Positions 1 through 64,000 of a stretch of DNA of 64,000 nt are shown here, piece by piece (positions within the stretch are counted from its first letter, which is position 1; each line of letters opens with the position of its first letter). Source of the DNA: Klebsiella pneumoniae. GTDB lineage: Bacteria; Pseudomonadota; Gammaproteobacteria; Burkholderiales; UBA3065. A program made the position numbers and the translations under genes. The notes below the pieces were generated by a model, which ran no database searches, had not been told where the DNA came from, and saw only the letters and a list, made by a program, of their open reading frames with translations. The stretch covers positions 1 through 64,000 of the forward strand of contig CAMDGF010000003.1 in assembly GCA_945897555.1 (NCBI GenBank), read 5' to 3'.

Positions 1-110
1 CTTCTCGCTCCTGCTCACTGCGTTCGAAAGTCGCAGCGAAGAGCTTTCCCGATGCGCCCCGCCAGCGGCGCTCAGCGCAGCACCCACAACCGCCACGGGG
101 CGGCCCCCGT

Positions 111-172
111 CCGGTGGTCTTTCCGAAGCGACTTCCGAGCGCAGCGAGACGAGCGAGGAAAGTCACCACCGG
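111..172. repeat. Imperfect inverted repeat, REP-like
   Basis: The left arm CCGGTGGTCTTTCC (111-124) is nearly the reverse complement of the right arm GGAAAGTCACCACCGG (157-172), with a two-base bulge. The 32-bp loop contains a GCGACTTCCGAGCGCAGCGAG-type core. A related core in inverted orientation lies at about 17-50. Two diverged copies of a palindromic intergenic unit suggest a REP-like family; this is inference. Confidence 0.5.
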
Positions 173-173
173 A

Positions 174-243
174 GGCAGTGGGCCGCCTGGCACCCCGCGC
201 TAGGTAGTGGGCCGCCACCCACCCCGCCCAAGGCAGTGGGCCG
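174..243. repeat. Tandem repeat, 29-bp period
   Basis: The 12-mer GGYAGTGGGCCG occurs at 174, 203 and 232, exactly 29 bp apart. The first two full units agree over most of their length and the third is partial. It lies directly between the inverted repeat and the antiporter gene. Confidence 0.7.
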
Positions 244-327
244 TCAGCCTCCGGTTCTGCCCTCTGTTCGCCGGGGGGCCTACAATCGACCTGTATCCAC
301 CGCGTCGCCGACACTGCGATCAAACCC

Positions 328-2280
328 ATGACACCCGGCCTGCTGTCGGTCCTGCTGCTGCTTGCCGGCGCCGTGATGGCGGTGGTGGCGGTTCGCACAC
401 TGCACCTGCCGGCGCTGTTCGGCTATGTGTTGGTCGGCGTGGTGCTGGGCCCCAACGCGCTCGGCTGGGTGCAGGAGTCGCATCAGACCGAGACGCTCGC
501 CGAGTTCGGCATCGTCTTCCTGATGTTCACACTCGGGCTGGAGTTCAGCCTGCCACGGTTGCGCGCGATGCGCGGCTTGGTGTTTGGCGTCGGTGGCCTG
601 CAGGTGATGCTCACATCGTCGCTGGTGTTGCTTGCCGGACTCGCTTTCGGGCTGGACTGGCGCTCAGGTCTGGTGCTGGGGGGTGCACTGGCGATGTCGT
701 CGACGGCGATGGTCGGCAAGTTGTTGGTCGAGCGCGGCGAACTCGAGACGCTGCACGGCCGCCTGGTGATGGGCGTTTTGCTGTTCCAGGATCTCGCCGT
801 GGTGCCGTTGCTCATCCTCATTCCGGCGCTGGCCGGCGATGGTGCCGACCTGCTTTCGACCCTCGGCATGGCTCTGTTGAAAGGGGTGGCAGTGCTGGCG
901 GTGATCATCGCGCTGGGCCCCCAGCTCACCCGCCGCTGGTTTCACATGGTGGCGCTGCGGCAGTCCGATGAACTGTTCATGCTCAATGTGCTGCTCACCA
1001 CCCTCGCGCTGGCCGCGCTCACCGAGGCGGCCGGCCTGTCGGCGGCGCTGGGCGCCTTCCTGGCCGGGATGCTCATCTCTGAGACCGAGTATCGCTATCA
1101 GGTGGAGGCCGACATCAGGCCCTTCCGCGACATCCTGCTAGGGCTTTTCTTTGTCACCGTCGGCATGCACCTCAACGTGCTGGCGGTGCTTGCCAGCTGG
1201 CAGGAGATCCTCGCCCTCACCGCGCTGCTCATGCTCGTCAAGGCGGTGCTCGCCATGCTGGCCGCACGTACAGCAAGTGCCGACCGGCTCGGCGTGGCGC
1301 GTACCGGGCTCTACCTGGCGCAGGCCGGCGAGTTCGCGCTGGTGCTGCTCTCGCTGGCCGAGCAAGCGGGCGTTCTTGAGGACCGGGCTCTTGCCGTGAC
1401 GCTGCCAGCCGTGATCCTGTCGATGCTGGCGACTCCAGTGCTGATCAGCCGAAGCCCTCGCCTGCTGCGACGGATGAGTGGCAGCGAGTGGATGAACAAG
1501 GCGCTCGAACTCACACAGATCGCCGTGCGCTCGATGGGCTCCGAGCATCACGTGGTCATCTGTGGCTATGGCCGCACCGGGCAGCAACTGGCACGCGTGC
1601 TGGCCCGAGATGGTGTGGGTTTCATCGCACTCGATACCGATCCGCAGCATGTGCAGAGCGCTACCGCCACCGGCGAGACCGTGGTGTTCGGCGATGCTGC
1701 CCGGCGCGAGGTGCTACAGGCAGCTGGCATCCAGCGTGCCAAGGCGCTGGTCATCACCTTCGCCGATACGCGGGTGGCCTTGGCGGTGCTGGCCCAGACG
1801 CAGACGCTGCGCCCGGACCTGCCGGTGCTGGTGCGCACCCGGGATGATGCCGATATCGAACAGTTACGGGCTGCCGGGGCCACGGAGGTGGTGGCAGAAG
1901 TGATGGAGGCCAGCGTGATGCTCGCCAGCCAGACGCTGATGCTGGCCGGGGTGCCCCTCAACCGGGTGCTGCGCGAGATGCGCGAGATGCGCGAGCAGCG
2001 TTACGAGCTGTTCCGCGGGTTCTTTCATGGCATCACCGACGACGATGACGGCGATGCGCCGCGACTGCAGGCGCTGCAATTGCCGCCGGTGGCGCGGGCG
2101 GTCGGCCGCACGCTGGGCAATTGTGGGCTCGACGGCAGCGGCGTGGTGATCAAGGCGGTTCGCCGCGGCCCCGGGCCGGCACTCGCCGCGGCCCCCGATC
2201 TGCGCTTCGAGGCGGGCGACACGCTGGTGCTGCTCGGAACACCCGAGCAACTTGCCGCTGCCGAGCTGGTCCTGATCTGA
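328..2280 (+). CDS. CPA2-type K+/H+ antiporter, KefB/KefC-like
   Basis: This 650-residue protein has an N-terminal membrane domain of about 12 hydrophobic spans (residues 1-380) with the CPA2 early motif GYVLVGVVLGP. It is followed by a TrkA-N nucleotide-binding domain starting near residue 406 (glycine-rich GYGRTG) and a TrkA-C domain over roughly the last 75 residues. This is the usual KefB/KefC/YbaL architecture for potassium efflux coupled to proton entry, gated by nucleotide or thiol adducts. The ATG at 328 fits the family N-terminus. It stands alone, 77 bp upstream of the mla operon on the same strand. The exact substrate and a KefF-like partner cannot be read here. Confidence 0.9.
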   Translation: MTPGLLSVLLLLAGAVMAVVAVRTLHLPALFGYVLVGVVLGPNALGWVQESHQTETLAEFGIVFLMFTLGLEFSLPRLRAMRGLVFGVGGLQVMLTSSLVLLAGLAFGLDWRSGLVLGGALAMSSTAMVGKLLVERGELETLHGRLVMGVLLFQDLAVVPLLILIPALAGDGADLLSTLGMALLKGVAVLAVIIALGPQLTRRWFHMVALRQSDELFMLNVLLTTLALAALTEAAGLSAALGAFLAGMLISETEYRYQVEADIRPFRDILLGLFFVTVGMHLNVLAVLASWQEILALTALLMLVKAVLAMLAARTASADRLGVARTGLYLAQAGEFALVLLSLAEQAGVLEDRALAVTLPAVILSMLATPVLISRSPRLLRRMSGSEWMNKALELTQIAVRSMGSEHHVVICGYGRTGQQLARVLARDGVGFIALDTDPQHVQSATATGETVVFGDAARREVLQAAGIQRAKALVITFADTRVALAVLAQTQTLRPDLPVLVRTRDDADIEQLRAAGATEVVAEVMEASVMLASQTLMLAGVPLNRVLREMREMREQRYELFRGFFHGITDDDDGDAPRLQALQLPPVARAVGRTLGNCGLDGSGVVIKAVRRGPGPALAAAPDLRFEAGDTLVLLGTPEQLAAAELVLI

Positions 2281-2357
2281 CATCCAGCAAGCGGCAGGCA
2301 GGGCCGACCCTGCTGTTAGAATCTGCGCCTGTCACTGTATCCACCGGAGATCCGCTG

Positions 2358-3170
2358 ATGCCGGGCGACCACCTGGTCGAGATCCGCAACCTCGAATTCG
2401 CCTATGGTGCCCGCAAGATCCTCACCGGCATCGACATGACCATGGAGCGTGGTCAGGTGGTGGCGATCATGGGCGGCTCGGGTTGTGGCAAGACCACGCT
2501 GCTCAAGCTCATCAGCGGCATGCTCCGGCCCACCTCCGGCGAGGTGCTGGTCAAGGGGGATGCAGTGCACCGGATGGACACCGCGGGCCTGGCGCGACAT
2601 CGCCGCAAGCTCGGCGTGCTGTTCCAGTTCGGTGCACTCTTCACGGATCTGTCGGTGTTCGACAACGTCGCTTTCCCGCTGCGCGAGCACACCGACTTGC
2701 CGGAAACGCTGATCCGCGATCTGGTTCTGCTCAAGCTGCATTCGGTGGGTCTGCGGGCGGCCCACACGCTCATGCCGCACCAGCTCTCCGGTGGCATGGC
2801 GCGGCGCGTCGCGTTGGCGCGAGCCATCGCGCTCGATCCGGCGCTGGTGTTGTTCGATGAGCCCTTCACCGGCCTCGACCCGATCTCGCTCACCGTCACC
2901 GGCAATCTCATCCGCCGTCTCACCGACACCTTGGGCATGACCTCGGTCGTCGTCACCCACGATGTCGCTGAGTCGCTCAAGATCGTTGACAAGGTGTTCT
3001 TCATCGCCGACGGGCGCATCGCCGCCTCCGGCACCCCCGACGAGGTGCGCCACACCACCGATCCTTTCGTCCATCAGTTCATTTACGGCGAAGAGGACGG
3101 CCCGATGCGCTTCCACTTCCCGGGCGGCTCGATGGCGTCGGACTTCGGTCTGGAGCAGACCCGTGCTTAA
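2358..3170 (+). CDS. mlaF: Phospholipid transport ABC ATPase MlaF
   Basis: This 270-residue ABC ATPase has Walker [10 protein letters not shown] (about residues 39-47), signature LSGGM (near 142) and Walker B LVLFDEPF (near 163). It energises the Mla system, which moves phospholipids between the inner and outer membranes. I chose the ATG at 2358 because the Mla-type start ([13 protein letters not shown]) follows directly; the frame is open further upstream but without family similarity. It is the first gene of mlaFEDCB and its stop overlaps the mlaE start by 8 bp, so translation is probably coupled. Confidence 0.95.
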
Positions 3171-3957
3171 GCATCTGCTCGCTGGCTTCTCGCACGTCGG
3201 GCGTCGGGTCATCGACGGCACTTGGCGGCTCGGATATGCCGCCCGCTTCCTGCTCCTGCTGTTGCTGCGCTCTGGGCTCAGCTTTACGCGCTTCGGGCTG
3301 GTGGTGCGCAAGGTCTACTTCAGCGGTGTCCTTTCGCTGATCATCATCATCGTCAGCGGGCTGTTCGTCGGCATGGTGCTCGGCTTGCAGGGCTACGAGA
3401 CGCTGGTGCGCTACGGTTCGGCCGAGGCGCTCGGCACGCTGGTGGCGCTGTCGCTGGTGCGCGAGCTCGGCCCGGTGGTGTCGGCACTGCTGTTTGCCAG
3501 CCGCGCCGGCAGCGCCATCACTGCCGAGATCGGTCTGATGAAGGCCACCGAGCAGCTATCGGCCATGGAGGTGATGGCGGTCGATCCCATCGCTCGTGTG
3601 GTCGGCCCGCACTTCTGGGGCGCGGTCATCTCCCTGCCACTGCTCGCCTCGCTGTTCTCGGCGGTCGGCGTGTTCGGCGGCTACCTGATCGGCGTGGTGC
3701 TGATCGGCGTTGACGATGGCGCTTTCTGGAGCCAGATGCAGGCCGCGGTAGACTTCCGCCACGACATCCTCAACGGCATCATCAAGAGCGCCGTGTTCGG
3801 TGTCGCAGTGGCTGCCATCGCCACTTTTGAGGGTTACGATGCGCCACCCACGGCAGAGGGGGTGAGCGGCGCGACCACCCGTACCGTGGTCACGTCGGCG
3901 CTGGCCATCCTTGCGCTCGATTTCGTCCTCACATCATTCATGTTCACCGGGTTATGA
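3163..3957 (+). CDS. mlaE: Phospholipid transport permease MlaE
   Basis: This 264-residue integral membrane protein has the MlaE/YrbE permease signature, including [21 protein letters not shown] and the conserved [10 protein letters not shown] stretch after it. I chose GTG 3163, which overlaps the end of mlaF by 8 bp; upstream codons in this frame lie inside mlaF. Five to six hydrophobic segments are visible. It forms the inner-membrane channel with MlaF and the MlaD ring. Confidence 0.95.
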
Positions 3958-3975
3958 ACCCTTAGCGAGACCGTC

Positions 3976-4452
3976 ATGAACAGAACTCTCATGGACCTCT
4001 GGGTCGGTATCTTTGTGGTGGCTGGGCTCGGCGCCATCCTCGTGTTGGCGCTGCGCGTGGGTAACGCCAGTGCCACTTTCGATGTCTCCGACACCTACAC
4101 CGTCTACGGCGACTTCGAGAACATCGGCGGGCTCAAGGTGAGGGCGCCGGTCAAGAGCGCCGGCGTGGTGGTCGGGCGCGTCGCCAACATCCAGCTCAAC
4201 CGCGAGACCTACAAGGCGCGGGCGACCCTCGCCATCGACAAGCGTTACGTGTTTCCGGCCGACACCTCGGCTTCGATCCTCACCGCCGGGCTGCTCGGAG
4301 AGCAATACATCGGCTTCGATGCAGGCGCCGACGCCGACAACCTCGCCCAGGGTTCGGTGCTCCAGATCACGCAGTCGGCCATCGTGCTCGAGAAGCTCAT
4401 CAGCCAGTTCCTCTACAACAAGGCCGCCGAAGGTGCGGCCGATGGCAAGTAG
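3976..4452 (+). CDS. mlaD: MCE-domain phospholipid-binding protein MlaD
   Basis: This 158-residue protein has one N-terminal membrane anchor (residues 8-28) and a single MCE domain (about 38-115) with the typical VYGDFENIGGLKVRAPVKSAGV run. MlaD forms a hexameric periplasmic ring that passes lipid between MlaC and MlaFE. It follows mlaE by 18 bp within the operon, and its length is normal for the family. Confidence 0.95.
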   Translation: MNRTLMDLWVGIFVVAGLGAILVLALRVGNASATFDVSDTYTVYGDFENIGGLKVRAPVKSAGVVVGRVANIQLNRETYKARATLAIDKRYVFPADTSASILTAGLLGEQYIGFDAGADADNLAQGSVLQITQSAIVLEKLISQFLYNKAAEGAADGK

Positions 4453-4468
4453 TCACCGCGGAGACCTC

Positions 4469-5104
4469 ATGAACACCTTTTCCAGCTTGTTGCTGACGTT
4501 CGGCCTGCTGCTGCTTGGCGCGGCGCCCCTGCACGCCGCCAACGACCCCGATCTCGCCCCCCATGTGGTCGCCAAGCGCGCCAGTGAGGACGTCCTCACC
4601 GCTCTGGCCAAGGACCCGAGTATCAGCAAGGACAAAGCGCGTTCACTGGCCTTCATCGACGACAAGATCCTGCCCTTCTTCGATTTCCAGTCCATGACTC
4701 GCCTTGCCGTGGGCCGCGCCTGGCGCGACGCATCGCCGGAGCAGCAGGCGCGCCTCTCGCAAGAGTTCCGCACGCTGCTGGTGCGGACCTATGCGGCGTC
4801 GCTCGACACCCTGCGCAGTGCCGAGATCGACTTTCGGCCTGTCACTGTGGGCCCCAACGACAAGCGCGCGGTGGTGAAGGGCTTGGTCAAGCGCCCCGGC
4901 ATGCAGCCACTGACCATGGAGATGGCGGTCGAGCGGCAGCCTGATGGCTGGCGCGTGATCGACGTTGCCATCGAGAACCTGAGTCTGGTGACCAACTACC
5001 GCAGCGAGTTCAGCCTGATCGTGCAACGCGAGGGTCTGAACGGTTTGGTCAAGAACCTGGCTGAACGCAACGCGCCGCGTGAGGCGTCCAGCGCAGCCAA
5101 GTGA
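4469..5104 (+). CDS. mlaC: Periplasmic phospholipid-binding protein MlaC
   Basis: This 211-residue protein has a clear Sec signal peptide (residues 1-23, ending in APLHA) followed by the Tol_Tol_Ttg2/MlaC fold with motifs ILPFFDFQSMTRLAVGRAWR and FRTLLVRTYA. ATG 4469 was chosen because the signal peptide begins there and it lies 16 bp after mlaD; the frame is open upstream only as a shadow of mlaD. It shuttles lipid between the MlaA complex and MlaFEDB. Confidence 0.95.
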   Translation: MNTFSSLLLTFGLLLLGAAPLHAANDPDLAPHVVAKRASEDVLTALAKDPSISKDKARSLAFIDDKILPFFDFQSMTRLAVGRAWRDASPEQQARLSQEFRTLLVRTYAASLDTLRSAEIDFRPVTVGPNDKRAVVKGLVKRPGMQPLTMEMAVERQPDGWRVIDVAIENLSLVTNYRSEFSLIVQREGLNGLVKNLAERNAPREASSAAK

Positions 5105-5114
5105 CGGCCGACCG

Positions 5115-5393
5115 GTGAGCGTGACGCCCCTCAAGTTGTCCGAGTCGCTCACGGTCGATGAGGCCGCGACGACCCTCCGCGCGGCCTTGGCGGCGATCGA
5201 CGCCGGTTGTCGGGAGGTCGATATCGGCGGTCTGCAGACCGTCGATTCGTCGGCCGTGGCCACCCTGCTGGCGATCCGTCGCTACGCGCTGCAACGGGGT
5301 GTCGATCTGCACATCACGGCCCCGCCCGTGGCGCTGGCCGGCCTGATCGGCCTCTACGAGGTGGGCGAGCTGCTTGGTGTGGCGGTGCGGTGA
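5115..5393 (+). CDS. mlaB: STAS-domain protein MlaB
   Basis: This small 92-residue STAS domain protein (core DIGGLQTVDSSAVATLLAIRR) is the cytoplasmic accessory of the MlaFEDB transporter. The GTG at 5115 is the likely start, with a second in-frame GTG at 5121; either gives a full STAS domain. The stop overlaps the start of the next ATPase gene in a GTGA arrangement, so the two are probably translationally coupled. Confidence 0.85.
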   Translation: MSVTPLKLSESLTVDEAATTLRAALAAIDAGCREVDIGGLQTVDSSAVATLLAIRRYALQRGVDLHITAPPVALAGLIGLYEVGELLGVAVR

Positions 5394-6292
5394 GCGTTCC
5401 GGCCGTCGATGTCCGGCAGCTGGTGCGCGTGTATGGCACCCTGCGCGCGCTCGATGGCATCGATCTGCAGGTGGAGCAAGGGGAGTTCTTCGCCCTGCTT
5501 GGCCCCAACGGTGCGGGCAAGACTACACTCATCAACACCCTCGCCGGCCTGACGCGGCCGACTTCGGGCGAAGTGCGCGTGATGGGCGTTGATGTGTTGC
5601 GTGATGGCCCGGCAGCACGCCGGCGACTCGGCGTGGTGCCACAGGAGCTGGTGTTCGACCCGTTCTTCAGCGTGCGCGAGACGCTGCGCATCCAGTCGGG
5701 TTACTTTGGCCTGCGCAACAACGACCGCTGGATCGACGAACTGCTAGCCGCTCTCGAACTGACGGAGAAGGCCGACACCAACATGCGGCGTTTGTCCGGC
5801 GGCATGAAGCGGCGGGTGTTGGTGGGGCAGGCGCTGGTGCACCGGCCACCGGTGATCATCCTTGATGAGCCCACCGCTGGCGTCGATGTCGCGCTGCGGC
5901 AGGGCCTCTGGACGCTGATGCGCCGCCTCAATCGAGAGGGCCACACCATCATCCTCACCACGCATTACCTTGAGGAAGCCGAAGAGCTGTGCGGCCGGGT
6001 GGCCATGCTCAAGCAAGGTCGGCTGGTGGCGTTGGAGAGCACCTCGCATCTGCTCGCCCGTCATGCCCAGCGTACGCTCTGGCTGCGGCTGGCTGATCCG
6101 GGCCGGCTGCCCCCGGCGGTGGCGGCGCGTTTCACTGCCGAGGGCGAGGGTTGGGTCACCGGTCTTGAGGACCTCGTCGAGGTCGAGGCGCTGCTGGCCG
6201 GCGTCCGCGATGCTGGCGCCGGCTTGGAAGACATGGAGCTGCGCCGCGCCGACCTCGAGCAGGTGTTTCTGCACCTCACTGAAAGCGCCTGA
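5390..6292 (+). CDS. ABC-2-type export ATPase without adjacent permease
   Basis: This 300-residue ATPase resembles the YadG/CcmA class. It has Walker A GPNGAGKTT (near 38), signature LSGGMKRR (near 135), Walker B ILDEPTAGVD (near 157) and a C-terminal extension of about 80 residues. It starts at GTG 5390, overlapping mlaB by 4 bp. In many betaproteobacteria an ABC-2 membrane permease follows this gene after mlaB, but here gmk follows after 10 bp, so the permease partner is missing locally. The substrate is unknown. Confidence 0.9.
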   Translation: MSVPAVDVRQLVRVYGTLRALDGIDLQVEQGEFFALLGPNGAGKTTLINTLAGLTRPTSGEVRVMGVDVLRDGPAARRRLGVVPQELVFDPFFSVRETLRIQSGYFGLRNNDRWIDELLAALELTEKADTNMRRLSGGMKRRVLVGQALVHRPPVIILDEPTAGVDVALRQGLWTLMRRLNREGHTIILTTHYLEEAEELCGRVAMLKQGRLVALESTSHLLARHAQRTLWLRLADPGRLPPAVAARFTAEGEGWVTGLEDLVEVEALLAGVRDAGAGLEDMELRRADLEQVFLHLTESA

Positions 6293-6302
6293 GGGGCACG
6301 CC

Positions 6303-6926
6303 ATGACAGCCAGCGGTAATCTGCTCATCGTCTCAGCGCCCTCGGGTGCGGGCAAGACGACGCTGGTCAAGGCATTGCTTGCCGGCGACGCGCAGGTGGG
6401 TTACTCGGTGTCGTGCACCACTCGCTCGCCACGCACGGGTGAGCGCGAGGGTGTCGACTACTTCTTTATCGACGACGAGGCATTCCGCCGCCGCATCGCC
6501 GCCGGTGAGTTCCTTGAGCATGCTGAGGTGCACGGTCACCGTTATGGCACGCTGCGCAGCTGGATCGATGCCCAGTTGCAAGCCGACCGCGACGTCGTGC
6601 TCGACATCGACACGCAGGGTGCCGCGCAGGTGCGCGCGCTGATGCCGGAGGCGGTGAGCATCTTCATCTTGCCGCCCTCGCTGGCCGAGCTCGAGAGCCG
6701 CCTGCGTGCGCGCGGCACCGACACCGACGCCGTCATCGAGCGCCGTCTGGCCGCCGCCCGGGCCGAGATCGCGCGCGCTGGCGAGTACGATTATGTTATA
6801 GTCAACAAAGACTTGGACACCGCCATCGCCGATCTCGCGGCGGTTGTCAGGGCGAGCCGGCTGCGCCATGCGCGGCAGGCGGTGCGCCATGTAGATCTGC
6901 TTGGGGCGGTGCGCGAGCAGCCCTGA
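6303..6926 (+). CDS. gmk: Guanylate kinase
   Basis: This 207-residue protein has the P-loop [10 protein letters not shown] (residues 11-20) and the GMP-binding signature [19 protein letters not shown], normal for Gmk. It converts GMP to GDP with ATP. It is followed by rpoZ and spoT, the standard proteobacterial nucleotide/stringent-response cluster. It starts 10 bp after the orphan ABC ATPase. Confidence 0.97.
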
Positions 6927-6988
6927 GCCGCCCCAGACTCACCCGCCGCCTCGGCGTCATCCCTTTTCGAACCTGCCAGGAGACACCC

Positions 6989-7192
6989 ATGGCCCGCATC
7001 ACCGTCGACGATTGCCTGCACGCCATCCCCAACCGTTTCGAGCTCACCCTCGTCGCCACGCAGCGTGCGCGCCAGCTTGCCAATGGCGCCGACACCCAGC
7101 TTCCGCCCAGTCGCGACAAGGCCACTGTGATAGCGCTGCGCGAGGTGGCTGCTGGCCTCGTGGGCCGCGAGCTGCTCAATCGCGGCATCTAG
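6989..7192 (+). CDS. rpoZ: RNA polymerase omega subunit
   Basis: This 67-residue protein begins [10 protein letters not shown] and contains the conserved [16 protein letters not shown] helix that contacts the beta-prime subunit. A strong AGGAG ribosome binding site lies just upstream of ATG 6989. It sits between gmk and spoT. Omega helps assemble RNA polymerase and forms one ppGpp site in proteobacteria. Confidence 0.97.
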
Positions 7193-7298
7193 CTGCCGCC
7201 TTTCCGCCTCGGGCCTGCCGGCGCCGAGGCCATGCGGGTGAGTCCGGTCGCGTGTAATCTGGTGGTCACGTCACTCGACTACGCAGCGCTTACGCCGT

Positions 7299-9485
7299 AT
7301 GACCGCCTTTGCCAAAGCCGAACGCCGTTCCCCGGACCTGGACGAGGTCGATCCAGCCGAGGTGTTTCGTGCCTTTGTCGAGCGCTCGGGTGGGTATCTC
7401 AAGGGGCCGGATCGGGAGTTGCTGGCGCACGCTTTCGAGTGCGCGCGTGACGCCCACAGCGGTCAGTACCGTGCCAGCGGCGAGCCTTACATCACGCATC
7501 CCATCGCCGTTGCCGAGCTGCTCACGCAATGGCACCTCGACGCCCACGCACTGTCGGCAGCATTGCTGCACGACGTCGTCGAGGACACCGGGGTCGACAT
7601 CGCCGAGATCGGCACGCGTTTTGGCGACAAGGTTGCGCACCTGGTCGAGGGCGTCTCCAAGCTCGACCGCATGCACTTCGCCTCGCGCGAGCAGGCGCAG
7701 GCGGAGAACTTCCGCAAGATGCTGCTGGCGATGTCGCGCGACGTGCGCGTCATCCTCATCAAGCTCGCCGATCGCCTGCACAACATGCGCACGCTGGGGG
7801 CGGTCAAGCCTGACAAGGCGCGCCGGGTGTCGGCCGAGACGCTCGAGATCTACGCACCGATCGCCCGCCGCCTGGGGCTTGCGCGGCTGGTCGACGAACT
7901 CGAGGACCTGTCGTTCCGGCACCTCTACCCCGATCGCTACCGGGTACTGGACAACGAACTGGCGAAGATGCGGGGGCGGCGCCGAGAGGTCTTGCAGCGC
8001 TTGTCCGATGAGGTCATCGCCCGCCTCGGGGAGTACGGCGTCGAGGGGGAGGTCAAGGGCCGCGAAAAGACCCTCTACAGCATCTATCGCAAGATGGTGG
8101 AGAAGCACCTGTCGTTCTCGCAGGTGATGGATATCTACGCGCTGCGCGTGATCATGCGCGATCAGCCCACTTGCTACCTTGCCCTCGGTGCGCTGCATTC
8201 GCTCTACAAGCCGATCCATGGCAAGTTCAAGGATTACATCGCCATTCCTAAGGCCAACGGTTATCAGTCTTTGCACACCACACTGTTCGGGCCCTTCGGC
8301 AATCCGGTGGAGATCCAGATCCGCACGCAGGAGATGCATCGCTTTGCCGAGACCGGGGTGGCCTCACACTGGCTCTACCGCAAGCCCGAGTCAGCCATCT
8401 CCGATATCCAGCTCTCCACCACCCGCTGGCTGCAGAACCTCATCGAGACGCAGGCGGACAGTCCGGATGCAGGTGAATTCCTCGAGCAGCTCAAGGTCGA
8501 TCTGTTCCCCGGCGAGGTCTACGTGTTCACGCCAGCCGGCAAGATCCTGGCGCTGCCGCGCGGCGCCACGGTGGTCGATTTCGCCTACGCCGTCCATACC
8601 GACATCGGCGACCGCTGCATCGCCGCGCGCGTCAATGACGAGCCTGCACCGTTGCGTACCGAGCTGCGCAACGGTGACCGCGTCGAGGTGGTCACCGCAC
8701 CCAATGCCAGCCCCAACCCGCGCTGGCTGAGCTTTGTGGTGAGCGGTAAGGCGCGTCACCAGATCCGGCACTTCCTGCGCACGCTCAAGCTCGAGGAGTC
8801 GGTCTCGCTCGGTGAGCGTCTACTCGATCAGGCGCTCAACGCCTTCCACCATCACATCGGCGAGGTCAACGCCCGCCAGTGGCAGCAACTTGCGCATCAG
8901 ATGCATCTGGCTGGGCGCGACGAGTTGCTCGTTGAGGTCGGCACCGGCAAGCGGCAGGCGCTGGAGGTGGCACGTAGCCTGCTGCGTCTCGAGGACGCCG
9001 ACGGTGGTACGCAGGCCGTTGGCGCCCTCACGGTGCACGGCCGTGAGGCAGGCGCCATCGAGTACGCGAGTTGCTGCCAGCCTGTGCCAGGCGATCCCAT
9101 CATCGGCCTCATCGACCGCGGGCGGGGCCTGGTGGTGCACACCCATGATTGCCCGGCGGTGCGCCGCAAGCGCCGGCGCACTGGCACTTCGCGCTGGGTC
9201 GACGTGGAGTGGGACGCGCACATGGAGGGGCTGTTCCCTGTCACTTTGCGCGTAGTGAGTGCGCACAAGCCTGGGGTGCTGGCGGAGCTCGCCAAGGCCA
9301 TCGCCGAAGCCGAATCCAACATCTCTGGCGTGTCGGTCGATGAGGCCGACACGGGCAGCGCCTACACCACAGTGCGCTTTACCATCGAGGTGGCCAATCG
9401 CGTACAGCTGGCCAGCGTCATGCGCAATCTGCGCAAGCGCCCGGAAGTGGTGCGGCTCGCCCGCACCCGCAACGCCCACGGGTGA
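7299..9485 (+). CDS. spoT: Bifunctional (p)ppGpp synthetase/hydrolase SpoT
   Basis: This 728-residue RSH protein contains an intact HD hydrolase domain (HPIAVAE and LLHDVVEDTG, residues 65-95) and a synthetase domain (GREKTLYSIYRKM near 250, then YQSLHT and EIQIRT). A TGS domain lies near 390-450 and a C-terminal ACT domain over the last 75 residues. The intact HD residues argue for SpoT rather than a hydrolase-dead RelA. ATG 7299 gives the usual length. It completes the gmk-rpoZ-spoT cluster. Confidence 0.95.
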   Translation: MTAFAKAERRSPDLDEVDPAEVFRAFVERSGGYLKGPDRELLAHAFECARDAHSGQYRASGEPYITHPIAVAELLTQWHLDAHALSAALLHDVVEDTGVDIAEIGTRFGDKVAHLVEGVSKLDRMHFASREQAQAENFRKMLLAMSRDVRVILIKLADRLHNMRTLGAVKPDKARRVSAETLEIYAPIARRLGLARLVDELEDLSFRHLYPDRYRVLDNELAKMRGRRREVLQRLSDEVIARLGEYGVEGEVKGREKTLYSIYRKMVEKHLSFSQVMDIYALRVIMRDQPTCYLALGALHSLYKPIHGKFKDYIAIPKANGYQSLHTTLFGPFGNPVEIQIRTQEMHRFAETGVASHWLYRKPESAISDIQLSTTRWLQNLIETQADSPDAGEFLEQLKVDLFPGEVYVFTPAGKILALPRGATVVDFAYAVHTDIGDRCIAARVNDEPAPLRTELRNGDRVEVVTAPNASPNPRWLSFVVSGKARHQIRHFLRTLKLEESVSLGERLLDQALNAFHHHIGEVNARQWQQLAHQMHLAGRDELLVEVGTGKRQALEVARSLLRLEDADGGTQAVGALTVHGREAGAIEYASCCQPVPGDPIIGLIDRGRGLVVHTHDCPAVRRKRRRTGTSRWVDVEWDAHMEGLFPVTLRVVSAHKPGVLAELAKAIAEAESNISGVSVDEADTGSAYTTVRFTIEVANRVQLASVMRNLRKRPEVVRLARTRNAHG

Positions 9486-9503
9486 GGCCACCACAGCAGC
9501 TTT

Positions 9504-11141
9504 TTAAGAGTGGTATGCGCCGCCCTCGCGCGTGTCCTTCACCAGCACCAAGCCGATCACAAAGGTCATCACCGCGACGATGATCGGGTACCACAGGCCC
9601 TTGTAGATGTCGCCGGTCGCCGCCACGATGGCGAAGCTGGTGGCCGGCAAAAAGCCACCGAACCAGCCGTTGCCGATGTGGTACGGCAGGCTCATCGAGG
9701 TGTAGCGGATGCGCGCCGGGAACAGCTCCACCAGCAACGCGGCGATCGGCCCGTAGACCATGGTCACGTAGAACACCATGAGGAACAGGATGCCGATGAT
9801 CAGCGGCTTGTTCATGCTGGCCGGGTCAGCCTTGCCGGGGTAGTTGGCAGCCTGCAGCGCGGCGCCCATCTCGGCCTTGAAGCGGTCGGCCTCCCCCTTG
9901 GCGTTGTCGGCTTGGCCGTCGTAGGACTTCACCACCGTCTCGCCGACCCGCACTTCGGCCAGCGCGCCAGGCTCAGCCGGCTGGTTCTGGTAGCTGATGC
10001 CGTTCTTCGCGAGGAATTCCTTTGCCACGTCGCAACTGCTGGTGAACTTGGCGGTGCCTGTGGGGTTGAACTGCAGCGAGCATTGCGCCGGGTCGGCATG
10101 CACAGCGACCGGGCTCTGCTGCTGGGCATCCGCCAGCGCCGGGTTGGCGGCGTGCATCAGCGCGCCGAACAGGGGGAAGTAGGTGAGGGCGGCTATGAGG
10201 CAGCCGCTGAGAATGATCGGCTTGCGGCCGATCTTGTCGGAGAGCCAGCCAAAGAACACAAAGAACGGCGTGGCCAGGATGAGTGAGGTGGCGACCATGA
10301 TGTTGGCGGTCGGGCTATCCACCTTGGCCATCTTCTCGAGGAAAAAGAGGGCATAGAACTGGCCCGTGTACCAGACCACACCCTGGCCGGCGGCGGCGCC
10401 AAACAAGGCGATCAGCACCACCTTGAGATTGCGCCACTGGCCAAAGGATTCGGCGAGTGGGTTCTTGGAGCCCTTACCCTCGGCCTTCATGCGCTGAAAG
10501 ACCGGTGATTCGGCCAGCTGCAGGCGGATCCACAGTGAGATCAGCAGCAGCAGGACCGACACGAGGTAAGGCACGCGCCAGCCCCAATCCTTGAAAGCAT
10601 CCTCGCCGAGGTAGGTCCTGGTGCCCAGGATCACCAGCAGCGCGAGCATCAAACCGCCGGTGGCGGTGGTCTGGATCCAGCTGGTGTAAAAGCCGCGTTT
10701 GCCATCGGGGGCGTGTTCGGCCACGTAGGTGGCAGCGCCGCCGTACTCACCACCCAGCGCGAGCCCCTGCAGCAGGCGCAATGTGATGAGGATGATCGGT
10801 GCGGCGATACCGATGCTGTGGTAACTCGGCAGCAGGCCGACGAGAAAGGTCGACGCGCCCATCAAAAGTATCGTGATGAGAAAGGTGTGCTTGCGGCCCA
10901 CCATATCGCCGAGGCGGCCGAACACGATGGCGCCAAAAGGGCGCACGGCAAAGCCGGCGGCAAAGGCGAGCAGCGTGAAGATGGTCTTGGTCGACGCATC
11001 CAGCGGCGTGAAGAACTGGTCGGCGATGATCAGCGCCATCACTCCGAACAGGTAGAAGTCGTACCACTCAAAGACCGTACCCAGTGCGGAGGCAAAGATG
11101 ACCTTCTTCTCCTCGCTGCTCATCGGGTGATGCTGCGCCAT
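9504..11141 (-). CDS. MFS transporter of the metabolite:H+ symporter (MHS) family, with a loop insertion
   Basis: This 545-residue protein opens with the MHS/ProP-like run GTVFEWYDFYLFGVMA and carries the GRLGDMVGRKHTF loop 2-3 motif. Between TM8 and the last four spans there is an extra soluble segment of roughly 90-100 residues with two cysteines (CSLQF and SCDV). The family usually has about 430-450 residues; a longer subgroup with such a loop is known to me. The substrate is probably a carboxylate or osmolyte, but nothing nearby decides it. It is transcribed convergently with spoT and divergently from the chemoreceptor-like gene. Confidence 0.85.
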   Translation of the reverse strand: MAQHHPMSSEEKKVIFASALGTVFEWYDFYLFGVMALIIADQFFTPLDASTKTIFTLLAFAAGFAVRPFGAIVFGRLGDMVGRKHTFLITILLMGASTFLVGLLPSYHSIGIAAPIILITLRLLQGLALGGEYGGAATYVAEHAPDGKRGFYTSWIQTTATGGLMLALLVILGTRTYLGEDAFKDWGWRVPYLVSVLLLLISLWIRLQLAESPVFQRMKAEGKGSKNPLAESFGQWRNLKVVLIALFGAAAGQGVVWYTGQFYALFFLEKMAKVDSPTANIMVATSLILATPFFVFFGWLSDKIGRKPIILSGCLIAALTYFPLFGALMHAANPALADAQQQSPVAVHADPAQCSLQFNPTGTAKFTSSCDVAKEFLAKNGISYQNQPAEPGALAEVRVGETVVKSYDGQADNAKGEADRFKAEMGAALQAANYPGKADPASMNKPLIIGILFLMVFYVTMVYGPIAALLVELFPARIRYTSMSLPYHIGNGWFGGFLPATSFAIVAATGDIYKGLWYPIIVAVMTFVIGLVLVKDTREGGAYHS

Positions 11142-11367
11142 GCCGCCTCCATCCTTCTTGTTGTCGTGGCCACCCGCCGAGCAGCGCAGCTATTGTCCGT
11201 AACGCCACGGCATGCGTCCAGTTGCCCCTTGATGCCGCCGGCTGCCCGAGCTGACAGGCTGTTCTTGCGGCATTTGGCGGAGACAGTAACAATTTTGTTA
11301 TGAGCGTTGCGTAGTTTGCATCCACGCTGCGGTGAGTCTGTTCAATCTGTTGCTGAGGTGCCCTCGA

Positions 11368-13365
11368 GTGCTTTCCAAATTCCTTCTGCGTCTCTCCTTC
11401 CCGCGCAAGTTCGCCTTCATCGGCGCTTCGGCGCTGTTCCTGGTGGTCGGCCTGATCGGGCAGATCAGCGTGCTGATCTGGGATGACGTTGATTTCACTC
11501 GACGCGAGCAGGCCGGTCTCGAGTACCTGCAGACCGTGATCCCGGTGATCACAGGCGTGCAAGCGCATCGGCAGCGCGCCCTCGATGCGATCGCGGATGC
11601 CTCCAAGAAGAGCGCGTTGACAGAGACCCAGCAGGGCCTGGGCAAGGCGGTCGCTGCAGCACGCGAAGCGGGCGCGCAGGCCGACCGCCTGTTCGATACC
11701 GCCAACGTTGCGCGACTTTTGCTGGAGCGGACCGAGCAGATCAATGCAGCCCCGCCGACCGATGCAGAGCAGGTGCGCGGTGATCACGATCGGCTTGCTG
11801 CAGACTGGATGGAGTTTGTGCAGATCGTCGCCAACCGCAGCAACCTCACCCTCGACCCCGAGTTTCCGACCTACTACGGTCAGGATATGGCTTTGGTCCG
11901 CCTGCTGCCGCTGCTCGAGACTGTCGCACAGGCACGCATCGATGGCCTCGAAGGCATCGCTCGCAAGGCGTTCACGCTAGATGTCCGCGTGGGCCTGCTC
12001 AACGCGCGTTCGACCGCGCAGCAGGCCGTGCGCGACCTGCGTGTCGGGCTCGCAGGTGCGCGCCAGTTGCCTGGCATCGATGGCGCCCAGCTGAATGCCG
12101 AGCTCGCCGACATCGAACTGGGCGTCGATGTCTTGGGCGAGTCCATCCAGCAGGTCGCGCTCGAAGGCAATCTGGAGCACTCGGGCCAGGCTTTCGCCGA
12201 CGAATCAGACAACCTCTACAAGGCCGTGAATCAGGTGATCCTGCCGCTGATGGCGTCGGTCGATGCGGGCCTTGAGCAGCGGATCCGCGGCGGGATGCGG
12301 GATATTGCCGTCGCACTCTCCGCCAGCTTGCTGGTGGGCCTCGCCGTGGTCTACCTCTTCTGGCTGATCAGCCACCAGATCTCGACTGGCGCGCGCCAGA
12401 TCGGTGACGCCAGCAGCGAGTTGGCTCGGGGCGATTGCACGGTGCGAGTCGATTTCGCCAGCGGCGACGAACTCGGCGCCATCGCGCGACGCTTCAACCG
12501 CATCGCCGAGAGCTTCTCCGCGCTGCTCAACAACGTCCAGCGCAAGTCGGCCGATGTCGCCCAGGCGGCAGACAACATTGCTGCAGCTGCCGCCGGTTCG
12601 AGCCGCTCGGCCCGCGACGAGAGCGAGGCTGCGTCGGCCATCGCAGCAGCTGTTGAGGAGATGACCAACAGCCTCGGCGAGACTGCCCGGCTCACCGAGC
12701 AGGCGGCGGACCGCTCGCGCGAATCCGGCCGGCTTGCCAACGATGGCCAGACCATCGCCAACAGCGCGTCGCAGGAGATCCTCAAGGTCGCTGATCGCGT
12801 GCGCGATTCGGCCAAGCGCATCGAGCAACTCGACGCCCGCTCGGCAGACATCGATGCCATCGTCAACACCATCCACAAACTGGCCGAACAGACCAACCTG
12901 CTCGCGCTCAACGCTGCCATCGAAGCCGCGCGCGCAGGCGATGCGGGACGCGGCTTCGCGGTGGTTGCAGACGAGGTGCGCAGCCTCGCTGAGCGCACCC
13001 GTGAGGCCACCCGTGCCATTGGCGAGATCGTCGAGTCCATTCAGGCGGACGTGCGTTCGGCTTCGTCAGACATCTTCGAGTGCACCGAGCGGGTGAATGC
13101 CACGGTGAACCTTGCCGGCGAAGTGTCTACTGCACTGCAGCGCATCCAGGATTCAGCACAGGTCACTCTGAGTGAGGTGGCGGGTATCGAGGCTGCCACC
13201 CGCGAGCAGAGCGTCGCCTCGCAAGAGATCGCCAAGAGCATCTCCAATATCGCCGAGATGATCGAGGAGACGAGCGTCGGGGCCGAGCAGAGCGCGCAGG
13301 TGGCGGAGTCGATGCGAGCGCTCGCTGCAGACCTGAAGGGCGCTGTCAGCCAGTTCAAGGCCTGA
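11368..13365 (+). CDS. Methyl-accepting chemotaxis-like transducer beside the Sia module
   Basis: This protein of about 665 residues has a first membrane span near residues 12-35, a long helical periplasmic region and a second span near 310-335. A HAMP segment ([24 protein letters not shown]) and an MCP signalling domain follow, with the hairpin tip [21 protein letters not shown] 11368 was chosen because GAGGTG lies 7 bp upstream; an in-frame GTG at 11332 would add 12 residues. No xWxxF docking tail is present. It is followed within 125 bp by siaB-like, siaC-like and PP2C genes, so it may sense for that module instead of, or besides, the flagellar Che system. Confidence 0.9.
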
Positions 13366-13368
13366 AGG

Positions 13369-13383
13369 CCGGGCTCGGCCCGG
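13369..13383 (+). other. GC-rich hairpin after the transducer gene
   Basis: CCGGGC-TCG-GCCCGG forms a perfect 6-bp stem just after the stop codon. It lacks a T-tract, so it may attenuate or stabilise the transcript rather than terminate it. Confidence 0.4.
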
Positions 13384-13444
13384 TGTCATGTAACTGCAGG
13401 CTTCTTTACACCGATGTGTAGCAATCGGAGGCTAAGCTTATTCA

Positions 13445-13461
13445 TTCGGATGAAATCCGAA
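13445..13461. promoter_or_regulatory. Perfect inverted repeat upstream of the siaB-like gene
   Basis: TTCGGAT-GAA-ATCCGAA is a perfect 7-bp palindrome with a 3-base loop, 26 bp before the siaB-like start. It could be an operator or a 5' leader hairpin. No known regulator is assigned. Confidence 0.4.
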
Positions 13462-13487
13462 CGTCTTTGTTTGGCTAGGAAAGGCTC

Positions 13488-14096
13488 ATGACCCGTCTCA
13501 CTGACCCCCAAAACATCGCCGAGGACGCCTACCGGTTCCGTACCGAGCTCGACCGGCGAGACATCATCTCCTCCTACAGCGGCCCGCTCACCGACGACAT
13601 CCTTTCGAGTCTCGGCAATTCCCTTCGCACCAAGATGGAGTTCGACGAGACCGACCGCAAGGTGGCGCGCAGCGTCTTTTCGGCGCTGGTCGAGCAGGCA
13701 CAGAACATTATGCGCTACTCGGCCGAGACCCAGGCGCCGCCTGAAGGCGTCGAGCTGTCCGGCAAGTCGCCTGAGGACGCCTCCCTGCGCTTTGGCATGG
13801 TCGTCATCGGGCACCTCGAGCTGGGTCCCTACTACGTCAGCTGCTCTAACGTCATCGACGACGCGACGGTGCCCCGTCTGCGCGAAATCATCGCCTCGCT
13901 GCAGGGCAAAGAACGCAAGGAACTCAACGCGATGATGAAGGAGCAATTGCATGACGGCCCGCCAGAAGGGTCGAAGGGCGCCGGGGTGGGCTGGATCACC
14001 ATCGCCCGTGAAGCTTCGGGCGGTTTCGAGTTCGATTTCTTTCCCATCCTTGGCACCGACAAGAGTTATTTCACTTTCAAGGCCTACTTCAAGTGA
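13488..14096 (+). CDS. siaB: SiaB-family protein kinase
   Basis: This 202-residue protein resembles SiaB (DUF6272), the kinase of the SiaABC partner-switching system. The helix ALVEQAQNIMRYSAE resembles the N-box of GHKL kinases, and a glycine-rich GAGVGWITIARE segment lies near the C-terminus. In Pseudomonas aeruginosa SiaB phosphorylates SiaC, which controls aggregation and biofilm formation. AGGAAAGG lies just upstream of ATG 13488. It overlaps the siaC-like frame at GTGA and precedes a PP2C phosphatase. The family assignment is from sequence resemblance and context. Confidence 0.8.
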   Translation: MTRLTDPQNIAEDAYRFRTELDRRDIISSYSGPLTDDILSSLGNSLRTKMEFDETDRKVARSVFSALVEQAQNIMRYSAETQAPPEGVELSGKSPEDASLRFGMVVIGHLELGPYYVSCSNVIDDATVPRLREIIASLQGKERKELNAMMKEQLHDGPPEGSKGAGVGWITIAREASGGFEFDFFPILGTDKSYFTFKAYFK

Positions 14097-14101
14097 TCAC
14101 C

Positions 14102-14482
14102 ATGACCAATATCTTCCTCGGCGCCGGCGTGCGCACCCCGCAAGTCAACTTTGCTTTCGACAAAGGCGTCTTTTCGCTCGAGGGTGAGTCCTACCCCGAG
14201 GACGTGAGGTCTTTCTACGACGAGCCCATGGGTCAGTTCTATGACTGGCTGGCTTCGAGCGAGGGGTCGATCCGCTTTGAATTCAAGCTCGTCTACTTCA
14301 ACAGCTCGACCGCCAAGGTCATCATGGATCTGATGGAGAGGCTCGAAGAGGCCGCTGGCGACGGGCGCGAATGCCTGGTCTTCTGGTATCACGCCGAGGA
14401 CGACGACAACATCAAGGAGCTCGGCGAGGAGTTTGCCGAGGATCTCAAAGCCGCCAAGTTCCAGCTCGTCGAAGTGGCCTGA
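14102..14482 (+). CDS. siaC: SiaC-family regulatory protein (DUF1987)
   Basis: This 126-residue protein has the DUF1987/SiaC core: GVFSLEGESYPED, then FKLVYFNSSTAKVIMDLMERLE. The serine/threonine cluster NSST aligns with the phosphoacceptor region of SiaC (reported as Thr68 in Pseudomonas aeruginosa). ATG 14102 is preferred; GTG 14093, which overlaps the siaB stop, would add three residues. In the family, unphosphorylated SiaC binds and activates a diguanylate cyclase, but none is encoded next to it here. Confidence 0.8.
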   Translation: MTNIFLGAGVRTPQVNFAFDKGVFSLEGESYPEDVRSFYDEPMGQFYDWLASSEGSIRFEFKLVYFNSSTAKVIMDLMERLEEAAGDGRECLVFWYHAEDDDNIKELGEEFAEDLKAAKFQLVEVA

Positions 14483-14486
14483 AGCC

Positions 14487-15698
14487 ATGACTTTGACGGT
14501 CTCCGCTCGTGAACTCATGACACCCACCGAGACGGTCCGGGTGTCGGCCCGATGCGAGAGCATCGTGCCTCGCATCCGCAAGGATGGCAGCCTGCAATTG
14601 GTGGTCGTGGTCGATGATGCCGATCGCCCAGTCGGGGTGCTCGAGCGCATCGAGGTGCTCACCGAGATGTCCAACCCGCTGGCCTACGCCCTGTTCCAGA
14701 ATCGGCCGGTGTCGACCCTCATGGACGAGGAGTTCTTCAGCTTCCCGGTCGATGGCGACCTCGCCGACCTGAGTTCGCTCATCAACGAGAGCGCCCAGAG
14801 TATCGACAGCGGAGGCGTGGTGCTGCTTGAGGACGGGCATTGCGCCGGGGTGCTGCTGTATGCCGATTTCCTCGGTTACATGGTGCGTCAGGATGCCGAT
14901 CGCGCGAAGGAATTGGCCGAGGCGCACGAGGTGGTGATGGATTCGGTGAACTATGCGAGCCGGATCCAGCAGGGGCTTCTGGGCGACCGTGACAAGATGC
15001 GCGCCTCGTTCGTCGACGTCGGCATCATTTGGGAACCGCGTGATGTGGTGGGCGGCGATATCTTCTGGCAATCGCCGAAGCGCTCGGATGGCATGTTCTG
15101 GGTCGCTCTGGTGGATTGCACGGGCCACGGTGTGCCGGGGGCCATGGTCTCCATGCTGGTGGCTTCCGCGCTGAATCGGCTGTGGGAGACCCACATCGAA
15201 GGCTCACCTGGCGAGATCCTTGGAAAGCTGGGAGACCTCGTCAGGCAGGCGCTCAACCAAGACTCAGACACTGCCCTGTCGAACGATGGCTTTGACGCTG
15301 CGCTGTGCCGGGTCGATCCCGAACGGGGCGTGGTGGCCTACGCGGGTGCCCGCATCGGCTTGTTCGCCATCCCGCGGGAGCAGGAGCCGGTCATCCGCAT
15401 CAATGGCTTCAAGATGGCGCTTGGCTACAAGGGCACTGAGCCGCACGCGCCCTTGCCCAACACGGAGCTCAACACCCGCGATATCTCGGCGTTGGTGATG
15501 GCGACCGATGGCGTGTTCGACCAGCCTGGCGGTGCTAATGTCCGCGCCTTCGGACCCGCCCGTCTGGCCGATTTCCTCGGCGCCCATCGTGCCGATCCGG
15601 CCAGCGAACTGGCGCACAAGCTGCAGGCCGAGCTCACCCATTGGCGTGGTGAGCAGTCACGTCGCGACGATCTCAGCGCGCTCGTGCTCGGCTTCTGA
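14487..15698 (+). CDS. PP2C/SpoIIE-type phosphatase with CBS-like N-terminal domain
   Basis: This 403-residue soluble protein has an N-terminal region (1-140) resembling a CBS pair: ARELMTPTETV, then LMDEEFFSFPVDGDLADLSSLI. A SpoIIE/PP2C domain follows at about 150-403. All metal-binding motifs are present: PRDVVGGDIFW, VDCTGHGVPGAM, VMATDGVFDQ and RRDDLSALVL. It probably dephosphorylates the SiaC-like protein, as SiaA does. Pseudomonas SiaA instead carries membrane spans and HAMP, so here the sensory part may be split off into the upstream transducer. The start lies 5 bp after siaC. Confidence 0.85.
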   Translation: MTLTVSARELMTPTETVRVSARCESIVPRIRKDGSLQLVVVVDDADRPVGVLERIEVLTEMSNPLAYALFQNRPVSTLMDEEFFSFPVDGDLADLSSLINESAQSIDSGGVVLLEDGHCAGVLLYADFLGYMVRQDADRAKELAEAHEVVMDSVNYASRIQQGLLGDRDKMRASFVDVGIIWEPRDVVGGDIFWQSPKRSDGMFWVALVDCTGHGVPGAMVSMLVASALNRLWETHIEGSPGEILGKLGDLVRQALNQDSDTALSNDGFDAALCRVDPERGVVAYAGARIGLFAIPREQEPVIRINGFKMALGYKGTEPHAPLPNTELNTRDISALVMATDGVFDQPGGANVRAFGPARLADFLGAHRADPASELAHKLQAELTHWRGEQSRRDDLSALVLGF

Positions 15699-15746
15699 TC
15701 GCGGCCACCCCCGCGCGAGGCGTGTCGGGGTGGTGCGTCGTGTTGC

Positions 15747-16838
15747 TCAGACGTTGAACAGGAAGTTCATCACGTCGCCGTCCTTGACCACATAGTCCTT
15801 GCCTTCGGCGCGCATCTTGCCGGCCTCTTTGGCACCGTGCTCGCCGTTGTGTGCAACAAAGTCGGCGAAGCCGATGGTCTGCGCGCGGATGAAGCCCTTC
15901 TCGAAGTCGGTGTGGATGACTCCGGCGGCCTGCGGCGCGGTGTCGCCCTTGTGGATGGTCCATGCCCGCACCTCTTTGACCCCTGCGGTGAAGTAGGTCT
16001 GTAGCCCGAGCAGGTCGTAGCCGGCGCGGATCAGCCGGTCGAGGCCGGGCTCCGTGAGGCCCAAGTCGGCCAGAAAGGCCAACTTGTCCTCGTCGTCGAG
16101 GTCAGCCAACTCGGCCTCGAGCTTGGCGCACAGCACCACCACAGGTGCGTTCTCTTGAGCCGCGTGCGCGCGCAGGCGGTCGAGGAGCGGGTTGTTCTCG
16201 AAGCCGCTCTCGTCCACGTTGGCCACGTACATGGCCGGCTTGATGGTGAGCAGGCAAAGCGGCTTTGCCAGTAGCTTCTCGTCGTCGGACAGCGCCAACG
16301 TACGCGCGGGGCGGCCCTCGTTCAGGTGTGGCACCAGCCTCTCCAGCACGGCCACCAGCTTCTGCGCCTCCTTGTCGCCGCTCTTGGCCTTCTTGCCGTC
16401 GCGCGCGATGGCCTTCTCGACGCTGGCCAGGTCTGCCAAGGCCAGTTCGGTGACGATGGTCTCGATGTCGGCGATCGGGTCGACGCGGCCGTTCACGTGC
16501 ACCACGTTGGCGTCCTCGAAGCAGCGCACCACGTTGACGATGGCATCGGTCTCGCGGATGTTGGCGAGGAACTGGTTGCCCAGGCCTTCGCCTTTGCTGG
16601 CGCCCGCCACCAGGCCAGCGATGTCGACAAACTCCACGATGGCCGGCTGGATCTTCTGCGGCTTGACGATCTCGGCCAGCTTGGCCAATCGCGGGTCCGG
16701 CACCTCGACGATGCCGACGTTGGGCTCGATGGTGCAGAACGGGTAGTTCTCGGCGGCGATGCCGGCCTTGGTCAGCGCGTTAAAGAGGGTCGATTTGCCG
16801 ACGTTGGGCAGGCCGACGATGCCGCATTGAAGACTCAT
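15747..16838 (-). CDS. ychF: Redox-regulated ATPase YchF
   Basis: This 363-residue Obg-family protein has P-loop [15 protein letters not shown] near the N-terminus, the [11 protein letters not shown] segment and a C-terminal TGS domain ending in MNFLFNV, which is very typical of YchF/OLA1. It binds ATP rather than GTP and associates with ribosomes. It is the last gene of the minus-strand lolB-to-ychF block, after pth. Confidence 0.97.
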
Positions 16839-16899
16839 TTGGGATCCTTGTTGCCTAGGGTTCGGGGGTGGAGATGGCCGCGCCCCGGATTGCCGCTGT

Positions 16900-17481
16900 T
16901 CATGGTGCCGCAGTATGCAGCCGCATCATCGCCTGCTCGAAGTCACCGCGGGCAATGTCGGGCCACACCTCGAGCGCGCGGCGCATGGCCAGTTCGATGC
17001 CATCTTCCTCGGCGCGGGAAGGGCGGTCGAGTACGAAGCCCACCACCTTTTCGCGATCACCCGGGTGGCCGATGCCCAGGCGCAGCCTCCAGTAGTCCTT
17101 GCCCAGTTGAGCGTCGATGTCTTTGAGGCCATTGTGCCCTCCATGGCCGCCGCCTTGTTTGAGGCGCGCGGTGCCCGGCGGTAGATCGAGTTCGTCGTGC
17201 ACCACCAGCACTTCGGCCGGGGCGATCTTGTAGAAGCGCGCCAGTGCGCCGACCGCCTGGCCGCTGCGGTTCATGAAGGTGTCCGGCTTGAGCAGCCAGA
17301 TATCGCCTTCGGGCCCACGCACCTTGGCCACCTGGCCGGCGAACTTGCCCTCGGTAGCCCAACGCGCGCCCAGTTCGGTGGCGAGACGATCGACCCACCA
17401 GAAGCCAGCGTTGTGCCGGGTGGCGTCGTATTCGCGGCCCGGGTTGCCAAGGCCGGCGATGAGGCGGAGCGGCAGCGTCAT
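16900..17481 (-). CDS. pth: Peptidyl-tRNA hydrolase
   Basis: This 193-residue protein has the Pth signature [20 protein letters not shown] with the catalytic histidine, plus HDELDLPPG and GGHNGLKDI. It releases peptides from peptidyl-tRNA. It lies 69 bp downstream of rplY, with a terminator between them, and upstream of ychF, the common proteobacterial order. Confidence 0.97.
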
Positions 17482-17500
17482 GGCTCTGTGCGGGGCGGTT

Positions 17501-17531
17501 CAAAAAGAAAGCCCGTACACGACGGGCTTTC
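17501..17531 (-). terminator. Intrinsic terminator downstream of rplY
   Basis: On the minus strand GAAAGCCCGT and ACGGGCTTTC form a perfect 10-bp stem with a 5-base loop, followed by TTTTTG. It lies between rplY and pth. Confidence 0.9.
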
Positions 17532-17550
17532 GTCCGGGTCGGGCATCCGC

Positions 17551-18168
17551 TTACTGCGCGGCAGCGTCGCCACCTTCAGCGGCGTCGTCAACGGCTCCAC
17601 CGCGCGGTGCCATGCAGAGCGCCACCACGGCATTGTCACCGTGGCGCAGTGCGGTGCTCTCCACACCTTCCGGCAACTTCAGATCGGCCAGGTGCACCGA
17701 TTGCCCGGCGTTCAGACCACTGAGGTCCACGGCGATGAACTCCGGCAGATTCTCGGGCAAGCAGGCGACGTCCAGCTCCAGCACGACGTGGCTGATCTTG
17801 CCGCCCTGAAGCTTGACGCCGGGGGCGTCCTCTTCGCCGCTGAAGTGCAGGGGCACCTTCATGTGGATGGGCTCGCCGGCTGCCACACGCTGGAAGTCGA
17901 TGTGCATCACCTGCTGCTTGAAAGGGTGCATCTGGTAGTCACGCAGGAGCACCGGCTCCTTCTTGCCGTCGAGTGACATGCTCAGCACGGAGGCGTGGAA
18001 GGCCTCATCCTGCAGCGCGTAGTAGAGCGCGTTGTGGTCGAGCTCGATGGCCACAGCGTCCGTGTGTCCGCCGTAGACGATGCCAGGCACCTTGTTCGCA
18101 CGACGCAGGCGGCGGCTCGCTCCGGTGCCCTGCGTGGTGCGGTTGAATGCGATGAATTCGATGGTCAT
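17551..18168 (-). CDS. rplY: 50S ribosomal protein L25/general stress protein Ctc
   Basis: This 205-residue long-form L25 (CTC/TL5 type) has an N-terminal 5S rRNA-binding domain (about 1-95, with [19 protein letters not shown]) and a C-terminal beta domain. An Ala/Gly/Asp-rich tail follows. It binds 5S rRNA in the large subunit. It lies between prs and pth, its usual place. Confidence 0.95.
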
Positions 18169-18260
18169 TTGAATCTCCGGTACTTCAGTGGTTGCTGCTT
18201 GGGTGTCCCGGCCGCGACCAGCCGGGGGTGGGTGCCCTTGCGGGCGGGTCTGTCAGCGCG

Positions 18261-19211
18261 CTAATCGATGAACAGCGAACTGACGGAATCTTCGTTGCTG
18301 ATGCGGCGGATGGTCTCTGCCAGCAGTTCGGCGCAAGAGAGCTGCAGGATGCGATCGCAAGCTTCGGCGGCCGACGACAAGGGGATGGTGTCGGTGACCA
18401 CGAGCTGGTCGAGGTGGGACCGGCTGATGCGTTCGATGGCCGGGCCTGAGAGCACTGGGTGCGTGGCGTAGGCCAGAACCTTTGCGGCGCCGCGCTCCTT
18501 GAGTGCGGCGGCGGCCTGACACAGGGTGTTCGCGGTGTCGACCATGTCGTCCATGATGACGCAGGTGCGCCCCTCGATCTCGCCGATGATGTGCATCACC
18601 TCGGCCACATTCGGGCGCGGCCGGCGCTTGTCGATGATGGCGAGGTCGCAGCACAGCTGCTTGGCGATGGCACGTGCGCGCACCACCCCGCCAACATCGG
18701 GCGACACCACCACGAGATCGGGGTGGTTCTGCAGCTTCAGATGCTTGAGCAGGACGGGCGTGGCGTAGATGTTGTCGACCGGGATGTCGAAGAAGCCCTG
18801 GATCTGATCGGAGTGCAGGTCCATGGTCAGCACGCGATCGACGCCAGCGCTGGAGAGCATATTGGCGACCAGGCGCGCCGAGATGGCGACGCGGGCAGAG
18901 CGCGGGCGGCGGTCTTGGCGGGCATAGCCAAAATACGGAATGGCGGCGGTGATGCGGCCGGCCGAGGCGCGTCGCAGCGCGTCGACCATGATCATCAGTT
19001 CCATCAGGTTGTCGTTGGTCGGTGCGCAAGTGGACTGCAGCACGAATACATCCCTGCCGCGCACGTTCTCAAGCAGTTCGACCATCACCTCGCCATCGGA
19101 GAAGCGGCCGACCTGCGCGCGCCCGAGCGCGAGGCCCAAGTCCTTCGACACGGCCGAGGCCAGCAAGGGGTTGGCATTGCCGGCAAACACCATCAGGGAT
19201 TCGAGCGACAC
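18261..19211 (-). CDS. prs: Ribose-phosphate pyrophosphokinase
   Basis: This 316-residue PRPP synthetase has [10 protein letters not shown] near the start, the [18 protein letters not shown] motif, and the PRPP-binding loop as [10 protein letters not shown]. The family usually shows DDM(I/V)DTGGT, so TANT is a mild variation. It makes PRPP from ribose 5-phosphate and ATP for nucleotide, His and Trp synthesis. It lies just after tRNA(Gln) and before rplY. Confidence 0.96.
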
Positions 19212-19259
19212 GCTGGCGTTCTCCGCATCGTCATTGGCACCGGGGTGCCGTGGAGCTTA

Positions 19260-19334
19260 TGGCTGGGGAGGTAGGGATCGAACCTACGAATGCCGGAATC
19301 AAAATCCGGTGCCTTACCACTTGGCGACTCCCCA
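19260..19334 (-). tRNA. tRNA-Gln (anticodon TTG)
   Basis: A 75-nt cloverleaf reads TGGGGAG...CTCCCCA-G-CCA on the minus strand, with CCA encoded. The anticodon loop TTTTGAT gives TTG (Gln), and the T-loop GTTCGATCC is intact. It lies between ispE and prs and is likely processed from their common transcript. Confidence 0.97.
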
Positions 19335-19348
19335 GTGTCGGGTTCGGG

Positions 19349-20182
19349 CTATGCAGCCCAACCGAGCAGTGGATGGAGATCCAACCCCTGCGCGGCAAAA
19401 CCGGTGCGATGCGGACGCGACAATTGAAGCACGCGTTCGGCATCGCTGGCGCTGGCAAGTTCGACGAAGACGCTCGATCCGGATCCGGACATCAGCGCCT
19501 TGCCGAACTGCGAGAGCCACTCGAGGAGCACGTTGATCTCCGGCTCAAGGCCGGCGGCTACGGCCTGCAGGTCATTGCCCGTCGGCCCCTCGAAAAAGGC
19601 GCGTATTGTGATGGGCGGGTGGTTGCGTGTCAATTCGGCGGCGCCGAAGACGGCGGCGGTCGAGACCCCTCGCGGCGGGGTCAGCACCACATACCAGGCT
19701 GGCGGAAGCTCGACGGCCTGCAGTTGCTCGCCCACTCCTTCGGCCCATGCGCTTTGCCCGAACACGAACACCGGCACATCGGCACCCAATGGCAGCGCGA
19801 GTTCGAGCAGCCGCTGGCGCGACCAGTGCAGGCCCCAAAGGCGGTTGAGCCCGAGCAATACGGTGGCGGCATCGGAGCTGCCGCCACCCAGCCCACCACC
19901 CATCGGCAGGTGCTTGGTGAGACCGATGCGGGCGCCCAAGCGACAGCCGCTGGCTGCCTGCAGCGCCCGAGCGGCGCGTACCGTCAGGTCTTGCTCCGGG
20001 TCGACGCCGGGCAGACGCTCCTCGCGCACGATGGCGCCATCGTTGCGCACCTCCAAGTGTACGGTGTCGCCGTGATCGAGCAGCCGGAACAGGGTCTGCA
20101 GTTGGTGGTAACCATCGGTCCGGCGTCCGGTGACATGCAAGAAAAGGTTGATCTTGGCGGGTGCCGGAAGGTGGTGCCACAC
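19349..20182 (-). CDS. ispE: 4-diphosphocytidyl-2-C-methyl-D-erythritol kinase
   Basis: This GHMP kinase of about 277 residues has LPAPAKINLFLHVTGRR at the N-terminus and the ATP loop PMGGGLGGGSSDAATVLL. It phosphorylates CDP-ME in the non-mevalonate isoprenoid pathway, which also feeds carotenoid and bacteriochlorophyll tails in a phototroph. GTG 20182 was chosen because it gives the compact family N-terminus (VWHHLPAPAK); the frame stays open to 20338 inside lolB, and no clear ribosome binding site decides it. Confidence 0.9.
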   Translation of the reverse strand: MWHHLPAPAKINLFLHVTGRRTDGYHQLQTLFRLLDHGDTVHLEVRNDGAIVREERLPGVDPEQDLTVRAARALQAASGCRLGARIGLTKHLPMGGGLGGGSSDAATVLLGLNRLWGLHWSRQRLLELALPLGADVPVFVFGQSAWAEGVGEQLQAVELPPAWYVVLTPPRGVSTAAVFGAAELTRNHPPITIRAFFEGPTGNDLQAVAAGLEPEINVLLEWLSQFGKALMSGSGSSVFVELASASDAERVLQLSRPHRTGFAAQGLDLHPLLGWAA

Positions 20183-20247
20183 CCCGGGGACGCAGTGCTC
20201 TGCAGCAGGCAACGGCAAGGCCCCCGCTGGGATGCGCGGGCCAGGGC

Positions 20248-20796
20248 TCAGGGATCCAGCCACTGGTCGATGATCAGAAGCACGCTCATGGGCGCTGATT
20301 GTGAGCCCATCCGTGCGCTGCCGCAGCCCTCGCTGCATTCGGCTTCGATGCGCAATGGCCGCCCTGCGGCGTCACGGCTTGCAAAGCGAACCGTCCAGCC
20401 GGCCTGAGAGAAGCCGTCGCTGTCCGAAGAAGACGGCAGCCCGGGGGCGGCACGTCCGCTCAGCCACCAAGGCAGGTGGTCGAGCGGCAAGCTGAGGCCG
20501 AGCCCGCGTCGGGCGAGATCGGCGAGGCTGGCGGCGTTGTAGCGGCGGCCGTCCGCAGCCGTGAGTCGCGCACCACGGGCGTCAGCCTCGATGGAGGCCA
20601 GCGCCTGCCCCAGCGGCGTGGTGATGAGGATGCGGCTGGCATCACTCTGCTGCCAGCGCAAGGTGGCGTTGAAGCGCTGGCTGCCCTCGACGGCGAGCAG
20701 CCTGCCGTTGAGGCTGAACGCGGGCGGCGTCGCGACGATGGCGGCAGCCATGGGTCGCGGCGTGCTGGCGCAAGCAGACACCGTCAGCGCCACCAC
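20248..20796 (-). CDS. lolB: Outer-membrane lipoprotein chaperone LolB
   Basis: The mature part fits LolB (FSLNGRLLAVEG, PWWLSGRAAPG), the outer-membrane receptor that inserts lipoproteins. The first ATG/GTG/TTG is GTG 20796, but that leaves only MVALTVSAC before the lipidated cysteine, with no basic n-region. The same frame is open upstream and encodes SLSLSRARLGGARRALAALVV, an ideal lipoprotein signal peptide, so the true start is probably CTG at 20850 (CTGA overlap with the upstream gene) or CTG 20844. It is followed by ispE. Confidence 0.85.
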   Translation of the reverse strand: MVALTVSACASTPRPMAAAIVATPPAFSLNGRLLAVEGSQRFNATLRWQQSDASRILITTPLGQALASIEADARGARLTAADGRRYNAASLADLARRGLGLSLPLDHLPWWLSGRAAPGLPSSSDSDGFSQAGWTVRFASRDAAGRPLRIEAECSEGCGSARMGSQSAPMSVLLIIDQWLDP

Positions 20797-20846
20797 CAGC
20801 GCGGCGAGCGCGCGGCGTGCGCCGCCGAGGCGTGCTCGGCTCAGGC

Positions 20847-22589
20847 TCAGGGTGAGAGGCGCGACTGCGCAGCTTGCAGCGCGCTGTTTCCGGGGTTCTT
20901 GGAGAGCCCGCCGGCGATCAACGTGCGCGCCTCGGCGGCCTTGTCGAGTTTGACCAAGACCTCAGCCAAGTGCGCCACCACCTCTGGGTCGTCCTTGATC
21001 GACATGGCACGCCGCAGGGTCTTTTCAGCCTCCTCGAATTCGCCGAGGCGGAATTGCACCCAGCCGAGGCTGTCGATGATGTACGGATCCTCGGGCGCCA
21101 GTTGCAGCGCCTGCTCGATGTAGCCGCGTGCCTCCAGCAGACGCACATTGCGGTCGGCAAGGCTGAAGCCGAGCGCGTTGTAAGCATGGGCGTGGTCGGG
21201 CTTGAGTTCGATGACGCGGCGCAGGCTGCCCTCCGCCACCTCGAGCATGTCGAGGCGCTCGGCCGCCATGCCGTGGTCGTACCAGAGGTCGGCGATGCCG
21301 GCGTATTCCCGGGTGGCAGCCTCCAACGTATCAAAGGCGCCACGGTCGTCGCCGGTCTCGCGCAAGAGGCCGGCCTCCGCCATGATCAGCTGTACCTGCT
21401 CGATCGGCGAATCGGTGCGGATGCCGCGCAGATGGCCGCGAGCGGCCTCCATGCCCGACTGCTTGAGCAGGGCCCGTGCGATGCTGACCTGCGCCGGCAT
21501 ATAGACGCTGGTGCCGGGCGCGATGCTCTCGAACCACTTGATGGCGGCCTCGGCATTGCCGCGATCGGCCTCCACCTGACCCAGCATCAGGCGCACATTA
21601 TCCTTCTCGCTGTAGTCACTCTCCAACGCCATGCGCAGATACTGACCAGCTGTCTCATGGTCGCCGACCTGGCTGGCAAGCGCGCCCACCGTCACCCCGA
21701 TCTCGCCGTCCTTGGGGAACAGCTGGGCCATGCGCTTGAACTCGATCAGCGCAGCCGGGTACTGGTTGCTGCCGGTGAGTGCGCGGGCATAGGCGAGGCC
21801 GACGGCACGCGATTTTGGCGCGCGCTGGCTCGCTTCGGCCAGGTATCGGGTGGCTGCCGCGGGGTCGCGGCTGGCGAGGACCTGGGCTACGAACAGCAGG
21901 GCTGGCTCCCAGTCGCGACGTTGCTCGACAGCCTTGCGGCCAAGTTCCAGCGCCACATCGCCCTCGCCGGCGTTGAACGCCATCTGCGCGAGCATGAGGT
22001 TGGCTTCTGGCAATTTGCCGTAGGGCGCGGCGACCCGTCGGGCGAAAGCGAACGCTGCCGGCCGGTCACCGCTGCGATTGAGCATGCTGCCGACCTGCAG
22101 CAGGGCGGGGCCGATGCGTGCACCCTGGCGGCCCAGCACGGCGGAGAGGACCGGCTCGGCGGCATCGAAATCCCCTGTGCTGATGAGCACCGAAGCGTGC
22201 GTCTGGGCGGCGGCCTCATCGCCCGGATCGGCCTCCATCCAGATGCGGCTGGCGCGAATGGCCATCTCCGGGTTCTGCGCGTACATCGCCGCCTCGGTGG
22301 CGCGCTTGGCCACGCGCGGGTCGCGCGTGGTCTTGGCGAGGTCGGCGTAGGCCTCGGCCGCAAGGCCGATCTCACCGCGCTGCCCGGCCACTTCGCCCAC
22401 CAGCAGCTTGAACAAGACGTCGCGGGTGAGCTCTTGGGCGGGCAGGTCGACCTTGCGCACGGGCCCGGCAGCAGCTTGCGGCGCCGGTGCTGGGGAAGGG
22501 ACGGCGTCAGTGGTGCCGGCTGTCTTGCCGGGGGCGGCGCATCCAGCGAGGGCAGTGGCGGTGAAGGCGGTCAGCAGGAAGCGGCGCAT
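20847..22589 (-). CDS. TPR-repeat lipoprotein
   Basis: This 580-residue protein starts MRRFLLTAFTATALAGC, a lipoprotein signal with lipobox LAGC. An Ala/Pro linker and then many TPR-like helical pairs follow, best seen near residues 440-560 (HAHAYNALGFSLADRN, DSLGWVQFRLGEFEEA). ATG 22589 was chosen at the signal peptide. Its stop overlaps the putative CTG start of lolB. Such TPR lipoproteins upstream of lolB are common in betaproteobacteria; the exact role, probably outer-membrane assembly, is not established. Confidence 0.85.
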   Translation of the reverse strand: MRRFLLTAFTATALAGCAAPGKTAGTTDAVPSPAPAPQAAAGPVRKVDLPAQELTRDVLFKLLVGEVAGQRGEIGLAAEAYADLAKTTRDPRVAKRATEAAMYAQNPEMAIRASRIWMEADPGDEAAAQTHASVLISTGDFDAAEPVLSAVLGRQGARIGPALLQVGSMLNRSGDRPAAFAFARRVAAPYGKLPEANLMLAQMAFNAGEGDVALELGRKAVEQRRDWEPALLFVAQVLASRDPAAATRYLAEASQRAPKSRAVGLAYARALTGSNQYPAALIEFKRMAQLFPKDGEIGVTVGALASQVGDHETAGQYLRMALESDYSEKDNVRLMLGQVEADRGNAEAAIKWFESIAPGTSVYMPAQVSIARALLKQSGMEAARGHLRGIRTDSPIEQVQLIMAEAGLLRETGDDRGAFDTLEAATREYAGIADLWYDHGMAAERLDMLEVAEGSLRRVIELKPDHAHAYNALGFSLADRNVRLLEARGYIEQALQLAPEDPYIIDSLGWVQFRLGEFEEAEKTLRRAMSIKDDPEVVAHLAEVLVKLDKAAEARTLIAGGLSKNPGNSALQAAQSRLSP

Positions 22590-22684
22590 GAGAGTACAGA
22601 TCCGGTAGGGTCGATTTGAGACCGGGAGCGGCAGCGAAGGTTCTGCGATTGTAAGGTCGGCGTTGGCGGGTGTCCGTGCCCACG

Positions 22685-24160
22685 CTAGTGAGTGGAAGCG
22701 CCGATCAGGCCCGTGATGATCAGAGTGCCGAGCAGGTTGAGCCAGAGCCCGGCGCGCGCCATTTGCGCGATCGGCACATGCCCGCTGCCAAAAACCACTG
22801 CATTGGGCGGTGTTGCCACGGGCAGCATGAAGGCGCACGAGGCCGCGATCGCTGCGGGCAGCATGACCACCTCAGGTGGCAAGCCACTGGCGGTGGAGAA
22901 CCCTGCAAGGATAGGCATGAGGAGTGTGGTGACGGCCGTGTTGGAAGTCACCTCTGTGACAAAAGTGACCACCAGGCAGATGACGAGCACGACCAGCCAC
23001 GGCTCAAGCCCGCCGAGACCCGAGAGCGTCCCGGCCACTGCAGCCGATAGGCCCGAGGCCGCAAACCCTTTCGCCAGAGCGAGCCCGCCGCCGAAGAGCA
23101 GCACCACTTCCCACGGGATGCGGCTGGCGGTCGGCCAATCGAGCAGGCGCTCGCCGCGCCGCAGCGCCGATGGCAGCAGGAACAGCAGGAGCACGCCCAG
23201 CACGGCGACGGTGGAATCGTCCACGCTCTTGCCAAGACCCAGCAGGGGCGCCCAGCCGACACTCTGCATGACGCCCTCGGCGCTCAGGCCGAGGTCGATC
23301 TTGCGGGTCACCCACAGCAACACCATGGCGCCAAAGACCACCGCTACGATGCGTTCGTCACGACGCATCGGGCCCAGGGCGCTCCATTCCGATCGCAGTA
23401 CGTCGCGCCCGGCGAGCGTCGCATCTGCTGCGGCGATGGGTACGTCGCGGCGCAGGATGAGGTAGGCGGCAGCCAGCAGCAACAGTGAGATCGGCGTGGC
23501 GATCACCATCCAGTCGAGAAAGCCGGGAGCAGCGCCAGTGAGTCGCTCAAGCGCGGCGAGGTAGATCAGATTGGGTGGTGTGCCAAGCGGTGTGGCGATA
23601 CCACCGATCGAGGCACCCCAGGCGATGGCGATGCACAGCGCAGTGGCAAAGCCGGTGGCCGCATGGGCTGCTTGCAGGCGGGCTACCAGTGCCAGCGCCA
23701 CCGGCAGCATGATGAGTGTGGCAGCGGTGTTGGCGATCCACATCGAGGCCAGCGCCGTGGCCGTGAGCAGGCCGAGTAGCAGACGCCGTGGCGAGGTGCC
23801 GATGCGCAACATCACCGCCAGCGCCAACCTTCGATGCAGGCCGCAACGCTCGATGGCCAGTGCGGCCATGAAGCCGGCCATCATCAGCAGGATAAAGCGA
23901 TCCATGTAGGCCCCTGCCGTATCCTCCGCGACAAGGATGCCCGTGAGTGGCAAGAGCAGGGCGGGCAGGAGCGATGTCGCAGCGATCGGCATCGCCTCGG
24001 TGACCCACCACAGCGCGACCCACACGGTGATGCCGAGCATCACCAGCGGGCTTCCGTTCAGCCCGAGCCACTCCACCCCGGCCTTGCCGGCAATCATCAG
24101 GCTCAAGCCCAAGATCGGCCCGAACCACTGCAGGCTGCGGTTGATGTCAGTGCCGGTCAT
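22685..24160 (-). CDS. DASS/SLC13-family anion:Na+ symporter
   Basis: This 491-residue membrane protein has the divalent anion:sodium symporter layout, with the SNTAVTTLLMPIL motif (SNT) near the C-terminal half and IANTAATLIMLPVA in the first half. Its likely substrates are C4-dicarboxylates or sulfate, but neither the residues nor the neighbours decide this. It is transcribed on the minus strand, upstream of and separate from the TPR lipoprotein gene. Confidence 0.9.
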   Translation of the reverse strand: MTGTDINRSLQWFGPILGLSLMIAGKAGVEWLGLNGSPLVMLGITVWVALWWVTEAMPIAATSLLPALLLPLTGILVAEDTAGAYMDRFILLMMAGFMAALAIERCGLHRRLALAVMLRIGTSPRRLLLGLLTATALASMWIANTAATLIMLPVALALVARLQAAHAATGFATALCIAIAWGASIGGIATPLGTPPNLIYLAALERLTGAAPGFLDWMVIATPISLLLLAAAYLILRRDVPIAAADATLAGRDVLRSEWSALGPMRRDERIVAVVFGAMVLLWVTRKIDLGLSAEGVMQSVGWAPLLGLGKSVDDSTVAVLGVLLLFLLPSALRRGERLLDWPTASRIPWEVVLLFGGGLALAKGFAASGLSAAVAGTLSGLGGLEPWLVVLVICLVVTFVTEVTSNTAVTTLLMPILAGFSTASGLPPEVVMLPAAIAASCAFMLPVATPPNAVVFGSGHVPIAQMARAGLWLNLLGTLIITGLIGASTH

Positions 24161-24613
24161 CGGTTGCAGCGAGCCACCAGCGCGACGTGGAGGGCTGGGT
24201 TCATGGGGTGCCTGCGGTCATGGCTGGATGCTGGTGGGCAGGCTGCTAAGCCTTGGCACGTTCGAGTGTATACGACGCGTTGCCTTGGCGCGGTGTCCAC
24301 AAAAACTGTGGATAACATTGTGCACAGCTGTCGAGTCAGACGTTCTTTTAACCGGATTGACATCATCTGAGGTTAGATCGCCCAAGCTTTAAGCAGATAA
24401 AAAACCTTGATTAATGTCAGCTGGTTATGTTGGGTTCAAAGCGTTAGTGTGCGGATGATCGGGGCCGCTGTTGAGCCTCGGTCCGGGTGGGTGGGCGGCT
24501 GAGAGCAGCGGTGGACGATCCGCCATGACCGCGTGCTCAGGCCCGGATGCCTGCGCCCGTTGGCCGTAGATAAGTCGCTGCTGCGGTGATAGACTGCGGG
24601 CCGCAACTGCGAC
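24161..24613. other. Intergenic region with DnaA-box-like cluster
   Basis: No gene is supported in these roughly 450 bp. The part at 24290-24330 holds a cluster of DnaA-box-like 9-mers, listed separately, followed by an AT-richer stretch to about 24430. The remainder before tRNA(Val) is GC-rich and shows nothing I recognise. Confidence 0.6.
24293..24326. promoter_or_regulatory. DnaA-box-like cluster
   Basis: TGTGGATAA at 24307-24315 is the exact reverse complement of the consensus TTATCCACA. It is flanked by GTGTCCACA (24293-24301) and TTGTGCACA (24318-24326), each matching 7 of 9. AT-rich DNA follows. No dnaA, gidA or parAB is nearby, so this is unlikely to be oriC; a DnaA titration or regulatory site is possible. 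Confidence 0.5.
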
Positions 24614-24690
24614 AGGCGCGTAGCTCAGTTGGTTAGAGCACCACCTTGACATGGTGGGGGTCGTTGGTTCGAATCCAATCGCGCCTACCA
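24614..24690 (+). tRNA. tRNA-Val (anticodon GAC)
   Basis: A 77-nt cloverleaf starts AGGCGCGTAGCTCAGTTGG and ends CGCGCCT-A-CCA, with CCA encoded. The anticodon loop TTGACAT gives GAC (Val). The T-arm GGTTCGAATCC is intact. Confidence 0.97.
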
Positions 24691-24756
24691 TCGCTTTGCA
24701 CTGCTCACCATTGCGCGGCCTGTCCGCGCATTTGCTTTTTTGGAGTCCGGCCTCGC

Positions 24757-26670
24757 ATGCTTAGCATCACCCTGCCCGATGGTTCCAAGCGCCGATTCGA
24801 CCATGCGGTCACGGTGGCCGAAGTCGCTGCCAGCATCGGCGCCGGCCTTGCCAAGGCGGCGCTGGCCGGCCGTGTCGACGGCCAGCTGGTGGACACCAGC
24901 TACCGCATCGAACAAGACGCCGACTTGGCCATCATCACAGCCAAGGATGAAGAAGCACTGGAACTGGTGCGACATGACGCAGCGCACATCATGGCGCAGG
25001 CGGTGCAGGAGCTCTATCCCGGCACACAGGTCACCATCGGCCCGGCCATCGAAGACGGCTTCTACTACGATTTTGCGCGCAGCGCGCCTTTCACGCCGGA
25101 CGACCTCGAGCGCATCGAGGCACGCATGATGGAGATCGTGCAGCGCGACCTGCCCATCGTGCGTGAGGTGATGAGCCGCGAGCAGGCGCGCGAGACCTTC
25201 TCTGCCATCGGCGAGACGTACAAGGTCGAGATCATCGAAGACATCATCAAGCCCGGCGAGGAGCTCTCCATCTACCGTCAGGGCGACTGGTTTGATGTCT
25301 GCCGCGGCCCGCACCTGCCCTCCACCGGCAAGCTGCCCAAGGCTTTCAAGCTGATGAAGCTGGCCGGTGCCTACTGGCGAGGCGACCACCGCAACGCCAT
25401 GCTGCAGCGCATCTATGGCACTGCCTGGCTGCGCAAGGAAGACCTCGAGGCTCATCTGCATCGCCTCGAAGAGGCCGAAAAGCGCGACCACCGCCGCCTC
25501 GGCCGCTCTCTGCAGCTGTTCCACATGCAGGACGAAGCGCCTGGGATGGTGTTCTGGCACCCGCGTGGCTGGACGCTGTGGCAGCAGGTCGAGCAGTACA
25601 TGCGCCACAAGTTCGTCGAATATGGCTACCAGGAAGTGCGCACGCCGACGGTGATGGACCGCGCCCTGTGGGAGCGGTCAGGCCACTGGGAGAATTACCG
25701 CGACAACATGTTCACCACGGCGTCCGAGAATCGCGACTATGCGGTCAAGCCGATGAACTGCCCTGGCCACGTGCAGATCTTCAACTCGGGCTTGCACAGC
25801 TACCGCGACCTGCCACTGCGCCTGGCCGAGTTCGGTTCGTGCCACCGCAACGAGCCCTCCGGCGCGCTGCACGGCCTGATGCGCGTGCGTGCCTTCACCC
25901 AGGACGACGCGCACATCTTCTGCCGTGAGGATCAGGTCGAGGCCGAGGTCGCCGACTTCATCGTGATGCTGCAGGCGGTCTATGCCGATTTTGGCTTTGA
26001 AGACGTGCTGGTCAAACTCTCGACCCGCCCGGCCAAGCGCGTCGGCAGTGACGACACCTGGGATCGTGCCGAGGCCGCGCTCGACGCTGCCTTGCGCGCC
26101 AACGGGCTGGCGTTCGACCTGCAGCCAGGCGAGGGCGCCTTCTATGGCCCGAAGATCGAGTTCACACTCAAGGACTCGCTGGGCCGCCTCTGGCAGTGCG
26201 GCACCATTCAGCTCGATTTCAACCTGCCCGAGCGTCTCGACGCCGAGTTCGTCGATGAGGACAACACGCGCAAGCGCCCGGTGATGCTTCACCGGGCCAT
26301 CGTCGGCAGCATGGAGCGCTTCCTCGGTATCCTCATCGAGCACTACGCCGGCGCCTTCCCGACCTGGCTCGCGCCGGTGCAGCTGGCGGTGCTCAACATC
26401 TCCGAAGGACAGGCGGAATACGCTGCGGCTCTGGCCAGCCAGTTGAAAGAAAAAGGCTTTCGTGTTGAGCTGGACTTGAGGAACGAGAAGATCGGCTATA
26501 AAATCCGCGAACACAGTCTGCAGAAGCTGCCTTTTATGGTGGTTGCAGGCGACAAGGAAGTGGCTTCGCACACGGTTGCCGTTCGCGGTCGCGGCGGGGT
26601 GGATCTCGGGACGATGAGCCTCGACGGGCTCGTTGAGATGCTCGATCGGTCCGTCTCCGAGCGTACCTAG
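24757..26670 (+). CDS. thrS: Threonyl-tRNA synthetase
   Basis: This 637-residue class II synthetase has an N-terminal TGS domain, a Zn-dependent editing domain ([14 protein letters not shown]) and a catalytic core with [10 protein letters not shown] and [17 protein letters not shown], followed by a C-terminal anticodon-binding domain. ATG 24757 gives the standard start [10 protein letters not shown]. It heads the thrS-infC-rpmI-rplT-pheST-ihfA block; infC follows after 31 bp. Confidence 0.97.
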
Positions 26671-26687
26671 AGCGGCAAAAACTTTTC

Positions 26688-26693
26688 AGGAGG
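26688..26693 (+). promoter_or_regulatory. Ribosome binding site fixing the ATC start of infC
   Basis: A perfect AGGAGG lies 8 bp before ATC 26702 and 26 bp before the first ATG in frame (26720). It therefore supports the unusual ATC codon as the infC start. Confidence 0.85.
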
Positions 26694-26701
26694 CAGTCGA
26701 C

Positions 26702-27223
26702 ATCGCGCAAGAAAAAGACATGCGCATCAACGGTGAGATCAATGCGCGCCAAGTGCGCTTGATCGGCGTTGATAACGAGCAGCTGGGCATCGTTTCATTG
26801 GAGGCCGCCATGCAGATGGCCGGGGAGGCGGAGACCGATCTGGTCGAGATCGCCCCCACTGCCGAGCCTCCGGTGTGCAGGCTGATGGACTTCGGCAAGT
26901 TCAAGTACCGCGAGAGCAAGAAGCGGCACGAGGCCAAGCTCAAGCAGAAACAGGTGCAGGTGAAGGAGGTCAAGTTCCGGCCCGGCACCGACGAAGGGGA
27001 TTACCAGATCAAGCTGCGTAACCTGCTGCGCTTTCTGGAAGAGGGTGACAAGGCCAAGGTCACACTGCGCTTCCGGGGGCGCGAGATGGCGCATCAGGAG
27101 TTCGGTGTGAGGTTGCTGGAGCGTGTTCGCGATGACCTGCTGGAAGTCGCCACGGTCGAGCAGTTTCCCAAGCTGGAAGGCCGCCAGATGATCATGGTGG
27201 TCGCGCCCAAGCGCAAGCAGTAG
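26702..27223 (+). CDS. infC: Translation initiation factor IF-3, ATC start
   Basis: This 173-residue IF-3 has an N-domain ([20 protein letters not shown]), a lysine-rich linker and a C-domain ([16 protein letters not shown]). The start is ATC 26702, placed by AGGAGG with 8-bp spacing and by the family N-terminus [11 protein letters not shown]. AUU/AUC starts in infC are a known autoregulatory device, because IF-3 rejects non-canonical start codons. The first ATG in this frame lies six codons in. Confidence 0.95.
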
Positions 27224-27329
27224 CGCGCGGGTGCAGATGCCGCAAGGTGTCGGTAGCATCGACACGGCGCGGTGTGATGCAGGGCTCAGGCCCTAACAAG
27301 GCGTGTCCGGGTCTCAAGTGTCGCCAGAC

Positions 27330-27379
27330 CACCCGGCGCGGTTTAAAACAAACGGCCCACCAGGGCCACAGGAGCAGTC
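27330..27379 (+). other. Leader region before rpmI with a small hairpin
   Basis: GGCCC-ACCA-GGGCC (about 27354-27367) forms a short stem-loop directly before the rpmI ribosome binding site. L35/L20 operons are often autoregulated by L20 through leader structures, but I cannot show that this is one. Confidence 0.3.
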
Positions 27380-27577
27380 ATGCCCAAGATGAAGACCAAG
27401 AGCAGTGCGAAGAAGCGTTTTCGCACGCTTGGCAGCGGCGCAGTCAAGCGCAGCCAGGCGTTCCTTCGCCACATCCTGACCAAGAAGGCGACCAAGCGTA
27501 AGCGTCAGCTGCGCGGCACCTCGCTGGTTCACGACACCAACATCAAGAGCGTGCGTGCCATGCTCCCCTACGCGTAA
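27380..27577 (+). CDS. rpmI: 50S ribosomal protein L35
   Basis: This 65-residue basic protein begins [20 protein letters not shown], the hallmark of L35. A GGAG ribosome binding site precedes it. It lies between infC and rplT in the standard order. Confidence 0.97.
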
Positions 27578-27589
27578 GGAGATCACGAC

Positions 27590-27949
27590 ATGCCTCGCGT
27601 CAAACGTGGTGTGACCGCCCGCGCGCGTCACAAGAAAGTACTGGCACTGGCCAAGGGTTACCGCGGCCGTCGCAAGAACGTCTACCGCATCGCCAAACAA
27701 GCGGTGATGAAGGCTGGGCAGTACGCCTACCGCGACCGCCGTCAGCGCAAGCGTCAGTTCCGTGCGCTCTGGATCGCTCGCATCAATGCCGCCTCGCGCG
27801 AGTGCGGCTTAAGCTACTCGGTGTTCATGAACGGGTTGAAGAAGGCCTCGATCGATATCGACCGCAAGGTGCTTGCCGACCTCGCCGTGTTCGACAAGGT
27901 CGCCTTCGCGCGGATCGCCGAGCAAGCCCGCGCTGCACTGCCGCAATAA
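27590..27949 (+). CDS. rplT: 50S ribosomal protein L20
   Basis: This 119-residue protein begins [18 protein letters not shown], with the conserved [13 protein letters not shown] segment. It binds 23S rRNA early in assembly and in many bacteria represses its own operon. It starts 12 bp after rpmI and is followed by a strong terminator. Confidence 0.97.
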
Positions 27950-27962
27950 GGCATCGCGCACG

Positions 27963-27990
27963 AAAAGGGGGCTCGTGCCCCCTTTTTTTT
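27963..27990 (+). terminator. Intrinsic terminator after rplT
   Basis: AAAAGGGGGC-TCGT-GCCCCCTTTT followed by further T's forms a classic stem and U-tract. It separates the rpmI-rplT transcript from pheST. Confidence 0.92.
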
Positions 27991-28055
27991 GTGTGCCGGC
28001 GCCTCCAGCCGTGTCTCCCAACACCTGCCGGTGGTTCGTGCCGCCGGTCTGATAG

Positions 28056-29066
<1,011 letters not shown>

Positions 29067-29090
29067 CCGGCGCGAGCAGAGGGCCCCGAC

Positions 29091-31454
29091 ATGAAGTTCT
29101 CCGAATCCTGGCTGCGCCAGTGGGTCTCGCCGCGGGGCGATACCGAGGCGCTGGCCGACCTGTTGACCATGGCCGGCCTCGAGGTCGAGTCGCTGGCGCC
29201 AGCGGCGCCGCCGTTCAGCGGCGTGGTGGTGGGCGAGATCGTCGCCATCGCCCCGCACCCGGATGCCGACCGCCTGCGCGTCTGCCAGGTGGCCTGCGGC
29301 GCTGACAAGCCGCTCACCATCGTCTGCGGCGCAGCCAACGCGAGGGTCGGGCTCAAGGCCCCGCTGGCGGTGGTCGGCGCCAAGCTGCCGGGGGGCATGG
29401 AGATAGGCCGCGCCAAGATGCGCGGCGTCGAGAGCTCGGGCATGCTCTGCTCGGCCAAGGAGCTTGGCATCGCTGCCGACGCCGAGGGTCTGCTCGAGTT
29501 GCCGTCCGATGCGCCGGTGGGTGCCGACCTTCGCCAGTATCTGGACCTCGAGGACACGGTCATCGAACTCAAGCTCACGCCTAACCGAGGCGACTGCCTG
29601 AGCATCGCCGGACTGGCGCGCGAGGTGGCGGCGCTGTCTGCGGCGCGCGTCGAGGCCATGCCGCTACAGGACCCGCCGGCCGCGCACCAGCATGCGCGCG
29701 GCATCGCCATCGACGCCCCGGCCGACTGTCCGGTCTATCTTGGCCGCGTCTTCACCGGCATCAGCACCACCGCCATCACGCCGCTGTGGATGCGCCGCCG
29801 CATCGAGCGTGCCGGCTCGCGCTGCGTGTCGCTGGTGGTCGATATCACCAACTACGTCATGCTCGAACTGGGCCAGCCGCTGCACGCCTTCGACCACGAC
29901 CGCCTGAGCGGAGACATCGTTGTGCGGCGGGCCGCTGCCGGCGAGCCCATTACCCTGCTCGATGGCAGCGAGGCCACGCTGGACCCGTCCTTCCTCGTCA
30001 TTGCCGACGCCGCCGGCGCGCAGGCGGTGGCCGGCGTGATGGGCGGTGCACGCTCGGCCGTCACCGATGCCACTGCCAGCATCTTTCTCGAGAGCGCACA
30101 CTTTGCACCGGGCGTCATCGCTGGCCGCGCACGGCGCCTCAATGTCAGCAGTGAGGCGGCGCACCGCTTCGAGCGCGGCGTCGACCCGACCCTGCCCGAG
30201 CGCGCCATGGCGCGCGCTGGTCAGTTGCTGGCCGACCTCGCCGGCGCCCAGCCCGGGCCGCTGGTGGCGGTGCGCAGCGAGCTGCCGCAGCGCGCTTCCA
30301 TCCGCTTGCGCGAGCCGCGCGCGGCGGCCGTGATCGGCATGGATCTGGGCGGCAAGACCATCACCGGCATCCTCGACCGGCTCGGCCTCGCCCATCAGAA
30401 GAACGGCGATGCCTGGACGGTCGCGGTGCCGCCGCATCGCTTCGATCTGGCCATCGAGGAAGACCTCATCGAGGAACTGGTGCGTGTGCACGGCTACCAG
30501 CACGTGCCGGTGCGGGCACCGCAGGCGAGCCTCGGCATGCCGCCGCGCGACGAGTCGGTGCTCAAGGTGGCGGGCCCGATGGCGCGGCTGGCCTTGCGCG
30601 ACTATCTGGAAGTCATCACCTATTCGTTCATCGACGAAGGCGACGAGGCCACCCTGCATGGCAATGCCGCCCCGGTGCGCCTGGCCAACCCGATCGCGCG
30701 GCAGATGGCGGTGATGCGCTCGAGCCTGCTCGCGGGCCTGCTCGGCGTGCTGCGCGGCAACGTGGCGCACCGCCAGCCGCGTGTGCGCATCTTCGAGCGG
30801 GGGCGGGTGTTTCTGGGCATCGACGAACCCTCGCAGCAACCCGAGCGCCTGGGTGGCCTTGCTTGGGGTGGCACGATGTCTGAGCAGTGGGGCGTGCCGT
30901 CGCGGGCTGTCGACCTGTTTGATGTCAAGGCCGACCTTGAGGCCCTGCTCGCCCCGCACTCGCTGGCCGCCCAGCCGTGGGCCGGCCATCCGGCGCTGCA
31001 CCCGGGCCGGTCTGCGCGGCTCAGTGTCGACGGCCGCGACATCGGCTGGCTCGGCGAGCTGCATCCGCGCCAGGTGCAGGCTTTCGACCTTGGCCGCGCG
31101 CCCATCGTGTTCGAGATCGATCTCGCCGCATTGCCGCAAGCGCACGCAGTCGCGGCCGTACCGCCGGCCCGGACGCCCTCAGTGCGGCGCGACATCGCGG
31201 TCGTGGTGGAGGAGGCGGTGCAGTGGCGCGAGATCGCCAAGGTCATCGCATCGCCAGCCATCGACTTTCTGCATGAGGTCGCCCCGTTTGACATCTATCG
31301 GGGGCAAGGTATTGAATCTGGTAAGAAAAGCCTTGCCATTGCGATGACCATCCAAGATACTCACAAGACCCTTACCGATATTGAGATCGACGCTGTGGTG
31401 AATGCCGTGGTCGAACGCTTGGCATCGGCGGTCGGTGCATCTCTCCGACAATGA
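29091..31454 (+). CDS. pheT: Phenylalanyl-tRNA synthetase beta subunit
   Basis: This 787-residue subunit has the N-terminal [14 protein letters not shown], a tRNA-binding OB domain ([18 protein letters not shown]), B3/B4 editing domain and B5 domain. The C-terminal ferredoxin-like anticodon-binding domain is at about 690-787. It forms an alpha2-beta2 enzyme with PheS. ihfA follows 19 bp downstream. Confidence 0.97.
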
Positions 31455-31473
31455 CTCACCCAGGGAGCCGTCA

Positions 31474-31776
31474 GTGACCACCCTTACAAAAGCGGAATTG
31501 GCCGAATTGCTCTTTGAGCGGTTGGGCTTGAACAAGCGCGAGGCCAAGGACATGGTCGAAGCGTTTTTTGAAGAGATCCGTTCGGCCCTCGAGGCCAACG
31601 AGACGGTCAAGCTCTCCGGCTTTGGTAATTTCCAGCTGCGCGATAAAGCCCAGCGGCCGGGGCGCAACCCCAAGACCGGCGAGGAGATCCCGATCAGCGC
31701 GCGTCGCGTCGTGACTTTCCACCCGTCGCAGAAGCTCAAGTCTGCGGTCGAGGCAGCGGCAGGTGCATCCGGCTGA
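31474..31776 (+). CDS. ihfA: Integration host factor alpha subunit
   Basis: This 100-residue HU/IHF protein has [22 protein letters not shown] at the N-terminus and the DNA-binding arm [17 protein letters not shown] 31474 was chosen because AGGGAG lies at 31462-31467 and the family N-terminus starts there. It bends DNA with IhfB. Its location after pheT is conserved across proteobacteria. Confidence 0.96.
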
Positions 31777-32176
31777 CCTAACCCCCTTGCCGCCCATCCC
31801 GGCCAAGCGTTACTTCACCATCGGTGAAGTGAGCGATCTGTGCCGGGTCAAGGCGCATGTGCTGCGCTATTGGGAGCAGGAGTTCACCCAGTTGCGGCCG
31901 GTCAAGCGGCGCGGCAACCGCCGTTATTACCAGCACCATGAGGTGCTGCTCATCAGGCGCATCCGCGAGCTGCTCTATGCTCAGGGTTTCACCATCCAGG
32001 GGGCGCGTCAGCAACTGGTGGGCATGCCGCGCCATCTTGCTGAGGATGCAGAGCCGCCCCCCACGCCGGGTGTTCTGTCGCGTGAGCCGGAGACACCACG
32101 CCTGTTGCCCGCTGCCACCCTGGCAGCCGACGTGCGCGCCGAGTTGCTGGCGATCCGCGACCTGCTCAAGCCCTAG
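31763..32176 (+). CDS. MerR-family transcriptional regulator
   Basis: This 137-residue protein has an N-terminal MerR helix-turn-helix ([20 protein letters not shown], then REQEF-like [10 protein letters not shown]) and a short C-terminal tail without metal-binding cysteines. GTG 31763 overlaps the end of ihfA by 14 bp. An ihfA-adjacent MerR gene of this type is common in betaproteobacteria; its target is not known to me. Confidence 0.88.
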
Positions 32177-32217
32177 CGGTATCGCGCCCGGCGCGACGCG
32201 AGGTTTGGCTGCGCTGA

Positions 32218-32223
32218 TATAAT
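32218..32223 (+). promoter_or_regulatory. Consensus -10 hexamer of tRNA-Pro
   Basis: TATAAT lies 11 bp before the 5' end of tRNA(Pro). I see no good -35 hexamer at 16-18 bp spacing. Confidence 0.5.
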
Positions 32224-32234
32224 CATTGATTCGT

Positions 32235-32312
<78 letters not shown>

Positions 32313-32336
32313 TTCCACAGATCTGCGGCTCCCCCG

Positions 32337-33089
32337 ATGCGTATCCTGCTCAGTAACGACGACGGTTATTTCGCGCCAGGGCTCATCGCGCTGGCCAAGG
32401 CCATGGCTCGACTGGGCGAAGTCACCGTGGTGGCACCCGAGCGCGATCGCAGCGGCGCCTCCAATTCGCTCACCCTCGATCGTCCGCTCATGGTGCGCCA
32501 GGCGCCAAGCGGCTTTTTCTTTGTCGATGGCACTCCCACGGACTGCGTGCATCTGGCAGTCACCGGTCTGCTCGACCACGCGCCCGATGTGGTGGTCTCT
32601 GGCGTCAACGCCGGTTCCAATATGGGTGACGACACCATCTACTCCGGCACCGTGGCCGCGGCCACCGAGGGCTACTTGCTGGGCATCCCGGCCATTGCCG
32701 TGTCGCTGGCCTCCAAGACTGGCACACACTTCGATGCTGCGGCACAGGTGGCTGCGGATCTGGTGCAGCAATGGATCGATGCGCCGCCAGCCGCTGAGCC
32801 GGTGTTGCTCAATGTCAACGTGCCAGACCTTCCATACGAGCAGCTGGGTGCTCCCGAAGTGGTGCGTCTGGGCAAGCGCCACAAAGCCGAACCGGTCATC
32901 CCGACGCGTAACCCGCGCGGCGAGACGGTGTACTGGGTGGGGCCTGCGGGTGCCGCTGCCGACTCGGGTCCTGGCACCGATTTTCACGCTGTACAGCAGG
33001 GGCGGGTGGCCATCACGCCGCTGCAACTCGATCTCACGCACACCGGTCAACTGGCCGCGGTCCGGGGCTGGCTCGGCCGCAAGGCATGA
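32337..33089 (+). CDS. surE: 5'/3'-nucleotidase SurE
   Basis: This 250-residue phosphatase has the metal-binding start [15 protein letters not shown], the [13 protein letters not shown] motif and [18 protein letters not shown]. It dephosphorylates nucleoside monophosphates in stationary phase. ATG 32337 matches the family start exactly. It pairs with pcm, which follows after 7 bp. Confidence 0.96.
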
Positions 33090-33096
33090 CAGGCGC

Positions 33097-33765
33097 ATGA
33101 ACCAGCGCCTCGCGGGCATCGGCATGACCTCCGAGCGCACGCGCACGCGAATGGTCGAACGGCTGCGTCAACAAGGCATCGGCGACGAGACCGTGCTGGG
33201 CACGATGCAAGCTGTGCCGCGCCACATCTTTGTCGATGAGGCGCTGGCGAGCCGCGCTTACGAGGACTCAGCACTCCCCATAGGCCACGGCCAGACCATC
33301 TCGCAGCCCTATGTGGTGGCGCGCATGGCCGAGCTTCTGCGTCAGGGTGACGCGCTGCGACAAGGCGGTGGCCGGGTGCTCGAGGTGGGCACGGGTTGTG
33401 GTTATCAGGCTGCCGTTTTGGCGCGCTTGTTCGCCGAGGTGTACTCGGTAGAGCGTATCGGCGAGTTGCAGGCGCGGGCGCGCAAGGCAGCCCGTGAGTT
33501 GCGCCTGCTCAATCTGCGTTTCAAGCACAGCGACGGCATGCTCGGTCTGGCCGAAGCCGCGCCCTATGACGGCATCATCGTCGCTGCGGCGGGCATGCAG
33601 GTGCCGCCCGCACTGCTCGCCCAATTGGCTGTGGGCGGGCGTCTGGTGATGCCGCTGGGTGGCGCCGAGCAGGTGCTGCGCGTGATCGACCGCGGTGCCG
33701 ACGGCTGGCACGAGCAGACGCTCGATGGGGTGCGCTTCGTGCCCTTGCTGCCCGGACTCGAGTAA
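33097..33765 (+). CDS. pcm: Protein-L-isoaspartate O-methyltransferase
   Basis: This 222-residue SAM methyltransferase has [31 protein letters not shown] and the SAM loop [16 protein letters not shown]. It repairs isoaspartyl residues. ATG 33097 gives the usual length. The stop is only about 197 bp before rpoS; the nlpD gene usually found between them is absent. Confidence 0.95.
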
Positions 33766-33962
33766 GCCAACCCGGCAAGGCGCCGGGCCACAGCTCAATC
33801 CGTGTCGTGCCAAGCCGTTGCTGCAGAGGCTGGCATGCCCCTTGGGTGTGGGCTTGCGTTGATTTTTTGCTCGTGCGGAAACTATCCGAGGCTTTCGTGT
33901 TACAAAGGATGTCCGGTTTTTGTCCATGACACCGGCGATTCAATCAAAAGGAGCGCCGGGTG

Positions 33963-34940
33963 ATGCGCCATCCCATGCAGGCTGAAGAGATCGAGCTGGC
34001 CGAAGACGCCATTGGCGCTGAAGCCGAGGGTCGAGCGGCCGATGCCGACGAGTCTGACGGGCCCGAAGGCGTGACCGAGGTCGAGGAACGCTCACCGGCC
34101 GCTGAGGAGTTCAGCAGCGACACCACGCAGATGTATCTCAACGAGATCGGCCGCAGCCCGTTGCTCACGCCGGCCGAAGAGTTCGAACTCGCCTGTCGTG
34201 TGCTGCAAGGCGATGCCATCGCACGCGAACGGATGATCCGCCAGAACCTGCGTCTGGTGGTCAACATCGCCAAGCACTACATGAACCGCGGGCTGCCTTT
34301 GCTCGACCTCATCGAGGAAGGCAATCTGGGCCTGATCCACGCCCTCGAGAAGTTCGACCCGCACCGCGGCTTCCGCTTCTCGACCTACGCCACCTGGTGG
34401 ATCCGCCAGAACGTCGAGCGCGCCATCATGAACCAGGCGCGCACCATCCGGCTGCCTGTGCATGTCATCAAGGAGCTCAACGGCGTCCTCAAGGCCGCCC
34501 GACACATCGAGCAGCAGACTGGTGAAGAGCCGCGGCCAGAGGATGTTGCGCATCTGCTGGGTCGACCGGTCGAAGAGGTGCGCCGCATCCTGCAACTGAA
34601 CGAGCGCATGGCTTCACTCGATGCCCCGCTTGACGGCGAGTCGTCGCTGAGCATCGGCGACGCCGTGCCCGACGATCAAGCCATGCCGCCCGATGTGCTG
34701 CTGCAGACACAGGAGATGGAGCACCACCTGCATGAGTGGCTGACCGAGCTCAACGAGCGTCAGCGGATGGTCATCATCCATCGCTACGGCCTCTACGATG
34801 CCGATGTCTACACGCTTGAGGAACTCGCCAGCCGCATGCACCTCACCCGCGAGCGGGTGCGCCAGATCCAGCTTGAGGCGCTCAAGCAACTCAAGGTGAT
34901 CCTGCGGCGCAACCGCGTCACCCGCGACGTGCTTTTCTAG
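33963..34940 (+). CDS. rpoS: RNA polymerase sigma factor RpoS
   Basis: This sigma-70-family protein of about 325 residues has an acidic N-terminus. Regions 1.2 ([17 protein letters not shown]), 2 ([38 protein letters not shown]), 3 and 4.2 ([21 protein letters not shown]) follow. Size and adjacency to pcm fit RpoS rather than RpoH or RpoD. ATG 33963 has AAGGAG upstream; GTG 33960 is a close alternative. It controls general stress and stationary phase. Confidence 0.94.
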
Positions 34941-35104
34941 GCGCTGCCGCCCGCCCTGCGGGTGGAGGCGCTTTGCGCCACCGCAGCGCCACCTTGTGAC
35001 GCGTATTGGCTGTAGCGTGGCTGCGCTATCATCCGCGGCGTTCTGACGCAGTCCACTCCGGCCGCAGCGGCCGGCCCTGCACCCCACTTCAGCGGACGCT
35101 CGCC

Positions 35105-37354
35105 ATGCGCTTTCACTTTCCAATCATCATCATCGACGAGGATTTCCGCTCGGAGAACGCCTCCGGCCTCGGCATTCGGGCGTTGGCAAAGGCCATCGAG
35201 GCCGAGAGCATCGAAGCGATCGGCGTCACCAACTACGGCGACCTCACCGCCTTTGCCCAGCAGCAGAGCCGTGCATCGGCCTTCATCTTGTCGATCGACG
35301 ATGAGGAACTGGCCAACGAAGAAGAGGAGACGATCGAGGAGCTGCGCACCTTCGTACGCGAGATCCGCCATCGCAATGCCGAGATCCCGATCTTTCTGCA
35401 TGGTGAGACGCGCACCAGTCGGCACATCCCCAACGATGTCTTGCGTGAGTTGCACGGCTTCATCCACATGTACGAGGACACGCCCGAGTTCATCGCCCGC
35501 TACGTGGCGCGCGAGGCGAGGGCCTATCTCGACACGCTCGCGCCCCCGTTCTTTCGTGCGCTCACTCATTACGCTGCGGACGGTTCTTATTCGTGGCATT
35601 GCCCCGGCCATTCGGGCGGTGTGGCCTTCCTCAAGAGCCCCGTGGGGCAGATGTTCCACCAGTTCTTCGGCGAGAACATGTTGCGCGCGGATGTGTGCAA
35701 TGCGGTCGACGAACTGGGCCAGCTGCTTGACCACACCGGCCCGGTGGCGGACTCCGAGCGCAACGCGGCGCGCATCTTCAACGCCGATCATCTGTACTTT
35801 GTGACCAACGGCACCAGCACCAGCAACAAGATGGTGTGGCACAACAGCGTGGCGCCCGACGACATCGTGGTGGTCGATCGCAATTGCCACAAGAGTGTGC
35901 TGCACGCAATCATCATGTGCGGCGCGATCCCGGTGTTCCTCACGCCCACGCGCAACCATTTCGGCATCATCGGGCCGATCCCGCTGTCCGAGTTCAGCCC
36001 CGAGAACATCCGCGCCAAGATCGCCGCGAACCCTTTTGCGCGGCAAGCCGGGAACACCAAGCCTCGCATCCTCACCATCACCCAGAGCACCTACGACGGC
36101 GTGCTCTACAACGTCGAGACGCTCAAGGAGTTGCTCGACGGCGAGATCGACGTGTTGCATTTCGACGAGGCTTGGCTGCCGCATGCAGCATTCCACGATT
36201 TCTACGGCGACTATCACGCCATCGGCGAGGGGCGGCCGCGCTGCAAGGACTCGATGATCTTCTCTACGCAGTCCACCCACAAACTGCTGGCCGGCCTCTC
36301 GCAGGCCAGCCAGATCCTCGTGCAAGAAGCCGAGAACGTGCAACTCGACCGCGATGTGTTCAACGAGGCGTACCTCATGCACACCTCCACCAGCCCGCAG
36401 TACTCCATCATCGCCAGCCTCGATGTGGCCGCCGCGATGATGGAGCCGCCGGGAGGCACCGCGCTGGTGGAGGAGTCGCTTGCGGAGGCGCTGGACTTCC
36501 GCCGTGCCATGCGCAAGGTCGACGAGGAATGGGGTGCCGACTGGTGGTTCAAGGTCTGGGGCCCCGACGATCTGTCGGAAGAAGGGCTGGAGGAGCGCGA
36601 AGCCTGGATGCTCAAGGCCAACGACCGTTGGCACGGCTTTGGCCAGATGAGCGACGGCTTCAATATGCTCGACCCGATCAAGGCCACCATCATCACCCCG
36701 GGCCTCGACGTGGACGGCGATTTCGCCGACTGGGGCATCCCGGCTGGCATCGTCACCCGCTACCTGTCTGAACACGGCGTGATCGTGGAGAAGACCGGCC
36801 TCTACAGTTTCTTCATCATGTTCACCATCGGCATCACCAAGGGCCGCTGGAACACGCTGGTCGCCGCCTTGCAGCAGTTCAAGGATGACTACGATCGCAA
36901 TCAGCCGCTGTGGCGTGTGCTGCCTGAATTCGTGCAGAAGCATCCACGCTACGAGCGCGTCGGGCTGCGCGACCTGTGCCAACAGATCCACTCGGTCTAC
37001 AGCGAGAACGACATCGCCCGCCTGACCACCGAGATGTATCTCTCCGACATGGTGCCGGCGATGAAGCCGGCTGAGGCTTTTGCGCGTATGGCGCACCGCG
37101 AGATCGAGCGGGTGCCGGTGGATCAACTCGAGGGCCGCATCACCAGTGTGTTGTTGACACCCTATCCGCCGGGCATCCCCTTGCTCATCCCGGGGGAGCG
37201 CTTCAACGCAACCATCGTGCGCTTCCTCCGCTTCGCCCGCGATTTCAATGCGCGTTTCCCTGGCTTCGAGACCGACATCCATGGTCTCGTGAAATCCGGT
37301 AACGCCCAGGGCGAAGTCGATTACTACGTCGACTGCGTGCGCGTCGGAGGCTGA
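35105..37354 (+). CDS. Orn/Lys/Arg decarboxylase, fold-type I (AdiA/LdcA-like)
   Basis: This 749-residue PLP enzyme has a response-regulator-like wing domain (1-130), a catalytic domain with the PLP-lysine motif STHKLLAGLSQAS and the PGHSGGVAF segment, and a C-terminal domain with TPYPPGIPLLIPGE. ATG 35105 begins the wing domain. Length and motifs match inducible arginine/lysine decarboxylases of about 750 residues. I cannot separate Arg from Lys specificity by eye. A second, unrelated decarboxylase follows after 7 bp, suggesting a polyamine operon. Confidence 0.9.
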   Translation: MRFHFPIIIIDEDFRSENASGLGIRALAKAIEAESIEAIGVTNYGDLTAFAQQQSRASAFILSIDDEELANEEEETIEELRTFVREIRHRNAEIPIFLHGETRTSRHIPNDVLRELHGFIHMYEDTPEFIARYVAREARAYLDTLAPPFFRALTHYAADGSYSWHCPGHSGGVAFLKSPVGQMFHQFFGENMLRADVCNAVDELGQLLDHTGPVADSERNAARIFNADHLYFVTNGTSTSNKMVWHNSVAPDDIVVVDRNCHKSVLHAIIMCGAIPVFLTPTRNHFGIIGPIPLSEFSPENIRAKIAANPFARQAGNTKPRILTITQSTYDGVLYNVETLKELLDGEIDVLHFDEAWLPHAAFHDFYGDYHAIGEGRPRCKDSMIFSTQSTHKLLAGLSQASQILVQEAENVQLDRDVFNEAYLMHTSTSPQYSIIASLDVAAAMMEPPGGTALVEESLAEALDFRRAMRKVDEEWGADWWFKVWGPDDLSEEGLEEREAWMLKANDRWHGFGQMSDGFNMLDPIKATIITPGLDVDGDFADWGIPAGIVTRYLSEHGVIVEKTGLYSFFIMFTIGITKGRWNTLVAALQQFKDDYDRNQPLWRVLPEFVQKHPRYERVGLRDLCQQIHSVYSENDIARLTTEMYLSDMVPAMKPAEAFARMAHREIERVPVDQLEGRITSVLLTPYPPGIPLLIPGERFNATIVRFLRFARDFNARFPGFETDIHGLVKSGNAQGEVDYYVDCVRVGG

Positions 37355-37361
37355 GCCAGTC

Positions 37362-38639
37362 TTGTCAGGGGGTCTGCCGCGCCTTGCCCTCGCCCCGGCG
37401 GAGACTCAAGCTGCGCCCTGTGCCGCGCCACTGCGGCCAAGTGCCGAAGCGGTGGCGCGCGAGATCGCTGGTGCAGACCCCGGCCCACTGATCCTCGTCT
37501 CGCGCGGTGGCGCTTTGCGTGCGCTGCAAAGACTGCGCGACGCGTTTTCTGGTGTGAGTGTTCACTACGCCGTCAAAGCGTGCGCTGAGACACCCCTCCT
37601 GGCAGTTCTGGCAAAAGCCGGGTGCGGCTTCGAGCTTGCCTCGGCGGGTGAACTGCCAGCACTGGCTGGCGTGCCGGTGGCGGCAGACCGCTTGCTCTGC
37701 GGCAACCCGGTGCGCGCCACAGCACAGACCGCGGCGCTGCACGCAGCCGGGGTGCCATTGTTCGCGGTGGATTCGGTGGAGGAGGTGGTGCGCACAGCTG
37801 CGGCCGCCCCCGGTGCGCGAGTGCTGCTGCGCGTGGCGGTGCCGGCGGCCGAGGCGCTGGCAAGCCACGCTGCGGCGCCACCGGCGGATCCAGCCTGGTG
37901 GCCCATGCGCGACACCTTCGGTGCCTTGCCGGGCGATGTGCGGGTCGTTGCCGCAGCCGCGATGGCACATGGCGTCGTGATGGAGGGCGTGTGCTTCCAC
38001 GTCGGCTCGCACTGCACCGATCCGCAGGCGTGGGTGCGTGGCGTCGCCGCAGCGGCTGAGGCGCTACGCACCCTGCGCGCGGCGGGCCACCTGGCGCGGG
38101 TGCTGAGCTTGGGCGGCGGTTTTCCGCCTGAGCTCGACGGCAACTGCGGGCCGGTGGTGGCCGCGGCAGATGCCGCCGGCACCGCAACCATTGGCCCGCA
38201 AGCGCCCAGCATCGAGGACATCGGCGCCGCTCTGGCGCCGGCGCGGGCACAGCTGCCGCCGGACGTGCAGCTGCTGGCTGAGCCCGGGCGTTATCTGGTG
38301 GCCAGTGCGGGTGTGTTGCTCACGCGCGTGACCGCTGTGCGCACGCATCGCGGTGCGCGCTGGCTGCAACTCGACTGTGGCCTGCACAACGGTCTCATCG
38401 AGTCCAGCCGTGGCATCCCCTACCGCATCCGGCCACTGCGCGGCAGCGGTGCGCGGGTGGCTTGGCGCATCGCGGGGCCGAGTTGCGATGGCGCCGATGT
38501 GCTGCCCGGCGAGTGGCGGCTCCCGGCCGGCACGGGGGCGGGCGATTGGCTTGCCATCGACGGTGCGGCGGCCTACGCGCAGAGCCGTGCCAGCGCTTTC
38601 AATGGGCTGGCGCAGCCGGTCACGCGCATCGTCGAGTAG
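37362..38639 (+). CDS. PLP-dependent ornithine-decarboxylase-like enzyme, fold-type III
   Basis: This 425-residue protein has the eukaryotic-type ODC/DAP decarboxylase fold. It shows the PLP lysine YAVKAC, HVGSHC, the phosphate-binding AEPGRYL, the active-site cysteine in GPSCDGADVL, and AYAQSRASAFNG near the end. TTG 37362 is used, with GGAGG 11 bp upstream inside the previous gene's end. Likely substrates are ornithine, lysine or carboxynorspermidine-type compounds; motifs favour ornithine decarboxylase. A role in putrescine supply with the upstream decarboxylase is inference. Confidence 0.82.
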   Translation: MSGGLPRLALAPAETQAAPCAAPLRPSAEAVAREIAGADPGPLILVSRGGALRALQRLRDAFSGVSVHYAVKACAETPLLAVLAKAGCGFELASAGELPALAGVPVAADRLLCGNPVRATAQTAALHAAGVPLFAVDSVEEVVRTAAAAPGARVLLRVAVPAAEALASHAAAPPADPAWWPMRDTFGALPGDVRVVAAAAMAHGVVMEGVCFHVGSHCTDPQAWVRGVAAAAEALRTLRAAGHLARVLSLGGGFPPELDGNCGPVVAAADAAGTATIGPQAPSIEDIGAALAPARAQLPPDVQLLAEPGRYLVASAGVLLTRVTAVRTHRGARWLQLDCGLHNGLIESSRGIPYRIRPLRGSGARVAWRIAGPSCDGADVLPGEWRLPAGTGAGDWLAIDGAAAYAQSRASAFNGLAQPVTRIVE

Positions 38640-38652
38640 CGCACTGCTGGGG

Positions 38653-39414
38653 CTAGCCCGCTGCAGGCGTGTCCGGTTTGCGCAGCTGGACCGCCTTGCG
38701 GCGGGTGCGTACGCGGATGTTGAGCATCTCCACGGCCACAGAGAAGGCCATCGCGAAGTAGATATAGCCTTTGGGGATATGGAAGCCGGCGCCTTCGGCC
38801 ACCAGAGCCATGCCGACCAGGATGAGAAAGGAGAGGGCGAGCATCTTGACGGTGGGGTGGCGGTCGACGAAGTCGCCGATGGGCTTGGCGGCCACCATCA
38901 TCAGCGCCACCGTGAGCACGATCGCGGTGACCATCACGCCGATCTCGTCGACGAGCCCCACCGCCGTGATCACCGAGTCGAGGGAGAAGACCACGTCGAT
39001 GATGGCGATCTGGACCAGGATGCTGGCGAAGTTCGCCCGGGCTGCAGCAGACGCATCGCCGCCCGCGTGTTCCTCGCCCTCGAGCGCGCCATGCACCTCG
39101 TGGGTGGCTTTCCAGATGAGGAACAGCCCGCCTCCGAGGAGAATGAGGTCGCGCCCGGAGACTCCGCGGCCCAAAGCCTCGAACAGAGGTTCGGTGAGTT
39201 GCATGATCCAAGACAGTGCAAACAGCAGCGCCAGACGGCTGACCATGGCCAGCGCCAGACCAGCGCGGCGCGCGAGGTCGCGCTGCTCGGCAGGCAATCG
39301 GCCCACGAGGATCGAGATGAAGATAATGTTGTCGATGCCCAGCACCACCTCAAGGGCGGTGAGGGTGGCGAGTGCGATCCATGCGTTGGGGTCGGCGAGC
39401 CAGGCAAAATCCAT
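38653..39414 (-). CDS. TerC-family integral membrane protein
   Basis: This 253-residue protein has 7-8 membrane spans with TerC/YgdQ motifs LEVVLGIDNIIFISILVGRLP and FSLDSVITAVGLVDEIGVM, including the acidic residues inside spans typical of metal exporters. ATG 39414 begins at the family N-terminus; an in-frame start at 39462 would add 16 residues. Members are linked to Mn2+ export or tellurium resistance. It is convergent with the decarboxylase pair and divergent from the hydroxylase. Confidence 0.9.
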   Translation of the reverse strand: MDFAWLADPNAWIALATLTALEVVLGIDNIIFISILVGRLPAEQRDLARRAGLALAMVSRLALLFALSWIMQLTEPLFEALGRGVSGRDLILLGGGLFLIWKATHEVHGALEGEEHAGGDASAAARANFASILVQIAIIDVVFSLDSVITAVGLVDEIGVMVTAIVLTVALMMVAAKPIGDFVDRHPTVKMLALSFLILVGMALVAEGAGFHIPKGYIYFAMAFSVAVEMLNIRVRTRRKAVQLRKPDTPAAG

Positions 39415-39504
39415 GCGCGGTCCTTGGGGTGATGAGTTCTGGGCCAGCGGCCCCGGCGACATTAGAATGCCTGAAGTGCATTTCGATCCATCGGTGATGT
39501 GGTC

Positions 39505-40485
39505 ATGACACAGGCTGTCGCTCGCGAACTCGACGACTGGCTCACCCTCAACCTGGGCCGGGGGTGCACACTCGACCAACTGCACGAATCCCTGCTGCAG
39601 GCTGGCTATGACGCCGCCTTTGCCATCGATTACCTACGTCAGCGCAGCGGTGGCGATTGGCAGCCCTCGGCCTCGGTCTTGACGCAGACCACCGTTGGCG
39701 ATGCTTCGGGGGTTGCCACTGCCACTGCCGTTGCCCTTGCCGAAGGTGGCGTGGCCACCACCGACTGCGATGCCTGTGGTGCAGCGGTACTGGCCGACCA
39801 CAGCGGCAAGCCGGCGCTCCAGGCTTGGTGGGCGCGTTGCGACGAGCTCGCTGCTGCCACGCGCGTCGACCTTGGCGACCGCATCGGGCAGATCGTTGGT
39901 CGCCATGCGCGCAATGGCATCTTCTACTTGCGAGGGGTGCTCTCGCCGGAAGAGTGTGACGCCATGATGGAAGCCTCGGCAGCGCGCATTCGCGGATCGA
40001 CCGTGGTGGATCCGACCACCGGGCAGTTCGTGCCCGACCACCGCCGGACCAGCTTCGGTACCCACTTTGAGCGAGCAGCCACTCCGGTGGTGGCTGCTGT
40101 GGAGCAGCGCCTGGCTCGTTTGTCTGGCCTGCCAGAGCCCCACGGTGAGGGCCTGCAGATCCTGCACTATCGCGTTGGTGGCGAATATCGTCCGCACTTT
40201 GACTATTTCGACCCGGCCACGCCAGGCTGTGCCCTGCAACTCAAGCACGGCGGCCAGCGGCTGCTCACCATCATCCTTTACCTGAACGATGTCGAGGGGG
40301 GCGGTGGCACGGTGTTTCCCGAGTTGGGGCTCGAGTTCCTGCCGGAAAAGGGGGCTGCCTTGATGTTCGCTTCGATGACGCGCGAGGGGGTGCTGCAGCC
40401 GCAGTCGCTGCATGGCGGCAGCCCGGTGGTCTCGGGGGTCAAGTGGATCGCGACGCGCTGGATCCGGTTGGGGGCGTACGTCTGA
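39505..40485 (+). CDS. Prolyl 4-hydroxylase-like 2OG-Fe(II) oxygenase
   Basis: This 326-residue protein has a C-terminal P4Hc domain (about 130-326) with HxD in YRPHFDYFDP, the distal iron histidine in SLHGGSPV and the 2-oxoglutarate lysine in GVKWIATRW. About 120 N-terminal residues are not part of the domain; they include a UBA-like helical stretch (LHESLLQAGYDAAFAIDYL) and a CDAC pair. ATG 39505 was chosen over GTG 39499. The substrate is unknown. Confidence 0.85.
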   Translation: MTQAVARELDDWLTLNLGRGCTLDQLHESLLQAGYDAAFAIDYLRQRSGGDWQPSASVLTQTTVGDASGVATATAVALAEGGVATTDCDACGAAVLADHSGKPALQAWWARCDELAAATRVDLGDRIGQIVGRHARNGIFYLRGVLSPEECDAMMEASAARIRGSTVVDPTTGQFVPDHRRTSFGTHFERAATPVVAAVEQRLARLSGLPEPHGEGLQILHYRVGGEYRPHFDYFDPATPGCALQLKHGGQRLLTIILYLNDVEGGGGTVFPELGLEFLPEKGAALMFASMTREGVLQPQSLHGGSPVVSGVKWIATRWIRLGAYV

Positions 40486-40567
40486 ACCGCACCTGAGCGA
40501 TATCGCGTGGGTCGTCGGGGCGCTGTGCCGAACATGACAGTGCAGACAGCAGGCGCGTGAGTACGGG

Positions 40568-40643
40568 TGGCGCCCCCGACACGGATCGAACGTGTGACCC
40601 CCTTCTTAGGAGGAAGGTGCTCTATCCACTGAGCTACGGGGGC
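40568..40643 (-). tRNA. tRNA-Arg (anticodon CCT)
   Basis: A 76-nt cloverleaf on the minus strand runs GCCCCCG...CGGGGGC-G-CCA with encoded CCA. The anticodon loop CTCCTAA gives CCT (Arg). The T-arm CGTTCGATCCG is intact. Confidence 0.96.
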
Positions 40644-40807
40644 GGCGCGCCGATTCTACCGCGACCGGTCGCCAGAACCGCTGCAGTACCCGGCGACCAA
40701 CGACCTCGGGTGTCCTCGTTCTTGCGCCCTGCTGCGCCTAAGATCTGCTTCGAAAAACACCCCCGACGGCGGCCGCCCGTGATGGCTGCTGGTGACGTGG
40801 TGAGGCT

Positions 40808-42052
40808 ATGCTCACGCTTATGACTGCGCGAGCTGGCAATGGCCTTCTGAGCCGACGGCATTTTGTTGTCGGCGGGGCGGGGCTGTTGGTGGCCACGCCG
40901 GTGGCGCTGGCCAAGCCCGATCTGCCGCCTGGCATGTCGCGGCCAGGTGGTGGCTTTGGCGTGTATGGCCAGCCGTCGCCGCATGAGAAGCACACCGCGC
41001 GGGCCATCGCCGCCAACCGCGACCTGCCAGGAAACGGCGTGTCGTGGACGCCGCTGCAGGATCTCGAGGGCATCATCACGCCATCTGGATTGCACTTTGA
41101 ACGGCACCACGGGGGCGTGCCGGAGATCGACCCGGCCATGCACCGCCTGAGCCTGCATGGAAGGGTGGGCAAGCCCATGGCGTGGACGGTGGCAGAGCTG
41201 CTGCGCTATCCACGCGTGTCGCGGCAACTCTTCATCGAGTGCGGTGGCAACAGCAATAGCCTGTGGAATGCAGTGCCAAGGCAGACCAGTGCCGGCGCCA
41301 TGCACGGGCTCGCCAGCTGCAGCGAGTGGACCGGCGTGCCGTTGCGCCTGTTGCTGGAGGAGGCCGCCGCCGACAAGGGCGCCACTTGGCTGATCGCCGA
41401 GGGTGCCGACGCCGGCGGCCTGCACCTGAGCATCCCCATGCACAAGGCGCTGGACGATTGCATGGTGGCACTTTGGCAGAACGGCGAGCGGCTGCGTCCC
41501 GAGCAGGGCTATCCCATGCGCCTCGTGGTGCCTGGCTGGGAGGGCGTGACGCATGTGAAGTGGTTGCACCGCCTCGAGTTGGCCCGCGAGCCGGCCATGA
41601 GCCGCTTTGAGACCGGCCGCTACACCGACCTGCTGCCGAGCGGCAAGGCGCGGCAGTTCAGCTTTGTCATCGAGCCCAAGTCGGTGATCACCAACCCCTC
41701 GCCAGGCCAGCTGCTGCGTGACCACGGCGTGTACCAGATCAGCGGGCTGGCCTGGAGCGGGCGGGGCGCCGTGCGCAAGGTCGAGGTCTCGGCCGACGGT
41801 GGCAAGACTTGGGCGCTGGCGGCACTGGACGGCCCGGTGCAGAGGCAATGCTTCACACGTTTTCGCATCCCCTGGCGGTGGCGGGCCCAGGCTGCGTTGC
41901 TCAAGAGCCGGGTCACCGATGACACGGGCGCAACCCAGCCTGAGCGCGCAGCATTGGTGGCTGATCGCGGTCGGCATGGCGAGTTTCACTTCAATGGCAT
42001 CGTCTGCTGGGCGGTGGACGAGGATGGCGAGGTGAGCCATGTGTATGCGTAG
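40808..42052 (+). CDS. soxC: Sulfite dehydrogenase molybdopterin subunit SoxC
   Basis: This 414-residue molybdoenzyme has a Tat-like signal (LSRRHFVVGGAGLLVA), a sulfite-oxidase molybdopterin domain with the Mo-ligand cysteine in FIECGGNSNS (near residue 145), and a Mo-co dimerisation domain (EVSADGGKTWALAALDG). It oxidises sulfite or sulfane sulfur in the periplasm, passing electrons to the cytochrome encoded next. ATG 40820 is an alternative start. No soxXYZAB genes are in the window. Confidence 0.9.
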   Translation: MLTLMTARAGNGLLSRRHFVVGGAGLLVATPVALAKPDLPPGMSRPGGGFGVYGQPSPHEKHTARAIAANRDLPGNGVSWTPLQDLEGIITPSGLHFERHHGGVPEIDPAMHRLSLHGRVGKPMAWTVAELLRYPRVSRQLFIECGGNSNSLWNAVPRQTSAGAMHGLASCSEWTGVPLRLLLEEAAADKGATWLIAEGADAGGLHLSIPMHKALDDCMVALWQNGERLRPEQGYPMRLVVPGWEGVTHVKWLHRLELAREPAMSRFETGRYTDLLPSGKARQFSFVIEPKSVITNPSPGQLLRDHGVYQISGLAWSGRGAVRKVEVSADGGKTWALAALDGPVQRQCFTRFRIPWRWRAQAALLKSRVTDDTGATQPERAALVADRGRHGEFHFNGIVCWAVDEDGEVSHVYA

Positions 42053-42578
42053 GGTGGCCGTAGCCTGTGCGCTCGCGCTGACCGCCAGCGCGCAGGCCAC
42101 CGACCTCGCCCACGAGCTGCCGCATACGCCGCTGGGCAAGCCGCTATCGGTCACCCATGTGCCGACCATCTGGCCGGATGGCCGGGGCCTCCCGGCCGGA
42201 CAGGGCAGCGTGGCCGGTGGCGAGCGTCTCTATGTCGAGCAATGCCAAGCTTGTCATGGCGAGCGCGGCACCGGCGGCAGCGGTGGGCATCTGGCCGGGC
42301 GCAGTGCCCTGGCGGGTCCCGATCCGGACCGGACGGTGGCCAATTACTGGCCCCACGCCACCACGGTGTTTGATTACATCCGCCGCGCCATGCCGCCGCA
42401 GGCGCCGTGGTCTCTCTCCCCCGACGACACCTACGCGCTCACGGCCTATGTGCTGCATCTGGGCGGCCTATTGCCAGCCGATGCGGTGCTGGACGCCCAG
42501 AGCCTTGCCACGGTGCGCATGCCCAACCGAGAGGGTTTTGTGCCCTCCGGCGAGGCACGAGAGGCGGGCGCACGATAG
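42039..42578 (+). CDS. SoxD-like single-haem cytochrome c
   Basis: This secreted protein of about 179 residues has a signal peptide (AVACALALTASAQA) and one haem site CQACHG (near residue 69), with a likely distal methionine in RRAMPPQAPW. The start (ATG 42039 or 42045) lies inside the last codons of soxC, so the two are translationally coupled. At half the length of classical diheme SoxD, it is the short version found as partner of SoxC-type sulfite dehydrogenases. Confidence 0.85.
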   Translation: MCMRRVAVACALALTASAQATDLAHELPHTPLGKPLSVTHVPTIWPDGRGLPAGQGSVAGGERLYVEQCQACHGERGTGGSGGHLAGRSALAGPDPDRTVANYWPHATTVFDYIRRAMPPQAPWSLSPDDTYALTAYVLHLGGLLPADAVLDAQSLATVRMPNREGFVPSGEAREAGAR

Positions 42579-42588
42579 CCGACCTTCC

Positions 42589-42617
42589 TTTACAAGCGCC
42601 CCTTGAGTCGGTATATT
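42589..42617 (+). promoter_or_regulatory. Sigma-70 promoter of the tRNA-Ala/tRNA-Glu operon
   Basis: TTTACA (42589-42594) and TATATT (42612-42617) are separated by exactly 17 bp, and tRNA(Ala) begins 13 bp after the -10 box. Confidence 0.8.
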
Positions 42618-42629
42618 CCGGCCCTCTCT

Positions 42630-42705
<76 letters not shown>

Positions 42706-42717
42706 GACGATCAAGAA

Positions 42718-42793
42718 GTCCCCATCGTCTAGAGGCCTAGGACATCGCCCTTTCACGGCGGTAACCGGGGTTCGAATCCCCGTGGGGACGCCA
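42718..42793 (+). tRNA. tRNA-Glu (anticodon TTC)
   Basis: A 76-nt cloverleaf runs GTCCCCATCGTCTAGAGG...TGGGGAC-G-CCA with encoded CCA. The anticodon loop CTTTCAC gives TTC (Glu). In a phototroph this tRNA also supplies glutamate if tetrapyrroles are made by the C5 route. A terminator follows. Confidence 0.97.
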
Positions 42794-42803
42794 GTAGCAC
42801 CAG

Positions 42804-42835
42804 ACGGCTCGCAGAAATGCGGGCCGTTTGTTTTT
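42804..42835 (+). terminator. Intrinsic terminator after tRNA-Glu
   Basis: A 10-bp stem (ACGGCTCGCA with TGCGGGCCGT, one G-T pair) closes a GAAA tetraloop and is followed by TTGTTTTT. Confidence 0.9.
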
Positions 42836-42923
42836 CTGCGTTGATTGATCGCTTGAGTGCCGACTGCACCGCCTGCTGTTGACGTGGACGATAGCTCGAC
42901 AAATGGTCGAAGGTAAGCAATAG

Positions 42924-42937
42924 TTGATATCGATTAA
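42924..42937. promoter_or_regulatory. FNR/FnrL-like box upstream of the winged-helix gene
   Basis: TTGAT-ATCG-ATTAA matches the FNR consensus TTGAT-N4-ATCAA at nine of ten positions. It lies about 150 bp before the winged-helix gene start, in AT-rich DNA, and would fit oxygen control of this photosynthesis-linked locus. Confidence 0.45.
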
Positions 42938-43087
42938 AAAGGGCGAGTTTATGTGCTTCGATTTGCCATTGTTGTGTTATGGTTTTTACTTAGGCCGGTA
43001 TGACTCATGCGCAAGCCGAGATTCGTGAGGGCTACCAGCCCCAGACAGCTTTCATGCACTCTGCCCTCGCCAACAGGATCCAAGCAC

Positions 43088-43447
43088 ATGAAAACCAGAT
43101 TCAGCCCTCAGTCCCAGTCCTTCGTGCAGCTGGTCACTCTGCTGCACGAGTTCTACGCTGATGCTCCGGCCGGCGCGCGGGATCTGGATGATCTGCTCGC
43201 CTACATCTGTGGGCAGAATGCCGCTGGCAGACACTTGCGATCGACCGACCTTGTGCGCATGCAGCGCTTTGGCACCTTGCCTACACTCACCGCCAAGATC
43301 CACAAGCTCATCGAGCTCGGTCTGATTGTGCAGTCCATCCACGAAGACCGTCGCGAGAAGCATCTGGAGGCAACGCCGGCTGCTGAGCGCTTGCTGCGCA
43401 GCCGCTTCGACATGCTCGGCAAGGCGGGCCTGCTCGCCGCCTCCTAA
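43088..43447 (+). CDS. Winged-helix (MarR-like) regulator next to the puc operon
   Basis: This 119-residue protein looks like a winged helix-turn-helix regulator. Helices around RDLDDLLAYICGQ and the recognition-type segment LVRMQRFGTLPTLTAKIHKLIELGL are followed by a wing (SIHEDRREKHLEATPAAERLL). ATG 43088 is preferred; an in-frame ATG at 43007 adds 27 low-complexity residues. It lies directly upstream of the puc promoter in the same direction, so a role in regulating light-harvesting genes is a plausible inference. I do not recognise an orthologue name. Confidence 0.75.
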   Translation: MKTRFSPQSQSFVQLVTLLHEFYADAPAGARDLDDLLAYICGQNAAGRHLRSTDLVRMQRFGTLPTLTAKIHKLIELGLIVQSIHEDRREKHLEATPAAERLLRSRFDMLGKAGLLAAS

Positions 43448-43449
43448 GG

Positions 43450-43468
43450 GCAGCGCCGCAGGCGCTGC
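43450..43468 (+). other. Hairpin after the winged-helix gene
   Basis: GCAGCGCC-GCA-GGCGCTGC is a perfect 8-bp stem 2 bp after the stop codon. No T-run follows, so it may be a weak or Rho-assisted terminator. Confidence 0.4.
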
Positions 43469-43574
43469 GTCTGCTGACGGGCTTGGCCCTGACGGCCACC
43501 GCTGGCCGCTCAAAGCTCTGCGCATGGCGCTTGGCATGGCCCGCCGTGCGTGTGGATGGCAAAAAACAAAAAAG

Positions 43575-43592
43575 TGTCTCGAATAGTTGACA
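43575..43592. promoter_or_regulatory. PpsR/CrtJ operator overlapping the puc -35 box
   Basis: TGTC-TCGAATAGTT-GACA fits the PpsR/CrtJ consensus TGTC-N10-GACA exactly. Its right half is part of TTGACA (43587-43592), a perfect sigma-70 -35 hexamer, so binding would block the promoter. pucB starts about 130 bp downstream. PpsR is the aerobic repressor of photosynthesis genes in purple bacteria. Confidence 0.7.
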
Positions 43593-43593
43593 T

Positions 43594-43616
43594 TAGACAG
43601 TGTCATCTAGACAGTG
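43594..43616. repeat. Direct repeat TAGACAGTG in the puc control region
   Basis: TAGACAGTG occurs at 43594 and again at 43608, 14 bp apart, immediately downstream of the PpsR box. Together with the TGTC half-site at 43601-43604 it could be a second regulator site or a spacing variant. Confidence 0.5.
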
Positions 43617-43720
43617 ATGCTCGCAGCGCTCGGTTCCAGCTGTCATTGGCGTTGCAAAAGAAGCACTTGGAAGGCCTTCGTGCGGGCTTAGCACGATCGG
43701 AACCATCAGGAGGAAGGACT

Positions 43721-43867
43721 ATGTCTGAAAAAGTAGGGCTGACTGGCCTGACCGAAGCCGAGTCCGAGGAACTTCACCGTAACCTCATCCAGGGTACTCA
43801 GTTCTTCGGGATGATCGCCGCTCTGGCGCATCTGCTCGCTTACATCTATACGCCCTGGCTGGGCTGA
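43721..43867 (+). CDS. pucB: Light-harvesting 2 beta subunit
   Basis: This 48-residue antenna polypeptide has the LH beta hallmark [17 protein letters not shown], one membrane span and the B850 bacteriochlorophyll-binding histidine in [10 protein letters not shown]. It ends in YTPWLG. LH1 beta chains normally end in WRPW, so this is LH2. AGGAGGAAGG lies just upstream of ATG 43721. It assembles with PucA into the peripheral antenna ring in the photosynthetic membrane, and pucA follows after 10 bp. The frame is open upstream to 43550, but nothing there resembles an antenna. Confidence 0.95.
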
Positions 43868-43877
43868 GGAGACCGCC

Positions 43878-44051
43878 ATGATCTACGGAAAGATGTGGAC
43901 AGTGGTCAAGCCGACCGTCGGCGTGCCCATTCTTATCGGCGCCGTCGCGGTGGGTTCGTTCGCCGTGCACCTAGCCATCACCACTCACACCACCTGGGTG
44001 TCCAAGTTTCTCAATGGTGAGCCGATCAATACGGCCTCCGCATCCAGTTGA
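43878..44051 (+). CDS. pucA: Light-harvesting 2 alpha subunit, B800-820-type signature
   Basis: This 57-residue antenna polypeptide begins [17 protein letters not shown]. It has one span and the bacteriochlorophyll-binding His31 in [11 protein letters not shown]. Aligned without gaps to the classical LH2 alpha chain, positions 44 and 45 are Phe and Leu (SKFLNG) instead of Tyr-Trp. Loss of these hydrogen bonds to the B850 acetyl groups is the known cause of the blue shift to about 820 nm in LH3. The gene is co-transcribed with pucB and followed by a strong hairpin. Confidence 0.95.
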
Positions 44052-44068
44052 AGTGAGGTATCGGGCAC

Positions 44069-44093
44069 CGGTGGTCGGCCTCGCCGACCACCG
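44069..44093 (+). other. Strong hairpin after pucBA, likely mRNA-stabilising
   Basis: CGGTGGTCGGC-CTC-GCCGACCACCG is a perfect 11-bp stem, 17 bp after the pucA stop. It lacks a T-tract. Stems at this position in puf and puc operons protect the short antenna mRNA and set the excess of antenna over downstream gene products. Confidence 0.75.
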
Positions 44094-44181
44094 TCCCGTT
44101 CTGTTTCGTGGGCCCAGCTTCGTGCGCCACGGGCCCCAACCCTCGCCGGCGCCTCTGCCGTCGGTGATCCGGGGATAGGTC

Positions 44182-45576
44182 ATGGCCCGACTGAGTCGCA
44201 GCTTGGTGAAGGGGTGGGCCCATCTCGGCACCCGCTTCCTGCCATTCGCCGATGCGGCCTCGCCCGATGTGCCCCTCTCGAGGCTGTTGCGGCTGTCCCT
44301 GTTCCAGGTGTCCTGCGGCATGGCCATGGTGCTACTGATGGGCACCCTCAACCGCGTCATGATCGTCGAGCTCCACGTGCCGGCGGCGCTGGTCGCGGTC
44401 ATGGTCTCTTTGCCGATCGTCTTTGCGCCGTTGAGAGCCCTGATCGGCTACCGGTCCGACACCTACCGTTCCGCCCTCGGCTGGAAGCGCGTGCCTTTCA
44501 TCTGGCGCGGTAGCCTGATCCAGTTCGGCGGCTTTGCCGTGATGCCGTTCGCACTTCTGGTGCTGGCGGGTGCCGGGCAATCCGCCCACTACGCGCCTTG
44601 GGTGGGGCAGGTGGCGGCTGGCATCGCTTTTCTTCTGGTCGGGGCTGGCGTGCATACCGTGCAGACGGTGGGGCTGGCATTGGCCACCGATCTCGTCCCG
44701 GAGGAAGACCAGCCCAAAGTGGTCGGCCTCATGTATGTCATGTTGCTGGTGGGCATGATGTTGAGTGCGATGGTCTTTGGCATATTGCTGATCGATTATT
44801 CGCCGGGCCAACTGGTGCGCGTGATACAGGGCGCAGCGGTGGTCACGCTGGTTCTCAATGTCGTGGCGATGTGGAAGCAGGAGGCACGCGACCCAGACCG
44901 GCACAAACCGAGGCCTCCCGCATCGGATGTCGATTTTCAGGATGCGTGGGCGGTGTTCCGCCGCGGCCCCGACGCGCTGCGGCGCCTCCTCATCGTCGGC
45001 CTTGGCACTGCTGCCTTCAGCATGGAGGACGTGCTGCTCGAGCCATACGGTGGCGAGATCCTGAGCATGTCGGTGAGCGATACCACGCTCCTCACGGCCA
45101 CGCTGTCGGCCGGGGGCTTGTGCGGATTCTGGCTCGCTTCGGTGGTGTTGGGCCGCGGTTACGACGCATTCCGCATGGCCACCATCGGGGCTGTGACGGG
45201 CTTGCCAGCCTTTACCCTGGTGATCGCCGCCGCACCTCTCGGATCACCCGTGTGGTTCGGCGCAGGCGTTCTGTTGATCGGCTTTGGTGCCGGCTTGTTT
45301 GGTCATGGCACCCTTACCGCCACCATGCGCGCCGCGCCGCGCGATCAGATCGGTCTTGCGCTGGGCGCGTGGGGCGCAGTACAGGCAACTGCCGCTGGCG
45401 TTGCTGTGGGTCTGGGCGGTATTCTGCGCGACGCGTACGCTGCAGCATCCGAGCCCGTGCTCGGCTATGTATTCGTCTACAGCCTTGAGCTGTTTCTATT
45501 GGTTCTGACGATCACCGTGATGGCTCCGCTCGCAGGTTGGCGCCGGGGCCTCGCAACCCGCAACCAGGCAGCATGA
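44182..45576 (+). CDS. pucC: PucC/LhaA-type BCD-family MFS protein
   Basis: This 464-residue membrane protein has about 12 spans and BCD-family features: LFQVSCGMAMVLLMGTLNRVMIVEL, then RALIGYRSDTYRSALGWKRVPFIW, and FSMEDVLLEPYGGEILSMSV. PucC-family proteins help assemble LH2 or supply bacteriochlorophyll. It follows pucBA, which favours PucC over LhaA. Two small reading frames overlap or follow its stop, the second of which is annotated. Confidence 0.93.
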   Translation: MARLSRSLVKGWAHLGTRFLPFADAASPDVPLSRLLRLSLFQVSCGMAMVLLMGTLNRVMIVELHVPAALVAVMVSLPIVFAPLRALIGYRSDTYRSALGWKRVPFIWRGSLIQFGGFAVMPFALLVLAGAGQSAHYAPWVGQVAAGIAFLLVGAGVHTVQTVGLALATDLVPEEDQPKVVGLMYVMLLVGMMLSAMVFGILLIDYSPGQLVRVIQGAAVVTLVLNVVAMWKQEARDPDRHKPRPPASDVDFQDAWAVFRRGPDALRRLLIVGLGTAAFSMEDVLLEPYGGEILSMSVSDTTLLTATLSAGGLCGFWLASVVLGRGYDAFRMATIGAVTGLPAFTLVIAAAPLGSPVWFGAGVLLIGFGAGLFGHGTLTATMRAAPRDQIGLALGAWGAVQATAAGVAVGLGGILRDAYAAASEPVLGYVFVYSLELFLLVLTITVMAPLAGWRRGLATRNQAA

Positions 45577-45598
45577 ACAACACAAAGAGGAGAACCGC

Positions 45599-45688
45599 AT
45601 GACTTTGACCACCTGGATCATGATTCTTTGGGTCATCATCGTGGCCCGCCTGATCGGCTCGAGCTACGCCAAGCGCTCTGGCCGGTGA
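45599..45688 (+). CDS. 29-residue single-span membrane peptide of the puc operon
   Basis: A very small frame encodes MTLTTWIMILWVIIVARLIG and a basic tail (YAKRSGR): one hydrophobic span with a positive-inside C-terminus. AGAGGAG lies 8 bp upstream of ATG 45599. It starts 22 bp after pucC and is followed by an intrinsic terminator, so it is the last cistron of the puc transcript. Spacing, ribosome binding site and composition support a real gene. It could be an accessory LH2 or assembly subunit; I know no named family. Confidence 0.7.
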   Translation: MTLTTWIMILWVIIVARLIGSSYAKRSGR

Positions 45689-45734
45689 GCCCATCGGTCC
45701 GGGCATTGCGTGCCGGATCGTGCAACACAGCAGG

Positions 45735-45759
45735 CGGGCCCTCGGGGCCCGTTTGTTTT
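45735..45759 (+). terminator. Intrinsic terminator of the puc operon
   Basis: CGGGCCC-TCG-GGGCCCG forms a perfect 7-bp stem followed by TTTGTTTT. Confidence 0.9.
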
Positions 45760-45879
45760 GTCATACCTTGTGCATAATCGGCGTCGGCCGTTGCGGGGCG
45801 TGATGCCGTGTAAACATTTGCCTCAAGCAATCTGGGCTTTTGGCCGATAACCCCCCACGATTTTCATTCTGGCGGATCC

Positions 45880-47067
45880 GTGTCCTCACCCCGTTCGATC
45901 GACGTCTTAGTGATTATCCTGCAGGTTCTCGTCACAGCCGTTGCGCTGGCGTGGCTCGCGCTCTCCGGCGAGACGGTCTCGCTTGTCGCCGCTCAGGCGG
46001 TGCTGGCTTCATTGCTCCTGATCTCTGTGCTGCTGTTGCTACGCAGCCTCTCGAAGGCCGCGCCGGCGAGCGCGCCAGCCGTTGCTGTGGCAACGCCCCT
46101 TGACCTTTCGCGCCCAGCCGAGGGGTTCGGTGAGCTGGCCGCCCAGATCCAACGCAGCAGCGACGAACTGAGGCAGGTCCAGTCGACGATGCATAGCGCT
46201 GTGGCCTCCTTGAGTCGTGGCTTCGAAGAGATCGCCGACCACGCCCGCCGCGAGACGGGCGACGTCGCCATGGGCGAGCACCGCATCACCCACGAGCGGT
46301 TTGCCGAAGAGACCTCTGCCATCCTGCGAAAGCTGGTCGGGAACATCGTCGGTGGTGTCGAGCGCAGCACTACGATGATCGAGCGCATGGGCTCGATGCG
46401 CGAGCAGATCGGCGATGTCAACCGCATCCTGATCGAGATCGAGGCCATCGCCTCGCAGACCAATCTGTTGGCACTCAACGCCGCCATCGAGGCTGCACGC
46501 GCCGGTGAGGCCGGGCGTGGCTTCGCGGTGGTGGCCGACGAGGTGCGCGCGCTGTCGAGCCGCACGCAGACCTTTAGCCGCGAGATCCGCCAACGCAGCG
46601 TGGCGATCGAGCAGTCGGTCGACCAGGCGGTGCAGAGCAGCACGTCGATGGCTGCGAGCGACCGGGCACTCGCCGACGACAGCAGCAGCCACCTCGATGG
46701 CCTGTTGCGCATGATGTCCGATCTCAGCGATCAGCGCCGGGCCGAGGAGGCTGCGCAGCAGGCGCAGATGCAGGCCCAGGTGGCAAGGACCACCGACGCC
46801 GCGGCCGTCGCCATGCAGTTCCAGGACATCGCCAGCCAGCTCATCGACCATGTGCATCGCCGCGTGGACGCCGCCAAAGCTCTTTCGGAGGCTCTGCAGG
46901 CCCTCACCGATCGACTCGCAGTGGGTGGTGCGGCGGATGAGGCCGCTCTCGAAGACGCGCTGGCGCGCGTCGGGCAGTCGGTCGCCCGCTCACGGGAGGC
47001 CACGGCGCACTGCCCTGTCAGCAGTCAGGTGGCCAGTCTGACCACCGGTTCGGTCGATCTCTTCTAG
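45880..47067 (+). CDS. Methyl-accepting chemotaxis protein without sensor domain
   Basis: This 395-residue protein has two adjacent spans (residues 8-28 and 33-55) with almost no periplasmic loop, then an MCP signalling domain with the tip [23 protein letters not shown]. There is no HAMP or ligand-binding domain, so it may sense membrane or cytoplasmic cues. GTG 45880 is used. It heads the che operon, 18 bp before cheY. Confidence 0.88.
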
Positions 47068-47085
47068 GTTCGGAGACATTTACGC

Positions 47086-47451
47086 ATGGGCAAGACCGTG
47101 TTGACCGTTGACGATTCGGTTTCGATCCGCCAGATGGTGAGCTTCACGCTCAAGAGCGCCGGCTACGAGGTGGTTCAGGCTGCCGATGGCGAAGAGGGTC
47201 TTGCGGTGGCCAAGGCCAACCCCGTGCAACTCATCATCACCGACCAGAACATGCCGAAGATGGATGGGCTGACTATGGTGCGCGCCCTGCGCGCTACAGC
47301 GGTGCATGCGCGGACGCCGATCCTGCTGCTCACCACGGAGTCGAGCGACGCCATGAAGGCACAGGGCAAGGCAGCAGGGGCCACTGGCTGGCTGGTCAAG
47401 CCCTTCGACCCGGCCAAGCTTCTGGAAGTGGTGAAGCGCTGCATCGGTTGA
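47086..47451 (+). CDS. cheY: Chemotaxis response regulator CheY
   Basis: This 121-residue single-domain receiver has the acidic pair VDDS, phosphoacceptor Asp in ITDQNMPKMDG, Thr in LLTTES and Lys in WLVKPFDP. It carries the signal from CheA to the flagellar motor. It lies between the mcp and cheA. Confidence 0.93.
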   Translation: MGKTVLTVDDSVSIRQMVSFTLKSAGYEVVQAADGEEGLAVAKANPVQLIITDQNMPKMDGLTMVRALRATAVHARTPILLLTTESSDAMKAQGKAAGATGWLVKPFDPAKLLEVVKRCIG

Positions 47452-47473
47452 TGCTGCCACGCCTGCGTCGATC

Positions 47474-49690
47474 ATGAGCCTCGACCTCAGCCAGTTCCAG
47501 CAGACCTTCTTCGAAGAGGCTGCCGAGAATCTCGCCAGCATGGAGAGCCTCCTGCTGGGCATCGACATCGCTGTCCCGGCCGACGATGACCTCAACGCCA
47601 TCTTTCGTGCGGCCCACTCCATCAAGGGCGGCGCTGGCATGTTCGGCCTCAACGACATCTCGGGCTTCACGCACGTGCTCGAGACCTTGCTCGACCGCAT
47701 CCGCAAACACGAGATCGCGCTCAACAGCCTGCATATCGACGCCTTCCTTGAGGCGGGTGATCTGATCCGCGCCATGATCGGGCAACACCGCGGGGAAGGT
47801 GCCGCTGATGCCGCTGCCATCGGCGCCTGCCAGGCCCGCCTGGCGGACATGGCGGGTGTCGCGGCGAAACCAGCCTCCGTGACGCCTCCCGAGTCGCCTG
47901 CGGCTGTGTCGCCACCCGCTGCGGTGCCACTCTCGGCTGCGTCCGCAGCCGTCACCGGGTGGCGGCTGGAGCTCGGGCCGATGCCGCCGGCGCTGTTTGA
48001 TCGCGTCAGGGCCGACCTGGCCGCACGCGGTACCTTGACCGTGCGGGCCGAGCCCGACGACCGTGCCACCGAGGGCATCTGGGTGCTCGATCTGGCCACT
48101 CACGCCGCCGGGGCCAGCGCGCCGGCCGACGGGGAATTGCTGGCCGCTGAGCTGCAGTTCATCCTGCCGCCCTCGGCGATCCGCATCGAAGCCATCCTTG
48201 CCGCATCGAACGCCGCTGCCGGGCCTGTCGATGAGGCCGGGTTCGGGTTCTTCGACGATGAGCCGGCCAGTGGCGAAGCCGCTGCGGCTGCACCGGCGCC
48301 GGCTGAGGACGGCAGCTTTGGTTTCTTTGACGACGAACCCACTCCGATGGCCTCCGCCCCGGCGGTGGTGAGCCCGTCAGCGTTGGCTAGCGACGCTGGT
48401 TTTGGCTTCTTCGACGACGAGCCCGCGGCCGTCGCGGCAGTGCCGCCACCGCCACCGCCGCCACCGCCGCCGCCCCGCCCGGCTGGCCCGGCACCCGCTG
48501 GTGCGCCCGATGCCTCCTCGATCCGCGTCAGCGTGGGTAAGGTCGATCAGCTCATCAACCTCGTCGGCGAACTGGTGATCAACCAGGCCATGTTGTCCGA
48601 GACCGCATCGCGCGTCGACCCGGTGCTTTACGAGCAGCTCACCAACGGCTTGGCGCAACTCGAACGCAACACCCGCAACCTGCAGGAATCGGTCATGTCG
48701 ATGCGGATGATGCCGGTGAGCTCGGTGTTCAGCCGTTTCCCGCGTGTGGTGCGCGACATCTCGCAGCGCCTCGGCAAGGACATCGAATTGCGTTTTGTTG
48801 GTGAGAGCACCGAGATCGATCGTGGGGTGATCGAGAAGATGGCCGACCCTCTCACCCACCTGGTGCGTAACAGCCTTGACCACGGCATCGAGACGCCCGA
48901 CGTGCGCATGGCTGCCGGCAAACCCGCGCGCGGCACGCTGACGCTGCGGGCCAGCCATCAAGGTGCGAATATCGTCATCGAGGTCATCGACGACGGCGGT
49001 GGTTTGCGGCGCGAGAAGATCCTTGCCAAGGCCCGCGAGCGTGGCCTGAGCGCTGGCGACAGCATGCCCGACGCCGATGTCTGGCAACTCATCTTCGAGC
49101 CCGGCTTCTCCACCGCCGAGCAAGTCACCGATGTGTCGGGCCGTGGCGTTGGCATGGACGTGGTCCGCCGCAACATCACCGAACTCGGCGGCCGCATCGA
49201 GATCCAGTCGACGCCCGGCCAAGGCACCAGCATCGTCATCCGGCTGCCCTTGACGCTGGCCATCCTCGACGGGCTTTCGGTGGCCCTCGGCGAGGAGACC
49301 TACATCATCCCTCTCGCCTACATCATCGAGTCGCTGCAACCGCAGACATCGGCCATCAGCACGGTGGGTGGCGACAACCACGTGGTCGAAGTGCGCAGCG
49401 AGTATCTGCCGGTGCTGCCGCTGCACCACGTCATCGGCGGACGGCCGCGCGCCAGCCGCTTCGAGGACGGCATCTTTGTCATCCTCGAGTCGGACGCCGG
49501 CAAGATCGCTCTGTTCGTCGACGAACTGGTCGGCGAGAGCCAGGTGGTGATCAAGAGTCTCGAATCCAATTACGCCAAGGTCAGCGGCATCTCCGGCGCC
49601 ACCATCCTCGGAGACGGCCGGGTCGCGCTGATCCTCGATGTGGCGGCGCTGGTGCGCCGCTGCAGCTACGTCCACAGGAGCGCCGCATGA
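47474..49690 (+). CDS. cheA: Chemotaxis histidine kinase CheA with three GFFDDEP linker repeats
   Basis: This 738-residue kinase has an Hpt P1 domain with the phosphohistidine in [10 protein letters not shown] and a P2-like region (about 155-245). A low-complexity linker contains GFGFFDDEP-type motifs three times (DNA about 48239-48424) and a run of at least nine prolines. The P3 dimerisation domain ([17 protein letters not shown]), P4 ATPase ([25 protein letters not shown]) and P5 CheW-like domain follow. Its stop overlaps the cheW start. Confidence 0.95.
48239..48424 (+). repeat. Triple GFFDDEP coding repeat within cheA
   Basis: Three copies encoding FGFFDDEP lie near 48242-48265, 48315-48340 and 48400-48424, spaced by Ala/Pro-rich segments. 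The codons differ between copies (GGGTTCTTC, GGTTTCTTT, GGCTTCTTC), so the protein motif appears conserved rather than recently duplicated. Confidence 0.85.
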
Positions 49691-50163
49691 GTGACCCGCA
49701 GACCATCACCACCGGTTCGCGCAGCGAGTACCTGACGTTTCGGCTCGCCGACGAGGAATACGGCATCGACATCCTCAAGGTGCAGGAGATCCGCGGTTAC
49801 GACCCGGTCACGCGCATCGCCAACGCCCCTGATTTCATCAAGGGCGTGGTCAATCTGCGCGGCAACATCGTGCCGATCATCGACATGCGCATCCGCCTGC
49901 AACTGGGGGAGGTGACCTACGACGAGATGACTGTCGTGATCATTCTCAACCTGGGTAGCCGCGTGGTGGGCATGGTGGTCGACAGCGTCTCCGATGTGCT
50001 GGCCTTGCAGGCTGATCAGATCCGTCCTTCGCCGGAGTTCGGCGGCGCTTTCGACGCGCGCTACATCACCGGGCTGGGTGCACTGGATGACCGGATGTTG
50101 ATCCTCATCGACATCGAGTCGCTGGTGAGTGAAGACATGCTGAGCATCGCATCAGCGGCTTAA
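49687..50163 (+). CDS. cheW: Chemotaxis adaptor CheW
   Basis: This 158-residue CheW domain protein ([24 protein letters not shown], then [19 protein letters not shown]) couples receptors to CheA. ATG 49687 overlaps the cheA stop in an ATGA arrangement. Confidence 0.96.
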
Positions 50164-50185
50164 GGCCGTTACAACGGGGGTGGGA

Positions 50186-51595
50186 ATGAGCGGAGCGCAG
50201 GGCAGCATCTTCGGCAGACTGTTTCGCGATGCGAAGCGGGAGGCCCGTATCGTCGAGTTGCAGGGGGTCTGGGATGCGATCGACAAAGCCTATTGCGTCA
50301 TAGAGTTCGATCTCGGTGGCCGCATCGTGAAAGCCAATGACAAGTTTTTGAAGGCGGTCGGTTATTCGGCTGAGGAAGTCGTCGGCCGGCACCACGGTAT
50401 CTTTGTGCCGAAAGAGTTCGTCGATACCAAGGAGTACCGCGAGTTCTGGGACATGATCGCCGGCGGCCAGCGTTACGATGGCCAGTTCAAGTACCTCGGC
50501 AAGGGTGGCAAAGAGGTTTGGCTCGATGCCACCTACAACCCCATCTGTGACGATGCCGGGAGCCCTTTCAAGGTGATCGAGTTCGCGACCGATGTGACCC
50601 ACCAGCGCAACGCCGAGCAACTCGCGGACGCGGTGCGCGAGAGCCAGGCGGTCATCAACGCCGCTCGGGGTGGAGATCTCACCGGTCGTGTGCCTCTGGA
50701 AGGCAAGACGGGCAAGGTGGCCAAACTCTGCGAAAGCATCAACGCACTCATCGATACGATGTCCTCGGTGGTCGGTCTGGTCAAGGAATCGGTCGAGGCC
50801 ATCAACACCGCTGCCCGTGAGATCGCAGCGGGCAATTCAGATCTGTCCGGACGGACTGAGGAGCAGGCTTCCAGTCTGCAAGAGACCGCCGCAAGCATGG
50901 AAGAGCTCAGCACTACGGTGAAGCAGAACTCCGAAAGCGCCAAGGTCGCTAACGAGCTTGCGATCGGAGCTTCGGGGGTGGCGAGCAAAGGTGGCGAAGT
51001 GGTGAACGAGGTGGTTCGCACCATGGAGGCCATCAGGGAGTCGTCGCACAAGATCTCCGACATCATCTCGGTGATCGATGGCATCGCCTTTCAGACCAAC
51101 ATCCTTGCACTCAACGCCGCGGTGGAAGCAGCGCGGGCTGGCGAACAGGGCCGCGGCTTCGCCGTGGTGGCGAGCGAAGTGCGCAGCCTTGCGCAGCGCT
51201 CGGCTGCGGCTGCCAAGGAGATCAAGACGCTGATCTCGAGTTCCAGCGAGAAGGTCAATCTCGGCTCGCGTCTGGTCGCCGATGCTGGCCACACCATGGA
51301 AGAGATCGTCGGCTCGGTCGGCAAGGTCACCGGGATCATGAGCGAGATCGCCACTGCATCGGCTGAGCAGAGTTCGGGTATCCATCAGGTCAGCGACGCT
51401 GTATCGCAGATGGATGACGCGACCCAGCAGAACGCCGCGCTGGTCGAGGAGGCTGCAGCCGCAGCGGAGTCCTTGCAGAGGCAGGCGGAGTCTCTGTTCA
51501 ATGCGGTCGCCCACTTTAAGGTCCTTGGCGGCGGCGCCCTGATTCCGGCTGGTTCACCTGCCGGCAACCGCCAAGGTCTGGCCCCTGCTCACTGA
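50186..51595 (+). CDS. PAS-containing cytoplasmic chemoreceptor (Aer-like)
   Basis: This protein of about 469 residues has an N-terminal PAS domain (about 20-145: [24 protein letters not shown], then [14 protein letters not shown]) and an MCP signalling domain with tip [20 protein letters not shown]. No membrane span is evident, so it is probably a soluble energy or redox receptor. ATG 50186 is preferred to GTG 50180. It lacks a C-terminal docking pentapeptide. Confidence 0.9.
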
Positions 51596-51610
51596 GGATT
51601 GGAGGAAACC

Positions 51611-53878
51611 ATGGATCTGCTGCGAAGAACTCATCTCTGGCAACGCTTCGTTATGTTGGGTGTGATCGGCCTCGTGATGTGTCTGGTGCCACTTTTCAAG
51701 GTGGTCTCACTGAAGAATGCCGAGATCGCCGTGGCTGAGCAGGAGCGTGCGGGTCTGCCGGTGTTGCAGACCGTCATCGACCTGCAGCGGTCGGTCGAGC
51801 GACACCGTGAGGCGGCTGTCAAGGTTCTGCTGGGTGATGCGGCGGCGCAATCGACCCGTGCCGCAGCTGCCGGCGAGATCGAAGCTGCAGTGCGGAACCT
51901 TGCCGACGCTTTTGAGCAGAACGGCTACCTCACCGCAGGCAAAGAGCTGGGCGCGTTCAAGTCGGCTTGGGCCCGGAGTGCGGCAGTGGAGCCCGGTGGC
52001 AGCACCAAGGCGGACGATCTTTTCGACGCTTACGCACCGGCCATGCAGCACGCACTGGTGCTCTCGGACCGTGTGGCGGACGATTCGTCGTTGGCACTCG
52101 ACCCGGTCTCGGAGTCGTATTTTCTGATGACCGCGCTGGTCGATCACCTGCCGCGCATGTCTGATGCACAAGAGACCTTGCGCTTGCGTGGGCAGGTCAT
52201 TCTGGCAGGCGGCGGCGCGACCAGCGCCGACCGCGCGGTGGTGCGCGCTGGCATCGAGCAGGTCGAGTACTTTGCTGGCCGTGCAGTGGCTCAGATGGAC
52301 AAGGCGGTTGCCATGCGTGCCGACCTTCGCGATGAGCTCGGTGAGTTTGGTGGCGTCCACTACACTGCCTTTGGCAAGTACGTGGCGGAGCAGATCCTGA
52401 GCGAGCGAGGCGGCGGGTCGAACGCCCTGGCGGAGTTCAGCGACCTCGGCCTCAAGGCAGTGAACACCGGTTATGCAGACGTCGCCATCATCTCCAAGAC
52501 ACTCGCCTCGCTGCTCGACCAGCGGGCAGCCGACGTGGCTGACCAGCGCGCCGAGGTGCTGCTCGTCATTGTTGCGCTGGGTGCCGCTGCAGTGTTCTTT
52601 GGCTACGCCATCACCCGTTCGGTGACGAGTCCGCTCGGCCGCGCAGTAGCAGCCGCCGAAGCCGTCAGCGCGGGCGATCTCGACTATGCCATTCAAGATT
52701 CCGGCCGCGATGAGGCCAGCCAGTTGCTGCAGCGGTTGCGTCAGATGCAGGACGCCTTGCGCGAACGCAAACAAGAGGATGCCGAACGTCTGGTCGAGGT
52801 GCAGCAGGCTGGCGAGCGCGACCGCAAGGTGGCGGCCGAGGTCGGCGAGGCGGTGTCGCGTGCCGCCGAAGACGATCTGACTCTGCGCATCCAGATCGCC
52901 GACAAGGAAGGCGTGCACGCCGAGTTGTGCAACGGGGTGAACAACATCCTTGAGGGCATGGCGCGAGTGGTCGCGCAGGTCAAGGAGGCCTCGGAGACGA
53001 TCAGCACAGCGACTCGTGAGATCGCAGCGGGCAACACCGACCTGAGTGCGCGCACCGAGGAGCAGGCGTCGAGCCTGCAGGAGACCGCCGCGAGCATGGA
53101 GGAACTCAACAGCGCCGTCCGCCAGAACTCCGACGCCGCGCGTCAGGCCAGCGAACTGGCAGTGGGCGCGTCGGGGGTGGCGAGTCGGGGTGGCGCCGTG
53201 ATGCAAGAAGTGGTGCAGACCATGCACGGCATCAGTGGCGCGTCGGCGAAGATCTCCGAGATCATCTCGGTCATCGATGGCATCGCCTTCCAGACCAACA
53301 TCCTGGCCCTCAACGCAGCGGTCGAAGCTGCCCGTGCCGGCGAGCAAGGTCGCGGCTTTGCCGTGGTGGCGGCCGAGGTTCGGGTGTTGGCGCAGCGATC
53401 TGCGGGTGCGGCCAAGGAGATCAAGGCATTGATCTCCGACTCGGCGGAGAAGGTGGCGGTGGGCTCGCGGCTGGTCGATCAAGCGGGTGCAACCATGCGT
53501 GAGATCGAATCCTCGGTGCGCCATGTCACCGAACTCATGGCCGAGATCGCCACGGCATCGGCTGAGCAGAGTGCCGGCATCCAGCAGGTGAGCGAGGCGG
53601 TGGCGCAGATGGACGATGCCACTCAGCAGAATGCCGCACTGGTGGAAGAAGCGGCCGCTGCCGCCGAATCGCTGCAGGGGCAGGCTGAGTCGCTGTTCTC
53701 GGCCGTGAGCCGCTTCCGCATCCCCGAGAGTGCTCTGGGCGGCGCGCGCGATCGCGCCTCTGCCGCGGGCCAGACGTCGCGGCCACAGGCTTCGCCGGCC
53801 CGCGCCCGGCCGGTCGCGGCGACACGCGTCGCGCAGGTGCAGACCGCGCCGACGGAGAGTGACTGGGAAGAGTTCTGA
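51611..53878 (+). CDS. Transmembrane methyl-accepting chemotaxis protein with xWxxF tail
   Basis: This 755-residue receptor has a first span at about 13-35, a long helical periplasmic domain (about 36-310), a second span near 318-335, HAMP, and an MCP domain with tip [20 protein letters not shown]. It ends in DWEEF, which fits the CheR/CheB docking pentapeptide (NWETF type); it is the only receptor here with one. ATG 51611 follows GGAGG by 5 bp. cheR lies just downstream. Confidence 0.92.
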
Positions 53879-53914
53879 GAACGCTCGCCGAATCTTGCTG
53901 CCAGCCGCGTTGCG

Positions 53915-54790
53915 ATGGCTGAAAAGCCCACCACGATGGCCGGTCTGCTGGACTCGATCAAGCCGATCAGTCGTGATTTCGCCTACACCGAGGCCGACTT
54001 CGAGCGCATCACGCGCCTGATCTACAGGCAGGCTGGCATCGCCTTGGCCGCGTCCAAGCGCGACATGGTCTACAACCGCTTGTCACGGCGTCTGCGGGCG
54101 CTCGGTGTGGACCGTTTTGATGCCTACTTGGACCGCCTTGAGCAGAACCAGCGCGACCCGGAGTGGCAGCACTTCATCAACGCACTCACCACCAACACCA
54201 CCTCGTTCTTCCGCGAGGCGCATCACTTCCCGGTGCTGGCGGACTTGTTGCGCCAGCGTATCGGCAGACATGCGCCGGCCATCTGGTGCGCGGCCGCCTC
54301 AACCGGCGAGGAACCCTACTCGATCGCCATGACCGTGGCCGATACGCTCGGGCCCCAAAGCTCACAGGTGCGCATCGTTGCCTCCGACCTTGATACTGCG
54401 GTCCTCGACATCGCAGCCGCCGGGGTCTATCCGATGGACCGTGTGGAGCGGTTGGCGCCCGATGTCTTGCGGCGACATTTTTTGCGTGGCAAAGGCGATC
54501 AGTCGGGCAATGTGCGGATCCGCCCTGAGTTGCAACGCATGATCAGCTTCACCCAGGTGAATCTGCTGGATGAGCGCTTGCCGGTGCAGGGCCCGTTCGA
54601 TGCCATCTTCTGCCGCAACGTGCTCATCTATTTCGACCGCGCGACCCAGGCTCAGGTGGTGCGTCGGTTCGCGCCGCTGCTGCAACCCGATGGTCTGCTG
54701 TTCATCGGCCACTCGGAGAGCCTGTTCCACGTCAGCGATGTGTTCCGGCTGCAAGGGCAGACCATCTATCAGCGGGTCGAGCAAGGTTAG
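53915..54790 (+). CDS. cheR: Chemotaxis methyltransferase CheR
   Basis: This 291-residue SAM-dependent methyltransferase has an N-terminal helical domain (FERITRLIYRQAGIALAASKRDMVYNRLSRRL), TTNTTSFFRE, the SAM loop WCAAASTGEEPYSIAM and FDAIFCRNVLIYFD. It methylates receptor glutamates. It lies between the DWEEF receptor and cheD. Confidence 0.95.
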   Translation: MAEKPTTMAGLLDSIKPISRDFAYTEADFERITRLIYRQAGIALAASKRDMVYNRLSRRLRALGVDRFDAYLDRLEQNQRDPEWQHFINALTTNTTSFFREAHHFPVLADLLRQRIGRHAPAIWCAAASTGEEPYSIAMTVADTLGPQSSQVRIVASDLDTAVLDIAAAGVYPMDRVERLAPDVLRRHFLRGKGDQSGNVRIRPELQRMISFTQVNLLDERLPVQGPFDAIFCRNVLIYFDRATQAQVVRRFAPLLQPDGLLFIGHSESLFHVSDVFRLQGQTIYQRVEQG

Positions 54791-54794
54791 GCGG

Positions 54795-55397
54795 ATGTCT
54801 GATGCCCACCGCGCCAGCTTGCGCTACCGCGAGCGTGCCTTCGACACCATGGCCATCAAGGTGCTGCCGGGTGAGTTCTATGTCACGGCCGAGGAGATCG
54901 CGCTGACCACCACGTTGGGGTCGTGTGTCGCTGCGTGCATCCACGACCCGGTGGCTGGCGTCGGTGGCATGAACCACTTCATGCTCCCCGATTCCAGCGG
55001 CGATCGGGCGCCCGGCATGATCTCGGCATCGGCTCGCTATGGCGTGTACGCCATGGAGTTGCTGCTCAACCAGCTGTATGCCGCGGGCGCGAGCCGCAAG
55101 CGCTTGCGTGCGCGTGTGTTCGGCGGTGCGCACGTGCTGCCGGGCGCAAGTATCTCGCAGGTCGGTGCACGCAACGCCGACTTCGTGCGCGGCTTCCTGC
55201 GCAAGGAGTCGATCGAACTGATCGCCGAGAAACTGGCGGGGACCGAGGCGCTCAAGGTATGTTTCTTCCCAGTGAGTGGCAAGACTTGGGTCAAACCACT
55301 CCCTGTGGCCGACATCGGCAGCGTGGCGCGACTCGAAGCCGAGCATGCGCGACGCATCCGTCGGGCTCCGACGAGTGGCGATGTCGAGTTGTTCTGA
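54795..55397 (+). CDS. cheD: Chemoreceptor glutamine deamidase CheD
   Basis: This 200-residue protein has the catalytic cysteine in TTTLGSCVAACIHD and the histidine in GGMNHFMLP, as in CheD. It deamidates receptor glutamines. ATG 54795 was chosen; it lies 4 bp after the cheR stop. The frame extends upstream only as a shadow of cheR. Confidence 0.95.
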   Translation: MSDAHRASLRYRERAFDTMAIKVLPGEFYVTAEEIALTTTLGSCVAACIHDPVAGVGGMNHFMLPDSSGDRAPGMISASARYGVYAMELLLNQLYAAGASRKRLRARVFGGAHVLPGASISQVGARNADFVRGFLRKESIELIAEKLAGTEALKVCFFPVSGKTWVKPLPVADIGSVARLEAEHARRIRRAPTSGDVELF

Positions 55398-55418
55398 CCG
55401 GGACCGAACAGGAGCAGG

Positions 55419-56480
55419 ATGAAGGCGTTTAGCAGCGAACGGCCGATGCGGGTCATCGTCGTCGATGACTCGGCGGTGGTGCGCGCGGTTCTCACCGAGC
55501 TCATCAATGCCGAGCCCGACATGAAGGTGGTGGGGGCTGCAGCCGATGCTTTTGCTGCGCGTGAAGCCATCCGTGTCTTCGATCCGGACGTCATCACTCT
55601 GGACGTCGAGATGCCGCACATGGACGGGCTCGATTTTCTCGAGAAGCTCATGCGCCTGCGACCGACGCCGGTTGTGATGATCTCGACGCTGACCGAACGG
55701 GGTTCGGAGGCGGCGCTGCGGGCGCTCGAACTGGGGGCCATCGATTTCGTGGCCAAGCCACGCGTCGACGTGGCGCACTCGATGGCAGGTTATGCGCGCG
55801 AGATCACGCAGAAGCTGCGCATCGCCGCCAGTGCGCGGATGCCGACCCAGCGATCCACGCTGGCGGTCACGGGTGGCGCTGCGCTGACGCAGATGCGCCG
55901 TGCGCCGCATCCGGACCAGGTCATCGCCATCGGCGCCTCGACAGGTGGCACCGAGGCGATCAAGCACATCCTGCTGCAGATGCCACCGGATTGTCCGCCG
56001 ATCGTCATCACTCAGCACATGCCGGAGAACTTCACGCGCATGTTCGCCGACCGTCTCGACCGCGAGTGTCGGATCAAGGTGCGCGAGGCTCAGCATGACG
56101 ATCGCTTGCAGCCTGGTCAGGCGCTGATCGCCCCAGGCAATCGGCACTTGCTCATGAAGAAGCGCGCCAGCGGCTACGTCTGCCAGTTATCGGATGCCGA
56201 GCCGGTCAGCCGTCACAAGCCTTCGGTCGATGTCATGTTCGGCTCGGTGGCAACCCAGATCGGTCGACACGCGCTGGGGGTCATACTCACCGGAATGGGC
56301 CGTGATGGTGCCAGTGGCATGGCCGAGATGAAGCGGGCCGGCGCCTACAACATCGCGCAGGATGAGCAGAGCTGTGTGGTCTTCGGCATGCCGCGCGAGG
56401 CCATCAATGCCGGCGGAGTCGATGTCGTGGTGCCACTCGACCGCATCTTCGACCGCCTCATGGAGCGAGTCGGCGCCTGA
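55419..56480 (+). CDS. cheB: Protein-glutamate methylesterase CheB
   Basis: This 353-residue protein has an N-terminal receiver (VIVVDDSAVVRAVLTELI, Asp in ITLDVEMPHMDGLDFL) and a C-terminal methylesterase domain with the triad in GASTGGTEAI, QHMPENFT and GMGRDGASG. It removes receptor methyl groups when phosphorylated by CheA. It is the last recognised che gene of the cluster. Confidence 0.96.
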   Translation: MKAFSSERPMRVIVVDDSAVVRAVLTELINAEPDMKVVGAAADAFAAREAIRVFDPDVITLDVEMPHMDGLDFLEKLMRLRPTPVVMISTLTERGSEAALRALELGAIDFVAKPRVDVAHSMAGYAREITQKLRIAASARMPTQRSTLAVTGGAALTQMRRAPHPDQVIAIGASTGGTEAIKHILLQMPPDCPPIVITQHMPENFTRMFADRLDRECRIKVREAQHDDRLQPGQALIAPGNRHLLMKKRASGYVCQLSDAEPVSRHKPSVDVMFGSVATQIGRHALGVILTGMGRDGASGMAEMKRAGAYNIAQDEQSCVVFGMPREAINAGGVDVVVPLDRIFDRLMERVGA

Positions 56481-56505
56481 CGGCGGCCGCAGCCGGAGAG
56501 TCATC

Positions 56506-56688
56506 TTGGACAATGCCTTGCCCTTGATACTGATCGAAGGTGTGCTGGTGTTCGGCGGCGTACTGGCGTTTGCCTGGTGGCAGTTTCGCGACCTGCGGCG
56601 CGAACGCGAAAAGGCGGCGCGTATGGCCGCCGCACCGCCCCCGCCAAGCGCTGGTCAAGGCGGTGCGGGCGATGGCGGTCTATCCTGA
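56506..56688 (+). CDS. Small single-span membrane protein
   Basis: A 60-residue frame from TTG 56506 (GGAGAG 6 bp upstream) encodes one N-terminal span (LPLILIEGVLVFGGVLAFAWW), a basic stretch QFRDLRREREKAAR and a Pro/Gly tail. It lies 25 bp after cheB and probably belongs to the same transcript. I recognise no family. Confidence 0.6.
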   Translation: MDNALPLILIEGVLVFGGVLAFAWWQFRDLRREREKAARMAAAPPPPSAGQGGAGDGGLS

Positions 56689-57097
56689 GACGATGCGCGA
56701 TGTCCCTTGTGATGCAGAGCATCGAAGTTGGCCGGGGTTGAGCCACCCGCGGCTGCCGCGGGCGCGTGCCGCTCTGTTGTTGATGGCCTGCTTGGCGGGC
56801 GCGATGGCCCCTGGGCTGCCGGCCTCTGCCGCCGTCTCCTGCGATCGCTTGGTGGACAGTGGCGTGCGCGACTGCAACACGCGGCTGAGCCTCGACACCC
56901 ATGAGCTGCTCGAGCAGACCACAGTGAGCCTGACTCCGGAGCAGGTGGAGCAGGCCCGCAGGCAACGCCCCTTGCGCGAACTCGCGCCGAGCCCTGAGCA
57001 GTTCGGCCAGATCCAGACCTACTGCCGCAGCCACGGCGAGATCCGCCGTCGCATCGGCTTGGAGCGTGGCTTGTGTGAGGACGCCCCGCGCGACTGA
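56672..57097 (+). CDS. Putative secreted protein of unknown function
   Basis: A frame of about 141 residues has an internal-looking hydrophobic signal (RAALLLMACLAGAMAPGLPASA) followed by a mature part of about 85 residues with four cysteines (SCDRLVDSGVRDCNTRL, QTYCRSHGE, GLCEDAP). ATG 56672 overlaps the previous gene by 17 bp; ATG 56693 is equally possible. The paired cysteines and signal peptide suggest a periplasmic disulfide protein. I recognise no family. Confidence 0.6.
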   Translation: MAVYPETMRDVPCDAEHRSWPGLSHPRLPRARAALLLMACLAGAMAPGLPASAAVSCDRLVDSGVRDCNTRLSLDTHELLEQTTVSLTPEQVEQARRQRPLRELAPSPEQFGQIQTYCRSHGEIRRRIGLERGLCEDAPRD

Positions 57098-57115
57098 TCG
57101 GCGCGCGACTGTGCG

Positions 57116-57370
57116 TCACGCAGTGGCGGGCCGTTTCTGGAGCAGAAGACGGTAGTAGCCTTCGGTGTCGTCACACCTCAGCAGGGCATGGCCGGTCTGC
57201 CGGCAGAACGCCTCAAAATCGTGCACCGAGGTCGGGTCGGTCGAGAGCACCTCGATCCGCTCACCTGCCCCAATCGCAGCCAGCGCTTTCTTGGTGCGCA
57301 GGATCGGCAACGGGCACTTGAGACCACGGGCATCCACCTGGACCGCCGCTGCGGCCGTGTCGCCCGTCAC
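57116..57370 (-). CDS. TusA-family sulfurtransferase
   Basis: This 84-residue protein has the TusA/SirA motif LDARGLKCPLPIL-like (VDARGLKCPLPILRTKKAL) with the persulfide-carrying cysteine. It transfers sulfur in tRNA thiolation or sulfur metabolism. It starts 2 bp after the peroxiredoxin stop, so the two are co-transcribed. Confidence 0.92.
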   Translation of the reverse strand: MTGDTAAAAVQVDARGLKCPLPILRTKKALAAIGAGERIEVLSTDPTSVHDFEAFCRQTGHALLRCDDTEGYYRLLLQKRPATA

Positions 57371-57372
57371 CC

Positions 57373-57912
57373 TCAGCCCTTGCTCGGTGTGGCCGGGCTC
57401 TGCAGTGTCCTCAGGGTCTGCACCAGTTCATCAGCGTGGCTCTGCGGGTCGACGCCGATCCACGCGCGGTGCAGGGTGCCGTCTGGCGCGATCAGAAAGG
57501 TGTTGCGCTTGGCCATCTTGAACACCACGAGATTGAGCAGGCTGTCGTAGGCGCGCGCCACTTCGCCTTTTTCGTCGGCCAGCAAAGCGAAAGGCAGGCT
57601 GTGCTTGCGAGCGAACTCGGCGTGCGATGCCGGCTTGTCGACGCTGATGCCATACAGCGTGGCGCCGAGCTTGACCAACTCGTGGTGGCGGTCGCGCAGG
57701 TTGCAGGCCTCGGTGGTACAGCCGGGGGTGTCGTTCTTGGGGTAGAAATAGACCACCACCCATTGGCCGCGACGGTCAGTCAGCCGATGCACCTTGCCCG
57801 ACGCATCGGGCAGCGCAAAGTCAGGTGCCGGCGCGCCGATCTCGGGCGCAGCGGCAGCAGGCCGGACCATACACAAGGCACCGATGACGGCCAGGGCAAG
57901 CAGCGCTCGCAT
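57373..57912 (-). CDS. Exported AhpC/TSA peroxiredoxin (Bcp/PrxQ-like)
   Basis: This 179-residue protein has a signal peptide (residues 1-22, ending in AAAA) and a peroxiredoxin core with YFYPKNDTPGCTTEACNLRD (peroxidatic Cys and a second Cys five residues later, PrxQ style). ATG 57912 begins the signal peptide. It would reduce peroxides in the periplasm. It lies between slyD and tusA on the minus strand. Confidence 0.9.
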   Translation of the reverse strand: MRALLALAVIGALCMVRPAAAAPEIGAPAPDFALPDASGKVHRLTDRRGQWVVVYFYPKNDTPGCTTEACNLRDRHHELVKLGATLYGISVDKPASHAEFARKHSLPFALLADEKGEVARAYDSLLNLVVFKMAKRNTFLIAPDGTLHRAWIGVDPQSHADELVQTLRTLQSPATPSKG

Positions 57913-57925
57913 GGGTTCGGCTGCC

Positions 57926-58402
57926 TCAGTGGTGGTGGCCGCCCGGGCCGTGGGCGTGGCCGTGCGCCACCTCATCGTCGGTGGCCTTGCGCAGGCCGCG
58001 CACGACCACCACGAACTCTACGGTCTGGCCGGCCAAGGGGTGGTTGCCATCGACCGTCACGCTGTCGGCCGAGACCTCCCTGACGGTGTAGACCGCCACT
58101 TCCTCGCCATCTTCGCCGCTGCCGGCGAACTGCATGCCGACCTGCACGTCGGGTGGAAAGGCGCTGCGGGGTTCAGTGCGCACCGCATTCTCGTCGAAGT
58201 GACCGAACCCGTCTTCCGGCTCGATGCGCGCGCGCACCTCTTGCCCCACTTCGGCGCCCTCGATGGCCGCCTCAAGGACCGGGAGCACGCCACCATGCCC
58301 GCCGTGCAGATAAGCGATCCCTTCCTCAGCCTCGAGGAGCGTGCCGCTGGTGTCGAGCAGTTGGTAATCGATGGTGACGACGGTGTTCTGGCCGACTTTC
58401 AT
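57926..58402 (-). CDS. slyD: FKBP-type peptidyl-prolyl isomerase SlyD
   Basis: This 158-residue protein has the split FKBP domain of SlyD with the IF insertion (VRARIEPEDGFGHFDENAV) and a His-rich metal-binding tail (HGHAHGPGGHHH). It acts as a folding helper and nickel chaperone. ATG 58402 fits the family start. It heads the minus-strand slyD-peroxiredoxin-tusA group and is divergent from roxA. Confidence 0.95.
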   Translation of the reverse strand: MKVGQNTVVTIDYQLLDTSGTLLEAEEGIAYLHGGHGGVLPVLEAAIEGAEVGQEVRARIEPEDGFGHFDENAVRTEPRSAFPPDVQVGMQFAGSGEDGEEVAVYTVREVSADSVTVDGNHPLAGQTVEFVVVVRGLRKATDDEVAHGHAHGPGGHHH

Positions 58403-58474
58403 GGGTATCCCGCGGGCGTAGAGCGTAAGTGGAAAGGCCGCCGATCGAGCGGCCGGGTGGCCGAGTATGCCCGA

Positions 58475-58480
58475 TATACT
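58475..58480 (+). promoter_or_regulatory. -10-like hexamer just before roxA
   Basis: TATACT ends 6 bp before ATG 58487, and no ribosome binding site lies between. Transcription starting at or near the ATG would give a leaderless mRNA. The -35 region is weak. Confidence 0.35.
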
Positions 58481-58486
58481 CGCACC

Positions 58487-59626
58487 ATGACGATACCCCT
58501 GGATGCCGGATTGCCTCTGCTCGGGGGCATCGACGCCGCTCGATTCATGGCCGTTCACTGGCAGAAGCGGCCCTTGTTCGTGGCCGGCGCCGTGCCTCAG
58601 GCAGCCGACGTCATCGACATCGAGACGCTGTTCGAGCTGGCGCAGCACCCCGAAGCGCAGACTCGGCGCATCGCCCAGACAGACGACGCCTGGAGCGTGG
58701 CGTCGGGGCCACTGCGACCTCGCCAGCTTGCCAGTAAAGGCCGGTGGACAGTCCTTGTGCAGGGCATCAACCACTTTTTGCCGGCTGCTGACGCATTGCT
58801 GCGGCGCTTCGCCTTCATCCCCTACACCCGGCTCGATGATGTGATGGCGAGTTACGCCACGCCGGGTGGCGGGGTCGGTCCGCACTACGATTCCTACGAC
58901 GTGTTCCTCATCCAGGCGCGCGGCACGCGCCGCTGGCAGATCAGCGGACAATCCGATCGCAGTTTGCGGCCTGGGCAGCCACTCAAGTTGATGGCGGATT
59001 TTCGAGCCGAGCAGACCTTCGACTGCCAGCCCGGCGACCTGCTCTATCTGCCGCCTGGCTATGCCCACGACGGTGTAGCGGTGGACGATTGCATCACGTT
59101 GTCGGTGGGCTTCAGGGCGCCCTCACACACCGAGCTGGCGCGCGAGTTCCTGTTCTGGATGGCTGATCGCGTCGAGCTGCCGGGTCTCTACGCCGACCCC
59201 GACCGGGTCCCGACGGCGGATCCAGCCGAGGTCGATGCTGGGCTGGTGCAGCGGGTGTCTGAGGTCTTTCAAGGCATCTGCTGGGACGAGCGCAGGGTGG
59301 CCGCCTTTCTTTGCCAGTACCTCTCCGAACCCAAGCCGCATATCGTCTTCGACCCTCCGGATGAGCCACTGGGGGCCATCGCGTTTGCGCGCGCGGCACG
59401 GCGCCTCGGCGTGGCACTCGATCTGCAGACGCTGATGTTGTACTGCGGCGACGAGGTCTACTGTAATGGTGAATCGCTGGCAGCAGATGCGTCGCTACGG
59501 CCGGCCTTGCAGCGTTTGGCCAGCCAGCGTTTTCTACAGGCCGACGAGATCGCCGCGGATCTTCCGACCCTGCTGTTCCCGCTCTATCAGGTCGGTCAAC
59601 TCCACCTTGCTGAGCCTGCGCGCTGA
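58487..59626 (+). CDS. roxA: Ribosomal protein L16 arginine hydroxylase-like oxygenase (RoxA/YcfD)
   Basis: This 379-residue JmjC/cupin oxygenase has RFMAVHWQKRPLFV at the N-terminus, HxD iron ligands in GPHYDSYDVFLIQ, the third histidine in PPGYAHDGVA, and a winged-helix C-terminal domain. In E. coli YcfD hydroxylates L16 Arg81 using 2-oxoglutarate and O2. ATG 58487 is used; no ribosome binding site is visible. It is divergent from slyD. Confidence 0.9.
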   Translation: MTIPLDAGLPLLGGIDAARFMAVHWQKRPLFVAGAVPQAADVIDIETLFELAQHPEAQTRRIAQTDDAWSVASGPLRPRQLASKGRWTVLVQGINHFLPAADALLRRFAFIPYTRLDDVMASYATPGGGVGPHYDSYDVFLIQARGTRRWQISGQSDRSLRPGQPLKLMADFRAEQTFDCQPGDLLYLPPGYAHDGVAVDDCITLSVGFRAPSHTELAREFLFWMADRVELPGLYADPDRVPTADPAEVDAGLVQRVSEVFQGICWDERRVAAFLCQYLSEPKPHIVFDPPDEPLGAIAFARAARRLGVALDLQTLMLYCGDEVYCNGESLAADASLRPALQRLASQRFLQADEIAADLPTLLFPLYQVGQLHLAEPAR

Positions 59627-59677
59627 TGCCGCACCGCCGCAAAGCAAAGAATGGCCGTTTTTCAAGGGTTTTTACGG

Positions 59678-59705
59678 TTTACTGGCAATTTTTTTGTGCT
59701 AGCAT
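59678..59705 (+). promoter_or_regulatory. Putative sigma-70 promoter of the small lipoprotein gene
   Basis: TTTACT and TAGCAT are separated by 16 bp with a T-rich spacer. They lie about 90 bp before the lipoprotein start. Confidence 0.5.
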
Positions 59706-59794
59706 TCGCGCGATCGTGCGTTTGGCTTTGACCACCAGCGTGTCGACGTGAGCCATTCTGGTCATCAACTTCTCTCATTAAGGGAAAGCAAAAA

Positions 59795-59989
59795 ATGAAA
59801 CTGTCCGCCCTGTTTGCCGCCCTGATCGCTGCTCTCGCCCTGACCGCCTGCGGCAAGAAGGAAGAAGCGCCGGCAGAAGCCCCTGCCGCTGAAGCCCCGG
59901 CTGCCCCCGCCGAAGCTCCTGCTGCTGAAGCGCCTGCCGCTGAAGCCCCGGCTGCTGACGCTGCTGCGCCTGCCGAAGCTGCCAAGTAA
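59795..59989 (+). CDS. Small Ala/Pro/Glu-repeat lipoprotein
   Basis: A 64-residue protein starts MKLSALFAALIAALALTAC (lipobox LTAC). After the short KKEE it consists of AAEAP/APAE-type repeats to the end. AAGGGAAAG lies upstream of ATG 59795. It is probably an abundant outer-membrane or periplasmic lipoprotein of unknown role, with its own promoter and a strong terminator. Confidence 0.85.
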   Translation: MKLSALFAALIAALALTACGKKEEAPAEAPAAEAPAAPAEAPAAEAPAAEAPAADAAAPAEAAK

Positions 59990-60000
59990 GCGCTTGTCGC

Positions 60001-60040
60001 GACAACAAAAAGCCGACCTGCGGGTCGGCTTTTTGTTGTC
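60001..60040. terminator. Bidirectional terminator between the lipoprotein gene and purC
   Basis: An 18-bp perfect inverted repeat (60001-60018 with 60023-60040) around a TGCG loop contains GCCGACC/GGTCGGC flanked by AAAAA and TTTTT. It serves both convergent genes. Confidence 0.95.
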
Positions 60041-60054
60041 CATTCGTGCGTGGC

Positions 60055-60765
60055 CTACATCGCCACGCCGAGCCGACGCGCCACGTCCTGATAGGCCTCG
60101 ACCACGCCGCCGAGATCGCGGCGGAAGCGGTCTTTGTCCAGTTTCTCGAGCGTCTTCGCGTCCCACAGGCGGCAGCCGTCCGGGCTGAATTCGTCGCCCA
60201 GCAGCAGCCGACCCTCAAAGCGCCCGAATTCCAGCTTGAAGTCGACGAGCAGGATGTCGGCGTGAGCAAAGGCCTCCTTGAGCAGGGTGTTCACGCGTAG
60301 CGTGATGGTGCGCATCACCTCGATCTCGAGGTTGCTCGCCCAGCCGAAGGCACGCACATGGTCGTCGTTGATGAAGGGGTCGTGCAGGGCATCGCTCTTG
60401 TAGAAGAACTCGAACACCGGTTGCCGGAGCGTCTCGCCCTCATCGCGGCCGAGACGTTTGGCCAGTGACCCGGCGAGGCGATTGCGCACCACACACTCCA
60501 CCGGCACCATGTCGAGGGCCTTGACCAGCGACGTGGTGGGCCCGAGCAACGCCTCGAAGTGGGTCTCGACGCCTTCGGCGGCCAGCCGCTGCATGACCGC
60601 AGCATTGAAGCGATTGTTGGTCTCGCCCTTGCCAGCCAATTGGGCCACCTTGGCCCCGTCGAAGGCACTGGTGTCGTCTCTGTATTCGATGATGAGTCGC
60701 GTCGGGTCGTCGGTGGCGTAGACCGTCTTGGCCTTGCCGCGATAGCGCTCTGCACGTTTCTCCAT
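60055..60765 (-). CDS. purC: SAICAR synthetase
   Basis: This 236-residue enzyme has YRGKAKTVYATDDP at the N-terminus, VECVVRNRLAGSLAKR and LVDFKLEFGRFEG. It joins CAIR with aspartate in purine synthesis. The start MEKRAERY is typical of the short bacterial form. It is convergent with the lipoprotein gene. Confidence 0.97.
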   Translation of the reverse strand: MEKRAERYRGKAKTVYATDDPTRLIIEYRDDTSAFDGAKVAQLAGKGETNNRFNAAVMQRLAAEGVETHFEALLGPTTSLVKALDMVPVECVVRNRLAGSLAKRLGRDEGETLRQPVFEFFYKSDALHDPFINDDHVRAFGWASNLEIEVMRTITLRVNTLLKEAFAHADILLVDFKLEFGRFEGRLLLGDEFSPDGCRLWDAKTLEKLDKDRFRRDLGGVVEAYQDVARRLGVAM

Positions 60766-60804
60766 GGTCGTTCCCTCATGCGCCAGCCTTGCGACTGGCC
60801 TGGT

Positions 60805-61566
60805 TCAGGTGATTTGTCGCCAGTCGATGCCGTCGTCCTGACGGGCTACAGCGACCCACTCCGGGGCACAGCCGAGCGCGCCGCTGAGTGCGCCGCGAGC
60901 CAGCTCGGGGCGATTGTTCTGCTGGCTCAGATGCGCCGCGACGACATGTTGCAGCTGACTGCTGGTGATGCGGCCGAGCAGTTGGGCAGCGGCGGTGTTG
61001 CTGAGGTGGCCCCAGTCGCCGGCGACCCGCTCGATCAGGCTGGGCGGGTAGTCACTCTGGCGGAGCAGGCTCTCGTCGTGATTGCACTCAAGGAACAAGC
61101 CTTCGCAGCCGTGCAGCATGGTCACCATGTGCGGCGTCACCGAGCCGGCATCGGTCAGGATGCCGAGACGACGCGCACCGTCGCCGATGACGAACTGCGC
61201 AGGTTCGCTGGCATCGTGTGGCACCGGGAAGGGCGTGATCTCGAGATCGCCGACGGCAAAGCGGCCGTAGCCTTCGATGCGGCAAAGATCCAGACCTTCA
61301 TGACTTTCGAGGTGTCGGGCGGTGCCATGGGTCAGCCAGACTTTGATGCCGTGCCGTGCAGCCAGACGAGCCACCCCGCCGATATGGTCGCCGTGTTCGT
61401 GCGTGACGAGGATGGCGTCGATGTCGGCGGGCAGCAGACCCAGGCGGCCCAGCCGGGTGCTGCAGTCCTTGAGTCCGAAGCCACAATCGACCATCACCGT
61501 AGTGGTGCCAGCCGAGACCAGCAGGGCGTTGCCTTGGCTGCCGCTGCCGAGGCTGGCAAAACGCAT
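60805..61566 (-). CDS. Metallo-beta-lactamase-fold hydrolase (YycJ-like)
   Basis: This protein of about 253 residues starts MRFASLGSGSQGNALLV, has the zinc motif THEHGDHIGG and further ligands in VPHDASEP. This group is related to YycJ/WalJ nucleases. ATG 61566 overlaps the bamC stop in TGATG, so translation is coupled. It is part of dapA-bamC-MBL-purC on the minus strand. Confidence 0.9.
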   Translation of the reverse strand: MRFASLGSGSQGNALLVSAGTTTVMVDCGFGLKDCSTRLGRLGLLPADIDAILVTHEHGDHIGGVARLAARHGIKVWLTHGTARHLESHEGLDLCRIEGYGRFAVGDLEITPFPVPHDASEPAQFVIGDGARRLGILTDAGSVTPHMVTMLHGCEGLFLECNHDESLLRQSDYPPSLIERVAGDWGHLSNTAAAQLLGRITSSQLQHVVAAHLSQQNNRPELARGALSGALGCAPEWVAVARQDDGIDWRQIT

Positions 61567-62711
61567 CACCGCAACTGCTCTTGGAGCAGATTGAGGATGC
61601 GCACTGCGGTGTCGGTGCGGTCGCGCTCGCCTTCGGCACTGACGATGCGGACCTCGGTGTTGTTGCCCCCGCCGTCGAGCACCTGAACCCGATAGGTCAG
61701 CGATTTCTTGGGATCGTCCTTGTCGCGCCAGAACGCGAGTCTGTCGAGGACGCCGTCCTTCTTCTTCATGTCGGCGTCAGGGTCGGCGTAACGAACAAAA
61801 TACTGGCCGTTGGCGCGGTCGCGGTCCTCGACGGTAAAGCCGACGCGGTCGAGTGCCAGCCCGACGCGTCGCCACGCGCGATCGAAACGCTCGTCCAGCA
61901 CGAGCGTGGCGCCATCGGCCGTCTTGGTCAGACGGGCTCGGTCGGCGCCGCCCTGTGGCTTGGCGAGCTGCGCCCGCGCTGCCGACTCCTCGACGCCAAA
62001 GCGCACCAGAAGACGCTGCAGGAACTCGGCCTCGAGGTCTGGGTCGGGCGCCCGGGGTTGCCACACCGTGCCGTCGGTGGTGGCATCCTTGAGCGCGTTG
62101 GCGTTGCGCTTGTCGACCACCTCGACCATGCCGCGGTGGCTGACATAGACCTCGGTGAGGTTGTCGCCGCTGCGTTCGAGCCGCGTCCGGAACTTGTCAC
62201 GCTCGCCGGTGGAGTAGATGCTGTCGATGACCCGGCCGAGGGTGTTGCGGATGAAGTCCATGGGCAACTTGGCGCGATTCTCGGCCCAGTCGGTCTCGAG
62301 CACGCCGGTGGTCGGCGACTCGACGGTGAGCACGAAGCCCTGTTCTTGCCAGAACTGGCGGACGGTCGGCCAGACCTTATCGGCGTCGGCCTCGACCGCT
62401 AGCCAACGCTGTGAGCCAGAGCGTTCGATGCGTGCCTTGGGTGGCGCAGGCAGAACACTGGCGCGTGCCAGGTCCTTGGCAGCGTTGCGATCGTTGGCGT
62501 AGGCAGAGGCGCTCGCGCTGCTGCGGCCGCCGGCATCTGGCACGACAAAGCGGTCATCGGTGCCCGGGGTGGTGAGATCGGGCGGGATCTCGAGCGGGGG
62601 CAGGGTGGTGGTCGACTTGTAGTCGATCGGCTTGGGCTGCACCTTCTCGACCAGCGAACAGCCAGCAAGCAGATGCAGCACCGTGGCGACGGCGATAAGG
62701 TGTCGAAACAC
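61566..62711 (-). CDS. bamC: Outer-membrane assembly lipoprotein BamC
   Basis: This protein of about 381 residues starts at GTG 62711 with VFRHLIAVATVLHLLAGC (lipobox LAGC); GAGG lies about 9 bp upstream. The disordered N-terminal region KPIDYKSTTTLPPLEIPPDL, which contacts BamD, and two helix-grip domains follow. It is an accessory of the Bam outer-membrane protein insertase. It lies downstream of dapA, as in E. coli. Confidence 0.93.
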   Translation of the reverse strand: MFRHLIAVATVLHLLAGCSLVEKVQPKPIDYKSTTTLPPLEIPPDLTTPGTDDRFVVPDAGGRSSASASAYANDRNAAKDLARASVLPAPPKARIERSGSQRWLAVEADADKVWPTVRQFWQEQGFVLTVESPTTGVLETDWAENRAKLPMDFIRNTLGRVIDSIYSTGERDKFRTRLERSGDNLTEVYVSHRGMVEVVDKRNANALKDATTDGTVWQPRAPDPDLEAEFLQRLLVRFGVEESAARAQLAKPQGGADRARLTKTADGATLVLDERFDRAWRRVGLALDRVGFTVEDRDRANGQYFVRYADPDADMKKKDGVLDRLAFWRDKDDPKKSLTYRVQVLDGGGNNTEVRIVSAEGERDRTDTAVRILNLLQEQLR

Positions 62712-62722
62712 GCTGGTGGGCC

Positions 62723-63601
62723 TCAAACGGGGATATCGGCGCTGCGCATGGCCTCGAGCACACGCTCGTGGAATGCGGCGTTGAGCGGGACCAGTGGCAA
62801 GCGCATGCCGGGGCCGATGCGGCCCATACGGTGCAGCGCCCACTTGACCGGGATCGGGTTGGCCTCGCAGAACAGGCGTTGATGCAGCAGGAACATCTTT
62901 GCGTTGTGATGCCGCGCCGTGGTGAGGTCGCCGGCCAAGGCCGCTTCACACATCTTCGCGTAGTGGCCCGGCGCGACATTGGCCGTGACCGAGATCGATC
63001 CATGGCCACCGAGCATCAGGAAAGCCAAGGCCGAGGCGTCGTCGCCGCTGTAGAGGGCGAAGCCCGCCGGTGCGCGCAGGATGAGGTCGGTGGCGCGTTC
63101 CATGTTGCCGGTGGCATCCTTGATGCCGACGATATTGGGCACCTGTGCGAGGCGAAGTGCCGTGTCGTTGGACAGGTCTGCCACGGTGCGACCGGGCACG
63201 TTGTAAAGGATGTGCGGCATGTCGACCGCTTCGGCGATGGCCTTGAAGTGCGCGTAGAGCCCGTCCTGATTCGGTTTGTTGTAATAGGGGACCACCGACA
63301 GGCTGTAGTCGGCACCGGCCTGTCGAGCAAAGCCCGCCAATTCGATGGCCTCTCGCGTGGAATTGGCGCCAGTCCCGGCGACGACCGGGATGCGGCCGGC
63401 GGATCGCTGCACCACGGCCTCGATGAGGCGGCAGTGCTCGTCGAAATCGACAGTGGGCGACTCGCCAGTGGTGCCGACCACGACGATGCCGTGCGTGCCC
63501 TCACTGATGTGCCAGTCGACCAGGGCGTGCAGCGCGGCCTCGTCGAGGCTGCCATCTGCCTGCATCGGCGTGGCGATGGCGACCAGGCTTCCCTTGAGCA
63601 T
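62723..63601 (-). CDS. dapA: 4-hydroxy-tetrahydrodipicolinate synthase
   Basis: This 292-residue aldolase has GSLVAIATPM at the N-terminus, GTTGESPTV, YYNKPNQDGLYAHF, YNVPGRT and the Schiff-base lysine in GIKDATGN. It condenses pyruvate and aspartate semialdehyde for lysine and diaminopimelate synthesis. ATG 63601 begins MLKGSLVAI; an in-frame upstream start at 63628 is less likely. Confidence 0.96.
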   Translation of the reverse strand: MLKGSLVAIATPMQADGSLDEAALHALVDWHISEGTHGIVVVGTTGESPTVDFDEHCRLIEAVVQRSAGRIPVVAGTGANSTREAIELAGFARQAGADYSLSVVPYYNKPNQDGLYAHFKAIAEAVDMPHILYNVPGRTVADLSNDTALRLAQVPNIVGIKDATGNMERATDLILRAPAGFALYSGDDASALAFLMLGGHGSISVTANVAPGHYAKMCEAALAGDLTTARHHNAKMFLLHQRLFCEANPIPVKWALHRMGRIGPGMRLPLVPLNAAFHERVLEAMRSADIPV

Positions 63602-63629
63602 GTCTCGTCTGTCCGGCAAAAATCGCATT

Positions 63630-64000
63630 CTATCGCAGCCCGCCCACCAGTTCCGAGAGGCGCTCTCCGAGCCCCTCGAACAGGCGCCGCAGCGGACCTT
63701 CGATCTCGTTCATCTGGATCGCCAGCATGACCACTCCCACCAGCACGGTGAGCGCAAAACCCACTGCGAAGATGTTGATTTGCGGCGAGGCGCGGGTCAT
63801 GACGCCAAGTGCCAGGTTGGTGAAGAGCAGCACGATGATGAGGGGAAGGGCGATGCGCACGCCACTGGCAAAGACCTCGCTGGCGGTGCGAGCGACGCCC
63901 ATGAACATCTGCTCCTCGGGCCACGCACCGATGGGAAGCGTGTGAAAGCTCTGCACCAGCGCACTGATGACCAGATGATGCCCATCGATGGCAAGGAAGA
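63630..64000 (-). CDS. fliR: Flagellar biosynthesis protein FliR, C-terminal part
   Basis: The frame is open to the window edge and encodes FLAIDGHHLVISALVQSFHTLPIG, then two hydrophobic segments including LPLIIVLLFTNLALGVMTRASPQINIF, typical of the FliR C-terminal half. The 5' part lies beyond 64000. FliR belongs to the flagellar export gate. It ends 28 bp before the dapA start. Confidence 0.9.
   Translation of the reverse strand, partial: FLAIDGHHLVISALVQSFHTLPIGAWPEEQMFMGVARTASEVFASGVRIALPLIIVLLFTNLALGVMTRASPQINIFAVGFALTVLVGVVMLAIQMNEIEGPLRRLFEGLGERLSELVGGLR

Follow-up and report, generated by a model that had tools for sequence, protein, structure and literature searches.

The window, i.e., the whole stretch of 64,000 nucleotides analysed here, contains a puc operon encoding the beta and alpha polypeptides of an LH2 antenna, the assembly factor PucC and, 23 nt past the stop codon of pucC, a micro-gene for a membrane peptide (Table 1). 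In the phylogenetic tree, the pucC product is placed in the PucC clade and not with LhaA. Directly upstream of the operon lies an ORF resembling a winged-helix regulator (43007-43447), whose HTH_27 match remains just under the cut-off. Two CrtJ/PpsR-type palindromes precede pucB; with 7 such sites in the window for 7.65 expected, only their position is suggestive. Strong hairpins are also present at the equivalent position between pucA and pucC in the other loci bearing the peptide gene, and the hairpin probably keeps the expression of pucC and of the peptide gene below that of pucBA. The stem-loop closing the operon was not listed by a simple terminator scan of the window.

Table 1. Features of the puc operon in the window.
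Feature	Coordinates	Strand	Details
CrtJ/PpsR-type palindrome, TGT-N12-ACA, upstream of pucB	43575..43592	+	Second at 43551-43568
pucB, LH2 beta, 48 aa, QGTQ type	43721..43867	+	Pfam LHC 1.4e-9
pucA, LH2 alpha, 57 aa, MIYGK type, F44/L45	43878..44051	+	Pfam LHC 3.5e-8
Strong hairpin between pucA and pucC	44062..44098	+	Fold z -4.7
pucC, LH2 assembly factor, 464 aa	44182..45576	+	Pfam PUCC 6.4e-148
Ribosome binding site of the micro-gene, AGAGGAGA	45586..45593	+	AGGAGA kept in 5/5 same-genus genomes
Micro-gene, 29-aa single-span membrane peptide, predicted C-in topology	45599..45688	+	MTLTTWIMILWVIIVARLIGSSYAKRSGR
Intrinsic terminator of the operon	45725..45761	+	GC-rich stem-loop and U-rich tail; fold z -3.4

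A preliminary description of this DNA had proposed a convincing micro-gene at exactly 45599-45688, citing a good ribosome binding site, a single hydrophobic span followed by basic residues, and a terminator close behind; each of these elements was recovered. The Shine-Dalgarno sequence AGAGGAGA is spaced 5 nt from the ATG, the hydrophobic span covers 18 residues with a mean KD of 2.1 and the tail bears a net charge of +3, such a single hydrophobic stretch with asymmetric flanking charge being that of a single-span membrane protein. A conserved His was looked for in the span and none was found, hence the peptide has no obvious pigment ligand. Considering the shortness of the ORF, a chance reading frame at the 3' end of the operon, encoding no functional peptide, had to be considered. 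Orthologs are nonetheless present in 5/5 genomes of the genus (57-78% identity), where frame, start and Shine-Dalgarno sequence are all kept even though the region 3' of the stop codon is not alignable, apart from a GGGCCC hairpin resembling a terminator, which is present in some of them. The pooled pN/pS of the five same-genus orthologs is 0.53, a value reached by only 28/2000 column permutations, and in two more distant groups of peptides it falls to 0.33 (4/500 permutations) and 0.15 (0/500). Loss of the frame or of its start in sister species, together with the absence of a translation signal, was what the preliminary description had named as speaking against a gene, and the opposite was observed. 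As read from this conservation and from the selection exerted on the protein, the ORF is a real gene under purifying selection, and with it ends an operon composed of pucBA, pucC and the peptide gene; the initial proposal of a micro-gene is thus strongly supported and a chance frame is highly improbable.

The preliminary description had also suggested searching for the peptide downstream of pucC in other betaproteobacteria. A downstream scan of about 60 PucC-family genes and further loci, many of them from metagenome-assembled genomes, disclosed an ORF of 28-42 aa with a single span right after pucC in 41 loci, namely 37 tree rows and four genomes found by profile. In the same scan, no comparable ORF was found 3' of LhaA paralogs (0/21) or of 17 other PucC genes (0/17); the 18 other peptide-less tree rows comprise these 17 and L037, which falls with LhaA. 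Members of the family have in common an L/I/V-rich span, a basic tail and, in most cases, a Trp, and those outside the genus of the window often exhibit N-x-F/Y after the span. Since the mean charge of the flanks across 32 members is +2.75 on the C-terminal side and -0.09 on the N-terminal side, the former being the more positive in 30/32, the tail is predicted to be cytoplasmic.

Respective to the window peptide, members outside its genus share merely 7-33% identity. A profile built without this genus nonetheless ranks its five ORFs 1-5 of 2066 ORFs, at weak E-values (0.011-2.4), and a profile-profile comparison by hhalign gives 93.7% between the family and the window peptide, when the best value among 73 PucC segments, taken from the same genomes and covering hydrophobic helices too, is 5.0%, which further argues against a chance frame. 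Run on the whole genome of origin, the leave-clade-out profile missed the window peptide, and the kinship must as such be considered supported yet distant. With this reservation, its place after pucC and a sequence similarity beyond mere hydrophobicity support the window peptide as a member of a PucC-linked family.

The peptide gene comes after pucC in every locus and never straight after pucBA; its start overlaps the pucC stop in four loci (L031, L039, L041 and L118), and in L113 the gene itself overlaps the end of pucC. In this last locus (genome G384), a second small hydrophobic ORF of 59 aa (MATFLFAMGIVLMVALPTIHHWYLENN...) is found 3' of the peptide gene. At the level of the order, a survey of 399 genomes identified PUCC-family genes in 50, of which 28 have an LH2-type PucC according to our own classification, and the peptide was present in 22 of these 28. 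Strong matches to the peptide profile lie just 3' of the LH2-type PucC paralog, and no convincing match was found in genomes having only LhaA and a third PUCC paralog. The peptide gene is found in many freshwater betaproteobacteria. A class-wide search returned three weak matches in the absence of PucC, which were taken as chance, and no PucC at >=60% identity was found in plasmid records. No description of the gene following pucC in betaproteobacteria was found in the open-access literature.

In peptide loci with readable antenna genes, pucBA lies directly upstream, and these antennas are all of one type, i.e., MIYGK for the alpha polypeptide (35/35) and QGTQ for the beta polypeptide (33/33). 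Four additional loci (L134-L137) were detected by searching with nothing but the peptide profile, in one case with an E-value as weak as 0.0025; their antenna type was read after detection, which makes it a prediction that could have failed, and it turned out to be MIYGK/QGTQ in 4/4, bringing to 39 the readable peptide loci, all of this type. On the contrary, canonical residues, namely MN(Q/N) or MTN in alpha and G(T/A/S)R in beta, are found in 14/15 readable peptide-less loci. In a tree of the alpha and beta polypeptides, the MIYGK/QGTQ type forms one clade (100/97), with the peptide in 33/34 rows inside and 0/14 outside; the association is consequently largely one historical event and not a series of independent cases. 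The two groups are told apart perfectly by residues 2 and 3 of alpha and by residues -13 and -10 of beta, with the exception of L111 (genome G253), where a MIYGK/QGTQ antenna is present and the peptide was not found. No column of PucC separates peptide and peptide-less groups as cleanly, some doing so in part, and PucC rows with the peptide do not form one clade (AU p 0.039, a weak test). As a single pucBA pair and a single pufBA pair were found per genome checked, extra LH2 copies could not be used for telling a subunit from a PucC partner.

Some variations were observed besides this pattern. In L111, alpha 28 is Leu and not Phe. In seven loci (L013, L018, L019, L020, L021, L023 and L064), all of them among the 14 with canonical residues, pucC is convergent to pucBA, and the peptide is present in 0/7. 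In three peptide-less loci (L011, L016 and L026), pucC is followed by a gene whose product matches Pep_deformylase in Pfam (1e-15 to 2e-22), i.e., a peptide deformylase; L011 and L016 have a canonical LH2 and the antenna genes of L026 were not seen.

This LH2 type has a rebuilt pocket for the B800 pigment. In LH2 of Rba. sphaeroides, the acetyl group of B800 is hydrogen-bonded by beta-Arg(-10), its Mg is ligated by carboxylated alpha-Met1, with alpha-Asn3 bonded to the carboxyl, and its rings A and B face the lipid (PMC8775250; PMC6358721). Because the modified N-terminus of alpha ligates B800, the deformylase after pucC in the above three loci may be dedicated to processing alpha-Met1. The window pucBA lacks the residues of a canonical B800-850 LH2 (Arg at beta -10, N/T2-Q/N3 in alpha), and all readable peptide loci have Gln at beta -10 and I2-Y3 in alpha; in the QGTQ motif, the hydrogen-bond donor to B800, i.e., beta-Arg(-10), is thus replaced by Gln. 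Positions 44 and 45 of alpha are Phe and Leu in 32/35 peptide loci, a pair known from blue-shifted B800-820 antennas (PMC8775250), and F44/L45 in the window pucA predicts a blue-shifted, B800-820-like antenna. Among solved LH2 alpha polypeptides, none was found to be clearly of the MIYGK type, the matches starting past the first residues.

No relevant hit was obtained when Pfam, NCBIfam and PDB were searched with the window peptide and with the profile of its family, and no Pfam or NCBIfam match rose over the cut-off; in particular, the peptide has no match to PF00556, the Pfam family of LHC alpha and beta polypeptides. CydX-like one-helix subunits of large membrane proteins are likewise about 30 aa long, with one span, and encoded by the last gene of their partner's operon, a likeness in kind only considering the lack of any Pfam or NCBIfam match over the cut-off. 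Among small single-helix antenna subunits of purple bacteria, the nearest in kind are LH1-gamma of Blastochloris viridis and the gamma-like subunit of Rhodopila globiformis, which sit between LH1 beta helices (PMC10212510). These belong to LH1, whereas the peptide gene is part of the puc operon and accompanies LH2; the peptide is absent from the puc operon of Rhodopila (L010) and, as no relevant PDB sequence matched, membership in known gamma families is not claimed. An extra LH2 polypeptide affecting the 800-nm band, LH2-gamma, is described in Rhodopseudomonas palustris, but it is an extended ribbon of about 10 kDa with EYKGHSGHPLIKQEG repeats and Ser ligands to BChl, reported only in Rhodopseudomonas (PMC9618040). 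The peptide family, made of a hydrophobic span in 28-42 aa and devoid of EYKGHSGHPLIKQEG-like repeats, differs in both size and repeats, by which this identity was ruled out. PufX, protein W and protein Y/Z are also small accessory subunits shaping rings, but those of RC-LH1, and the peptide is tied to LH2 genes. The likeness to PufX, protein W and gamma chains initially put forward consequently stands as regards the kind of protein and fails as regards sequence, no similarity being found with these or other PDB chains.

The peptide probably serves the MIYGK/QGTQ antenna as a helper or subunit not described so far. The tentatively preferred reading, leading the alternatives while falling a little short of an even chance, is that of a gamma-like accessory helix, i.e., a small subunit dedicated to this LH2 type. 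Once inserted, the peptide would have its N-terminus on the outer side and its basic tail on the cytoplasmic side of the membrane, and would rest on the LH2 ring by the outer groove between beta helices, where B800 turns its edge to the lipid and Gln stands in for the usual beta-Arg(-10); as rings A and B of B800 are lipid-facing, a helix outside the ring would touch this exposed edge. There, it may stabilise the ring or the binding of B800, during or after PucC-assisted assembly. An accessory subunit is favoured because presence of the peptide follows alpha and beta residues rather than PucC, and because two of the positions concerned, -10 in beta (Arg) and 3 in alpha, are contact sites of B800 in LH2 of Rba. 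sphaeroides. This reading is weakened by the L111 antenna, for which no peptide was found, by the LH2 type being a single clade, by the PucC columns that separate the groups in part and by the span lacking a conserved His. The constant position of the gene after pucC, behind a strong hairpin, moreover fits less with a 1:1:1 subunit and better with a protein made at the level of PucC.

The same position directly 3' of pucC, with the overlaps between the two genes in five loci and the hairpin suggesting expression at PucC level, brings close behind a second explanation, somewhat less likely, where the peptide would belong to PucC as a subunit or partner, comparable to CydX for cytochrome bd, aiding the assembly of this LH2 type without staying in the finished ring. 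LH2 assembly indeed requires pucC in several species (PMC4949548). Against a partner of PucC, the LH2 alpha/beta type tracks presence more cleanly than any PucC residue, the peptide-bearing PucC rows are not one clade (weakly), 17 PucC genes go without the peptide and no fused PucC-peptide protein was seen. Since the partner cannot be named from sequence alone, and since LhaA, a relative of PucC, associates with YidC, YajC and BchG (PMC10214105), the peptide could also act elsewhere, e.g., in pigment delivery, YidC/Sec insertion or membrane curvature, with co-expression as its only link to puc. This is unlikely, the peptide being never seen apart from a MIYGK/QGTQ LH2 and PucC, and genomes with only LhaA and a third PUCC paralog giving no convincing match. 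The alternative originally formulated, an undescribed LH2 subunit or a PucC partner, remains consistent with all findings and is here sharpened to one LH2 alpha/beta type, with the accessory helix as preferred reading.

LH2 is the textbook two-polypeptide antenna. The accessory helix can be extended to a more doubtful proposal, according to which freshwater betaproteobacteria would possess an unrecognised three-polypeptide LH2, with a one-helix subunit in the outer groove taking over the holding or tuning of B800 from the lost beta-Arg(-10). Limnohabitans planktonicus exhibits an atypical LH antenna at 799/813 nm (PMC12654162), which a three-polypeptide LH2, if true, could help explain, provided this species has the MIYGK/QGTQ type. 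How B800 is held without beta-Arg becomes a directly testable question. Genes below annotation limits can moreover be recovered from operon position and selection and, together, a micro-gene under selection and a rebuilt B800 pocket point to a possible third component of LH2 in common lake bacteria.
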